The notes beneath the pieces were generated by a model. It ran no database searches, was not told the origin of the DNA, and worked only from the letters and a program-made list of their open reading frames with translations. 64,000 bases of DNA, taken from positions 280,133 through 344,132 of the forward strand of contig KV419431.1 of NCBI GenBank assembly GCA_001630475.1, read 5' to 3'. The first letter of the stretch is position 1. Every line of letters begins with the position of its first letter. The DNA comes from Sistotremastrum niveocremeum HHB9708 (lineage: Eukaryota; Basidiomycota; Agaricomycetes; Sistotremastrales; Sistotremastraceae). Below, piece after piece: positions 1 through 64,000 of the stretch. The position numbers were made by a program, and so were the translations under genes.

Positions 1-68
1 TGGTGCTCTTAATTTACACTACACGGGCGGAATATATACATGTACATTTTCCTTTCCATCCACATTAC

Positions 69-644
69 TCACCCCTCGGCCTCGAGATCTTCGTCGCCCT
101 GCGCTTCTCCAAACTCGACACTTTCCGGAAACCACCCATAAGTCCTCAAATTAACTCTACCACCTCCATCATTTCCCCCCTCCAGTCCGACTTCCCCACC
201 AGTGACTTCGATACCCTCGGCTTCTAGTTCATCTCGTTGACGTCGAGCACCTGACGTTCCGGGTCCGCGGGAAGATATTTGACCGGAGGAAGATATTACA
301 CGAAACCAGGGAAGATTGGATTGAGGGTCTAGGTATTTTAGGGCTGTACTTGGAAATGGAATCAGTCGATTTGGATGGCATGGGCAGAAGCTGTTGCGGC
401 TGACCTTGACCTACGTGTCGTGAATGACGAGGCATGCCTACTAATTTAGCAATGTGGCCTGCTTTATGTGAGACCTTGTGTAATGCGAAGCTTCAAGATG
501 TTCGTTGACTGACCATAGCTTGTCACTTTGCCTGGTGGTATCTGTCTTACGACTCGATAGACCTATGCTCGGATTCAGGTTTAGGTCGCGGTCAAAGGAA
601 ATATATCTTAGACTTACAGCTGCATGAAATTCAGCCGCATCCAT
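69..644 (-). CDS. Alkyltransferase-like (ATL) DNA repair protein, MGMT family
   Basis: ATL proteins bind O6-alkylguanine in DNA and pass it to nucleotide excision repair; they do not transfer the alkyl group. Four exons can be read. Exon 1 (618-644) starts MDAAEFHAA. The next reads VYRVVRQIPPGKVTSYG, then GHIAKLVGMPRHSRHVGQ, and the last exon carries NLPWFRVISSSGQISSRGPG and ends near TYGWFPE plus a short acidic tail. These blocks match the MGMT DNA-binding fold, including the arginine-finger helix (RHSRHVGQ). The PCHRV active-site motif of true methyltransferases reads PWFRV here: the acceptor cysteine is tryptophan, the mark of ATLs, and the usual histidine is phenylalanine. Its start lies about 50 bp from an unused ATG on the other strand, and the Smr gene diverges from it. 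Confident in the family; exon joins are inferred. Confidence 0.85.
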
Positions 645-856
645 CCAAGACTGTGCGGTCAGGACTAACACGAGTCAAAACGAATGCGCCTGGATGAATC
701 GAAACAGAATAAACGATATAATAAACGCCCATCGGAACCGCAACGCAACGGCGATTACGGAATCCTGTCCCGATCCGATTTTACCCGAACCACCTCTCCT
801 CGTCTGCAACGACCATTTCTCGAGCTTGCTCTTAAATCAATATACATGCTACCATT

Positions 857-1707
857 ATGACATGGTGGTCAACGTCCATCCGTAACACTTCACGGCATAT
901 TCCATCGTCTACATCCATCCCTGGTCAAATTTCAGGTCCACCGACACGATTTATCAAGAAGACACTTCCGTCATCGATTTTGGAATGGAGACATAGAGCT
1001 AATGAGGAGGGTGAGATGGTGGCGAAGTTTCTTGAGGAGGCCAGAGAGGAGTTCAGGAATGGGAGGAAGGGTATGGCTAGTAATGTACCCCCCTATTTTG
1101 TTGAAATGGAATAAGACGATGATGCTGCATGATGATAGTTGAAAGATCAAGCGAGGGAACGAAGAGAGCTGCAAGATGCTCATAATGAACGTGCTGCTTG
1201 TGCCATATTCAACTTCTACAACCCCGATTATCCAATCGATGCGGATGTCATCCCTGTGGACTTCAACCCAGATTCTCCGAACGTCTCGCTCGAGCCTTCA
1301 TCTTCCCCAGCAACCCCCCCAGATGTAGCAGATGCACTAGGAACAGTAGATCTTCATGGTCTATTTGTTTCTGAAGCTTTATTCTACTCCCGACGCCATC
1401 TGCACTTATGTCTCTCGCATTCCATCGGCAGTACACAATTCATAACAGGCCGCGGGTCAAATCGCACAGGGAAGATCAAGCCAGCTATCAAAGAGTGGCT
1501 ATTGGATGAACAACGGAGACGAAGAGAGGCAGGCGATCAAGGCAGGTTCTTTGTGCGAGATGAGAGCATGAATTGGCAGTTTGGCGGTCTGAAATACTTG
1601 ACGAGGCAAGGAGAGCCAAATGCAGAGCTTGATGCTACGATCAGTACGTCTTTTGTCGTTGCGTTTGAAACCTGAATTGCTAATAGCTCGTAGCCGTCTT
1701 ATTATAG
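857..1707 (+). CDS. DUF1771-Smr domain protein
   Basis: Smr domains are small nucleic-acid-binding or nicking domains, here preceded by the DUF1771 helical region as in eukaryotic Smr proteins. Exon 1 runs to 1084, then exons 1139-1643 and 1694-1707. The DUF1771 stretch spans the first intron (RANEEGEMVAKFLEEAREEF, then ERRELQDAHNERAACAIFNF). The Smr core begins VDLHGLFVSEALFY, the LDxH motif, and has the glycine-rich signature ITGRGSNRTGKIKPAI. After a last intron the protein ends TITVLL, a typical Smr final strand. The start is not settled: 857 is the first ATG of the open frame, but a good acceptor at 935 could join an upstream exon. No regulatory signal was seen. Confidence 0.75.
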
Positions 1708-2953
1708 CGCCCTCTTCACTCGAGCTCCAGAGTCACGACCCAGAATGCAGATGATGTACGACATCATAGCTACATCATTAATAACCCGGAATACAGCCTA
1801 GTGGCCAGAGCAGCTCCTAGGGCGAGCCAAGCACTCTCAGGATTTGCGGAACGGAACTTCCGCACAGGTAATGAGTTCCGTCAAAGTTTCACGGTGCTCT
1901 TGTGACGGAACTCTGTTACATTCTGGGGTGGAGATGTTGAGACCGGATGGGCGGTAGGCTGTGCACAGGGAGAGGCCCGCCGTGCGTCTTTCACGCGCCA
2001 GGGGCGAGGCCAAGAGCGTTATTCGGGGGTGGCATTCAGCAAGGAGGGTTGTATACACTATATATGCAGGTTGTGCATACCGTAGCCTAGTTCCTGGAGT
2101 CGGCAATAGAGGTGTGAGAGCGAACGAGAAGCCTGAGAGTCAGTTTGAGCTGTAATTTGAAATAAGCGCAAGCATTCTGGGGTTGGATTAGGCTCCGGAC
2201 AAGATAATCATGCTCCGAGGATCAACTCCCATAGGTCGTGAGGCACTTTGTTGAGATGATTTGCGATGAGCAGTGTTATGAAAGAGCCGTGTTCAGTAGA
2301 TCGCCGCGGATACTAGCTGGTTGGAAGACGAGAAGAGCCTGGGCGTTATCAAGATATCCGCAAAAACGACGACAAGTGAGCGGCCGAGATTTTCAAACCA
2401 GGACGACGCGTTCAGAAAACTTGGGTTGAAGTTGGCTGTTGCCTATTAGAGACGATGAGCAGGAAAAAGGGAGCAAGAGAGGGCCTAGGGGCGTTGCTGA
2501 TTGGTGCGGCCGAGGTGTAGATATACGGAGTAGAAGACTCGTGACGATGAGCTCGAGATATAATTGAACGCAACGTTGCGCGTGCTTGGTTCGGTCGTGC
2601 TCGTCGTGTCGTCTGCGTGATCCCGTCGCCTCCCCGCCTGACCTGCCCACTGGAATAAAGAGCTCAAAGACGACACACGCGTTCCGTGCTCGTTCCCGCA
2701 CCTGCATCCGTTTCCGTCAGAGGCCGCGGCGACGGTGGCTGCATGTGATAGCATTATCAGAATAGGCAGAAGAGGGCTCACAGCGAGTTTATCAGAGAGC
2801 AGTACGTACGGACTGTCCCGGCTCAGTGGTGGGGCAAAACGGAACGGCTATGGGATGCAAAATATTATAAGACCTCGGATCCTGCAGGCTCCTCCTTTTC
2901 TTTTCCCCAGACTACCAACCCCCACTCAGCTTCGACACTCATCCTCAACCACC
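1708..2953. other. Gene-free stretch upstream of PCK1
   Basis: No reading frame here shows a recognisable family or a convincing exon set. It probably holds the 3' end of the Smr transcript and the PCK1 promoter. Open frames on both strands overlap each other and look like chance. Confidence 0.5.
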
Positions 2954-4962
2954 ATGGCCCCTTTCACCTCCAACCAACGTTTCCTTCAGACCCCTTATAT
3001 CACCCCCCATATACTCCATAATACCTATGCTGCTACCCAGGAATCAGACAGATATAATCATCGTCAGTTCTTTCCTTTTTAGTCGCAAAATTTTCTTCCG
3101 TTGTCATCGTCATCTGGTCCTCATCATCATGTCTCACTTGCAGTTCTTGGTCGCGACCTCGAGTACTTTTCTCAGGCGGGCTTTGACATGGACAAAGTCG
3201 CCTTGAAGCGCAATGCTCCACCTGCTCAGCTCTACGAAGATGCCGTCAGGAACGAAGGCGCCATCATCTCCTCCACCGGTGCCCTCATCAACTTCTCTGG
3301 CAAGAAGACTGGTCGCTCGCCCAAAGACAAGCGCATCGTCTATGAAGACACCTCCAAGGATCATATCTGGTGGGGGAGCGTCAACATCAAGATGGACGAA
3401 CACACCTTCGAGATTAATCGCGAGCGTGCCATCGATTATCTCAACACGAGGGATCTGGTGTACGTCTTTGATGGATATGCGGGATGGGATCCCAAGTACC
3501 GTATCAAAGTTCGCGTCGTCTGTGCTCGCGCATACCATGCACTCTTTATGGTGCGTTTTTTCTTACTGTTTCTTCTATTACGACCTCTACTGACGTAATG
3601 TCTCAGAATAATATGCTTATACGTCCTACTGAAGAAGAGCTCAAAAACTTTGGCGAGCCCGATTTCATCATCTACAACGCTGGTCAATTCCCAGCGAATC
3701 GCTTCACCAAAGGCATGACTTCGACCACATCGGTCGAAATCAACTTCAAGCGTATGGAAATGGTCATTCTCGGAACGGAATATGCAGGCGAAATGAAAAA
3801 GGGTATCTTCTCTGTTATGGTACGCATCGATCTTATCTGTTCATCATCAAATCTCAATTGACGTATTCCCTCCCAGCACTACCTCCAACCCGTCAAATTC
3901 GGTCAGCTGTCTCTCCACTCTTCCGCCAATGTCGGTATAGAGAAAGGCGACGTCACACTATTCTTCGGATTGTCGGGAACCGGAAAAACGTAAGCTCCCG
4001 ATAAACCCGACAAAGCCCTCGGCTAACAATTTCTTCCGCTTTTTGCCTCGGACTCTCGGATGGATTGCTTGATTGCTCTCGACAACAGTACACTTTCCGC
4101 GGATCCTCATCGTCAACTTATAGGCGACGACGAACACGTCTGGTCTGATACTGGCGTCTTCAACATCGAAGGTGGCTGCTACGCGAAATGTATCAATCTT
4201 TCTCCACAGAAAGAACCTGAGATCTATGCTGCTATCCGCTTCGGATCGATTCTCGAGAACGTCGTCTATGATCCTATCTCTCGCTCACCGGATTATAATG
4301 ACGTTTCTATCACTGAGAACACTCGTTGCGCCTATCCTATCGAGTTCATCCCTAACGCTAAAATTCCCTGTGTCGCCGATCAACAACCCTCTAACATCAT
4401 CATGCTCACATGCGATGCTTACGGCGTCCTTCCACCCGTCTCCCGATTAACTCCTGAACAAGCGTCCTATCACTTCTTGGCAGGATATACATCCAAGACA
4501 CCCGGAACGGAAGACGGCGTTCTCGAGCCCATTCCCACATTCTCCACATGTTATTCAGCGCCTTTCATCGTTCTTCATCCAGGAAGATACGCATCTATGC
4601 TCGCTGAACGAATGGCTAAACATAACGTCGATTGTTGGCTCATCAACACCGGCTGGACGGGCGGTAAATTCGGTGGATCAGGAAAGAGATGTCCTTTGCC
4701 TGTGACGCGCCGAATCGTCGATGCGGTTCATTCGGGTGAATTGAAGAATGCGGAGTTTGAGACTTTCGGCGTGTTTGGATTGCAAGTGCCTAAGGCTCTG
4801 GAGGGAGTTCCGAGGGAGTTGTTGAATCCTTCGTTGGCTTGGAGTGATAAGCAGGCGTTTGAGCGAGAGGTGAGGAAGTTGGCGGGCATGTTCAATAAGG
4901 CGTTTGCGTTGTACGAGAAGGATGTGGATGAGAAGGTTAGAGCTGCTGGACCTCAATTGTAA
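2954..4962 (+). CDS. PCK1: Phosphoenolpyruvate carboxykinase (ATP)
   Basis: It converts oxaloacetate and ATP to phosphoenolpyruvate, the committing step of gluconeogenesis, in the cytosol. Five exons are proposed: 2954-3062, 3144-3550, 3607-3819, 3877-3989 and 4089-4962, giving about 571 residues, normal for the family. Motifs in order: [45 protein letters not shown], the substrate-site [14 protein letters not shown], the P-loop [14 protein letters not shown] split by intron 4, the metal/ATP site [38 protein letters not shown] and TGWTGGKFG near the C-terminus. No active-site residue is missing. The first exon ([10 protein letters not shown]...) is less certain: its 81-base intron has a good acceptor and keeps frame, but the N-terminus varies in this family. 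The gene is followed by a gene for a small secreted protein. Confidence 0.95.
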
Positions 4963-5450
4963 GAATTTGGAAAAATCTGTTGTATGTTAGTTTTCTTTTC
5001 CCTTTTTTCATCTGTTTCAGTACCATCTTGTTCGTCTGTTTCCATTTTTTCTCTTGCTCTCCTTGGTTTGCAGAATCTACATACATGTGATATTAGCGAT
5101 AGTTACACTAATTGACGAACACGATAAACCATAGCCAACGAAACCCAGACAGCTGTGCGACGAGTCTTTCATGCCTAGATCCAGAAATCTCTTGGCAGTC
5201 GAAGATTGTACACATGGGAACAGCGCATTACCGAGCCCTGTGGACGAACCTCGCGAGTTGTCTGATCGCGCGGTAAGCGTTGTAGTCTGGACCAAAGGCT
5301 ATTTAGACTATCAGACTGATCCCGCTCAATGGCCTCATCTACGAAGATTATCGGTGCTCGTTCCTGGGGTACCGCGTGGTAACTGGTAGCCCTTCAGAGA
5401 TAAAGAGAGATGTGACCGCGAGTCAACTGCCTAGAATCATCTTGAGAATC

Positions 5451-5741
5451 ATGAAACTTCCCGCAACATTGACGATTGTCGCGGCTTTATTCGCTGTGGC
5501 ACAAGCAAGCTGCGTCTTCAGCGGGACTCCAGCACAAGTAAGATTGACCTCGTTATAAATGATTCCGAGTCTTATGTTTTGAATCAGTGTCCGATCTGGT
5601 GTGCGGCGTGCTGTAAAGCAAATCCAAACGATCCGGAGTGTCTGAATGGCAGGCCATCGCCTTGTACAGCTGACTGTGGTGAGTTGGTTTTCTGATAGTG
5701 ATAATTTGAAGGATTCAATAGTGCTTGCAGAACGTCTATAA
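5451..5741 (+). CDS. Small secreted cysteine-rich protein 1
   Basis: Not a named family that I recognise. Exons 5451-5537, 5588-5678 and a very short third exon (from 5722 or 5731 to 5741). The N-terminus MKLPATLTIVAALFAVAQAS is a signal peptide with likely cleavage after AQA. The mature peptide is under 50 residues. Its cysteine pattern is C-x10-C-x3-C-x2-CC-x8-C-x7-C-x3-C. Intron 1 lies just before the CxxxC block (phase 0) and intron 2 one base after the last cysteine codon (donor GTGAGT). The gene about 1 kb downstream repeats both the cysteine block and the intron plan, so the two form a local family. Possible roles are effector, antimicrobial or signalling peptide; the sequence does not decide. 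Confidence 0.65.
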
Positions 5742-6721
5742 GGTCCTGATCGAAGTCATAAAGTCACCCGAGTACAGCTGGTGAAGGTTGGCTTTGCAAC
5801 TACGTGCATGAAGTGCCAGCAACATCGGCGTGCGAAGGTATACGTTGGGGACTGGGGATTAACTTGAAAAACTTCGGGGGATGAATATAGAGATTAAGAT
5901 AAGCAGCATATAGCGCCGCTTATGTAACAAGCACGCATCGTGAGACCGAACTGTGCGGCATCAGTAGATATAGAACTGAACGTGCATACACTTGTACTGC
6001 CAAGGAGTAGGATGGGACGTCAAAAATTAACATGTGATAATTCTTTATGCCTCACGAGACCACTCTGCACTAGCTCTCCAGAGTCGTGAGGACGTCCAAC
6101 GAGTCGGCGAGGATGTTGGAGCTCCGAGTCTAAGGCGAGCATTTGGGCAGGTTATGGGCAGCCATTTTGATACTGAAGGGGATAGTAATCTTTCGGGTTC
6201 AATTGACTGATATAAGAGCATATTTATAAAGAGGCGAACAGGAGGCATGAGCAGTGCATTCTACAGACGAAGTGGTCGATGTGATCGGAGTTGGAGGAGG
6301 GCAAAACACCGAGCCGAGTGCTCGGAGTTAAATCTCCGAACCTGTCCTAAGGTCTTCATCCATTCTCTTGTGCGTTGAACTTGTCTTATGGCTGACACAT
6401 GATTCCAGTGGTGATTGTATGGTGATATCAAGACTCAGGATCCAATAAAAAGTTCTATTATTAGAGCCTAGGCATTTATGCGAGACACGGCCCGGCCTCC
6501 CAGTGGGAAAGCCTGAACATTTTCATCCTATGTTCGTTTCCTTAACTTGATGCCGTTGCGCTCTAAAGCCACTCTATCAATGACCCTATGGTCATGAGAA
6601 GAGGTGATCCAAAATATCCACCATGCCTCAGAATATACAAGACGTTTAGGATGCCGCTGCAAACCTGTGTACTGCACGGACCCTCATCTATCACTCAACC
6701 ATACTCGCACCGACTTGAGCT
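5742..6721. other. Spacer between the two cysteine-rich genes
   Basis: No gene or repeat was recognised here. It presumably contains the promoter of the second small secreted protein. Confidence 0.4.
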
Positions 6722-7025
6722 ATGAAGCCTTCTGTATATCTGTTTGTGATGCTTCAGTTTGGGCTATTTTCATCGGTACTCTCTCAATGCGGCATTATAT
6801 CAACCGACCGTGCTGTTAGTATATTCGAGCGGACGTCCAGATATCCCCGATATCTTACTGAAGCTACACCTAGGTATGCGCACACGGCTGCCACACTTGC
6901 TGTGAAGAATTTCCGACTGCTGTCGAATGTGAGGACGGCACCTGTGTTTCCGCCTGCCGTGAGTCTTTTCGCCTTCTTGTTAATGGCTTGCTGCGAGGCC
7001 TCACATGATGATAGTGATGGGATAA
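6722..7025 (+). CDS. Small secreted cysteine-rich protein 2
   Basis: Exons 6722-6814, 6874-6958 and 7015-7025. The N-terminus MKPSVYLFVMLQFGLFSSVLS is a signal peptide. The mature part carries C-x9-C-x3-C-x2-CC-x8-C-x4-C-x3-C (CAHGCHTCCEEFPTAVEC in the core). The block C-x3-C-x2-CC-x8-C is the same as in the gene upstream, the first intron sits at the same place (phase 0), and the second again uses GTGAGT one base after the last cysteine codon. The two are therefore tandem paralogues that have diverged strongly except at cysteines. If intron 2 is retained the frame stays open to a TGA at 7006-7008, so the exact C-terminus is uncertain. Function unknown. Confidence 0.65.
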
Positions 7026-7264
7026 GAAGTGATTCGTGTCCTCGATCGCAGTAAAATCATCATTTCTTCTCAGTCCGATAGTACATGAGAGGCAGGACAT
7101 ATGTGTCGTGCCAATCAAATTCCTACCTCCGCTCACGGTGATCAGACCTTAGAGGCTACCAGCTATCATGTCCGAAAATTTTCTTTCTCTTTGTACACTT
7201 GATCGAAACATGAATCCAGCTCTCATCGTCAACGTTATGCGCACACTCATACACTTATTGAACC

Positions 7265-9564
7265 TCAGAAAATTATCTGTTCATCTGCGAGAGCGCTCAT
7301 CGCTTCCCCTAGTTTCGCGGTCATACGTTGACTGCGAGGGACCAATCGACATTGAAAGGGTTTTGGATGGCTAAAATTTCGTCAGATCTGTTTCCGAGAT
7401 GCCGCAATGAATGTAATGCTTACCTGACTGTCGCGGTCACATAATTGAGATCCGGTAGGATCTCCTGACCTGTTTCGTCGAGTGGCAAACAAATATCATA
7501 AACGGAGAGCAGCGTGGCAGCTGTGATCCATACGGTGGCCAAGGCGAAATCTTGGCCCGGACAAATCCTATGGACAGACGTTGGATTTCATCTTCAGAAA
7601 GTAATTCTTAGCTCGTCACCTTCGACCAAATCCAAATATGATCTCTTCGGGATCGCAGACGTCATCGCGTAGAGAGACTTTGTCCTCGATTTCCTTTAAA
7701 AATCGGCTCGGATTGAAAACTGAAGGATCGGGATATTCTTGAGGATTATGACACATGCCCCTGCGATCCTCATTATGATTTCAGCCCCAACTTCATAGAA
7801 GAATAGCACGCACCAAGCGTTGAAAATGACCATAGTATTTCTCGGAATGAAAGACCCTTGGTATATATCATCCTCTGTGGAACTGTGTGGAATACCTTGA
7901 GAAGGTCAAATTTCTATCCAAGTTCGCATTCCTGGTGAATCCAACTTACCGAGAGGAATGGGTGGCTTCCATCTAAGAGTTGTGAGAGGATCATTAGACG
8001 TATCAGAACCGCGAAGGTTACCGTATCGTTTCTTTGACAGTGGCAGAGAGCAAAGGAAGAGAGTCCCGATCCTGTAACGTGGGAAGTCTTTCTCCACCAA
8101 GGAGGGTGTCCAACTCTTTTTGTATCTGTCGCTGGATGTCTGGATGGAGCATCATCGCAATCGCAAAGCTATCGATAGCAGCGACGGTCTACAATCAAGG
8201 TAATTCACTCAGTTCTACGGAAAATACTGAAAACATACTGTATCGGCACCACCTTAATCAAAATGAAAAGTAAGTGTCTATCGAACAGAGCTTGTTGAAC
8301 ATGTTCTTACCTATGTATATGATAGCAGTGACGGCGGAAATGAACCTCTCATCTTTAATGTCTCCGTCTGGGAGCGTGTTTTCTTCCATGAGACGCGTGA
8401 GGATGGACGGTTTGGTTTCGCCTTTGAGCTGTGATGCTGTCAGATAGGATGTTAGCCCTCGTTCACACCACTCACGGCCTTTTCTTTAACGATATAGTAT
8501 GGACTCAAGCACACATCATAAGCAGCTTGCTTCAGGTTTGCCATGTTCTTGGCAAAGCGGGTTCCAAACAAAACGTAAGGAAGTTTTCCCACTAATTTGA
8601 GAGAGTTCAGCTTGTCTCCAGTCCATTATAATTATCCTGGCTCACGTATCGGGAAGATGTCAATGGGGTGAGCCCCTAATGTTCCGAGGACAACAGTACT
8701 GCGGACTGCATTTTCGACGTTGTTGATCCATTCATCATTTTCGCCCTTGACTATGTAATAAGGTCAATAGAGAGCATATAAGCACGGGGAGACAAAACCT
8801 TCGTATCCATATGCCAACAGCATCACCGTAGCGCCAACATACCTAAGATCAGTTTAAATCTATTCAGTGTGATGATTTCGAAACACGAAGGTACACTGAC
8901 ATCCGATTCAAGGACTGGAACTTCTGAGTTTGGGTCAGGAGATCATGAGCCAAAGATCGAGCGTGTTTTGTGAGAATGCCATGGTAATTTCTTGTTGCAG
9001 ATGGATTGAAGAATTGGTGTAGCATTCTGCGTTGGGTGAGGAATGCATCTCCATAGGGGACGATTGGAAGCATAAAGTCCCAACCACCGCTGCGACAAGT
9101 TCAGTCTCTGAATCCGCTCAAGAACTACGCCTGCGCCTCACTAATCACGGATAAGAGGCAGGTCGGGGCGGGACGAATATATAGCCCCTCGTTTATTCAA
9201 GAGCTCTGCCGCGGCGTCAAACGAGTTGATGATGACAATGTTCTTGCCCAGAACACGGAGCCCAGTGATCGGACCTGCCATGAAGCGAATGGTCATCATC
9301 TCGCTCCTGCACGAAACAGAGAACAGACGAACCGAACTCTTTGGCCCACTCCGAAAATTGGTGCCATTGATTTGCCGCTGGCAACTGGAGAGCATTTCCC
9401 AATAATGGAACACCTTTCGGCCCTTTGGGATAGGGTAGGTCTTCGGGATTTGTCTTCAGTTTTCTAGATGTTCGATATACGTAGATGAGGCTTGCTATAA
9501 TGAGCCCAACGATCCATGAGACATTAGTTTGAGTGAGATGTGCCAGTATTTCTGTGACAGCCAT
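7265..9564 (-). CDS. Cytochrome P450 monooxygenase 1
   Basis: Membrane-anchored microsomal P450. The start MAVTEILAHLTQTNVSW is followed by a hydrophobic anchor (IVGLIIASLIYVY) and the proline hinge LPYPKGPKGVPLLGN. Further blocks are RRMLHQFFNPSATRNYH (helix C region), GADT before TVAAIDSF in helix I, KETIR (ExxR), WKPPIPLG, and the haem loop FGFGRRICPGQDFA, split by an intron just before ICPG. The C-terminus is HPKPFQCRLVPRSQRM. The gene is broken by a dozen or so small introns, and no frame break was found. It is a close paralogue of P450-2 at 16.3 kb, with the same N-terminal and haem-region layout. Substrate unknown; the family in this clade includes many orphan oxidases of secondary or xenobiotic metabolism. 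Confidence 0.9.
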
Positions 9565-10422
9565 AGTACACTGGATTCGTCAAAATAGGAGCTGCTTCGA
9601 CAAGGATGAACAGCGGTGAAGGCGAGCATGGTGTGGGAGCCTCGTAGTAATAAGATATTGTTTGCCATTCAGTCAAATTCAGACAAGAGGTAGTAGATGG
9701 GAAAACAGGACAGGGGGTCAGCCCGTTCCGCATGCAATAGAAGGGACCATCCTATATCACGCTGATCCGGTAATACGTGTACAGGGAGTTGGGGAGGACT
9801 TAAGTTCAATTTTCGGAGCCGAAGATGGCGGAGTTCGGATGATTTTATTTCCTTCTTAGGGTTTTCGCTTCCTGAATTTGGAAGGAACTGATTTACAGTT
9901 GTAAGCGCCGTCGTGGAAGCAGATCAAGATCTTCGATGCGATGTCATTTCCATGGCCACTGTGCCCAGCTCATTAGATAGCATCTACTCACAAGTGGTTC
10001 ACAGCGACGTCGACAAGCACACGAGGCGGGCCGCCCCTGGGAAGCACCAATTGCATGCGAGAGAAGCACAACTTCAGGCTGGAATGCCGATTTGCGAGGG
10101 TTTGAGATCAATGACCTAATCGTTTATCTTATCACGGCCCATGGTTTCTGTACTCAGGTCTGGATGAACAATACGGGGAACTCTGAATATGCGTTGATCG
10201 TGCCTTCTGCGGAACCCGCGGCCGCGAACCACGAACCCCGCACGACCTCGCACGACCTGTCCCCCTATTACCCTTCCTATTGATTAGTCAATTCAGCTCG
10301 ATTTGGGAGGTACTGTGCTACTACTATTACAACAAGCAAAGATATCGTACAAGATGTCGGTTAGGTATATAATACTGTACACAAAGCGACCAATTCAGAT
10401 CTAAACAAGCAATAGCAAGGGT
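9565..10422. other. Gene-free stretch between P450-1 and MCM2
   Basis: Holds the P450-1 promoter side and the MCM2 3' end. No gene or repeat was recognised. Confidence 0.4.
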
Positions 10423-13400
10423 TCAAAGCGTTTGATCAGTCCCATTCGTAACCCGGAACGTCTTCTCGATTACATCCTCGTACAATTTGTAGCCGTTTGT
10501 AGCAAACAGCTTCGATTTGAGGAACGGAGCCGTGTCATATATATCATGTTCCTTAGCCTGAGAATCTCATGTCAATACTTGAAGATGGGCTCCAGAAGAA
10601 GAATCTTACCCGCTCATCCAGTTCGGAAACTTTGACAGAGACGCGCTCAGGCTGTTCGTAGCGCTGGGCTTGATACATCCTGACTTTATCCTTGACCAGC
10701 TGTCCGAGGAGGAACGCCAGTAGTTCTTCATGATCTCTGGCTTGCGATAGATATTTACGGAAGCTCTGCAATACGGCAATCAGTACTCGTCACGAACTCA
10801 GATAATACGAGGGATGGAATGACTGACTCTCTCAAGTGATTTCTTGATCGATGTCTTCTGCGCGCTGACGAAACTGCCAATAGCAACCTTGATTGCAAGA
10901 TTCACGTCGTCCGCGCGCACGTATTCACGTAAATGCATCTTCGCGCTCGCTTCTGCCATTCGGATCATGCTCTCTAAATGACGAACGGTGATTGGGAAGG
11001 ATCCAGTGGCCTTAGATTCTCTTCGTAGATCAGCGAAGAGCTTGGAAAGCTTTTCTTGATCCAGATCATGAAGCTTGGGCTTTATCTTGTCGCGAGCGTA
11101 CATGATGTATTTCTTCAGTATATCTTGAGGGATGATCTGTACAGAGGTGAGTAAATAGGATAAGAACGGCGTGAGAGGCACTGACATCTTCATCGAGTGA
11201 ATCAGCGATCTCCATCTCTTCGGTGTCCTTCTGGAATCCAGGATGACTACGAAGATGACTGCCGACAACGAATCTGGCAAGAAGCTCGTCCGCGACAGGG
11301 TCAACCGTGTCTTTCACAACACACAGGACATCAAACCTTCCCAGAACAATCAGTTATCGAACCATTACTCCAAGGGTCAGACATACCGAGACAAGATCGG
11401 CTCCGTCAGCTCGACATTCTGCTGGAAAGGAATTGTAGGATTGTATCTCCCCCTAATAGGATTGGCCGCAGCGATAATCCCACATCTAGCCTGCAAACTC
11501 GTCACGATACCAGCCTTCGATATCGAAATACTCTGCTGCTCCATAGCCTCATGAATACTCGTCCGATCCGTATCATTCATCTTATCGAATTCGTCGATGA
11601 GACAATGGCCTTTATCAGCCAAGACGAGTGCGCCTCCTTCTAATGTCCATTCGCGAGTGACTGGGTCTTTCCGGACGCTGGCTGTGAGACCGACTGCTGA
11701 GGCTCCTTGACCTGTGGCGAAGACGGCGCGATGGGCTGTCTTTTCGACGTATTTGAGGAATTGGGACTTGGCTGTTCCGGGATCTCCGAGGAGGAGGATG
11801 TTGATGTCACCGCGAAGACGATGCTTGCGATTGATGTCTTTCGATACGCCGCCGAAGAGGGAGAGTGCGATGGCTGTTTTGATGTTCTCGTGACCGTAGA
11901 TGGACGGAGCGATGGATTTGATGATACGCTTTGCGATACGTTCGTCGCGTGCTAGCGCTCGCATTTGCTTCTCGTCGTCTTCCGTGAGACGGAAGGCGGC
12001 GAAGAGATCTTCTTTCTTGTTGATGTGGTTTGCTTCGATGATGGTGGAAAAGACTGGGAAGCCGTTCTTGACGTTTAGCGAGGCGTCGAAATTATTGCGA
12101 TAGATTCCGGTTACATCCTATTCGCACTTCATCAATGATCGATTGGCTTCCGGATCATACTCACAATTTCTTCTCCAGGCTTCGCAGAGTCGATGAGATC
12201 CCATAATAAGATCACTTCTCGATGACGAGGAAGACGACCCGCTGGCACCGATCCAGGTGACTCTTGCAGCGTCATCTTCTGGTAATTGCGGTAAACGGTC
12301 TACACAGGATCATCAGCCAAGAATGAAGGAAGAAAGGTCGGGAAACCTACTTGATCCGAGTTCACTTTAAACGGCCCCCGACTCTCGCAATTCGGGCAGA
12401 AACTGACTTTCAGCTCCTTATGCGTATCCTGGAAGAAAGGACCCAAGACAGCCCCGCACTTTCCGCAGTCGAATTTAACATATTTCAACTGAGGAAAGAC
12501 ACCACTGCGACGAGTAACGACGCCGCTAACTCGGACGAGATGGTTCAGATTGGATCGTCGGAGATCGCGGAGAGTCTCTCCTGCGGGGAGATCAGTGATA
12601 CGGACGTGGATTTCGTTGTGGATGTTATCGTAGGCGGGGTAGAAGACGAGGACTGCGGCGTAGGCTACTTCGTCGAAGATAGCGAGCATCGATTCGGGAC
12701 AGTTTGTGAGGAAGTAGGCTAGGATGGCTTTAGCATCTGCGAGATGGGCGTAGGAGACTTCGAGTGATTCTCCGTTTACTTCTCCGAGATGGATAATACG
12801 TCCGCCATAAATCGAATCGCCTTTCGCGTCGGTATAGGTATGCAAGAATGAATGGAAATGCTTCGAGATTGTCTTGCGGACGCTCGTCGTAGCGATCCAC
12901 TCCGCGATCGAATTAGCTTTGATATCGCCAAGCTGCTCCAGAGGGATCTCTCCGGCGTCTTCAGGAGCTTCATCTTCATCTGGACGTTCGTCGTATTGAT
13001 GTCTTCTTCGTCGAGTCATTTTGGCGATGGGAGCCATGCTGGGATCTGCGTCTGAGTCGGCACCGTCGCTGCCTAGGATATCGGGCATGAGCGTTCGACG
13101 AGATGCTCGTCCGCCTTTTCCTGTTCGTTCCATTCTGTCGCGACGCGCTAGTTTGGCTTCGACGGCGCGACGACCTGCAGCATCGAGCTCCTCGATATCA
13201 TCGTTGTCATCGTCGATATCAGCCTGAGAGTACTGATCAAGCGTATCATTCGGAGCGTAATCTCTGTTTAAGAGATGAGAACCACTATGATGAAGTGAAG
13301 AAGAGGCAGACGTACTCTTGCAAGACATTTTCTCCGAATAGATCTTCGCCCTCTTCATCCTCTTCATCATCCACTCTCGGTCCATCCATATCAGATATAT

Positions 13401-13607
13401 CATTCTCTCCATCCGTATCAGAGAATGCAGGTGGAGGGGATGAAGGTGGTAACGACGAGGCCTCAGACTCGCGTCGGTCGTCGTTTTGCGAATTTTGCAC
13501 TGGTGCGCCTGATCGGGCCCTTTTTGTACCGCGTTGTCGAGTTGGTGAGGATGACTACGAGAAGATGGATGAGAGTGTGCAGTATGGAGGTGAAAGGGAC
13601 GTACCAT
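10423..13607 (-). CDS. MCM2: DNA replication licensing factor MCM2
   Basis: Subunit of the MCM2-7 replicative helicase, loaded at origins in the nucleus. Reading 5' to 3' on the minus strand: an acidic, serine-rich N-terminal tail ([20 protein letters not shown]) of the kind that binds histones in MCM2; the N-terminal domain with [20 protein letters not shown]; a zinc finger CGKC...CPNC; then the AAA+ core with Walker [10 protein letters not shown], Walker [12 protein letters not shown], and the arginine finger ELTEPILSR. The C-terminus ends [11 protein letters not shown]. The start is unusual: a Kozak-like CAATGG, where the ATG (13605-13607) is followed directly by a GTACGT donor. Splicing to an acceptor at 13555 gives [17 protein letters not shown], which is in frame with the conserved body, while the unspliced frame is not. 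Confidence 0.95.
13605..13607 (-). other. MCM2: MCM2 first coding exon of ATG only
   Basis: The start codon alone forms the coding part of exon 1. The 50-base intron 13555-13604 begins GTACGT on the minus strand and ends CTCGTAG. Exon 2 then opens with TCATCCTCACC (SSSPT...), while the frame upstream of the acceptor has a stop. This decides the MCM2 start. Confidence 0.7.
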
Positions 13608-13767
13608 TGTTGGGATCGTAGTCAGTGGAAGTGGGGGCAGGCGGGTGGGAGGAGTGAACAAGACGACGCGGTGACACGCTTTCAAAGTCCGCCTAATGTC
13701 GCGTTTGACGCGTCTCCTAATATTCCCACAGTAGTCCATATTTCGTCCTTTTGCTTCATTCCTTCAA

Positions 13768-13868
13768 GGGCGTTTAACTCAGTTGGTAGAGTGCTTGCTT
13801 CGCATGATCACGTGTTGCTTACGTAATCTGAATGCACGAAGTCGTGGGTTCAATTCCCACAATGTCCA
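13768..13868 (+). tRNA. tRNA-Ala (CGC) with intron
   Basis: The acceptor arms GGGCGTT and AATGTCC pair, with A as discriminator. D stem ACTC/GAGT, T arm GTGGG-TTCAATT-CCCAC fully paired. The anticodon loop reads TT-CGC-A, and a 28-base intron (about 13805-13832) sits after position 37, the canonical place. The anticodon stem CTTGC/GCACG has one mismatch (T28 with C42), so intron ends or gene quality should be treated with some caution. It lies in the spacer upstream of the divergent MCM2 start. Confidence 0.8.
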
Positions 13869-14564
13869 CTCTTTTGCTTTTATTCCATCTGTAGAGTGCT
13901 CTAGCATACTGCGTATGCGTTGGTTAATTTTTTTCGGAGCCGTTGGCAAAAATGATGACGGTACCCGCGCGTTGTCATGTAACAACAGATTTTTTGAAGA
14001 CGCGCGGCGCCAAAGTGAGCAACCGGTCGATGCTGGGTTCGAAACCCCGCGATGCGTGCAGCGTGCTCTTTCTCTTTACCCCGAGACTTGTTCTTCTCGC
14101 CCAACATTATCCAGGACCTTATCCTGGTCATCTGGTCGGAATGGAGGCTTTGACACCTGAAAAATTCAATAAGTGGGATTCCGAGAATGATATGTTATAG
14201 CGCTCGACGCAGCGGCTGTTCTTACGTTTGAGAACAGCTGTAATGTAGACGATGTATTGGCTGCTACACGACAGCTTTTCCGGGGTGCGCAAGTAGCGTG
14301 TTCGAATCGCACCTCTCAACTGCATTTCGCTTTTGCTTGTCTTGCAGCAGATCTAGACTCCTCTATCACATCGCGTATGATCGTGTTTACCAGGGCATCG
14401 ATCATTCTTTCGTAGCGTGGGCGGAGTAACGTAGTTTTCAAATCTTCGCCAGGATTTGGGTCACGGGATAATGAGAGGATTGAGGTAACATTATTCGCGG
14501 GCGGTGGGGAGGTTTACACAGAATAAGAATACATTTTACACGATTATTACTGCTGATCTTTCCA
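13869..14564. other. Spacer with tRNA-like T-arm sequences
   Basis: No protein gene was recognised. Two TTCGA-loop sequences (near 14035-14055 and 14307-14325) resemble T arms, but no full cloverleaf could be built around either. They may be tRNA or SINE relics or chance. Confidence 0.35.
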
Positions 14565-14930
14565 TTAATCGGCGGCCTCCAACTCCTCGAGGACTTCCTT
14601 AGAGTGCTCCTTGGCCTCTTCAGAGGTGTTGGGGTTCTTCAAGTTGGCCTAGGACGATGATGAGCGATGCGAAAAAGGGACGACGACGACGAGACATACC
14701 TTGTGGCCGCCAATGACATTGCCGGTGTTCTTGGTGGTCTCGTTGGCACCGGACTCGGCCTCGTAGCTGTCCTGAAGCTCGTCGATGGCGCGCTGAGCGT
14801 TCTGCTTGGCCTGCTCAGAGACGTTGGGGTCTAGACGACGCGATGAGTGACTGCGAACGACGAGGGGATGCGACAACGTACTGTTCAAGGTGGCTTTGTA
14901 TCCGCCGATGACATTTCCGAGGTTGGACAT
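14565..14930 (-). CDS. Conidiation-specific protein 6 (CON-6) family
   Basis: Small hydrophilic protein of the fungal CON-6 family, first seen in Neurospora conidiation and often induced in development or stress. The start is MSNLGNVIGGYKATLN; after an intron, NPNVSEQAKQNAQRAIDEL; then a second repeat, NTGNVIGGHK, and after another intron ANLKNPNTSEEAKEHSKEVL, ending EELEAAD. So it has two copies of the GNVIGG[YH]KA-L-NPN-SE-AK unit, split at equivalent positions by introns. The promoter side has a TATATAA box about 80 bp upstream (15011-15017). Two-repeat architecture and length (about 85 residues) fit the family well. Confidence 0.9.
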
Positions 14931-15010
14931 GATTAAAAGTATAAGAGTGGTTGTGAGAGTGATGAAGTGGGTTGCGTTTGATGGGGAAAAAGACGACGGT
15001 TCGTGCTGGT

Positions 15011-15017
15011 TTATATA
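15011..15017 (-). promoter_or_regulatory. TATA box of the CON-6 gene
   Basis: TATATAA on the minus strand, about 80 bp before the ATG, a normal place for a fungal TATA box in a strongly induced gene. Confidence 0.5.
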
Positions 15018-16267
15018 CGCGTCGGACGGCGATTGCGCAAGAGCACCGAGTGACGAAGATGACGCGTTTGTCTGTGAACACTTTTCCGGAGTCTCGTTTA
15101 GGAGACGGATGAGGTGAATGATGACACCAACACTCAGGGTCCCGTCACGAAATTGGAGAGGGCGATTCCAGAATAGGAAACTGTCAAAGAGATTTTCGCC
15201 ATTTATGGATCGAGCCGCTCCAAGAGAGGATAGAGATTAATCCTCCTGACGGACGAAGCATCGGATGATGTCATTCCGCGCAAAGAATCGGTTAATGTCA
15301 TCCAGCGGCGAATCAAGGAAGCTGTCGATCGCGCGGTGGTGTTAATTTGATCACAAGAGTCAGCCAAGTCAGCCCGAGGAATATATCTTGATGAGCGTTG
15401 ACCCGGCGCGGATGTACAGAATCAGGAATAACAAGTTCATCAGCAGGTCTCACATTGCGCAATTTTTTTCAGGAGAAGGCGGGAAATAGGAATAACACGA
15501 AGCCAGACCGAGAAGCTTATTGAGACCAGAGTTCCGCAACCTTGTTCGATCTGGGGACAAGTGTGGGGCGAGTCGGACGCGGTAGCCACGCTCCACGCCG
15601 ATTGTAGTAGTCTTTGCACTCGATGAAGCCCAGTACCGATCTCCTGTCCGTAATCGAAAGTGACGAAGATCAAGAAATGAATATCCACATGTTTCAGACT
15701 TCTATTGTAATGCAAAGTCAGCATTCGTCTTCTGGAACACAGAAAACCGACGTCAAAGGCGGATCGTCTCGGATGGTTTCGGAGAAAAAAAGTATTTTCA
15801 GACTCCGACTCTCCTCGCATCTTTACCCACAAGCGGAAAAGGCGCAATCTAGCGCTTTTTGTGACAATCCGAGGTTCAAGATATCTCAGGAGGACAAGCA
15901 TCACTCTTAGACTTCAAATTCCCCAGAGTTGCACAAGGAAAATCAAAATTACCTAATAAAGGAACACGAACTCCGAAAAAGGCAAAGCTTCTTTCCGAAC
16001 TCCGAGCTTCGGCGCCGACGGCAACGCCGAGATCAAATTCTCACGACTGCTTTCAGCTTAGACTCAGGTCTTGAAAGAAAGTGTCCCTTGCTGACAAAGT
16101 CTCCTTCACGTACATGTAGGCTCGCGTATCAAATGTGTTGCTGGGCGAGCCCCTATACGCCCTTGATCGTTATAAATTCCTGCTGCGTCCTGCCTGAGTC
16201 GTCTCTGTTTTCCTGAAACTTCGACATCGCGTATTCTGTCTACGCTACCCCAGAAAGTTTCAGGATC
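15018..16267. other. Gene-free stretch before P450-2
   Basis: Overlapping open frames on both strands (15440-15910) show no recognisable motif or exon structure. Probably promoter regions of the divergent CON-6 and P450-2 genes. Confidence 0.4.
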
Positions 16268-18542
16268 ATGAACTTCAGCAGCGCAGAGTTCATCTATAAT
16301 ACTCAGGACTATTCGGTTTCTATGACTTGGCTCGTCGGATTGATCCTCGCAACTCTGGTGTATCACTGGCTTTCAAAGAGCCAGCGAAAGCCAAACCCCC
16401 AGAATCTTCCATATCCCAAAGGACCCACAGGACTTCCATACCTGGGTAACGCTCTCCAAATGCCGCCAAGTGATCAATGGATCACGTTCGCCGAGTGGGC
16501 CGAAGAGTTTGGTCAGTCTCTAATAAGGATTGATCAAACTGACACAAGTTCTCATGAAGGTTCTGGAATTAGGTTCAATGACTGGCCTGAAAGTACTGGG
16601 CAAGAATATTGTCATTTTGAATACTTTCGACGCTGCGATGGATCTATTACATAAACGAGGAGCAATATATTCTTCTCGTCCCGCATTTCCTCTTCTTCAA
16701 AAATTGTGAGCTCTCATTATCTTCTATTAATGTGTTAATGTCTTTTGATTTATGTAGCGGGGGATGGGACTTTCTGGTCTCCACGGCGCCGTATGGAGAA
16801 TATTTCTTGACTCAGAGACGGATGTTACATCAATATTTTAATCCGTCCGCTACGAGGAAATATTATGATATCGTTACCACCCATGCACGGGCTTTGGCAT
16901 ATGATTTACTGGATAAAGGAGAGAGGTTTCAGTCTCTAAATCGGATGTGCGTGTTGGCTTCTTCCATTGGTTGAATTCAGTTTACAGAATTGTGGGCAAG
17001 GTATGTCGGTGCTTCGGTCATGCTTATAGCATATGGATATGAAGGTCCGATCTGAACCCGGATCTATGTTAAAGTGACTAAGTTGTATCCTCAGTTACGG
17101 ATGACAACGATGTTTGGATCAATAATGCCAAAGAAGCGATGCTGGGCGCTACGAAAACCGGAACACCAGGTGCCCATCCAATCGATATATTCCCGATACG
17201 TGCGTCCTTCAAACCCCCTTTCTTTCCACTCATCAGCTCTTTGAAAAGTCGGCAAACTTCCATATCGAATCTGGGGCAAGGACTTTGGCAAGAATATCGA
17301 AGCACTGAGGAAAGGCGCACATGATGTTTGTGTGAAACCTTATGCTGCGACTAAAGAAAGAATCGTAAGTCACCCCTTTTTTCTATATCGGATATGTGCT
17401 GAGTGATTGGGAAGTTGAGAGGCGAGGCGAAGCCTTCCATTATGTCCCGGCTTATTGAGGAGAATACGGCGCCTGATGGAACGATCGAGCATGAGAAAGA
17501 GATATCAGCAGCTACTAGTGTGATTTATATAGGTATGTATCGACCTTGTTGATTGATTTTGCTAATTTTCTCTAGCCGGAGCCGATACTGCAAGTCCTTC
17601 ACCTCGCCCATGCTATAACATCAATCATTCAGACCCCGTAGACCGTTTCCACGATTGACACTTTCATAGTTGCCATGATGACTTATCCAGCAATTCAAAA
17701 GAGAGCACAGAAAGATTTAGACAACCTCTTGCATGGGGAGAGATTACCTACGTTTGAAGATCGGGATAGGCTTCCTTTTCTGGATGCTATAGTCAAGGAA
17801 ACGCTTCGGTGAGAACTCTTAGTCGTTTTTTGGGTTTAATGTTGAATTTGGGTCGAGATGGAAACCTGTCGCACCGCTAGGTATGTTACTTGGAAAGTAG
17901 TGGCGGCACTGATATATTATATGTGCAGGCATCCCCCACACCTCCATAGAAGACGATACATACAACGGATATTTTCTTGCAAAAGACACAATGTTCCTAG
18001 TCAACGCATGGTAAACTAACCCTCCATTGCTAAACAATTTGGCTGAACAAGTTATAGGGGTATATGCTATGACTCGGCAACATATCCTAAGCCGGACGAA
18101 TTCAACCCGTGGAGATTTTTGAAAGAGAACGATGTCGGTGAACTGAGTCTTCGGTCGGATATCCGAGATCCAGAGGACGTGATCTTCGGTTTCGGCAGAA
18201 GGTACCTTCATAATAAAAGGTGTTCAATGCCAGCTTATAACATTCTGGTAGACTGTGCGTTGGACGCGATCTCGCGTTGGCTACGCTGTGGATTACGATT
18301 GCGACGTTATTATCCGTGTACGATATATGCGCGCCACTTGATGATGAAGGGAGGGAGATTAAGCCTGATCTTGAGTATGTGACGGGGACTGTTAGGTGAG
18401 TTATTTGTCCGTTGGTGTGGTTGGGTGTTCAGATTGATTTTGGGTTAGCCATCCTAAACCTTTTCGGTGTCGTTTCGTGCCGCGATCTCAAGGAATGTTG
18501 AGCAAATTGAGGGAAGCGAAGGTAGCTCACGATCATTCCTAA
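16268..18542 (+). CDS. Cytochrome P450 monooxygenase 2
   Basis: Close paralogue of P450-1. N-terminal anchor (MTWLVGLILATLVYHW), hinge LPYPKGPTGLPYLGN, then after an intron GLKVLGKNIVILNTF, RRMLHQYFNPSATRKYY in helix C, AGADT|TVSTIDTF in helix I, KETLRW (ExxR), and the haem loop FGFGRR|LCVGRDLA. Here CVG replaces the common CPG, but the cysteine ligand is kept. The C-terminus reads HPKPFRCRFVPRSQ. The helix I intron (17590-17641) begins GCAAGT rather than GT and ends CCGTAG, a GC-AG intron; its P450-1 counterpart uses GTATGT. With that intron accepted, the gene is intact. A start at 16322 is possible, but 16268 matches the paralogue's N-terminal length. Confidence 0.88.
17590..17641 (+). other. 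GC-AG intron in P450-2
   Basis: The donor GCAAGT and the acceptor GTAG flank a 52-base intron that joins GADT to TVSTID in frame. No GT donor near this place keeps the helix I motif. Confidence 0.75.
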
Positions 18543-18770
18543 AGACATCTGATAGTTACGTCTGACCACCAACGTCTGAGAATCAGATATGGACTGGAGA
18601 AGAGAAGACGAGGATCAAAGCTGATGAAAGTGCGAGGTCGAGACCAAACTTTAGCTGATGACGTCATATTGGACATATGTTGCAATAAAAATTGTGCATT
18701 ATGTATTGTCGTGGGGGTTCTGTACAAGAGACTTCTGGGACAGAGAGATTATTGAAATCATTGTATGTTT

Positions 18771-19631
18771 TTATACGATGCGCGTGACGGCATAACCGGC
18801 AAGACCAAGAGCTACGGTAGGACACGTCAGCCAGTAGGAGACAAGGGAATAGACTGTGAACGCACCAAATCCTGTGACTTTCTCGAGAGGCGTATGCCAA
18901 TAAACGCTCGTAGTATATGACATCCATATCCAAAGAGCGACCAATGCCATGGTGGCATTGAAAGCGATCGCATGTGGTATCGATGCAATCCGCATCATCC
19001 CTTCCGTCGCGACCGTCGGCGCGAGCTGATCGGCTAAGAACAGCGTCGAGAGTGTAAGCAAGAAGAGATGTCCTGAAACGTCATGTCCTCTCATGAGTTT
19101 CGGTCTGGTTGCCCATCCTTCCGTAGGGAGAGTGAAAGGAGCGATGAATAGCTCGGGGTGTGTAATGGGTGATATTGTCGATTTGGTTTGGCAGAGTTCG
19201 TGAGGGACAGTGATGACTGAGTCGGAGACTGTGCCAGGAGGTGAAGGTACTACGATGACGCATTCGCCTCCCGACAATCCGACCACTCTATCGATGAGAG
19301 CCGGTCCAAAGAACCAGCTCGTGAACGCCAGCCAGACCAGCGTCGCCAATATATATTGGACGATTCGTCGATTCCTACGTATCCGTGGTGGGCTGGTCGT
19401 ATAGAGAGCTACGAATGCAGCCGTCGTCCAGCCCCATGCTTTCTTGACGAACCAGACATTGAAAATATTTGATTTTTGGGCGAAATATGAGTCGGAGTGA
19501 CGGGGATGGGGGAGGTTGGCGATAAGAGGGTTTGAAGTGTCGAGATATGTGTTGTAGAGGACTGAGTAGGCTGTCCCGAATGTCACTGCGACGACTAGCG
19601 CGCTGAACGCGATGACGCGGGGAGAAGTCAT
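18771..19631 (-). CDS. FIT family lipid-droplet protein (Scs3/FITM-like)
   Basis: Fat-storage-inducing transmembrane proteins sit in the endoplasmic reticulum, act as acyl-CoA diphosphatases and help lipid droplets bud. One exon, 286 residues. It has about six hydrophobic segments. The two family signatures are present: RGHDVSGHLFLLTLS with the first catalytic histidine, and SVYWHTPLEKVTGFGAF with the second. The middle part contains a luminal-type loop with cysteines (GGECVIVV...HELCQTK). Length and layout fit fungal Scs3-like proteins. It converges on P450-2, whose stop is 228 bp away. Confidence 0.9.
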   Translation of the reverse strand: MTSPRVIAFSALVVAVTFGTAYSVLYNTYLDTSNPLIANLPHPRHSDSYFAQKSNIFNVWFVKKAWGWTTAAFVALYTTSPPRIRRNRRIVQYILATLVWLAFTSWFFGPALIDRVVGLSGGECVIVVPSPPGTVSDSVITVPHELCQTKSTISPITHPELFIAPFTLPTEGWATRPKLMRGHDVSGHLFLLTLSTLFLADQLAPTVATEGMMRIASIPHAIAFNATMALVALWIWMSYTTSVYWHTPLEKVTGFGAFTVYSLVSYWLTCPTVALGLAGYAVTRIV

Positions 19632-20565
19632 TTGAAGCTCCGACTCATCCTCTCGAAATTGAAGTCGTGTCCAAGGAGTTCAACGCAGCACTCGCTTAAA
19701 TGCTAGAAAGTTCGACGGTCAATGTGCAGACGATACTGACTGTGACATCCATTCACCCTATGGGTCAATTTCTGCTTTGAATTTGCGCGTTTGGCGAAGG
19801 AGCCATCGCTGTCAAGGCCTGCCTTGCTCACGTACGTTGTACAAAGACTATGATATTATAATCTTCTCACAAGAAGCTCGCAGAGTTACACATTATGTGG
19901 CTCTCAGATCCTGCTACTGAGCCTTTGAGCTAGTCATATTACCGACGAAGATCTCGAATCGGTGGTCACCTAGGACCCTGAAGTTGTTGCAAATTTGACA
20001 TGGGCTCACCATGGTTCTGCTATCCCAGCCGGTCGATCCGAGAGTCACTGCTGACCGTCGGATGGTGTTCTATGTCGCGCAAGTCAAGAAACCCCGTTAA
20101 GGAGCTTCGCAGCTGAATGGAAGTTACTGTATCCGAAGCAGAGCGGACGGCATCCAGGATCTTGATCTTCAGCCAAAAGTCCGGACGAGAACACTCATTA
20201 TCATTCGTTCTCGAATGAGGCGTGGTCTGACCTTGCCCTCCCAATCTCCACATATTGATATGAAACAAGCGACGATTCGACGGCAGGCGAAGATGCCGAA
20301 AGACAGTGCTATTCCTTGAGTCGACGGAACCATCGGCCACGGTCCCCTATGTCTCAGCTCGCGAACAGTGTACTGCAGGCTTTACATCAATGACATTCTG
20401 TGAGAGTGCAGACCAGAGACGAACAACGGCCGTGCAAGATCTTGCTCGTAGATTCGTCTTCACCGGTCGGGAGCACGATTCCCCTACTACATGGAGTTGA
20501 ATGGAGAGGCACAAGCTATGGGTCATTCTTAATGGCATTGATATTGGCGGATTCTCGGGGTGCTC
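19632..20565. other. Gene-free stretch before the tyrosinase array
   Basis: Open frames on both strands are short and overlap without a recognisable family. It contains the promoters of the divergent FIT and tyrosinase 1 genes. Confidence 0.4.
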
Positions 20566-20573
20566 TATATAAG
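20566..20573 (+). promoter_or_regulatory. TATA box of tyrosinase 1
   Basis: TATATAAG, 66 bp before the ATG. Confidence 0.55.
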
Positions 20574-20638
20574 ACGAGCTACAAGCCCACCATCCTGTAG
20601 TCAACTCGACTGCAACCGAGTGCAACCGAAACTGCACC

Positions 20639-22902
20639 ATGGCACCTCCCACCTTCCCAATCAAAGGTATTCAAGAAGACCTGGGCCCTCTACCTGGACA
20701 GACTCCATTGCGACAAGAGATCGACGCTTGGTCCTCTGATCCTAAGAACCAAGTACAAGTGGCTCTCTTCATGCTCGCGCTTGAAGCGTTTCAGAAGATT
20801 CCGTATCACGACAGACTCTCGTATTTCCAGATTGCGGGTGCGCTATGCATATCTTCATATAGAGGTAATACTGATTTATTTCAGGTATCCATGGACTTCC
20901 TCTTGTGCCTTGGGATGAGGACACGACGACGCAAACTCCGGGAACGACGCTCGGATATTGCACTCACGGCAGTATTCTCTTTCCAGCATGGCATAGACCA
21001 TATGTCGCCCTATTCGAGGTAAGCTCTTCTTGGACCGCTTCTTACTTATGGCTGACCCTGCAGTAGCAACGTCTGTATGAAATCATGATCGAAGTGATCA
21101 TACCGCGTTTCCCGCCTGCCACCCACGCGGCTCTCGTGGCTCAAGCCAAAGCCTGGCGTCTTCCATATTGGGATTGGGCGGCTAAAAAGGTCGATCCCAA
21201 TGATCCTTCCGCTCCTCCGAATTACAACCTCCCGCAACTCGTCACTCAACCGGGAGGCCGTATTTTTGGCCCTGAGGGTATTGAAATTGAGTTTCCGAAC
21301 CCGCTGAATACATTCGTCGCCGACGAGCCTATGGGCGAATATGGGATTGTCGATATAGGCAACGCTCCGGTGAGTGTAACTGCAGTCTCGAGTGTGTTGT
21401 TGCCGCTGACGGAGGTGTTGCATTTAGTATAGTATCTGTCGTGCGACAAGCAGATATCCTCCGCCCATCAATCAAGCTGGTGCGAAAGAGGCGTGGACTT
21501 ATGGCGTTCAGAAGAACGATCAAGTCAGAGACGCTCTGCGCGGCCACCAGTGGTATGAAGGTGAAAAGTACACGGATACGTTGGGAGAAGCTGTCTATCG
21601 CCTCTTCTCGCAAGACTATTTCTCCAGCTACGACGCCTTCTCGTCCACTCGATACGCCCATGGCATGCCGCCCCCCGATTATCTTTCTCTCGAAGATATT
21701 CACAAGTACGCGGAGCCGCCTCTATGAGGTCCATTTGTTGACGTAATCATTCCCTTTAGCAATATTCATAACTGGACTGGCGGACCTGGCTTGACTCCCA
21801 CCGATGACGGTGGTCACATGGGTGAGATAGGCGTAGCGGCGTTTGATCCTATCTTCTGGCTTCATCACTGGTTAGTCATTCGTGGTAGTCTACCCCGATT
21901 CACACTCATACTGCCCTCCAGCAACGTCGATCGTCAGTTCGCTATTTGGCAAGCTCTTAACGACGAAGCGTGGTTCTCCGAACCATCTCAACAGCTGTCC
22001 GACCTCGGTGGAAACTGGTCCACCAAACCGAAGACCATCGTTACTCCCGCCACGGCTTTAGCTCCATTCCATTCCGACACCAAGGCCACCTATTATGACT
22101 CCAACACCGTCCGTGAGTGGAGAGCGTTTGGATATTCGTACCCGGAGTTGCAGCCGTGGCTTCCGAAATACTTCCACGACGGGGTGTTCGTCAAAGCCGC
22201 TTATCTCAAAGACATCAGTGAACAAGTCAACGCGTTGTACAATGTCACGCGCACTGATATCCTGCGCTTGCACGACGCTATTGGTGCCGCCGACAAGGCG
22301 GTTGAGGAAGAAGACTGGATTGTGAATGTCCAATATGAAAGGTAATACACGTTTCCTGAGTCGATTCTCCTTCTCACATATCTCCCAGATTCGCACTTGA
22401 CGGCGCATCCTTTACCGTCCACATCTTCATCGGCAAGAACAAGGTCGGCCAGGTGTATAACTTTTGCGCCCCTGGAGGCACTGTTGGCGGATCGGGCGGA
22501 TGTGTCAATTGTCAAGCTCAACAAGAAGCAAGCGCTTTCTCTACCGGTCAAGTTCATATCACGAGTGCTCTGCTCCGAGACGTCAAAAGTAGCACCTCGA
22601 AGTTGTCTCAGTTCCAGGCCGAACATATTGCAGCTTATTTGGCGGAAGGTTTATCCTGGAAAGTCACAAACGTGCGTCAATCTTACCATTGTTATGTACC
22701 GGGGGATCCTGAACATCATGTCGTTCAGAACCGTGGGAGAGAGGTACCGCTCGAAGCCCTTCCGTCTCTCAGGGTTTCCGTGGCCAAAGGGAAAGGAATT
22801 CATTACACAAACAACACCATCCTTTCCAGGTACCATGAGTACGAGGTTTTACCCGAGATAACAGACGGACGTCTGGGAGGCTTGGCTCGTGGTGATTTTT
22901 GA
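20639..22902 (+). CDS. Tyrosinase (polyphenol oxidase) 1
   Basis: Type-3 copper enzyme that hydroxylates monophenols and oxidises diphenols to quinones (melanin and browning). Eight exons keep frame: 20639-20837, 20885-21018, 21067-21369, 21428-21705, 21760-21870, 21922-22341, 22389-22671 and 22729-22902, about 633 residues. CuA histidines are in IHGLP, the thioether motif YCTH and AWHRPY; CuB histidines are in EDIHN-NIHNW and IFWLHHCNVDR. The core ends NVQYER, followed by a C-terminal shielding domain with the CVNC motif that ends [14 protein letters not shown]. No signal peptide is seen, as in mushroom latent tyrosinases. Introns fall inside the copper motifs at the same sites as in the other three copies. 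It is most like tyrosinase 3 ([15 protein letters not shown]). Confidence 0.95.
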
Positions 22903-24154
22903 GGACGATGCTTCAAGTTTTAGCCACAGATATACCAGAATGGATCACTTTGCTATGCGACATGTTGCTTTATATTTCTGATGTATAATCCCTGGAAGTT
23001 TGTTGTTACGCGGCTGGCCTTTTTTTCCCGCGATTTTTTGATATCTGCTCTGGAGATACGCAGCGGTCGAATTCACGAATGAAGTTCTGCAATGAATGCC
23101 GCGGCGATGGGTCCTGTTTCGAAGTCCGATCGGCCCTCATTTTGCACCACGGCCTGTAGCTACTGAAAGGCTGGTTTGCGTCGCTTCGAATTCTTGCTCC
23201 TAGCCCTGATTTCTTCACTGGCTGGGTTCTCATGCGCACCGTGCCCAGAATGACCCGCCCAGTCCGGAGGTGTTACCGCTCTCCAGGAATCAGGATCACC
23301 TGACGGACAATCGAACTACACGAGACGAAAGCTCTTTACTTTTAAGGGCCTTTGCTTTGATATCTTCCAGTTTACGTATTGGGTAAGTATTTATCTGTGC
23401 GGGCACGTTTACGGAGAAGTTGACAAGCAACGACTCAGAGACGAATGTCCGGTCAAGGGGCAAGGCACCTGCTTCCTAGCAAGGGCACGTAGCTTGCCAA
23501 GGATTGCGGAACCGTAGAATGACCGATGATCTATGCCGATCCTCCTGCGCCAATTACGCTCTCGGCAGTCATCTAGTCGTAATGGATCACCTCGTTTTCG
23601 AAACTGCCTGAATGACGCTGAGCGATCTAGAGGCCCTTCGATGGCGATGTCTTCAAAGGATATTGGTGCAGCTTCTAGAGCTGCGTTATTATCAATTGAC
23701 GCCTTCCCCATATTCCACATCAAGTACTCGTGGATTTGCGAGCCGTGGCACGTGATGAGTAGAGCGGCCACATCCTACGAATTCTACAATTGTGCCGTTC
23801 GACATATAGCGCCTTAGCACACCTCTCTCGTTTGTTCCAGAAGCTCTCCACACATTCAATCGTGCCTATCATTTTGGATCGTCTATGACACTATTGGCAT
23901 GCACGGCCTTCTGTTACGTTTCTCTTCTTCTGTGTATCGAGACAAAAGACGAACATGGGGACTAGTGTTCAACAGAGTCGCAAATTGTGCTTTCCCGAGC
24001 GGCAATCATCAATCTTCGGTCCCCTGTCTGCTGGATCATTGGCATGCAGGGGGGCCCGTGAGACCGGTACGTATTCCGTATTGAGGATAAAACGAGACTT
24101 GATTGACGATCATTCAACAGCAACCCCGCTGCTGAACTCGCTTTTGCTTTCGAA
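22903..24154. other. Spacer between tyrosinases 1 and 2
   Basis: About 1.25 kb without a recognisable gene. Confidence 0.45.
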
Positions 24155-26420
24155 ATGATTAGCCAAACCTACCCCATCACTGGTATTAAAGAGGGCCTCG
24201 GCCCCGCTCCCGGACAGACCCCTCTTCGTCAAGAGATCAGTGCATGGTCCGAGAATCCGGAGAATGTTCAACAAGTCAATCTTTTCTTGTTGGCTTTGCG
24301 ACATTTTCAAGACAACGACGAGATACCGTTCACTGCGAAGCTGTCTTATTTCCAGATCGCCGGTATGTCTGCTCCTCGTATAACATCGAAAGCGCTAACT
24401 TTTTCAAGGTATCCATGGCTTCCCTCTCAAGCCATGGGACGAAAATACCGAGTCAAAAGTACCCGATCTTCAGGACGGTTATTGTACGCACAACAGTGTC
24501 CTATTCCCGACGTGGCATCGTCCCTATTTGATGCTTTTTGAGGTGCGCATTCGGTCTCGAGAATATCACCAATAATTGACCTGATAGTAGCAAAGAATAT
24601 ATGAGATTATGCTCGAGATCATCGCCAAATTCCCGGAGCAGCAACGTGCCACTCTGCTCAAGCACGCCAATGCCTGGCGTTTTCCTTATTGGGACTGGGC
24701 TGTTGAAGGAGCCAAAGTTCCCGCTATTGTCAGCGATGCCAAGCGGACGGTCCTATTGCCTTCCGGATTAACTGCCGAAATCGACAACCCACTTCTTACA
24801 TTCAGGACTCCAGAACCGATGGGCAAGTATGGCATCACGCGCATTCACGAAGACCAGACCCACGATGCTGTCGATGCTCCCGTCAGTATCACTTTCATTA
24901 AGTCTGCTCTGGCTAATATGTTTGCTTAGTACGATCAAGCTCGAGCGACGAGCAGGTATCCACCTGTTGGGTATGCTGAGCCCCAAGATCTTGAAGCCTG
25001 GGTGAAGGGTGTTCAGAAAGACGACATTGTCGCCGACGCCCTGGCCGAGGCCAAATGGTACAAAATTGATCCCACCGTTCATCCGGGTCGTACAGGAATT
25101 CGTGATGCAGTGCATCGGCTTCTTTCCGATAATTACTTTACCACTTACCGGGGTTTCGCTACCACAGCTAAAGGGCAGTCCGACCCTAAGGCTTATCTTT
25201 CTCTCGAATTTGTCCACAAGTGAGTCATGAGCCTTTCGAACGGATCCCTGTAAGCTCAACGACCTACAGCAATATCCACAATTGGGTTGGTGGCGGCGGA
25301 GAACAAGGTTCTCCTTACGGGCACGGTCACATGACTGAGGTACCCGTGGCGGCTCTCGATCCTATTTTCTGGTTACATCATTGGTGAGATGTTTCGTTTG
25401 CTCCGATTGCTTTGCACAATTGACATATAGATTATTAGCAACGTCGATCGTCAGTTTGCTATCTGGCAAGCGTTAAACCCCAATCTGTGGTTCGACAAGC
25501 CGGAGGATCAACTCCCCGACAAAGAAGGTAACTGGTCTACTCCGGGAGGAACGGTGGTCACGCCCAAAACGCCTCTGGCCCCATTCCATAAGGACAAGAA
25601 TGGCACTGTTTGGAACTCAGATGAGGTTCGCTATCTCAAGGACTTGGGTTATTCGTACCCGGAACTACAGCCCTGGCTTCCCAAGTATTTTGTCGGCGGC
25701 GTCTTCCAAGAAGAGCTCTACATTGCTGATATAAAAGCCCAAGTCAATCGCTTGTACAGCTCTACTCGCACCGCCTTTCTTGCTGCGAGTCCCGATACGG
25801 AAGAGGTCAAAGAACAAGATTATATCGTCAATGTCGAGTATGAAAGGTGAAGTGCTTCGCTTTCCGGATATCAGTTTTGTAAACTCGTCTGACAACATGG
25901 GGGGTATCATCAGATTTGCGCTGGGTGGTGAACCATTCGTGATCCATATCTATGTCGGGCAAAACAAAGTTGGCCAGATCTATAATTTTGTTGCACCACC
26001 TCGGTCTACCGGCTGCGCCAACTGTGAAGTTCAACAGGGTGCTCGCTCTCTCGCAGTGGGTCAGGTCCCTATCACTGGCGCGCTCTACCGCGATGCCACC
26101 AATGATCGCATCGCGGAATTGCAGGGTCTGGGCAAAACTCCCATCACGCATTACCTGACCAATGTCAGTCTGCTGACCTGGAAGGTTGTCACGGTATGTG
26201 CTTCAAACTTCTTCAGAAGACTCCCAATCAATGCGATGTTCTTTTCTAGTTGGATGGACAAGAAGTCGCGCCCGAAAAGTTACCTTCTCTCAAGATTCAT
26301 GTGGCCGGAGGGAAGGCCAAACATTTCGCAAATTTCCGCTCTTCGTCGGAGTACAACGAGTATGAGATCTTGTATGACATCACTCATGGCCGGGTTGGAG
26401 GTCTCAATAGACCTGCTTAG
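24155..26420 (+). CDS. Tyrosinase (polyphenol oxidase) 2
   Basis: Same fold and intron layout as tyrosinase 1. It starts [20 protein letters not shown]. Cu[26 protein letters not shown]; Cu[46 protein letters not shown]. All six copper histidines and the thioether cysteine are present. The core ends NVEYER, then a shielding domain with CANC and a normal C-terminus ([15 protein letters not shown]). It is most like tyrosinase 4: both have GPAPGQTP near the start, a GVQ(K/L)(D/N)D motif and a region around PxIVxxA in place of the KKxDPNDP stretch of copies 1 and 3. The TAG at 26418-26420 is followed directly by TGA. Confidence 0.95.
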
Positions 26421-27607
26421 TGAACGCTGTCAGATGCCTGTATCGTGGTTGTCAAGTCGTTGGGTTCATTGTTCTGTCAGTGGTTGAGAATAATACATTT
26501 TGTCTGTCAATGTCGTTGAAATGATCATGTCCAACTCTTTCGATAAGTATCCGCTTGCCGCTCAAGTTTCTCTATGGGACGCTGGCTAAATTCTCAGCGT
26601 CCCACTTGAAGCTTGAAGACCGAAAAAATTTCTGTGACGGCGCGACGTGACAAACGCGTCGCTCGTACCGGTGAGAGCTCTGGTGAGGTGGTTTATATAA
26701 TCCATCGTGCTCGTTGCGACAAGCATCGCGGCTTCCTCGAGCATCAAGCGCAAATCTGCGGCAGGTTGTCATTGTGTGGCATCAACTATATCCCCTGAGT
26801 CTTTTCATACCGGATTGAGATTGCAATGTGCTCCAACTTGTCAATTTCTGGCCGCTCCTCCGAGGCTACAAGACGGTACACTAATGAAAGTAGTTGATGC
26901 AGAACTCAGACTGATGAGTGCTCTACTTGTAAGACCTTCACTGATATTCTGGTTGCCAACAATCTCATGCCTCATCAGCATTTTTCTAACACGTCGAAGT
27001 CATTCATCTCGACAAGGAACGACTATTCGCTTCGGAAACAAGTGCGTCCCCCCTGAGGACTTTTACATCTAACGAGGAACTCATTCATCTTAAGCTCGGA
27101 GCGCCTCGTTAATCTTGGATATCATTGCCGTCTGAATCCCGTGGAGGTACATCTTTCGCTCTTCCGCAGGTACCCTCCTGAGCAGCCAAGCCTCTCGAAC
27201 GCGGCCCCCAGCCGGTCTCGTCGAACAAGCCAGTCGATATCTTGGTGCCGCCAATAATCGCATGGCGGGGGTTGCTAATGGATGACAAAGAAAGCGAAGT
27301 TGACTGGCTTTCCCAACCTGAAGGAAGAAGGAGGAGTTCGAGAAACCCGCCGATTGGTCATGTTCAAGTCTGGGAATGGATAGATCCGTTGGACTGTGTG
27401 TGATACATCGAGGTGATTGAGTGATATTCGTTGCCGATGCAGGGTTCGATGAGCACATCGGCCTCTTGAAATTTGGCCGGCCCCTCGAGCAATTCCCATG
27501 GTCGGGCGCTCGGGGTCGTATGTGCCAGTTTCATCGAGGCTTCCATCCCATACCCTCCGGAGAGTATTGTTGAACTATCAGCCCCTATCTGCGCAGTTCA
27601 GCATGTG
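26421..27607. other. Spacer between tyrosinases 2 and 3
   Basis: On the minus strand, about 27090-27570 reads as open frames (ADVLIEPCIGNEYHS and others) that look somewhat protein-like, but no family or exon set could be fixed. Possibly a gene relic. Confidence 0.3.
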
Positions 27608-27613
27608 TATAAG
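27608..27613 (+). promoter_or_regulatory. TATA box of tyrosinase 3
   Basis: TATAAG, 62 bp before the ATG, at a similar distance to the boxes of tyrosinases 1 and 4. Confidence 0.4.
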
Positions 27614-27674
27614 ACATCCAAGATGCTGCTGCTGGTTCTCTGCCGTCTTCGAATCGTCAGCTCTCATTTGAAGC

Positions 27675-29941
27675 ATGGCTCCTCAAACTTTCGCGATTAC
27701 TGGTATCAAGGCTGGCTGGGGACCATTGCCTGGTCAGATCCCTCTTCGTCAAGAGATCGATTCTTGGGCTGCCAATCCGGACAATGCCTTTCAAGTTGAT
27801 CTCTTTCTGCAAGCCTTGGCAATCTTCCAGCAGATGCCAGCAGAGGAGAAGACTTCCTACATCAAAGTTGCCAGTGAGTGGTTCTCGGTCACTGTTAAGG
27901 GCGTTCGAACAAAACTGACAATCGTCAGGCATCCATGGATTGACCTCTGATCCATGGGACGAGGAAGAGAAGACTGAAAATCCCGATGCTAAGCTAGGGT
28001 ATTGCACACACAATAATCAGTTATTCCCAACGTGGCACCGCCCCTATCTCATTCTCTTCGAGGTAAGATGCCCGCGCTCATCAGGCTCAGTATTAGACAG
28101 ACAATTAATGATCAATTTAGCAACTCATTCATCAAATCATGATCACACAAGTCATCCCGCCATATCCAAGTCCATCGCATCGTGCCAAATTGGAAGCCGA
28201 AGCAAAAGCATGGCGCTTGCCTTACTGGGATTGGGCTGCTAAGAAGATCGATCCCAATGACCCCGATGCGCCGCCCAACTACAATGTGCCTGAGATCTTG
28301 CGCCAACCAGAGTGGACCGTGTCGACACCGAGTGGGGTCTCGAAGAAAATCCCGAATCCACTTTATGCCTTCATCACATCAGAGTCTATGGGGACATTTG
28401 GCATTCCGGATGTGGAGGACTCTCCGGTACGATTATTGGGTTGTCTATTACCGCGTACTGACCGAATATCTAGTTTTCTATCTCTCATTCGACCAGTCGA
28501 CATCCACCGAAATACTCGGATTCCACAGCCTCAGTGTGGGTCAATGGATATCAAGATAACGATAAAATTAGGGACGGACTTCGAGGCGCTGATTGGTTCC
28601 CGACGAATGACCCAAGTTCTCCGTGGCAACAGGATTCTCTCGGCGAGGCCGTATATCGATTATTCTCTGAGGGTTATTTCTCAAGCTATGACGCCTTCGC
28701 CACCACCGGATATCATGCCCCACAGAAAGAAACAGAATATCTGTCACTTGAAGGGATCCACAAGTACGTTGATTCACTTGTACCATCGAGCTGTGATGTG
28801 CTCATGATATGTGCAGTAATATTCACATCTGGTGCGGTGGAGGGAATCCGCCCGAGGATGTTCTCCCAGACAGGCCGATCCCTGAGCCGGTGGATGGTGC
28901 AGGCCACATGAGTCGACCAGAGACGTCGGCCTTGGACCCCATCCTATATATGCATCATTGGTAATAGATTATCCAATATTTTGTTTGCTCAGCTCACCTC
29001 CTTCAACAGCAATGTTGACCGCCTATTTGCTATCTGGCAGACCCTCAACCCCGACGCATGGTTTCGTAAACAGCATCTCATCATTGCTGGGCAAGAGCCT
29101 GTCACATCTCGTACACCTCTAGCGCCCTTCCATACCGATACGAAAGGGACGTACTTCAGTTCGGATCTGGCTCGCGATTGGACTCAATATGGATACACGT
29201 ACCCTGAACTCCAACATTGGTTGCCTAAGTACATTGTCGACGGAAAATTCAATCGCGAGCTCTATGTCCAAGACGTTACCGACCAGATCACATCCCTATA
29301 TCAACCGACGTACATCCTCTCTCGTCCTTCGTTCGCTACTGGAACTTCAAGCGAAGAAAATGACTACGTGGTAAACGTCGAGTATGAAAGGTAGGATCTC
29401 AGCTGATATTTCAACGCTGCACGCTGACGTATACACAGGTTCGCTCTGGGCGGAGAGCCATTCACAGTTCATATCTATATCGGCAAGACCAAAGTCGGTC
29501 AAGTGTACAACTTCTCTTCATCACTCCGAAGCATCAATGGATCGATTGCATGTGCAAATTGTCAGGAACAACAACTGTCTGGTGCTATTTCGACTGGGCA
29601 AGTCCCCATCACGGCCCCGTTGTTGCATATTGCCAAACAGAGCCCCGCTCGCTTATCTACTCTTGAACGCGACCATGTAAAGAAATTCTTGCTGGAGGAT
29701 GGATCTTTGAGTTGGAAAGTGACCAAGGTGAGAGCATTCAGCCGTCAGGATTTCGATCAGAATGTGACGCTCCTTTCATCAGTTAAGTGGAGAAGTGGTA
29801 CCCCTCAAAGACATACCTTCGCTGAAGGTATCGGTTGCCGGTGGAAAAGCTCTCCATCATGCTCATCCGTCGCGGGAGACCACAGAAGGCGATGCCAGAA
29901 AGGCACGGCTTTCATTTTTCCATAGTCATGTCACTTTGTAG
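27675..29941 (+). CDS. Tyrosinase (polyphenol oxidase) 3, altered C-terminus
   Basis: Same exon plan as its neighbours, and closest to tyrosinase 1 (MAPQTFAITGIK; KKIDPNDPDAPPNYN). Cu[23 protein letters not shown]; CuB: EGIHN-NIHIWCGGG and DPILYMHHC|NVDRLFAIWQ. All copper histidines remain, but the usual IFWLHH is ILYMHH, SYFQIAG is SYIKVAS, and an extra cysteine appears in IWCGGG. After the last intron (exon from 29783) the text follows the family through PSLKVSVAGGKALHHAHPS, then diverges (GDARKARLSFFHSHVTL) and stops. The family ending, an EVLPEITxGRxGGL-like stretch, is missing and was not found in another frame nearby. The gene is probably expressed as a protein, but its shielding domain may be weakened. 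Confidence 0.9.
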
Positions 29942-32900
29942 TCGAGGAAACGGGATTTGGCACCGTGACGGCGCTGTCGAATGAGTCGGAATGACTGCTA
30001 GTTTGTCGGGAAAAATAATGTTCATATCGGATTGGTCGAGTTTCTACAGCTCTCCTAGCGTATGGCGTCGTTCGTTTCCCTTTGCTATCTGGGCAGCCCA
30101 AGTTATATTACTTGCGGCCCTATGCTGCTAAATGAAAATTTTCGCGTCACGACGTGTTCAAAGCCTGAGAAGAACTGGCAGCTGACCGCCGATATCTCCG
30201 ATTTTTTTCTTGCATTTCCGTCACGGTCCGAGTCGTCCTCGTCCCAGTCGCCCTGCAGCCCTGCACTTTGCGCTCTCGAATCCAGATCAGGATGCCGGTT
30301 CATAATTCTATTCGAATCCAAAGCTCTCATATGGTCGAGAACTTTTGCTCGGCCTCTCCAGGACCCCATTTCTCACTGCCCAAGCTCGGAAAACCACGAG
30401 GGTGTAGACGGTATGTATCAGTGCCTGGACGACCGAGAATCAGTCACCTGATGGTAATCCAGAGATTCGGAACATTCTCAAGCTTTCTGTCCGAATTATG
30501 CAATATCCTTGCAGTGGAAAGAACTTTCCATTCTGTCAAATTACCGACTTTCCAAATTTTCTTCTCAAAGTTTCTCAATATTGTCTCCTGTACAACTTGG
30601 CAACAGGATTGTGCTACTGCTTATGCCACTCTGCTTTGAAGAGGTTGTGAGCTGATTTTGCGCGACATCCGTAGTCACCTTGTTCGCTTCCCGCACTCTT
30701 CTCAGCGTAGACGCCTCAAATGCTTCTAGTCAAGTCCACTCCTTGGTTTTATGGATAACGCAAGTCTCCACTCTATACAATCATCAAGTTCGTCGGTTCC
30801 CTCACACGGCTTCATCCAATATCTGTATTGTGGCGCCTGATTCTCAACTTTCTAGGAGGTTTGCGCCACACAGAACGCGAAATTCGCCCCTAAATTCCAA
30901 CTCTATCTACTCAAATCCCGTCCCTGTTTACGAGTTCCTGTTCTCCATGGCTCCCGGATCTTGAAAGAAGATGGCAGCCCTCCTCACCATTGGGATTCGT
31001 GGCCGATACGCTTAAACGATCTCTACATCTCTCAAACATACGAGAGCTTTTAACGCGGTATATGTTATCATCTAAGACTATATTGGCTGCTCACTCGGAC
31101 CTGCTCCCTTTCTGTCGACTATCAAAACTTCTGCTGTTGCATTAAATTGACTAAAGTCTCCGCGAATAATCATCTGTTTCAGGCTGAGTCTTGAGCCTGA
31201 GAAGCCATCGCATGTGCTTAACAAGACCGCCTCTTTAGGGGTCTCGTTTCCGAACCAGTGCCTGCAGGCTTCAATCGACACTGAGCTTGCCTGCTTCTTG
31301 GACGCTCTCGAGCGTTTACCTTTATTGATCCTATCAGTTGGCTCAGTCCCTGCAGGCTTTACATCCCTCTTCGCGGCTTCTCACGGGATTTGGCTTAATC
31401 GACTGTTTCAAATCGAGGTCAGATCTGTGTAGCTTTCGAACTCGTCAGGACCATGCTCTCCTGTTCGAAGAGCATCTTAGTACTGCATCCGGATTAATGC
31501 GAGTTCGCATTAATACAGGCCATGAACACACATATTGCACCTGTAACAACAATATATTGACGTTTAGCTTGAGCGTGATTTAACTCTTGATTCTCGGGCC
31601 ATCGCCATATCGGAGTCAGAGTCATGATTGCATCCGGTGCAGCCTCACCGCTCACCAGTCACAAGTCACTAGGCATGCTCTCGAGCGACGACAATCTCAC
31701 AACCTGACCGTACATCACTTGCAACCTCCAAGATGGTTCCACCCACGTTGATCGCTCCGGTCTTTCAAGTGGGCCCGCTATAGGATCCCATACCCTCAGC
31801 TCACTGTGCCCCTGTGCCTGCGTCTCGTGTTGTCAATGCTCGAAAGCTCCTTTGCACGGGAAGCCAAGACGTACCTGTTCCTTGTTCTCCAAGCACAAGT
31901 GAATTCATAGGCGCGCCATTCCGGACACTCTTGAGAACGGGGGTTGCGGCCTGGGTGGAACTGGGGATTCTGTTGCCGTTGCACCGACGGACGAAGCTTT
32001 GCATACTCACTAGTCGACGACGTCACTTTGAAAGTGAGTGAATGCATTCCGCGGATTCGAGCCTCCTATAGACTATCATTTTCAGTTCAATGGCCCATCT
32101 TCGGATTGGTGGACTTACACTTCACCGAGTCTACCGTGGCTTCTGGGTCTTCATAGCCAGTCTTTCAGAGCACCAAGTCGCATCTCTCAAAAGTCACGAG
32201 TCGCATCCACTTCCCCTATCACGACGCTGCTTTACGTTGTGGATGATTCTTCGATCGTATCACTGCACACGTTTTACTCCAATTTCGACCAGCGTACTTG
32301 GCCGTCATTGAATCATTTGTACACGGCAGAACTAGGTACAGGAAGCCGTCTCAATCAACGCTCCTTTCGTTCTGAGGTGTGTTCTCGTCGATGTCAGTAG
32401 TGCCGAACAACTCAGCCCCATGACAAGTTATACGGCTTCGACGAGCAATGTTCCGGTGCGGCATCACTCCATTCACACACAACGTCCTGCGATGGATTTC
32501 ATCAGCAGCTGAGATGCGTAGCTTCTGTTATGACCATATCCCGTATTGATTCAGTAACCTACGGTGGTGGGTTTCTGATCTGCCTGAATCTTCAGTTTCT
32601 ATTTAGCTGACTGAAATACTCACCCGGACTTCGCAGCTAGTAACTTGTGATCTACGAGGAAACGTGCGGCGCCGTTTACAAGTTTGGCCACCCCTGATGG
32701 TCTGGTCCCCAGTCCTGCTATGCAGTCGGATTCACCCAGATTGAGAACATGACACTGCCGTTCCGAATGATTAAGATCTTGCGCCCGAGATTCAAAATCG
32801 AAGGCTGTCATGCGATGCGTGAGTAATGCGACAATTGCCGGCATTCCTTAATTTTACAGAACAAGCGCTGAAAATGATCAGGTCGATTTGTTGCGTGAAC

Positions 32901-32945
32901 TCATGAGGATGGATGCAAATTGGCGGAAATAATCCCTTTGATTGG
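29942..32945. other. Long gene-free stretch between tyrosinases 3 and 4
   Basis: About 3 kb, more than twice the spacing of the other tyrosinase pairs. Many short frames on both strands, none recognised. It may contain a decayed insertion, but no terminal repeats were seen. Confidence 0.4.
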
Positions 32946-32952
32946 TATATAA
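32946..32952 (+). promoter_or_regulatory. TATA box of tyrosinase 4
   Basis: TATATAA, 52 bp before the ATG, just after a CCAAT-type sequence on the other strand (ATTGG, 32941-32945). Confidence 0.5.
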
Positions 32953-33003
32953 CGATGGCACCATCTCTTCACTCAGTCAGATCACTCGCCACCTTTCACA
33001 AAC

Positions 33004-35229
33004 ATGTCCACCTACGCTATCACCGGTATCCAGCAAAGTCTCGGGCCCGCTCCGGGTCAGACTCCCGTTCGTCAAGAGATCAACGCATGGGCCGCAAACC
33101 CCGAGAATATTGTTGAAGTCAACCTCTTCTACTTGGCTTTGGCTAAATTCCAAGAAATCCCTTATGAAGAAAAGCTTTCCTACTTCCAGATTGCAGGTGC
33201 GTATCTCATTTTCGGTTGTTAACGACCTGACTAACTGAGAATCTGAAGGTATCCATGGGCTTCCTCTCGTCCCGTGGGACGAGAAAACGGAAAGCAAAAC
33301 TCCTGGAACCCAGAATGGCTATTGCACGCATAACAGTATTCTATTTCCCACCTGGCATCGTCCTTACCTCATCCTTTACGAGGTTGGTATCTGTATTTCG
33401 TATCTCAGAATTTACAATGACACTGACATCGATTTTAGCAAAAGATACACGAGATCATGGTCAATGACGTCATCCCACAGTTCCCTGCCAATCAACGACC
33501 CGACTTGATCAAACACGCGAATTCATGGCGTCTTCCCTTCTGGGATTGGGGCTTGAAGAATCCCGACGTCCCCGATATCGTGCGCCCTGCTACAGTGACC
33601 GTGCAGACCCCCAGTGGCCAGACGGCCACCATCTCCAATCCGCTTGCCGCTTTCAAGGCGCCGGAAGCGATGGGGAAGTGGGACATCCAGGCCGTCGGGA
33701 GCTCACCCGTACGTTTTTCTCTGCGAATCGAGATCAGCCATCGCTGAAATGAGTAGTTTGACAAAGCTAGGGCTACTAGCAGGTACCCACCCAAGGGGTT
33801 CTCGCAACCACAAGATGTTGAGGCCTGGGTCAACGGCGTTCAGCTGAACGATCTTGTCCGCGATGCCCTTCGCGGTGCAGATTGGTACCAAAACCCCGTC
33901 GGTCAACCCCCCAAGTATCCCAACAACATCAGCGAAGTCGTATATCGTCTTTTCTCGGAGAAATATTTCTCGAGTTATCTCACATTCGCGTCGACCAATT
34001 TTGTGAACGAAGGCGGACCTGCGGATTATCTGTCGCTCGAGGCCATCCATAAGTACGTTACACTATATTCACGTATGGCTTGGTTGCTGAATGCTCTTTA
34101 GCAATATTCATCTTTGGTCTGGTGGCGGTGGACCAAGAGACAAGACCAACCACGGTGCTGGTCATATGTCGATTGTGCCGGTCGCAGCCTACGATCTCAT
34201 CTTCTGGCTTCATCACAAGTAAGCATGTTCGTCAATTCCCAGACATGATTTTGATGGCATGATAGCAATATCGATCATTACTTCGCCGTTTGGCAGACGC
34301 TCAACCAAGATGTATGGTTCTCCAAGCCTTCCGAGCAGCTCAAGGATCCCAACGGCAACTGGTCCACGGTTCCCGGAACTGTGCCGACTCCGAAGACCCC
34401 TCTCGCACCGTTCCACACCGACACTCACGCGACCTACTTCGACTCTGACAAGGTTCGCGACTGGACGAAGTACGGATATACGTACCCCGAGTTGCAACCT
34501 TGGCTTCCGAAATATCACGTCGGCGGTCAATTCAATCATGACTTGTATATCTTGGACATCAGGACTCAGGTCAATAAGCTTTACGGGACGACTCGTGATC
34601 AATTCTTTTCTATCGATTCTGGAGCGGATGTACTTGACAAAGAGGACTATGTCGTGAACGTTGAATATGAAAGGTACGTTCTTTGCGATGGGATCGAGTA
34701 TATGGGCTCACACCGCTATAGATTTGCGTTGGGTGTCGAGCCGTTCGTCATCCACATTCTCCTCGGCAACAACAAAGTCGGCCAAGTGTCAAATTTCTCC
34801 TCGCCTCCCGCCGAAAGTGGATGTGCGAACTGTGAAGTCCAACAACAAGCTCGTGTCGTCTCCACCGGCCAAGTCCCCATCACCGACCCCTTGGTTTCTG
34901 CTGTCTCCGACGAAAAGATCGCGCTTTATGACCTCGGTCCTGATTCTATTGGTCACTATTTGAAACATGGCAACAACTTGAACTGGAAGGTTACCAAGGT
35001 CAGCTGGCCACTGCTCGATTATACGCTCATCAATGATTGATATTATTGGCGCTAGATCGATGGGGAGGAAGTTCCTCTCTCCGAGATACCGTCTGTCAAG
35101 GTTTCCGTCGCGGCAGGCAAGGGCAGTCATTACAAGGATCATAAGAAGATCTCCAAATATCATGGGTATACTGTGTTGCACGCCGTCACGGAAGGACGCC
35201 CCGGTGGTCTCGGGCACAATGATCATTAG
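33004..35229 (+). CDS. Tyrosinase (polyphenol oxidase) 4
   Basis: Starts [21 protein letters not shown]. Cu[26 protein letters not shown]; Cu[47 protein letters not shown]. All six copper histidines are present. Next to the last one the usual HHCNVDR reads HHNNIDH: the cysteine is asparagine and the conserved arginine is histidine. DPIF is also DLIF. These sit at the mouth of the active site and may alter activity or substrate choice. The core ends NVEYER; the shielding domain has CANC and the normal end [18 protein letters not shown]. Closest to tyrosinase 2. Intron sites match the array. Confidence 0.95.
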
Positions 35230-35870
35230 GATCTCGCTTCTCGATGCCTTGACTCAATTCTCTTTGCGAAAAAATGATTCCAGTGTACGATAGTTGTAGT
35301 GGTTGTTTCGAAGAGGAAATCAAATCAATGTCGTTTGTATACAGTTCAAACATTTGTGCCCTTTCGTGAGCCTTTCTGAGTCTCTTTGATCTGCGCGCGT
35401 CCCTGTCTTCGCCAATGGTCTTCGCAAAGCTACATGTACCACCTCCGTTCATCATTGAAATCTTTCACCACTCCTCAAGCTCTATTCTGAAGTACGGGAG
35501 CCTCCGATGCATGCCGGTCCTATGTAAGCCCTCTACAAATCTTGTCAGAGCTCAACTGTGAATAACAATAGAGATCCTGCCAGCCTGAGTGAGCCTCATG
35601 TTCGTCATGTGCCAACTGCACTCAATCTACACCGCAAATCTCTTATCACATCATCTTTGTATTGCTTCGACAGAATCCACACATTCCACGCATTACCCGA
35701 TGCTAGTGCGACGTACGACAGCCTTCTAACGTCTTTCCCATGTCGCTCGGAGCAGAACACGAACCGAAAGCCATCATGAACCACCCGATCCGCGATCAAA
35801 ACCAGATTGGATTATATGGACGGCTTAATAACTACATCACGAACCAGTTTTCCTCGCCTCGCTCAGTTTG
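35230..35870. other. Spacer before the coiled-coil pair
   Basis: No gene recognised; presumed promoter of the first coiled-coil paralogue. Confidence 0.4.
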
Positions 35871-38846
35871 ATGGATTCTTCAGAAAGAGGACTCAAGATC
35901 AGGGGTGAGAAGCAAGGGATTGAAGTGTCGAAGAGCGGAACAGACTTCGTTCTACAGTGTGTATCAACCATAATCGATCCTCTGCTCGTTAGTTGAATTG
36001 ATTGACAGGAATTGGACGAAGAGCAATTGGGCGACCTTCGTCTCCGCCGCGCCTTTGGCGATAGATTCGTTGGGCGGGCTACTTCTGACTTCGTCTGGGC
36101 TTTTGGACTTTAGTATGTTCTTGGGTAGATCAGCTCTTCGCGTACTCATACTACTTGACCAGACATCGTCTCAAATTTGACTCCTGAGCAAGCAAGGTCA
36201 TTCTTTCAACTTACCAAAGCTCCGTCTACGTTTAAGGCTGCCTTACTCGATGTCAGTAATTTTCATCTGGGACCGCTGTCGTTCTGATCGCCGTGGAATC
36301 CTACAGGTGTCTGTGGCGGCTAAGGACGCGTTTTTCATCGCGCAGTCCAACATGGATACTATCGGTTTGACCACACGTTCGCTGAGGGACGATGTATTCC
36401 AGAATGTCATCAACCTATTGTAGGTCTCCAGCCCTCTTCCATCTTGGAAGATACTGAAGATACTGAAAGTAATTCCTAGGCGAAGACCTGACCCAGAGAG
36501 GATACGCAAACTCTTGCCGAAGAGAATCGCCTTGATGTTGGAGTTGACCGCAAAATGTGAGAAGGCGGCGAAAAGTAGCGAAGAGAACTTCGAGTCGCTC
36601 GCGGTGCTTACTCGTGAGTTGTTCTCGTTTGACGCGATACTAAGTTCTAAGCTCGGATTATTGTAGGAGAGCTTCGACTGGCTACGCTGCAGAAAGGGGT
36701 GACGAATAGATCGGAACTTGATCAGGTCAGGAGTTCCTTGATTGCGGACAATCTGGCCACTAAAGTACAAGTCGGCAGATCAATCGCAGTCTCGCATATA
36801 CAGGCGAGATTCTCAACGGCGAGCGTCTTCAACTAGAAAGCCTGGAAGCTGATGCCAAGAAAGCAAACGAGAGGATAAAGACAGCGGAGAAAGATTTGAC
36901 TAAGGCATTCGATGACGTGAGTCTGATAATACTGAAGGCATATATCCAAGCTGATCCACGTCCAGTTCCCTCCTCACAGCACACTCATCAAGTACTTTCT
37001 TCTCGACGCTGGCGTGATGTTCGGCAAGTTCGCAATCGGCGCAATTTTCCCCGCCGTAGGAGCCGGAATGGCATTCAACGAACTCATGAAAAAGTTAAAC
37101 AAAAAGGACGGCGAAGATGATTCAGAAGATGACAAAGACGAGAAATCTACTACCGGCACTGTCGATCCCAACTTGAGCATCTCCCGCAAATTGCTAATTG
37201 CAGCAAAGATGACTGGCGTTCTGCTCGGTCTTGAAGGATCCACAGTTGATTGGCATCGGATCGTTACGGACTCCTCGACTGGGAAAGGTGTTGGATACAT
37301 CGTGCAGAAGATGGTTGCCGAATCATTAACCTCTTTGGCGGCGGAAACTCAGACAGATTCAGGTCAAGAGGTCAAAGAACAGGGTGATATTCTGGCGAAA
37401 GTAAGTTTCGTCTGGTGTGCTCCCTTTAGAATTCTGATGACTCTCTTTCGACTCAGCTGGTGGACGAGGTATTGAAGCTTGCCACCACGACGAAGAGCGC
37501 TTCAGAAGTCGCGGGTATTCGAGTCAAGAATGACGGCGTAATTGACTCACTGGAGAGCCTCGATCCTGGCACCAGCGGGGTATCTAAGAGTTCGAGAGCA
37601 GTGAAGAAGCCGAAGCCGAAGTCTGGGAGTTTATACGGCGAGCAAGCTATCGATGCGGCTTTGGTGAGCAGAGCATCACTTTCTCGGGCTCGTATGCGAT
37701 CTGATGTGCGATGAAGTGGAAGTTGAAACAACAAGGACGTGTTCTTGAAGACGCTCATAGGCGTGGATGGAAGATCCAGAGTTCTATTGAAGATCAGGTG
37801 AGTTCTCGAATCCATTCGGCGGGTCTCATGCTGAACGCGACTCTAGCAAGAGAAGATTAACACTACACTGGTCGAAGTATCTTCATTGATACAAGATCAG
37901 AATGATTTCGAAGGTACGCCACTGAACGAGATAGAGATATCCGATAGGCTTATAGGGATGATCAGCGATCAAACGAGCCGTGGATCTGCTGTCTGGAAGC
38001 TTCCTGGAAATTACTGTCAGCTTCATGAGATTGGCTTCATTCTTCAAGAATATGACCAACCTCATCACTCTATCTCTTGAGCCGGCAATCGAACGTTTGA
38101 ACGATGCTTTAACTCTGGGCATCAAAGATGCCGCGGAAGGATTGCCTATCTCTAGTGAGTTCCGCAGTGGTCTCTCAGCACCTTCCGTTACTCATCAACC
38201 GCCATATTAGATCCTGTCATCGAAAGCATACATAGGCTGACTGCCTCGCCGTCTATGTACGTCGTTCGCGTTGTCTTAGGTGCAATATATTCATCTCGGA
38301 TAGGTACATGCTCCTAGCAGAAATCATCGCGAAGACGTATTACAACATATCGAAAGAGCACATCATGCCTATGGCATCCTGTTTGGTATGATCACGTCTC
38401 ATCATTGCCCGTTCAATGGTCTCACACACGTTGCTTTCAGGACCAGATGTTACTTCTCAGGAAACAGGACAAGGTGGCATTTGCGAGAGAGGTGGACGAA
38501 AAGCGCACGGAACTCAAGACAGTGACGTACAAGGCCGCAGAACAGGTAAAGCACATCGTATCACATATGACCTCATTCATGCTGATCGCACATTTATCGT
38601 AGATCAAAGCGATCATTGCGCAGGAGACTGCTAATTGGAGTAGCAAGGTCAGTCTCCGATTGAAGGAGATTGATGATGATGTCAAACGTTTGCTCCCGGT
38701 TCGCGAGAATGGAGGTGCGTTGACTTCTTCTTTTGGGGAGCATGGTATCTGAGCGCTGAATGATCTGCGTAGATAATGCTATCACTGAGGGAGGGGATAA
38801 AGAAGATGCTGTCATGGGGCTTGTCAAGCTCGCATTCTTTAGCTAA
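35871..38846 (+). CDS. Coiled-coil paralogue A, unknown function, with hydrophobic segment
   Basis: I do not recognise this family. It starts MDSSERGLKIRGEKQG and is cut by about 15 short introns; roughly 700 residues. Early block: NWTKSNWATF, PLAIDSLGGLLLTSSGLLDF, NIVSNLTPEQARSFF. Then long amphipathic, helix-forming stretches (LNGERLQLESLEADAKKANE), followed by a strongly hydrophobic glycine-rich run (VMFGKFAIGAIFPAVGAGMA) able to span a membrane, an acidic linker (KKDGEDDSEDDKDEK), and more helices with DWHRIV and SFFKNMTNLITLSLEPAI. It ends DAVMGLVKLAFFS. No signal peptide. Every block has a counterpart in the next gene, with introns at the same places. The plan (helical bundle, hydrophobic hairpin, helical bundle) recalls helical pore-forming proteins, but that is only a shape argument. 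Confidence 0.7.
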
Positions 38847-39136
38847 GGCAAAGCCAAACTGGGATAGTTCAATTGGAACGCTGTTCACTCGTGTCGTTCA
38901 GTCGCTAGCCTTGGGCCTACTGCATCGTATCATTATTCTCCTTCGTCATGTGCGCGAATACACCGACTATGCCTCCAATTGATTCATCTGTTATGGTCCA
39001 TACAAGATGCACATGGATGATGGAACGCTTGACAATGACAGGCGATCACAGATCTTCATGACGGGCATTCCCACCTGTGTCGTTTTCGAAGCACTCCGAA
39101 TAATTACATGCATATCTAAGAATTCCGGGAAGCGAA

Positions 39137-39182
39137 TTAGGGTTTAGGGTTTAGGCTTGAGTGCGGTAGGTAGGTAGGTAGG
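39137..39182 (+). repeat. Telomere-like TTTAGGG run and GGTA microsatellite
   Basis: 39137-39155 reads TTAGGGTTTAGGGTTTAGG, almost three units of TTTAGGG, and 39165-39182 is (GGTA)n. It lies between the two coiled-coil paralogues, about 360 bp before the second ATG. A short interstitial telomere-like tract or a telo-box promoter element are both possible. Confidence 0.7.
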
Positions 39183-39513
39183 CGGATGGGAAGAGAATGT
39201 AAACTTCGGGATAAGATGGAATTGTAATCGGAGCGGAGTTCGGAAGCGAAAGAATACCTGTCAAGAGTAAGCGCTATGCGGATACTTTCATTCTGTTCTT
39301 CTAGCCGCTGCCACCGACGTCGCACTTACCGACACCACACAAAAAGCATACAGCTCGCGTATCTCGCAATGATCTTAAGTTCTCATTGTCATGAATGTCG
39401 TGTCGGACGCGAACAAGAGCCAGCCATGGGACCCACTGGCACGAGCCTTTAAATGAGAGAGATGCAGAGTCTCTGCGTAGTCGATAATCACTGTTTCAAC
39501 CACCTTGACCACT

Positions 39514-42500
39514 ATGTCGCTTTCAGTCGCAAATACAGAAAAAGCTGCTGAAAATCAGCTCATCCAGCCCAAAGTCGACGGCACTGTCAGCACCGTCCAA
39601 GAGGATTTCTATCTGCAGTGAGTCTGGTCTCATATCGTATGCTGATGTTGTCTAAAAGATGACATGCGTAGGCAATGGACGGGCAATGCATGGAGTGCTT
39701 TTATTACTCCTACACCACTGGCGATCGAAGCGTTGGGAAGCATGATTTTAACCTCCTCGGCCGTCACGGATTTCAGTGAGCATGCGATTGAGCATCCAAT
39801 CTCGAATAATTCTTGATCTTATTATTTCCAGGCATTGTGGAACATCTCACTCCGGAACAGATCGAAACCTTCTTCGTAGCGACACAGAATCCCTCTACGT
39901 TCGCAAATGCCTTGATGGACGTCAGTCGCGTGTCATCTATCTCACTTGAACAATCTCGCTGAATAAATATGTATCAGATGGCTTTGCAAGCCCAGCATGC
40001 TTTCGACACGGCTGAGAGAAACATGCGAGTGATCGGCGATCAATGCAGCCAGATCCGAAAGGATATTGTGCCGGACGCAATTGAATTCCTGTATGTCCAC
40101 ACAATCTGTGCAGTCGAAAAAACTCAGGCATCACCCTCAGAAAAACCGGGACTCTCAAGCAAGTGAAATATATACTCCCTATACGCCAAGAAAATTTGGC
40201 GGCTGCCACCAATGAGTGTGTCAAAGCTGCCGACGAGATCCGCAATGCTTTCCGCTATCTTGTTGCGTTATCTCGTGAGTGCCATATGCTTGAGTTCCAT
40301 GATCATCGATTTACTTGTGTTGCGGTTCGAAGGTGAATTAGGGATAGCAACTAGCGTTCGAAATGATCACACACAAGGGGCTCTCGCTGAGGTATACGAT
40401 TTCCTTCCAGCAATGGAATGTTGCTGACATTTGCGAATAGATAACTCGAAAACTCAAAAGCAATGCGGAAATTCTGAAAGGCCAAGAAAGTCAACAAGAA
40501 GCTTTGAAGGAGCAGGCGACGCTCGTTGGCAAACGATTGACGAAGGCGGAAGAACATTATGGCAAGATGTTGGATGCGGTAAGTGTTTCCGTTTTCAACC
40601 TGTGCTCTGACTCAAAGCTCATGTTCGACCCAGTACCCTTCAGATAATCGTCTCCTCGGTCTTATGGCAATTGATGCCGCGAAAGATCTAGCGAAAACAG
40701 CCATCGACGGCTACTTTGCGTCAAAAGGATCTAGCGGTCTTCCGACACTAGGCTCTAACAAGAAGGGCAGCAACAAGAACAAGAAGGGAACAGACTCCAA
40801 AGGTTCGACGGATAAAGGCGGAAAGACCGGGAAGACCGGGAAGACTGGAAAGACTGGGAAGACCGCGAAGACCGAAAAGACCGGGAAGGCGAAGGGCACC
40901 TCGACGTCGACCAAAAAGCCTGCCAAGAGTGAAAAGCCGGCGAAGGAAGCGAAGACGAAATCCAGTGGGGGTGCTGAGAAGGAGAAGGAGAAGTCTGCGA
41001 AGTCAGGGGATGCGAAGGATACGAATAAGAAGGACGATGCGAAGGAGAGCAAAGAGAAGGAATCGACGACGACTTCGTACAATTCTACAACGATCAAAGT
41101 CGCTCTACCACATAATGACTCGGATGAGTCAGACGACGACGAAGAGGAAGAGGAAGAAGAGAGTGATGGCGATGCCGAAGAAGAGGGAGAAGATGCTGAC
41201 GACGACGACGACACTGCGACAAAGCTCGTTCCAAACTCCAAAGACCTCGCCGATCCGGCTATTACTCTCTCTGGCGCCGTACTTCGCGCCGCTCAAATGC
41301 TCAAAGCGCTCGTGGGTACGACCAAGACGGATTGGCACTCGATCGTTCCGGATGAGCAGAAGAAGAGAGGCGGCATCATCCTCGTGAAGACTTTGTTGGA
41401 CGGCATCAACGAGGCTATTCCCGATAAGGAGAAGCCCGCTTTCAGCAAGAAACTCTCTGAGATGATTTCGGACGTATCCCAGGTATTTTCGTGCTCCAGG
41501 AAGTAAACCAGGGCTAACATCCCTCCTATTCAGATTGCCGATGATCTCGAGAACCTCTCCAAGACCGAAGACGAAACGGGCGTCCCTGCTTTGAGGACCA
41601 AGATCGGAGAAGCCATCGAGAAATTACAGGTCGAAGATACGAAAGCCAAAGCCATCACTGAAAGTCGTGCTACCGATGATGCCGGAGCCAGATCACCCAT
41701 TAGTCCGACACCGAAGACGACTGCCGATAAGCACAGTGCGAAGAAGGCCATATCTTCAGCTCAGATTGCAATCGATAGCGCACAGGTGTGTAATTCTTGA
41801 TCTTAATGTTGTGTACACAATAGATCTAATTCTCTCATAGCAACGCATCACTCAGGCGTACGACGCTTGGCAGCAAGCACAAGATAGAGAAGCAAAGATG
41901 AACGAGCAACTTGCTGCACAAGTAAGAGCCTTGTTATTACTCGTGCAACGTCACTCCTCACAATCGCTCAATGTGCCTAGAGAGCTAAGATTGCGCAGAC
42001 CATGGCTGATATCGCAGCTCTGAATTATGATGAAGACAACATGACAGGTTAATTGTGATTACCAATGGGCATAATGGTCGCTAATGATGAACTGTGCAGC
42101 GTTGCAGAAAGCCATCAATGAGCTGTCGAAGACTTTTATCGCCATCACCAATAACTTTTCGCGCTTGACCAGCTTCTTCCAGAGCATGGCGCTCCTGGTG
42201 GAGAAAGCTATCCTTCCTGCTATCAAACGTCTTCTCGACAACGTCAAGCTTGCTGAGATGGACAGGGAGGAGGCTGAACGAGTTTCATGTATGATCACGG
42301 ATTCCGCACTACGTTCGTCAGCCTGACAGAATGTTTAGCTGCGGCCATGGAGGGTATTTACCGGATGATCGTGACTCCCTCCATGTAAGCTATTCCGTCA
42401 ATCTTTGCCCTCTTCCGTGCGCTCAGATTCTCTGGCAGGCACGGTTATTTGGCCGAATTAGTCGCCGGAACCTACATCTCAGCATCGGTCGAATTTGTTC

Positions 42501-43075
42501 AACCCATGCTGCTAGTCCTTGTGAGTCACAAGTATTTTCGGTCATACGACTGAACTGAAGAGATTCCTAGACTCGACTGAAAGTATCTCGGGGTGGCGAA
42601 ACGGCGGAACAGTTCTCAAAGTTGCTGGAGGAGAGAAAGAATGAGCTGCGGGCGGCTACCAAAAAGGCATCAGATAACGTAAGCTTGGTCACGTCACCTA
42701 TACTATCTGACCCGAACTTTTATCTTTTAGATGGGGAGGGTCATTGAGCTTGAAACTCAGTCTTTCCGAGTCAAGATCGTGGCTCGTGTCACTGAAGCCC
42801 AGAACAACGTCAAGTCCCTCGAATCCACCATCAAGAAGGTCAATCCCGCCTACGTCATTCCTGCGCGTAAGTGCTGGTTTCAGTCCTATAGAGCGATCAA
42901 AAGACTCATTGATTGTCTCTTTCAAGTTCCACCTGCTGTAGTAGAGATCAAGAAGCAGATCGTTGAGGATTCTGTCCAGGCTCGTATCGAGCAAGATCCA
43001 AAGTATGGTGAAACATCGGACGACGACGACGACGACGACCCGCTTGCTCAGTTGGCTGGTATTGCATTCCAGTGA
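39514..43075 (+). CDS. Coiled-coil paralogue B, unknown function, with charged insert
   Basis: Tandem paralogue of the gene before it; roughly 900 residues, about 17 exons. It starts MSLSVANTEKAAENQL. Shared blocks: QWTGNAWSAF, PLAIEALGSMILTSSAVTDF, SIVEHLTPEQIETFF, SRELGIAT, ITRKLKSNAEILKG, DWHSIV, and LTSFFQSMALLVEKAILPAI. The first introns fall at the same codon and phase as in paralogue A. Where A has a hydrophobic run, B is milder (RLLGLMAIDAAKDLAKTAI), and it then carries a long insert: a lysine-rich KTGKTGKTGKTGKT repeat (from about 40823), followed by an acidic stretch of D and E. It ends DDDDPLAQLAGIAFQ. No signal peptide. The pair may act as two partners of one complex; this is inference. 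Confidence 0.7.
40823..40890 (+). repeat. Coding minisatellite (KTG repeat) in paralogue B
   Basis: Nine-base units close to AAGACCGGG encode K-T-G about five times, then degenerate. Likely unstable in length between strains. Confidence 0.75.
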
Positions 43076-43776
43076 AGACTGCCTTCTTCGTCTGTTCGTA
43101 TATTCGAGTTACTGGGACTCACACATCCGCGCTTCAAGTTCGGTGGCCTACGTCTCACTAGGTTTACCGATGCTCTTTGTCTGTCTTGATCGATGTACTT
43201 CTTACGTGTTTCAATCGTGTTTGACTTTACCTACGACTGTACAGGCTGACATGTGACATCTCTGTTAATCGAAGAACGCGCAAGTGCAGCTGCCACAGCG
43301 GTTTCTGAAACTGTCTGGTACAAGAGGCTGCTTTACAGTAGTGTCTCTCGCCCTACCCGACATGAATTCCGGATTTCGTCAGCATTTGGACCCTCACTTT
43401 GTTACGCCCTTGACCATGATTAACTATCACAAAGCTGGCTATGTTGTCATGATCTGCTCCTAGCCCAGAAGCTGTCGTCAAGATGACGAACGAGCGAGCG
43501 GAAGGGATCAATGATGGGGCACGACAAATAACTCCTTCAATGTCAGTCTGAGAGGGTATTGAATATCTAGGGATCCCTGTACGGCCCTCATGTGGTGTTT
43601 CCCAAGCTCCAAGGCAGTGGGGTACAAGCCTCGACTGCTCTAGCCAGTGGCGTTCTGCGCTCAGGCTTGCCCTGTTCTTTTTTTCGCGTGAGAAATCATC
43701 TCATGTGATCCTAATGGTCCAGTTGACTATGTTGGGGCCAGGGGCGTCCATGAGGATCCGGCACTGCACGGGAACG
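43076..43776. other. Spacer before metallothionein
   Basis: No gene recognised; 3' end of paralogue B and distal promoter of the metallothionein. Confidence 0.4.
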
Positions 43777-43783
43777 TGCACGC
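43777..43783 (+). promoter_or_regulatory. Possible metal-response-like site
   Basis: TGCACGC lies within GTGCACGCTGCAC, 141 bp before the metallothionein ATG. It fits the TGCRCNC core of metal-response elements, but that core comes from animals, so its use here is uncertain. Confidence 0.25.
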
Positions 43784-43819
43784 TGCACAAGCTATGCCTA
43801 TTCGGGAGCGGAAGGCGGT

Positions 43820-43826
43820 TATATAA
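43820..43826 (+). promoter_or_regulatory. TATA box of metallothionein
   Basis: TATATAA, 98 bp before the ATG, followed by a pyrimidine-rich leader, as in inducible fungal metallothionein promoters. Confidence 0.6.
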
Positions 43827-43917
43827 AGGCCTTGAATCGCGGTGCTGCGCCTTCAATTTCTTCCTCCACGACAACTCCTCTCGACACCGAAGTCTCACAC
43901 AACAATCTCTGTTGACA

Positions 43918-44115
43918 ATGGCCGGTGAACATGTATGCAGCTGCGGTACTAAGTACGTTTATATTCTCTGGGGCTGCCGTAGGCATTGCTGATACGCCAA
44001 TCATCGCGTAGCTGCTCCTGTCCTACTGTGAGCTATCCTGACATTGTATTTATATTAGTCCCCCTAAGGCAGTTGGTTCTAGGGACAGTGCAAATGCGGT
44101 ACCAAAACCAAATGA
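43918..44115 (+). CDS. Metallothionein, 27 residues, three exons
   Basis: Metallothioneins chelate copper(I) through cysteine clusters and protect the cytosol. The gene is too small to show as one open frame. Exons: 43918-43952, 44012-44027 (only 16 bases) and 44083-44115; total 84 bases, in frame. The product begins MAGEHVCSCGTNCSCPT and ends GQCKCGTKTK. Six cysteines form three C-x-C pairs (CSC, CSC, CKC) in 27 residues, close in size and layout to the short copper metallothioneins of Neurospora and Agaricus. Donors and acceptors are canonical (GTACGT, GTGAGC; GTAG, CTAG). A strong TATA box lies upstream. It is followed by a copper transporter gene and then a copper-binding surface protein gene, which supports a copper role. 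Confidence 0.82.
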
Positions 44116-44563
44116 CCTTGTCGTTCTGTCTCACAGTCACGTGGATTATGGACAGCTTGCTCCCATATAGTGCTTTGAGTACTAGTCGTTCGTATGCTTT
44201 CATGTACTCCATTCCACACGAATGCACCATGTATATCGAGACAGTGATGAGCTACGTTCGTCAAGAATTGAATGTCCTTAATTACAAGGTCGTCGATCAA
44301 CCATCGGTGATATTGCAAGAAGCTCTCAGATGCACATTTTCATAAAGACCTGGGTACAGATTTGGGGTAATAGTGGAGTGCCTTGCTCTAGATTGAGCTG
44401 CCGTCGTCTGACGCTCGTATGCCTGGTATCAGCCTGTCCGTAGGCCTTTAAAGTCTTGGACCATTCATTCCGTAACCAGTAGAGTATTTTCCAACGCCCC
44501 CAGAAGGGGACATCGGTTTTGATTACGTGGGTACATCAAGTCGGACCGTCAAGCCCGTGTCAG

Positions 44564-45134
44564 ATGTCCGGGACGTTTTGGATCACACAACACCGATCTC
44601 TAACAAGTGGTCTATTCGCACTCTCATTTTTCGGACTCCTTGGCCTCGCCATCGTCTACGAAGGCGTTCGCCTTCTACAGACTCAGTTCGAGGTCTGCAC
44701 AGCCCACAAAGAGGTCGAGAGTAACGGAACCAATCTAGGAGCGCTTCCAGAGATTGGAGAGCGCAACCCTCTTATTGAAAGGAGGCCCAAACGTCGCTCT
44801 CCGTGAGTTACTCGATATCCAGCGCATTTTCGAGGGCTCTTACCGTGACTTCAGGCGCCTCAGTTCATTTTTGTTTCGTCTCCTGCGCTCAGCCTTGTAT
44901 GGGATAAGCGTGTTCTTGGCGTTCTTCCTTATGCTCGTTTTCATGACTTACAATGTGAGTCTTGTCCCAACTCTTATCACGTCGGTTGGCTGATGATTCT
45001 TCGATGCACAGGCTTATCTCATTCTTGCTGTTGTCCTGGGGGCGACGACTGGGCACTTTATCTTCAGTCCCTATATGAATGTCGCGGGAGATATTTCTGA
45101 AAGGCAGCTGGCCCGAGGAATTGCTTGTCATTGA
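44564..45134 (+). CDS. Ctr-family copper transporter
   Basis: Ctr proteins form trimers that carry copper(I) across the plasma or vacuole membrane. Exons 44564-44802, 44855-44954 and 45012-45134, 153 residues. TM1: GLFALSFFGLLGLAIVYEGV; TM2: YGISVFLAFFLMLVFMTYN with the copper-binding MxxxM (MLVFM); TM3: AYLILAVVLGATTGHFIF with the GxxxG packing motif. The loop between TM1 and TM2 is long and hydrophilic, as in fungal Ctrs. No methionine-rich N-terminal domain is seen; the only in-frame ATG is at 44564, though an upstream exon cannot be excluded. The C-terminus ends GIACH, with Cys-His near the end, which may bind copper. It lies between metallothionein and BIM1-like genes on the same strand. 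Confidence 0.82.
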
Positions 45135-46050
45135 ACGTCCGAGATGATTTATTATTAGACGATTGCATATATGACTTTGACGCTTGTACCTCTTTCGTTT
45201 CAGCTGATATCAATGAGATGACTGATTTATTCGGTACAGGAGTATTATGGCTCGCCCTTCCATCGTGTAGGTCAGGGCACAAGGCGGAGACGTCTGGTCA
45301 GGGCGTCGAGATGATTAAGAACAATTGATGTTCCTTCGCAAGTTCAATCGCTCGACTAGGTACCATTTAGGAGAGAACGTGCTTCATATATCGCTTGCAT
45401 TGCAACATGTTATTCAATCATGCGATGGCAAAGAACTCCACCTCTGATGGGAAGCTGCCTCCTCGTCACGTTTTCGCCCTTGATCCGTAGAGCAACTCAC
45501 GTGGATGCATTCGAAATCGGGCACTGGACCTTTTCTGTCCGTTTTTTCCAGGGCGGATACCAAATTCCAGGCACTTTCCGAGCCGCAAATGATTAGATTT
45601 TGTTGGCTTTCCTGTTCCTGTCTTCGTGCAAATTGAACCTAGCTCGGGCTTGTAAGGGCTTGGTTTCTCGAGTTGCAACGGTCCATGGTTCTCGCAGCCT
45701 CAGTACAACCTCATTTTGAATGAGAAGACACTAACTCGGGTCTCCGGATTGCAATGGGCACGCTGATTTCGCCGTAGGCCTCCTCCTACCTTCAAAAGGA
45801 CGTATATGACAAAGGAAAGGACCCATCAGGGCTAGTGAATGATGCGATTTCCAGCAGTGATCCCGATAGACGGCCGATACCCCCAAAAACCTGCGAAAAA
45901 AGTTTTTCACTCCGGCGGCACAAATAATATACAGACCCAAACACAACCATACAATCTGCCTTATAACTGCGACCGTCATGGCTGCTACCTTGTTCTTAAG
46001 GACCAAAGACCTCTGGCTTCCCTCATATCAGACGACTTGTCTCTCGAAAG
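45135..46050. other. Spacer before the BIM1-like gene
   Basis: No gene recognised; promoter of the BIM1-like gene is expected here. Confidence 0.4.
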
Positions 46051-46881
46051 ATGAAATTCTCTGAATCGCTGCTCGCTGCTTCTTTGGTCGCCGCCGCTGT
46101 TGTCCGAGCCCACTTCACTCTTGATTATCCACAGACTCGTGGACTAATCCATGCAGATGAACCCACCCCAATCTGTGGTAAGCCGTTCTTCACATAAATT
46201 CCCTCCTCATCCCTCTCACGATTCTGCTTGCCAGGCGGATTCAACAATGTCACCAACCGCACCGAATTTCCTCTCGACGCGGCGGAGATCCAGATCAACA
46301 GCCATCATACGCTTGCCACCGGTAAGACTTGTGCTTAAAGTGTATTCATGTCATGCTAACATCCCTCTCGTAGTACTCATCGAAGTCGCCGTCGGTATCG
46401 ATGACCCGAGCTCCTTCTCTCAGTTGAATACCACCTCTTCGGGACAAACCTATGGTCCTTTGGTACCGTTCAACCAGATCCCAGAAGGACCTGCCTGCTA
46501 CAACGTTGATATCTCCTCCCTTGGCCTCGCCAATGCTCAAAATGGGACGAATGCCACGATTGTCATCATCTATGACGGTGGCGATGGCAATTTGTTCCAA
46601 GTATGTTTCAATTATATCTTTAACTTTTGGTTGTCCTCACTGACGCATGTCTCTAGTGCGCCGACGTCACATTGGTCCAAGGATTCAAGGTCCCTCAAGG
46701 TTTTATCCTCTCCAACCTCACTTGTCTCACTATTACGGGCAACGCAACGTCGAATGCCACCAGCACCAGCGCCGCCCCGACGAACAGCCCAACATCTAGC
46801 AGTGCCTTGACGTTCGTTCAAGTCAGTGGCATTTCTCTCTTCGCATCTTTCTTCCTCGGAATGTCCGTTTATTTTGTATAA
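46051..46881 (+). CDS. BIM1-like (X325) copper-binding GPI protein
   Basis: X325/BIM1 proteins resemble lytic polysaccharide monooxygenases but bind copper at the cell surface; in Cryptococcus, Bim1 works with Ctr1 in copper uptake. Exons 46051-46177, 46235-46321, 46374-46600 and 46657-46881, 221 residues. A signal peptide (MKFSESLLAASLVAAAVVRA) ends so that the mature protein begins with His21, HFTLDYPQTRG, the copper-brace start of the family. ICGGFNN and SHHTLAT follow, with the SHH pair a likely part of the copper site. The second half has an EGPACYN and a CADVTL segment with paired cysteines, then a Ser/Thr-rich stalk and a hydrophobic tail (ISLFASFFLGMSVYFV), fitting a GPI anchor. Third gene in a copper set on the plus strand. 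Confidence 0.85.
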
Positions 46882-49800
46882 TGCGTATACTACATAGCTA
46901 CTTTTGTAGTGGCTTTTTGTACCAACCTGGTGAACAGATGCTGATCTTGGGGAACACTGTTCTTTTTTGTGGTGTCGAAGTGAAAAATCCACCGACGAAA
47001 TCCATAAGCTCCTTCGAAGACGGCTCCAAGTGCAATAATTGTTCCTGAGAGGGGTGCATGGACAGGGAATACGACGCTCCATAGGACATCTGCCAAGACA
47101 TGCAGATGCCGAATGCGCTAACGCAAAGGAGTCGTCCCCTAAAATTTGCGGGCGCGTTGAGAAACCATCTCGGCACGAACTCGGAAGAAGCGACTGGCGA
47201 GCTGCTGGAACGGCTGAGACAGAGCCATACCGTTTGTAGCCAAGTGCCAATTAGCTATGGCCGAGGACCCTGATCACCTGTCCGCTTCACGCGCTAGTTT
47301 TTCTTTGCAGCGTTGAATCCTCAGCACAGATAGACAATGACGACGGAGAGACAGTGAGGTAGAATGTTGGCTAGTGCGGAGAAGGGGTTGATCGATCCTC
47401 AAAAGGCGCACTGACACAGAAAATCGGAAAATCGGTTCGTCAATTTGATGTTATGGCCCGAGAAGGAACAGCACGGCAGATTGTCTGCATGATCCGGTAG
47501 GAACCCGTCACATGCTAGAACCCTGCTTCGCTGTCGTGTCTCAGACTCTCAGGTACGATGTCAGTTCGAGGTCAGCGGATGCCCAGAGATTTCGCTTCAA
47601 TGCTTAATGTGCAAGTTCCAAGAGCCGTGAGGCGGCGCTGAAAATTTGAATTGACGTTGGGACGGAAAAACAATGTGGCCGTAGGAGAGGTGCCGCGGCC
47701 GAGATCAGATGGCTGCATCCGCGAGTGACGAGACCGAGTTGGACGCCATCGGACGTGAAGGGAGAGTTACGGTGAATTCACCTGGGACGACCAAGCATTC
47801 CATCCAGGATATAATGACGAAGGCATCAGCTTAGACAGAGTCTCAAATAATCGAGGCTTCAGCTACGCTGTCGCTGCGGCATTCCATATCCTGCTTACTT
47901 AAGACGGATTTAAGGAGTGATATAGCCGAGTCATCAGAGGATCGGCTTCCCAGACTTGTCACAAGCAAGCAGTTTCCTGAATGCTGATTGACATGCACCA
48001 AAGTTGGAGATACTGTAAACCATCCTGATGAGAATGAGCGACAATCACTAGGCGGATTACGGCTCACCAAGACAGTTGCGTCAATCTGAACGCAACCCAC
48101 AGATTAGAGGCACCGACGACTGAATTCGGCTTTAATAGATTGGCATTGATATCAGCAAGGAAATGGGATTTTCTCCGAGATGGCGAGGGGCAGGCTGAAG
48201 GGAGATGCTTTGGTCAGACGACGACCGGTCCACTCGTTCAGCCTGGCGGGAGCAGAGCTCCCTCACATCGGTATGGATGACCTGAAAAGAGAGTGACACT
48301 AAATGAAGACAATTATAAGGGTTACCTGTCGAGGCGAAGATCCTTGATAAGGTACATTGACCTCACTAATAAGTCATGCAGATAAGAGCGGTAGAGCCTC
48401 TTCCGAGAGCAAGATCCATTCGAGGTACCATAAAGCTGGAGGCGTGTCCGAGATCCATATTTGAAGTGAACAGGTTTGTATGAAGATGAGCGAGAATTTT
48501 CAGCACTGATAAGATTAGCCACGACACAATACAACGAAAGGACTGCCTAAGAAAGGATGGGCGAGAAGACCAATCTTTCTGGCGCAATCGATTATAAGAG
48601 GTGAACACGAGCTGACGAAGAGATCCCAGTTCCAAAAAGCGATGTTGGACCAGACACAGGATAACGTGGCAGAGGCAGAAAAAGAGGTGGCACCAACAAT
48701 CGACGGAGTCCGAGTTTCATGAGGCTACGCTCTCACCAAGACTCCATCGACGTCGAAGCAAGTTTCAGGTTTCTCAGTATTTACAAGGCTCGTCGAGGAG
48801 GCGATTGGAGGGTGTAGGGAGGCATGAATTCATGAGGTGGCTGAGAGCAGATCCCGCCGGAAGGGGTCTCGGAGTCGGAGTCGATGAGCTGTTTTCGCGC
48901 ACGAGCCTATTTTCCGATTGGCTAAAATTTGCTCACGCTGATGTCAGCGTGCTTACGTGAGGTTCATGTTCTTTCGCGGCCTGTGTTTTGGCTATTTCTA
49001 TTGAGGTAGAAGTGCGAGGGAAATAAGCGTTCTAAAATGAGTACCTTGATGCTACATCACTATTCATGATGCTATCGTATTCTGAATTGTGCAGTCTATT
49101 AAAACCTACTTCCCGCTCCCGTAGCAGCTCTCTTTTGAAGGTAGTCATAAGTCAATCGATGATCCATTGATGAACGCCAACTGATAAGGGAGGGTAATTC
49201 AGCCGTTGAGTACTCGAGATCTGAAGCCAAATACGTCCGACGACTAATCTGAGATCTTGAATATGTATGTGGCGGACACCCAAAATGTTGAAGGCAGAGG
49301 ACAACTCTAGGTTCGCGAAGACGAGAGAAAAGACTGCTTTCTGCTCAGTTATAGCAGGCATATCAGCTTCTTGAAGGGCAGACACAACGTACTTGGTTAC
49401 TAAGGTTTGGAACAGGAACTCATGGAGCTCTGCCGTAGGCCGCGAATATTCCGAGCAAGTAGCATTCCAGGAGGTATTGCGGAAAAACCTCATGCAGGAG
49501 TCTTACGAGACCGTAAATGTCGCATTCCCAAATCCCAATCAGTGATATGATACCAATAGCTGCAACAAGGAGGTTGTGCCGTGCGTTCTTATCTTTTACT
49601 CCTCACGAGCAATCGCGAGATCCGCACTTAGTTTGCAAATTCTGCCAAGGGTCCATTCAAGAAGGGGGCTGACAGTCTGATTAGTCGAACGAACGACAGA
49701 TCACGCTGAAGACGATATCGATGATGATCAGTCACATCGGCTCTGCGGCGCGAGCCGTTCCTGGGAGACTTTGTTATGTGAGACGCTGGTCGAGCGATCA

Positions 49801-50713
49801 TCCGTCCAAGGCACTTCGGAGAACCAAGACAAGAATTTTGCACGACCCAGTGCAGACCGTAGAAACCTTTGTGTGATAAAAAGTGGCTGCCAGTAATTTT
49901 GCCTGAGGCCTGATGTAGATTTTTAGCGTCGAGTCGAAGGTTGCATATTCTGATAACGACAGAAGGTTGCATAGCCATTGCCCCCATCCATCCAAGAAGA
50001 TCGAAAAGCGCCTGGGGCGATGCACGAAGCCTCATTTGATGGGAACCCTAGGTACACTTCGAAGATCGCCGTGATGCAGCGTGCCTGCACATTCAAAAGC
50101 TCGTATGAGCTCTTGTAGGAGAATAAGGTCATATAAGGATGCAGGGAAAAATCAACAATCCTGAGTGCGAGTACTGGTTAGTCTGCTAGTGCACTTGCTG
50201 GTTCGGCGATGGGAAAATTAATTAGAACTCCGAATAGTTGTCGCCTTGTGCTTTCCGACTCGGAATCCTTGTCCTGTTCTGCTTTCTTCGTTAACATCTT
50301 CTGGATACACATACGCTCGGCCCAATTTAGCTCGCAGACTGGACAAGGATTTCACTTGCCAACACCACACCTTCTTTGCAAGAGAAGCGGGCGCAGAACG
50401 GGGACTGAGCTCCGTGTACATGTCCGAGTTATGCCACCCAGGCACGCAATCCGGGCATTGGAGGGCGATCCGACTTACATGCATTCTAAAGCTAAACCCG
50501 AGGCCGTGCAATGACTGTCAATAAATTTCACGTTTTGATTGCCGTGGTTGGGAAGGAATGATCAAAGTCGACGTCAAAACACGAGGTACAAGAAGCATCA
50601 GGATTGTCTGATCGACTCCATTCAGAAAATATCCCTTCTCTACGGACTGATCCGGCCCCTAGAAGACTCTTCAAAATAGCTTTCACTTTCTTCTATGATA
50701 CCACTTTTCGTCC
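46882..50713. other. Long gene-free stretch, 46.9-50.7 kb
   Basis: About 3.8 kb. Several minus-strand frames (48322-48635, 49152-49493, 49628-50132) have hydrophobic runs, but no family or splice pattern could be supported. It may hold a decayed membrane-protein gene. Confidence 0.35.
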
Positions 50714-52712
50714 ATGAACTCATCTTACCCCACTCTCCTCTCGCCGTCTCCCATCGCAAAAGCCCAATCCATGTGGCTAGGGTTGTTCGAAACGTCTCAG
50801 TCTCTTCCTGAATGGAGGGTGTGGGCCTTTGCTGCTATCATGGCGCTGGCTGGTTTGTCTGCTGCTGTCATGGGACGGAGAGCTTCGGTTAGTGAGATAT
50901 GCGTCCATTCTCTACATGGATCCTGCTCAACCATGCTTCTGAACATTTGTAGCAGCCTCGATTGCCTACGATCGGTCCTTCAGGTTATTCAGGGTCATGG
51001 ATTACTGCCGTCAGGGGCGCCTTGAACTTACATGCGGTAATGGAAGAAGGGTATAAGAAGTACAAAGGGAAAGCGTTCATGATCCCAGAGCTTGGAGGAT
51101 GGAGGGTGATATTGACCGGTCCTGAACTCGTAACCGAGCTCAAGAATGCACCAAGTGATGTTATGAGCTGGGCGGACGCTATGCGAGATGTAAATCTAAC
51201 ACTTGTATCCCGTTCCAGCTTTGTTCTCACCCTCGATATATCCAGATAATACAGACGCCCTATACTCTCGGAGAGGAGGTTGAGGAGGCCCCGATTCATA
51301 CCGAGATTGTTCGCGGTCCCTTGACCAAGAATATATCGTCTTTCTTCCCTCACATCATCGATGAGCTGGAAGTTGCCATTCCCCTTCTCGTCCCGGAGAA
51401 CGAGAAGGACTCTGAAGGCTGGATATCTGTACTCGCGTTTGAAACCTCCATTCAAACCGTTGCTCGTCTACTTCATCGCATTTTTGTTGGAGCTCCTCTA
51501 TGTCGAGATACGGAGTATCTCGGTGTCATGACAGACTTCACAAAATGGGTCATGATCACAGCTACCATAGTGTCGCTGTTCCCCGAATTTTTAAAGCCGT
51601 ATGTCTCTCTGCTGTCTTTCTAGGTTCCAAATCTGAGAAACCTTACCTCCAGATATGTCGCTCGGATAATTGGGACACGAGATAGACAGACCAATGCCGT
51701 CGTGAAACATACCCGGGAATTGATTGAGCAACGACTGAAGCTCAAGAAGGGGAAGGATGATAAGTTTGAAGAAGCTCCCGTGAGTATTTTTCCAATGAAG
51801 AGATAATCGCGCCAATCTGGATACTGCAGGATGATGCGATAACGTGGTTTATGGATATTGTGCCTGACAGAGAGTTAAATCCCTTCCATCTCTCCAGGCG
51901 GTTGCTTTCTGCCAATTTTGGTTCAATGCATACTACTTCGCTGGTTCGCCTCTCGTGCTCTTGCGTGACATGAGACTAATCTTCTCCCAGTCCACGACAC
52001 ACACTCTACTACATTTAGCCGAAAAGGTCGAATATCAAGAGCCCTTACGACAAGAAGTGGAAGCTGCCGTTGCAGAATTAGGATGGACCAAAGAGGCCAT
52101 AGCACGATGTGTGAAATTGGACAGTTTCATCAAAGAATCTCAACGATTGACGGGACTCGGCACGAGTGAGCTTTGCTATGTTGGGCGCTTAATATCTTGA
52201 GGATCTAATGGTCATGCCTCTACTGCAGCTTCAATGACGCGCCGCTCACGCAGGGACTATACTTTCTCGGATGGCTCGTTTGTACCCGCCGGCACAACGA
52301 TTTCGGCCGCAGCAAGCTGGATCCATCTTGACCCAGAATATTACGGAGAGGACGCGCACGAATTTGACGGATTCAGATTCAGCAAACAAGCCGAGGCAGA
52401 CGTTGAATCGGGGAAATCGCATTACTCTCTCATCACAATGAGTCCTGAGTTCCTCCTGTGGGGTTATGGAAAGCACGCCTGGTAAGTCGGCTCCCAGATC
52501 GGGATTTTCTTGTGGTGATTGATTTGTGGCAATTTCATAGCTCGGGGCGCTATCTGGCTGCGAACATCATGAAGACCATCTTCGCGTACATCTTGTTGAA
52601 TTATGAGATCAGACTACCAGAGGGATATCAACCTCGTATAATATCGTTTGGCTCCAATCGTATACCCGATATGGCCGCGAAAGTGCTATTGAGAAAGCGG
52701 GTTGATGCATGA
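50714..52712 (+). CDS. Cytochrome P450 monooxygenase 3
   Basis: A different P450 family from the two upstream ones; its late blocks resemble the ent-kaurene-oxidase-like basidiomycete P450s. N-terminal anchor VWAFAAIMALAGLSAAVM, then PRLPTIGPSGYSGSW after the first intron. Further blocks are TPYTLGEEVEEAP, SIQTVARLLHRIFVG, STTHTLLHLAE in the helix I region, FIKESQRLTG (ExxR), RRDYTFSDGSFVPAGTTI, and FDGFRFS. The haem loop reads LLWGYGKHAC|SGRYLA, split by an intron after the cysteine codon's first bases. The common F before GxG is W here and CPG is CSG; the ligand cysteine is kept. Helix I lacks an obvious AGxxT motif, reading STTHT, which is usual for this group. The gene appears intact. Confidence 0.88.
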
Positions 52713-53048
52713 TTGGTGGCTGCAGCAATGATGATCGAAGAGATTGCCGTCGAGAAGTAGACTTCCCTATTGTATGTATACGTTGAATAACATGGGCCGG
52801 ATTAAATCGAGAAAGTAGAAAGGAACGGGAAGCTCGTTGTGTGATTGTTCTGAGACAGAGCCCTGTGCAGCAATGTAGCCGCTGCATCGTAGGTGATTTT
52901 ATCAGAAGCGGGCGACGAAATTTGTTGTCCCAGTCGAAAATTCCGATTGGCGCAAGAGACTTCGTAGTACATGCGGGATTCTGTTACTCAGTGAATAAGT
53001 TATTCCAATAGGCCGTGATGCTGGGAATCCACCATCGTCGGGATGGGT
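52713..53048. other. Short spacer between convergent P450-3 and Emi1-like gene
   Basis: 3' ends of convergent genes; no other feature seen. Confidence 0.45.
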
Positions 53049-53557
53049 TCAATTGATAAGGCTGTCTGAGCCGGCATCTCTCTCTTCAAATCTTCGGGGC
53101 CAGTTCCGCAGCGGCTCCCTGACGGACACCAACCAACTAGGTCAGCGATATATAGGTAAAAGGGATTGATGAGAAACGCACGTTCTGATATCCCAAACAT
53201 CCTCACTGCTCTTATCCAACCGTCTTCGAGCCCACCATTCCGCCCTCCTCTGAATCCAAGCGTCCCTCCTTGCTTCAGGCGAGTACGACCTTAGACTGAA
53301 GCAGAACTTGACTTCGTCGAATTTGGGTTTGCATACTGAGACTTGTCCATAACGATACAGCGATCGCATTTGCGAGCCCAGCACTGGAGGGAGGTGGCAT
53401 CATCAGGATTTCGAACGAAGGATGAATACGCACCATTGCAATTCAAAAAATCATCGAACAGTTTCAGACATGACGGAACATCTTCTGGGGTAGGATGGAG
53501 TACCTGAAGCCGCGCTACCTCTTCTTTCACGATTGTCGTGAAGTCGACGTCCGCCAT
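53049..53557 (-). CDS. Emi1-like DUF3128 twin CX9C protein
   Basis: The yeast member, Emi1, is linked to mitochondria and to early meiotic induction. Starts MADVDFTTIVKEEVARLQ. A CX9C half, CLKLFDDFLNC, ends exon 1. After an intron come GSQMRSLYRYGQVSVC and a second CX9C half, CKPKFDEVKFC. The diagnostic tail RRAEWWARRRLDKSSEDVWDIR follows. The last exon (EPLRNWPRRFEERD...) ends at the TGA at 53049-53051. The first ATG of the exon, at 53557, is chosen because upstream codons in the open frame have no ATG. The whole pattern matches DUF3128 closely. Confidence 0.88.
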
Positions 53558-55439
53558 GCAGGGGTTCACGCCAGACTTCGCTAGAGGGCCCAATTACGTA
53601 AGCATTTCTCGCATTCTTCACTATTTTCCAAGTCATTTTCTTTGGCTTTACATTCGGCTCTCGAACTCCAGAGCATCCGCTGGATTTCTACAGTGGCATA
53701 TCATCTGTAGTCATTGCCGGTAGTAGATCTTTTATGAGCGCTGACGTCAGGTTTACCTGTGCACTAACGTCGGTGCCGAGAGCACTCCCGGGGCCCTACC
53801 AACGTTTGCACTCCTTTCCAGATGGACCAACCTGATAGAAGTACATGTTACGCGAGCTGTTGACATGACACTTGTCGAAAGAAGACTCGAAATTTCCAAA
53901 GTTACTCCAGCAACTTCTATAATGGCTCTATTCCCATGCGGCTCATTCAAGGCTGTCTCAGGCTACATACACTCCGATACAGAGCTATTACTGTCCATTG
54001 AGAGGTTGGAGTCCTCTAAGGGTCTCGCTTTCAGAGAAACACCGATACAGTTGACTCTGGCATGACTACGATGATAGCATCCCCGAATGTGTCCACTGAA
54101 CTTTATTGAATTTTCGTCGGCCGGGTAAGTATGGGGCACTGCAGGCCGTGCACTGATACTACTCGAGTGATTGACCTTATTCATACTGAGTCTGTGCTTA
54201 TTGACTGTCACGGATCCTGAGGGCATATTGAATCGACTTTCCCCCTATACATCATCCTGTGAGTTTTGAATTGTCGTTCACAGCCTTGGACCCATTTCCG
54301 GTGTCTCATTAATGGAACACAAAGGAACGAATCTCCAGATTATACCTTATATGGCGTACCGACTCTATCTGCTCTTGGCGACCATGTCTAGATTTCCTAT
54401 GCTGTGGACTTCTAATCCCCTTCGATTGCTACATTCGGCTCTAACCCTCTGCCAAGTTGTGCCAACTGATCTTTCGATGTTATCGACCCGTCTTAGATTA
54501 TCACAAACAGCCGTCACCGTAGAGAAGAGAAGGCGTCCCAAAGCAATCTTTGCGACAGCAGCCTACCCTCGTCCCTCGAACTACCTCCCGACAGTTTCTG
54601 TGTTCCATGCGACTGTTTATTTTGCGACTGTTTGTATGTCGGGAGAACTTCAGAACCGACGGCTAAAGAGGGGAAGTCTTCGTTGGAAACCATCATGGAG
54701 TATACGGATGGGTACTACGGTGTCATGAAGTCGCGGAACACTGATACCCTATCTAAGGCTGGCTGAAGCTTGCGGAACAGATGCTAACGTTATCAGAAGC
54801 ACCTTGCGCAACGCGCCAGTCGCTCCCTATTGTTTAGTCTGCTCTACACAGTGACTACACTCTTCGCTCTTCTGAACGGGAAGAACACCCAGTTTAGGGT
54901 CGCACGTGCGCCGGTCCACATTGTGCAGCCACACTCACGACAAAACTCGTGATCGTTTCATTATCTTGTTTTGAATATTTTTGGCGCCATCTTCATATGA
55001 AGAGCAAACGTTGCTCAACTCCTATCACTTCGAGGTACAATACCAGGGCTCAGGGCGATCTGCAGTCTGGGCAGTGGCGGAGCGGAGTAAACAACCGACA
55101 CGGCCGAGTTTTTCTGACTCCGCTTTATTTTCTCACGCTTGGCCCATGTCATCCCGGCCATGTCTTGCGCTCGTAATTCTGAACGTGCTTCCCCCTCAGC
55201 TCATGCACTGTATCTTCTTCCCAGTTGGGGTTGTCTCTCGCTGAAACTCGATCTCCGGTGATTTCACCTGGTCAAGGCCCGGGGCTCTGTGAACAGGATC
55301 GGGTCGAGATGTAGCCTTTGCGGATGTCTTAGTGTTGACGATGTCAGAACTGAGACCTTTGGCTTCATTATAAAATGTAGAAGGTTCCGAGATCAGAACT
55401 TGATTCCACATCTGATTCCGCCCATCTCCCCGCATCACT
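53558..55439. other. Gene-free stretch, 53.6-55.4 kb
   Basis: A plus-strand frame at 54312-54728 and others show no recognisable motif. No repeat was seen. Confidence 0.35.
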
Positions 55440-55511
55440 ATGATTTTTGCATCCGCCTTGATTGCACTCCAAATTATTGGGTTCGCGTTGGCGAGCCCTC
55501 TGCAACCACGC

Positions 55512-55519
55512 GCGGTCGC
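55512..55519 (+). repeat. Left 8-bp target site duplication
   Basis: GCGGTCGC, repeated exactly at 56171-56178 on the other side of the element. Confidence 0.9.
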
Positions 55520-56170
55520 TAAGGATGAACACGAATATCGCCAAAAAAAAGGTACCCATGGATGTACCTGGGTAGGTACCTGCCTTTTGCATTGTTCACA
55601 GGTCCAGGTACACCATCTGGCAAACAGTTCACAGGTACAGGTATTGGAAATCTCAAAATTTCATTTATCCAGGTACCTCATGGATATACCTGTCTAAGGA
55701 CAGATGTCCTCTGAATCTCAGACCCACCTACATATCCTCCCATACAAGCTCAAATCTCATTATTAAACCTCTTATAATTCATATGTATAAGTCAGAGACA
55801 AGGATATCTGGGCCTCACTTGAGTTTTCAGTATCCATTGGGCATCTACTTGGGCTTCATTTGAGGTACTTGGGTTCAATCTGGATACCCAAAAGCACTCA
55901 GATACTTGGGTATGGGTGTTCAGATGGATATTTTTATTACATATGGGTACACAGGTGCAGATACTTGAGTCCAGTCTGGATACCCATATTACTCAATTCT
56001 ACCCATATCCATGGACCTGCAGGTATACCTAGGTCACCTGCCAAGGTACCTGGGTTGTTCAAAATCATGTTGACAAAAATTTTGACAGGTCCAGGTACTG
56101 AACCCTGAGGGCCAGGGTACCTGCCCCTAAGGTACCCATACTCGCGAGTCTATATTCGTGTTCATCCTTA
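55520..56170. mobile_element. Non-autonomous hAT-like element (MITE), 651 bp
   Basis: Perfect 19-bp terminal inverted repeats, TAAGGATGAACACGAATAT at 55520-55538 and its reverse complement at 56152-56170, flanked by an exact 8-bp duplication. Eight-base duplications and a TAnnG terminus are typical of hAT transposons. The inside has no coding capacity. It is filled with variants of GGTACCTG and CAGGTACC in both orientations, plus an A-run near the left end; such dense repeats may be transposase-binding sites. The insertion is in the first exon of a secreted-protein gene. Confidence 0.88.
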
Positions 56171-56178
56171 GCGGTCGC
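56171..56178 (+). repeat. Right 8-bp target site duplication
   Basis: GCGGTCGC, identical to 55512-55519. Confidence 0.9.
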
Positions 56179-57209
56179 ATACTATTCTCCAGCATCTGGA
56201 GGTGGTTCCATGCTTGATAATGCCGGCGATGGCTTTGGTGAACCTCTGAACGTACGCGCTGAATAGCTCTCGTACCGAACACGATATATTGAATGCTTTG
56301 GGCAGGTCATAATCTCTGGTCTTAGCGATCCGACAGTCCTAACAGATGCTGGATTTCTCAATTTTGCAAGAGCCGCAGGACTGTCAGCTCTTTTTTCCCC
56401 GCCTTCCTATCGCTTAAACGCTGACATCGACGTTACAATTAGTTCAACTGAATGTCTTGGTATGAAGTTTCAAGTGCATCCAATTTGTCTCCTGACAACT
56501 CGTGATTAGGCCTCCATCTCGGCGCCCCTCAATCTGCGAATCTGGGAGACGGTCATGGTCCTGTGAATCAGACCACAGAGCTTCGTCAGGATTTTGGCGA
56601 TGTCCTGCTAGGCACCTGCCTTGAATCGCTCGTGGGAGGCAATCATCTCAGGTAATCTTATTTCTTCTGGAATACAACACGTCGTTTTAATCTTACATTT
56701 TATTGACAGGGTGTTCCGACAGAATGGCCCTACCGCGAACAGCGGTGCTCTGTTCCTTGCCTGAGCTTTATTCTTCCTCATTAAGAATTATCGAGCTGAG
56801 AATAACATGCAGCGTCTCTTCTGAACAGGTAGAGCACCTTCAAAATGTCTTCGTAAGCTGCTACTTACTACATGAACTCAGGATGTAGAGCAAAGTCACA
56901 ACATTATTCCGAATGGGTACGATATTGGCCGGTCAGTGTTTATCATTTCCGAGATCTCGGGTTTGGTTTCCTTAAATCAGGATGCAGTGATAATTTTGTC
57001 ACGTCGGCGACCGCGGCTGGCCTTTCATACAACAATGTCAAGTACTCAGTCAAATCCGAAACAGTGAGCGGTCTTCTTCAACCTGGTTCATCTGGCATCA
57101 ACCACGGTGAGTCTTACTTGTGACCAAAGCTCTTCTCATTTCTCATATTAATCGGACAGGCATATCTATTGACGGAAACGTCATTCTCTTGACTGTTCAC
57201 ACGGCTTGA

Positions 57210-58786
57210 AGAATAATGTTATAATTGGTTCGCAAGCCTTTTTTGTATATCTATTTCGATTTCTAGGCAGTTTCTTATTTTTTGTTGTGCATGCGGTGAA
57301 TGGTGTATTTTATATGTAAGGTCCACAATGTATTTATCCGTTCGGCGATCGCAAAATCTGATGCCCGTCCCATCTTATCGTGCTGCGTATCGTTCGTTCG
57401 CTGAGACTTTCGGCTGCTAAAATCGGGAAGGACCTTGAGCTTTTTTCAACCCGAAGATCGACTACTTGTTCTTCAGATCTATTCGAGTCTACGCCATCTC
57501 AAACGTGGTATCACACGTTTGCCCTCAATATTAGCCTCAATGCCATTCAGATACGAAATGGATGGCGACGATCCACTTTATTGAGATCAAAGGGCGGACC
57601 AATGAAGCCTGAAATTGTGTATGAATATATTATCGATCAGAAGGTATGACAAAGTACCACATGATTGTCGACGACTTCGTCAGGGACCACCGTATGATCG
57701 ACAGAAACGAGTGCGGCTCCAGTTCCTGTTTCAAAGGAAGACCCAGATGAGGTCACTGCTGACAGCAACGTTTTATTCTTGAGCAGTCGTCAATATCGTG
57801 AATTATGTATAACTCTGCACCTATAATGAGACTAGCAAACCAATATATCAAAGAGTAGAATGATTGGTACACTTATCTCGGAGAATTTGAAGGCGTTCCT
57901 CATGCAATCCATGCCGTTAGCTCTCTACACGTGCAATGACACCCTTATTCCCTTGCTTCACCCCCTTCAAGGCTTTACTGGCAATTCTGCTTAACCTTCG
58001 GCGGTCTTCATTTCCAGAAGAACAACAGCAGCCGGGCAGCCACAGCTCCGTAGCATCGATGCCTTCCCGCTCGATGTTACCATGCGCTTTCCTGTCTTTA
58101 CTTGTCCTCGATGCCGCCATGACCTTGAGAGCAGAACTCAAAGAAGAGAGGGGACTAAGACACCGATATATCCAAGTATTCTAATCCCGCTCGGCTGTTT
58201 GGGAAAGTTCTCACGGGCAACATCTTCGAACACTCCACACAAATTGGACCAAGAACGTGCATCTCCCAGCACACGGTTAGCAGCTATGTTTGTCCCATAG
58301 GTGCATCGGTCTGCATGGTCGCTTACATATTGGTCAAATGACGGTCAAAGAACTATGACTTCCTGCGATGTGAAGGAACGATCGTTGCAACGCCGGCGAA
58401 TACAGTAACGGGTTATCTTGGTTCTAAGCGAGGCAGAGCATGAGACGATATATAAAAGGAGTTGGAAAGAGCTGTATCACTGGTCCTCCGAATTCGGATT
58501 TCTTCGTTTTTATGGTTACGATTATGGTACATGTTCGGAAACCTAGACCATTCGACCCGCGGAGTTCGAACTCTATCAGCCCAACATCTAGACCCCGAAC
58601 ACCGTCCACATGGGTAGGACGATGCTCCTGTGGACGGCATCAGTCGCTAGATCGGTCTAAGTACTCGGTAAGCCGCAATTGGGCATCAGTCCTCGGGATT
58701 GTCGGCAGTTCCGAAACAAATTCCTACCACACGCACCGCCCAGCAAGTCATTGGCATTCGGATTCAGTCCATTGACCGAGTTGAAA
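57210..58786. other. Gene-free stretch after the disrupted gene
   Basis: No supported gene; short frames only. Confidence 0.4.
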
Positions 58787-58834
58787 GTGATGCTTCCCTC
58801 TCCGTCTGATCACGCACGGAGAGGGAAGCATCAC
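58787..58834. repeat. Perfect 19-bp inverted repeat (hairpin)
   Basis: Arms at 58787-58805 and 58816-58834 are perfect reverse complements (GTGATGCTTCCCTCTCCGT on the left), with a 10-base loop. Not inside any recognised gene. Confidence 0.9.
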
Positions 58835-59245
58835 GCGCACAGTGCCTGAGAGACGATCGACCCCCGTGAAGGATGCCTGTGGATACTATTCGACTCGATC
58901 GGTTCTGCTCAAATCTCAACTAGCTCGCTGATGTTGCTAACATCCCACATACGTCAATATACTCTCACTACTGGGGTTTTACTGCGACGATGATTTCATC
59001 TTGCACTAGCAGCTTTGTATACGTTCGTATACATTGTCACCATCGGAACCCCCTGCGCCCGGTCACGCTGTCACGCTGTCACAGCCCCACAAGAGGCCGG
59101 CCGTCTTTTCACCAGTCTGGTTCGCTGCCTCTGCTGATACGCAATCCCCACGGGTCGATGAAGCTCTCGTACATCCTGTATCATGCTTTTCATGTCGCAC
59201 TGTTATGCACCGCCGGGTTCGGCACTCCGATCTCGACGATTGCAG

Positions 59246-59526
59246 TCGCAACGTAACGGCATCAGCATGAGTGATCTGCAGTATCATCGGCTGCGTCTCG
59301 TGGCTTGTCGTAACTTGTACCCGCCTTGGGTGTTTTGGCTCAGCCCGAGAGACGTCTCCGATCGTCACTCGAGTGATCTCAAGGATCCGAATCGCAACGA
59401 ATGGACATCAGGATCACTTATCTGCAGAATCATCGGGTGCGTGTGGTGGCTTTCCTTAACTTCTGCCGCGCTCAAAGGTTTGGTGCAGCGAGAGAGATGC
59501 TTCCCCTCGTCACTCTATTGATGTTG
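59246..59526 (+). repeat. Diverged tandem duplication, period about 146 bp
   Basis: The stretch from 59246 (TCGCAACG...ATCTGCAGTATCATCGG) recurs from 59392 (TCGCAACG...ATCTGCAGAATCATCGG), continuing to CTCGTCACTC-like endings in both. Many point differences. No protein recognised. Confidence 0.6.
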
Positions 59527-60529
59527 CGCTGTCGATGTTATGGATATGATACACGCCGCCCGAAAATCTTGATATACGAATGGGAATGCAGAGTCTCAAG
59601 TCGCGCGTCGGTTGAGCAGGAACATCGGGCCCATGTCTATGAGCTTCGTTCGTTGGGTGGGGGGATTGTGAGTGTTGCCGTGGTGACGTGGGCTGGGACC
59701 GCGGAGCGGGGTTAGCGTTCAGGTTCGCCCACAGGTTTTACCTATGTACTGCGCTCACCTGTCGCGATACTGGCATTCTAGTCCTCGCCCCACACACCTC
59801 TCGCAGGGTAGTTGACCCCCACACTTCGATTTACATGCTGTCCAAGCATGTTCAGTTTGGCGTACACCCGAATGACGTCTGATTCCTCCCACCTCGACAT
59901 GCCTTGCATGCGACTTTGGCTCTCGCTTTCTTCAGTTTGCACGGTGTGGTCATTAACCTGGACGGCAGTCTTTCGTGCTCGCGGGGTCGCACAACCGAGC
60001 CGGATATCGCGTGGGAAGCAGGAGAGGCCTTGGGCGCTTGAGCTTGCGTTCGCAGTTATCTCTTAACGTTCATTGCGCGACTCCTTGTGCTTGTGAGTTC
60101 CCCCCTTTTCTCTTATATTACCGAGACTGATGCCTGAACCCGTTCTGCATTCAGAGCATGCCCTCAGAGTCTGTCGCTCAGGAAGTCGACGATCTACGCA
60201 CTGAGGGGCGGGTTTTCGATGTCGTATCTGCCTATTTCTCCGGGTGAGCCTCCCCCTTGACGTACGTCTGGTGCTCCCAGCTTATAGTTCTCCCAACCGC
60301 ATAGTGAGGGCGCGACTTGGTTCTGGTTGCAGGCATTGCGTCCTGACTTTGGATGGGGTTTGGGCATGCGTGCAGGGGACTTCTCACCGTACGTTTTTCG
60401 CGGGGCTCTCGTTGATGTTGCGATTGACTCTAGTTGACAGGTTACTTGATTGTTCTCTCACTACTGCTACGACAGTCCAGCGTCGACGTACTCCTCTCTC
60501 CCCGAGCCCCCTGCGCCATCGTTTTACGG

Positions 60530-60675
60530 GGGTTGACGCGTGGTGCTTCGACCAACACGAGAAATGGCGTGATGTGCCGGTTCAGACTCGGCTCAGGAGT
60601 TTTTCGGAGAGGGTGGTCATCGCACGGATCTGGTCCCTTAATCGCAGATCTACCGTCGACAGATCTACAGTGTAG
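60530..60675 (+). pseudogene. Integrase fragment, catalytic part
   Basis: The frame reads VDAWCFDQHEKWRDV then LRSFSERVVIARIWSLNRR, which matches the ECWAFDQHDKWRRF and LEAYSGRVLWLKIWWTNRN region of the intact integrase at 61.6-63.6 kb. The frame stops soon after and the rest of the catalytic domain is missing. Confidence 0.6.
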
Positions 60676-60948
60676 GAATAGAATAGCCTGGCAGTAGCCA
60701 GAGATGGAACGATCCGGCAGTCGTGCGATGTCCGGCAAAATCAAACGGGCCGCCGATCAGACCAGCGATCCGTTAATGGATGCTCGGACGTCTACGCGGT
60801 AGAACGCAGTCGTGTCTGATTGCGTTACGCTCACTTGTTCATCGACCCATCCTGAAAATTCATCCAATGTCTGCGCGTAGAGATGGTGACGAGCGGGGGG
60901 GCGAGATTCGAATCCGTGAGTGTCAGCTGCGCTGTACTGGGCTTCGTT

Positions 60949-61189
60949 GACAGTGTCGACAGCGTCGTATGCTTGTATTCGGCCGCTTCTTGAGTGTCTA
61001 TTGAGGCAAAGGGCGATGTCCAACGAGGAGCTGTTGGAAGAGGTGTTGCGTGTATTCGAACACTACCGAGGGACCTTGACGTGCGTTTATTTTCGCGGCG
61101 AGGAGCACACTCTCACTTCCCTCTGCAGTCCTAACACGCTCCGACGTATGCGCCGTCGCTTGGGGGTGGGTCGGCGCGATGACGATTAA
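60949..61189 (+). pseudogene. Integrase fragment, N-terminal part
   Basis: Reads RPLLECLLRQRAMSNEELLE then EVLRVFEHYRGT, matching KPVIERLVYETAMTDKEIVE of the intact gene. A spliced continuation, NTLRRMRRRLGV, matches the next exon's ALKRFRKKYGI. It lies downstream of the catalytic fragment, so the two pieces are out of order or from different copies. Confidence 0.6.
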
Positions 61190-61334
61190 TGGGATGGGGA
61201 GGCGCGAATCGAATCGGCGAATGTGTTCGGTATCTGCGTGCCGTGCCTGGGTGGGGTGCACACGGTCATTTCATATTGCGCAGTTTGTCATGGAAAGGCG
61301 AGCGAGACTCATACGTTAGCGACAGTCATTAAAA

Positions 61335-61394
61335 GCGGATCTCGTGGGCACCCCGAATTTAGATGCGGATCTCGTGTATATCCCGAATTTAGAT
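61335..61394 (+). repeat. Tandem direct repeat, 2 x 30 bp
   Basis: 61335-61364 and 61365-61394 agree at 26 of 30 bases (GCGGATCTCGTG...CCCGAATTTAGAT). It lies about 245 bp before the integrase ATG. Confidence 0.8.
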
Positions 61395-61639
61395 GTCGGA
61401 GACTACTAGCCGAGCCGTTTCCGGCTGTTTGCACCGGCAATACCTGCCGATCAGGGCAGGTCTGTAAGCGGTTAGATCAAATCACGCGGCCAATCGGAAC
61501 AGGGGTCGCATCACGTGCGCGGTCAAACACAGCTCAATCGTGCGAAGGGACGACTCTTGAGAAATCTCCTCCCTCGCCGCTCGAACCCCCCTCCTCATCA
61601 GTTGTTATTCCGCTCCTTCGTCTCCTCCCCGTCCGTGGC

Positions 61640-63627
61640 TATGCCTCGGGGTCAGGCTCACAACCCGACGGGGGCCAATGGTCGCTTGACATCTCGTGAG
61701 TCTGCATTTGCTTCGTGTGACTTCATCCTCGTTGATTGCGTGAGCTTAGCCCCTCACGAGCTGCTCAAGCCGGTCATTGAGAGATTGGTGTACGAGACCG
61801 CGATGACAGACAAGGAGATCGTGGAGGAGTTGCGGTCCCTGTATGATCCTGAAATTCATACTTTCGGGTACGTCCTCGTCTTTTCTCATCGAGTCAGGAT
61901 TCCCACTTGCTTGCGTAACCAGATTTGGCGCGTTGAAACGTTTTCGGAAGAAATATGGTATCTGGAAGGCCCGTGGTCAGCACCATACTGTCGAATCGAT
62001 CCATCCTATGGTCAATGCGATCAAGGCGAGGTTCCCCAATCAGGGAGTTAGGGATCTGCGGCATACTCTGCGGTTGGAATATCGCGCGTTGGTTAGCGAG
62101 TGAGTGCTCAGCATCCGCTCGTGAACAAGTCCTTTATGATGTCGCCGTAGAGACGTCATTTCGCGTCACAATCATGAGCATGATCGCGAGGGGGTACGGA
62201 ATCGTTTGGCTCGCGTATTCGTCCGACATCTGTATGATTCAGCGGCGGTAAACGAGTGCTGGGCGTTCGATCAGCATGATAAGTGGCGACGATTTGGCCT
62301 GTACTTGCATGTGGGGTTGGAAGCTTACTCTGGTCGGGTGTTGTGGCTGAAGATCTGGTGGACGAATCGCAACCCTCGGCTGGTTTGCTCATATTTTTTG
62401 GATGCAATCGAGAAATGCGGATGTGAGTGTTGCGTTCGAGATGCTGTTGGATGTTGCTCATTTATTTTTTGCGATGTAGTTATGCCACTGATCACTCAAA
62501 GTGATCGCGGCAGTGAGAATCACGGTATCGCTAACGCCCAAACCGACCTCCGCCATGCTCTCGACAGAGACTTGGGTGATACTTTACAGCATAAGTGGCG
62601 CTCCAAGAATCGAAACATCAAACCGGAGATTTTCTGGAGTCGCGTGCGACGGGGTTGGGCCCCTGGGTTCGAGGAGGTTCTGCAGAGGGGGTTCGACGCA
62701 GAAATTTACGACGAGACCGTGCCGTGGCAACGGTGAGTCTGCTCGTCATCTTTGGGGAAGTATCCGCTGACTTTTGGGCTGGTTAGCATGGTCTTCTTCT
62801 ATGTCTTCATTCCCTGGTTGCAACTAGAATTGGACCAGTTCGCAACCCGGGTGAACTTATCTCGTAAGCGCGCAGATAAGCGCATAGGTCGTTCTCGTGC
62901 CGCGCCTGAGTATATCTTTCGCCGTCCCCAGAAGTATGGATCCCCAGAGATGAAGGTGAGAGCGTTTTCTTCGTTTCGGGGGTTGCGAATTGAACGTGGA
63001 TTGGTGTCTTCGCAACAGGTCGACGTCACCGGGGCCGAGGCTGCTATCGCTGGAGCTAGGCAGGCGTACGCTCCCCCAAGTCATTCGGTGTTTGACCTGG
63101 TCGAACCCGAATTCCGGGAGATATTAGATGACGCGTATGCCGATCTGGGTCAGCCAGTCGTTAACATCGAGACGTGCTGGAATGTCTACTGTGGTTTGAA
63201 GGCCAGGGTGCGTGTGTTCATGGAGGCTAATCCGTTTCATTGGTCCGTCGTGGTTGCTGGAGGTGATCGTCAGATGGAAAGAGATTTTCGTGGTGCGGCC
63301 ATGCCGGTACAACAGAGGGGCGATATTCGGCGACCGTACTGGAGGCAGGCACCCGCGGAGGCCGCGGAAGCTGATGATCATGAGTACGACGACCCCGAAG
63401 ACGACGACCACCAACCTCGCGAGGATATTTCTGATTCGGATTACGTGGAGGATCAGGGGAGAGGGTTGGGGGCGGAGGGCCTATTCAGTGAACTATCTGA
63501 GCCGGACTCGCTGGCGGGGTTGTTGGCGATGGATCAAATCCTCGGGGAGGAGGAGGAGTTTGAGTTGCAGGAAGATGGAGAGTTGGACGACAGTGATTAC
63601 ACTGGAGTGAGTAGTGGTACAGTGTGA
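61640..63627 (+). CDS. DDE-type integrase of the Agaricomycete expanded family
   Basis: An integrase-core protein of transposon origin. Starts MPRGQAHNPTGANG; N-terminal helical part with HELLKPVIERLVYETAMTDK. After intron 1: ALKRFRKKYGIWKARGQHHT, a helix-turn-helix-like region. The core has AFDQHDKWRRFGLYLHVG (first D), LITQSDRGSENHGIANAQ (second D) and, about 40 residues on, NIKPEIFWSRVRRGW (E). Then FYVFIPWLQLELDQF, NLSRKRADKRIG, and a C-terminal domain ending in a long acidic tail (EEEEFELQEDGELDD). About five introns, all GT-AG, and no stop inside. No reverse transcriptase, gag or terminal repeats were seen nearby. Broken relatives lie just upstream. Confidence 0.78.
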
Positions 63628-64000
63628 TAGTTAGTTCTGTGGAAATGTACGGTTTCGACTCTCGCTATGGCACAGACTCTCCCTTTTCGCATTCCCTGCC
63701 CTGGGCGTCTATAGACGATGTGTTTGTCCCTGGGATGACTAAGCGACATCGGGCGGGATTTCGGGGTTGTCGGGAAGTCGCATATTGTTGTTGCCGGCTG
63801 TTTGTGCATGTGTTCGCTCTGATCTGATCTGGGCATGCCAATATCGATACCCTCGTTCGCCGATGGGTCCTCAGCGATTCGCCCGCGATCACATATTGCG
63901 GTAAATAGAATCCCCTCGTGAATTATTAGATCTAATCTGAGGAGTCAGATGTGGCATGCGCTCGATCTGGGTCAGCACAGGCCAATTTTGGCCACGTTGC
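63628..64000. other. Right edge of window
   Basis: No supported gene; 3' flank of the integrase. Confidence 0.4.

Follow-up and report, generated by a model that had tools for sequence, protein, structure and literature searches.

Two adjacent, intron-matched paralogues in Sistotremastrum niveocremeum, a possible intracellular coiled-coil scaffold pair

Two neighbouring genes on one strand of a Sistotremastrum niveocremeum HHB9708 contig, here called A and B, encode related proteins of no recognised family, and the question they raise is how such a pair arose and whether its two members act together. The window is the whole 64,000-nucleotide stretch of DNA that we analysed, and its end is also the end of the contig. 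A first-pass annotation had described the pair as unrecognised paralogues with matched early introns and had likened it, as one hydrophobic and one more soluble partner, to binary helical pore-forming systems. The span that it gave for the two genes is exact, since 35871 is the first base of the ATG of A and 43075 is the last base of the stop codon of B.

In the predicted splice models (Table 1), all 16 introns of each gene are of the GT–AG type, with lengths of 47–60 bases in A and 49–60 bases in B. These hand-checked models replaced the automatic ones, in which 8 of the 16 introns of A were as in the final version and B ended early at 42023. Because some splice sites were picked by hand with the partner gene in view, which introduces circularity, fair support for the intron match comes from introns 1–8: in A these are backed independently by a protein deposited for Sistotremastrum suecicum, and introns 1–9 of B are unchanged from an automatic exon search that did not know A. 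The acceptor of intron 9 of A is ambiguous in this sequence-based model, at either 37716 or 37722.

Table 1. Position of genes A and B, their notable segments and the neighbouring copper-related genes (window coordinates unless a contig is named)
Feature	Position	Strand or place	Remarks
Gene A	35871..38846	+	17 exons, 706 aa; predicted splice model
Gene A exons 1-6	35871-35956, 36009-36112, 36163-36251, 36307-36419, 36480-36613, 36667-36725	+	
Gene A exons 7-12	36779-36916, 36966-37400, 37457-37663, 37717-37797, 37847-37913, 37966-38154	+	
Gene A exons 13-17	38211-38256, 38304-38385, 38441-38545, 38603-38714, 38773-38846	+	
Glycine-rich hydrophobic run of A, aa 246-280	36978..37082	+	KD19 peak 1.56
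Second, milder hydrophobic segment of A, aa 311-345	37173..37277	+	KD19 peak 1.40; contains DWH-x-IV
Gene B	39514..43075	+	17 exons, 899 aa; predicted splice model
Gene B exons 1-6	39514-39617, 39672-39775, 39832-39920, 39978-40090, 40141-40274, 40333-40391	+	
Gene B exons 7-12	40441-40578, 40634-41482, 41534-41785, 41841-41921, 41981-42047, 42100-42288	+	
Gene B exons 13-17	42339-42384, 42439-42520, 42571-42678, 42731-42866, 42927-43075	+	
B counterpart of the hydrophobic run, about aa 252-279	40646..40729	+	KD19 peak 0.83
Charged insert of B, 170 aa	40733..41242	+	K/T/G-rich, then an acidic run; open throughout, predicted as coding; ends approximate
Four tandem tyrosinase genes	near 20866-21871, 24402-25381, 27922-28077, 33248-34219	upstream of A	Pfam exon matches
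Metallothionein-like ORF	43918-44115	downstream of B	three exons, 27 aa, Cys-rich, MAGEHVCSCGTNCSCPTGQCKCGTKTK; label our own
Ctr copper transporter	44564-45134	downstream of B	Pfam E 9.3e-26; N-terminus may lack upstream exons
BIM1-like gene (X325, His-brace type)	46051-about 46880	downstream of B	end read by eye
Second Ctr and BIM1-like pair	C7:552705-554291	same genome	

The two proteins are homologous over most of their length. BLASTP aligns them at 36.3% identity over 256 aa (E 1.4e-47) and 27.7% over 386 aa (E 4.3e-41), phmmer gives an E value of 4.6e-87, and 227 of 703 aligned positions are identical. The blocks W-T-x3-W-x2-F, PLAI-x2-LG, LTPEQ-x3-FF and DWH-x-IV, which had been noticed as shared, all stand in the alignment. 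The match of gene structure goes well beyond the early introns first remarked on, with the phase common to A and B at 16 of 16 introns and the alignment column at 15 of 16; the sole mismatch, intron 16, falls where the C-terminal parts align poorly. In both genes, 11 of the 17 exons (2–7 and 10–14) have the same length. That the two genes are tandem paralogues, as the first-pass annotation had it, is thus borne out by protein similarity and matched introns alike.

At the nucleotide level, the introns retain no residual similarity, with an identity of 0.600 for matched pairs and 0.605 for unmatched ones. The proportion of synonymous differences (pS 0.81) is saturated, so that no rate ratio is obtainable, and it exceeds the non-synonymous proportion (pN 0.47), a difference that fits constraint on both predicted proteins. 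On these sequence grounds, A and B go back to the tandem duplication of a single intron-rich gene, and both reading frames have been kept; the duplication reads as old because the matched introns lack similarity and the synonymous sites are saturated. Tandem duplication followed by divergence is an ordinary evolutionary event, here in a protein family to which none of the libraries searched gives a name.

Protein database searches with A and with the first 262 residues of B found a single relative, the 458-aa SISSUDRAFT_1046114 of S. suecicum HHB10207 ss-3, and none from the B query. This protein, the apparent orthologue of A, covers 64% of A at 90% identity and agrees with it at 420 of 457 aligned positions, which suggests that the two fungi are close relatives. 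Its likeness to A fits identical splicing of exons 1–9, but it lacks the C-terminal third, and its record gives no function; the deposited model stops where intron 9 of A starts and apparently reads into the intron. An S. suecicum B was not found in the protein database, which may only mean that its model is mis-cut. The search needs shared 5-residue words, of which A and B have two in common and B and SISSUDRAFT_1046114 four, and because of this dependence relatives no closer than B could escape it. A sole database relative therefore means little for absence elsewhere and is not, at the level of sequence matching, evidence of a lineage-restricted family.

Family libraries were equally sparing. 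There was no convincing match in Pfam (A and B whole, plus four parts), in NCBIfam (A whole and two parts of B) or among PDB sequences (A, the C-terminal part of B, and profiles of A plus B); HMMER models can miss very distant family members. The C-terminal part of B drew SMC (7.4e-5) and Rad50 (0.0013), both far below their cut-offs. Such a cross-match to coiled-coil ATPases is of the weak heptad type; no ATPase domain was found, and the SMC score of 20.7 bits compares with a cut-off of 567.35. A JAB/MPN match in the PDB, obtained with A plus B profiles at E 0.0061 and 0.0025, was set aside as chance; its E value was 1.1 with A alone, and it was absent with the C-terminal part of B. The weak family matches of A and B look like generic coiled-coil signal or chance. 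PADLOC, queried with SISSUDRAFT_1046114 and exon 8 of B only, gave one weak match to the former (E 0.029) and nothing for the latter, and PHROGs gave nothing for SISSUDRAFT_1046114, its sole query. None of 89 pattern matches in viral contigs, or of 26 and 252 in prokaryote genomes, was confirmed by tblastn.

A search of the fungus's own genome (a 34.7-Mb assembly in 111 contigs) likewise returned no convincing second copy of A or B, giving this locus and three weak matches. Two of these, C18:563455-563739 (E 0.117) and C61:111208-111468 (E 0.87), have E values of 0.33 and 1.7 at whole-genome database size and of 0.009 and 0.006 in a small pool of fetched stretches. The third, found in the small pool, covers A aa 336–417 at 22% (E 0.068) and sits close to an exon of a tyrosinase gene on C38. 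Shuffled queries in the same pool, in five rounds, reached a best E of 0.17, and an A/B profile search of open frames in the fetched stretches a best E of 3.5. The reading frames of the C18 and C61 candidates look unlike A and B, and all three matches are unlikely to be true copies.

What the proteins do has to be approached through their shape. A heptad signal stands out in B, where, by a simple home-made score that is not a published coiled-coil predictor, the two best of its windows at 659–700, 597–638, 774–815 and 203–244 reach 0.73 and 0.72, above the maximum of 200 shuffles (0.65); the next two windows, at 0.62, are within the shuffled range. The best windows of A (197–238 and 498–539) peak at 0.67, inside a shuffled range with a mean of 0.48 and a maximum of 0.73. 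AlphaFold2, run on the truncated A orthologue SISSUDRAFT_1046114, gave low-confidence models that were mostly helix without a usable fold, both with the single sequence (pLDDT 38.8) and with exon rows added (pLDDT 33.3). By eye, the first 25 residues of A and of B contain no hydrophobic stretch and no evident signal peptide.

The first-pass annotation had made A the hydrophobic partner, with a run of membrane length. A does exceed B here (Table 1), but the run itself, with Kyte–Doolittle peaks of 1.56, 1.53 and 1.34 in 19-, 25- and 33-residue windows, was equalled by 683, 331 and 229 of 1,000 shuffles of A, respectively, and is unexceptional given the composition of the protein. Its conservation speaks for a role: 34 of its 35 residues are the same in the S. 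suecicum orthologue and 9 of 35 in B, and for the second, milder segment the counts are 33 and 13 of 35. The KTG repeat and acidic insert reported for B are both real. The repeat is a 9-base tandem unit at 40819-40888 that reads as K-T-G, and the insert containing it interrupts the homologous region between its two hydrophobic segments.

Our preferred reading, held tentatively and at somewhat less than an even chance, is that A and B are an intracellular pair of helical coiled-coil scaffold proteins, kept as two different proteins after duplication. After the tandem duplication, two distinct proteins, most likely intracellular, were retained. Helix probably makes up most of both, and their amphipathic heptad stretches would give a rod- or bundle-like scaffold. 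The likeliest use of these helices is in oligomerisation, quite possibly of A with B. The conserved hydrophobic run of A would then most likely provide a surface for tight packing or for peripheral docking on membranes, with the charged insert of B as a flexible spacer. Paralogy and matched introns, the excess of synonymous over non-synonymous change, the heptad score of B, the SMC and Rad50 cross-matches, the lack of an N-terminal hydrophobic stretch and the conservation of A in S. suecicum all favour this reading. Against it stand the heptad score of A, which does not leave the shuffled range, and the two low pLDDT values, which concern the truncated A orthologue only. The near-invariance of the hydrophobic run between two species also argues against a purely soluble scaffold, of which it would not be required.

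Divergence this deep lends itself to another account, in which A and B have taken up unrelated intracellular jobs, do not act together and are adjacent only as a relic of duplication. The low proportion of identical positions is what this account would predict, as is a B protein that lacks most of the hydrophobic run and carries a large insert; that the genes are still adjacent and in the same orientation, despite saturated synonymous sites, weighs weakly against it. We consider it rather unlikely, though worth keeping in mind.

The remaining functional proposal is the one with which the locus was first put forward, that A and B form a eukaryotic two-component helical pore-former like YaxAB or XaxAB, in which the hydrophobic tip of A docks and B assembles. 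Passages on these bacterial toxins in two papers (PMC5935710, PMC6086661) describe assemblies of two different helical subunits, as proposed for A and B, with a helical bundle, a long stalk formed as a coiled coil and a foot of hydrophobic or amphipathic character that inserts into the membrane; YaxA attaches to membranes unaided through its exposed tip. Two adjacent, unequal paralogues, the hydrophobic run of A preserved between species and the helix-rich, if low-confidence, models of the truncated A orthologue would all suit such a system. Yet A and B, compared by sequence alone, match neither YaxAB nor XaxAB, nor any pore-former family in Pfam or NCBIfam, and the run of A is not exceptional against shuffles. 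The tip of B would moreover have to bear a highly charged insert of 170 residues between the two segments of its putative membrane hairpin, just where the membrane tip would be. Size is a further difference, as XaxA and XaxB have roughly 340–410 aa, far fewer than the 706 and 899 aa of A and B. Narrow full-text searches of an open-access library returned no paper on helical pore-formers in fungi, although such papers may be in print elsewhere. The link to binary pore-forming systems is thus unsupported, and we regard a pore-forming role as very improbable; were the full-length protein to fold as a helical pore-former, the finding would gain in importance.

The genomic surroundings, which the first-pass annotation did not mention, are worth a look in their own right. 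A and B lie between four tyrosinase genes upstream and a metallothionein-like ORF, a Ctr gene and a BIM1-like gene downstream. The 27-aa metallothionein-like peptide has no match in Pfam; the BIM1-like gene fell below the Pfam cut-off in one search and just above it in another, and in its predicted product a His follows an apparent signal peptide. Across the genome there are 24 tyrosinase exon matches (on contigs C18, C21, C28, C38 and C70), at least three Ctr loci and at least two BIM1-like loci, and both BIM1-like genes adjoin a Ctr gene. A passage in one paper (PMC7924993) describes Cryptococcus Bim1 as working with Ctr1 in copper uptake.

These neighbours invite the idea that A and B serve copper or melanin metabolism, for instance by scaffolding tyrosinases or membranes that handle copper. 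The genes on both flanks and the repeated pairing of BIM1-like with Ctr genes speak for it. The stretches fetched around other Ctr, BIM1-like and tyrosinase loci, however, contain no convincing A- or B-like gene, the weak A match beside the C38 tyrosinase exon being taken as chance. Among six copper-gene promoters, shared words did not exceed the frequency seen in shuffles, and of the top promoter words listed, one 6-mer occurs in the promoter of A and none in that of B. Neighbours in fungal genomes are, besides, often unrelated. We therefore think this role quite unlikely, and its combination with pore formation, a fungal membrane-perforating system of two helical components within the copper and tyrosinase cluster, in which A would dock and the charged linker of B would hold assembly off, is the least likely reading of all. 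Membership of the pair in the surrounding copper and melanin gene neighbourhood, if proved, would nonetheless raise the importance of the finding.

Several other features of the window deserve a record. A short telomere-like stretch, TTAGGGTTTAGGG, lies at 39137-39149, between A and B. Near the contig end, a weak integrase-core match (PF24764, 62140-62733, E 2.2e-5, below cut-off) is perhaps a transposon remnant. At the Rfam gathering score, the window contains a single match, a tRNA gene at 13768-13868, whose length of 101 bases suggests that it contains an intron.
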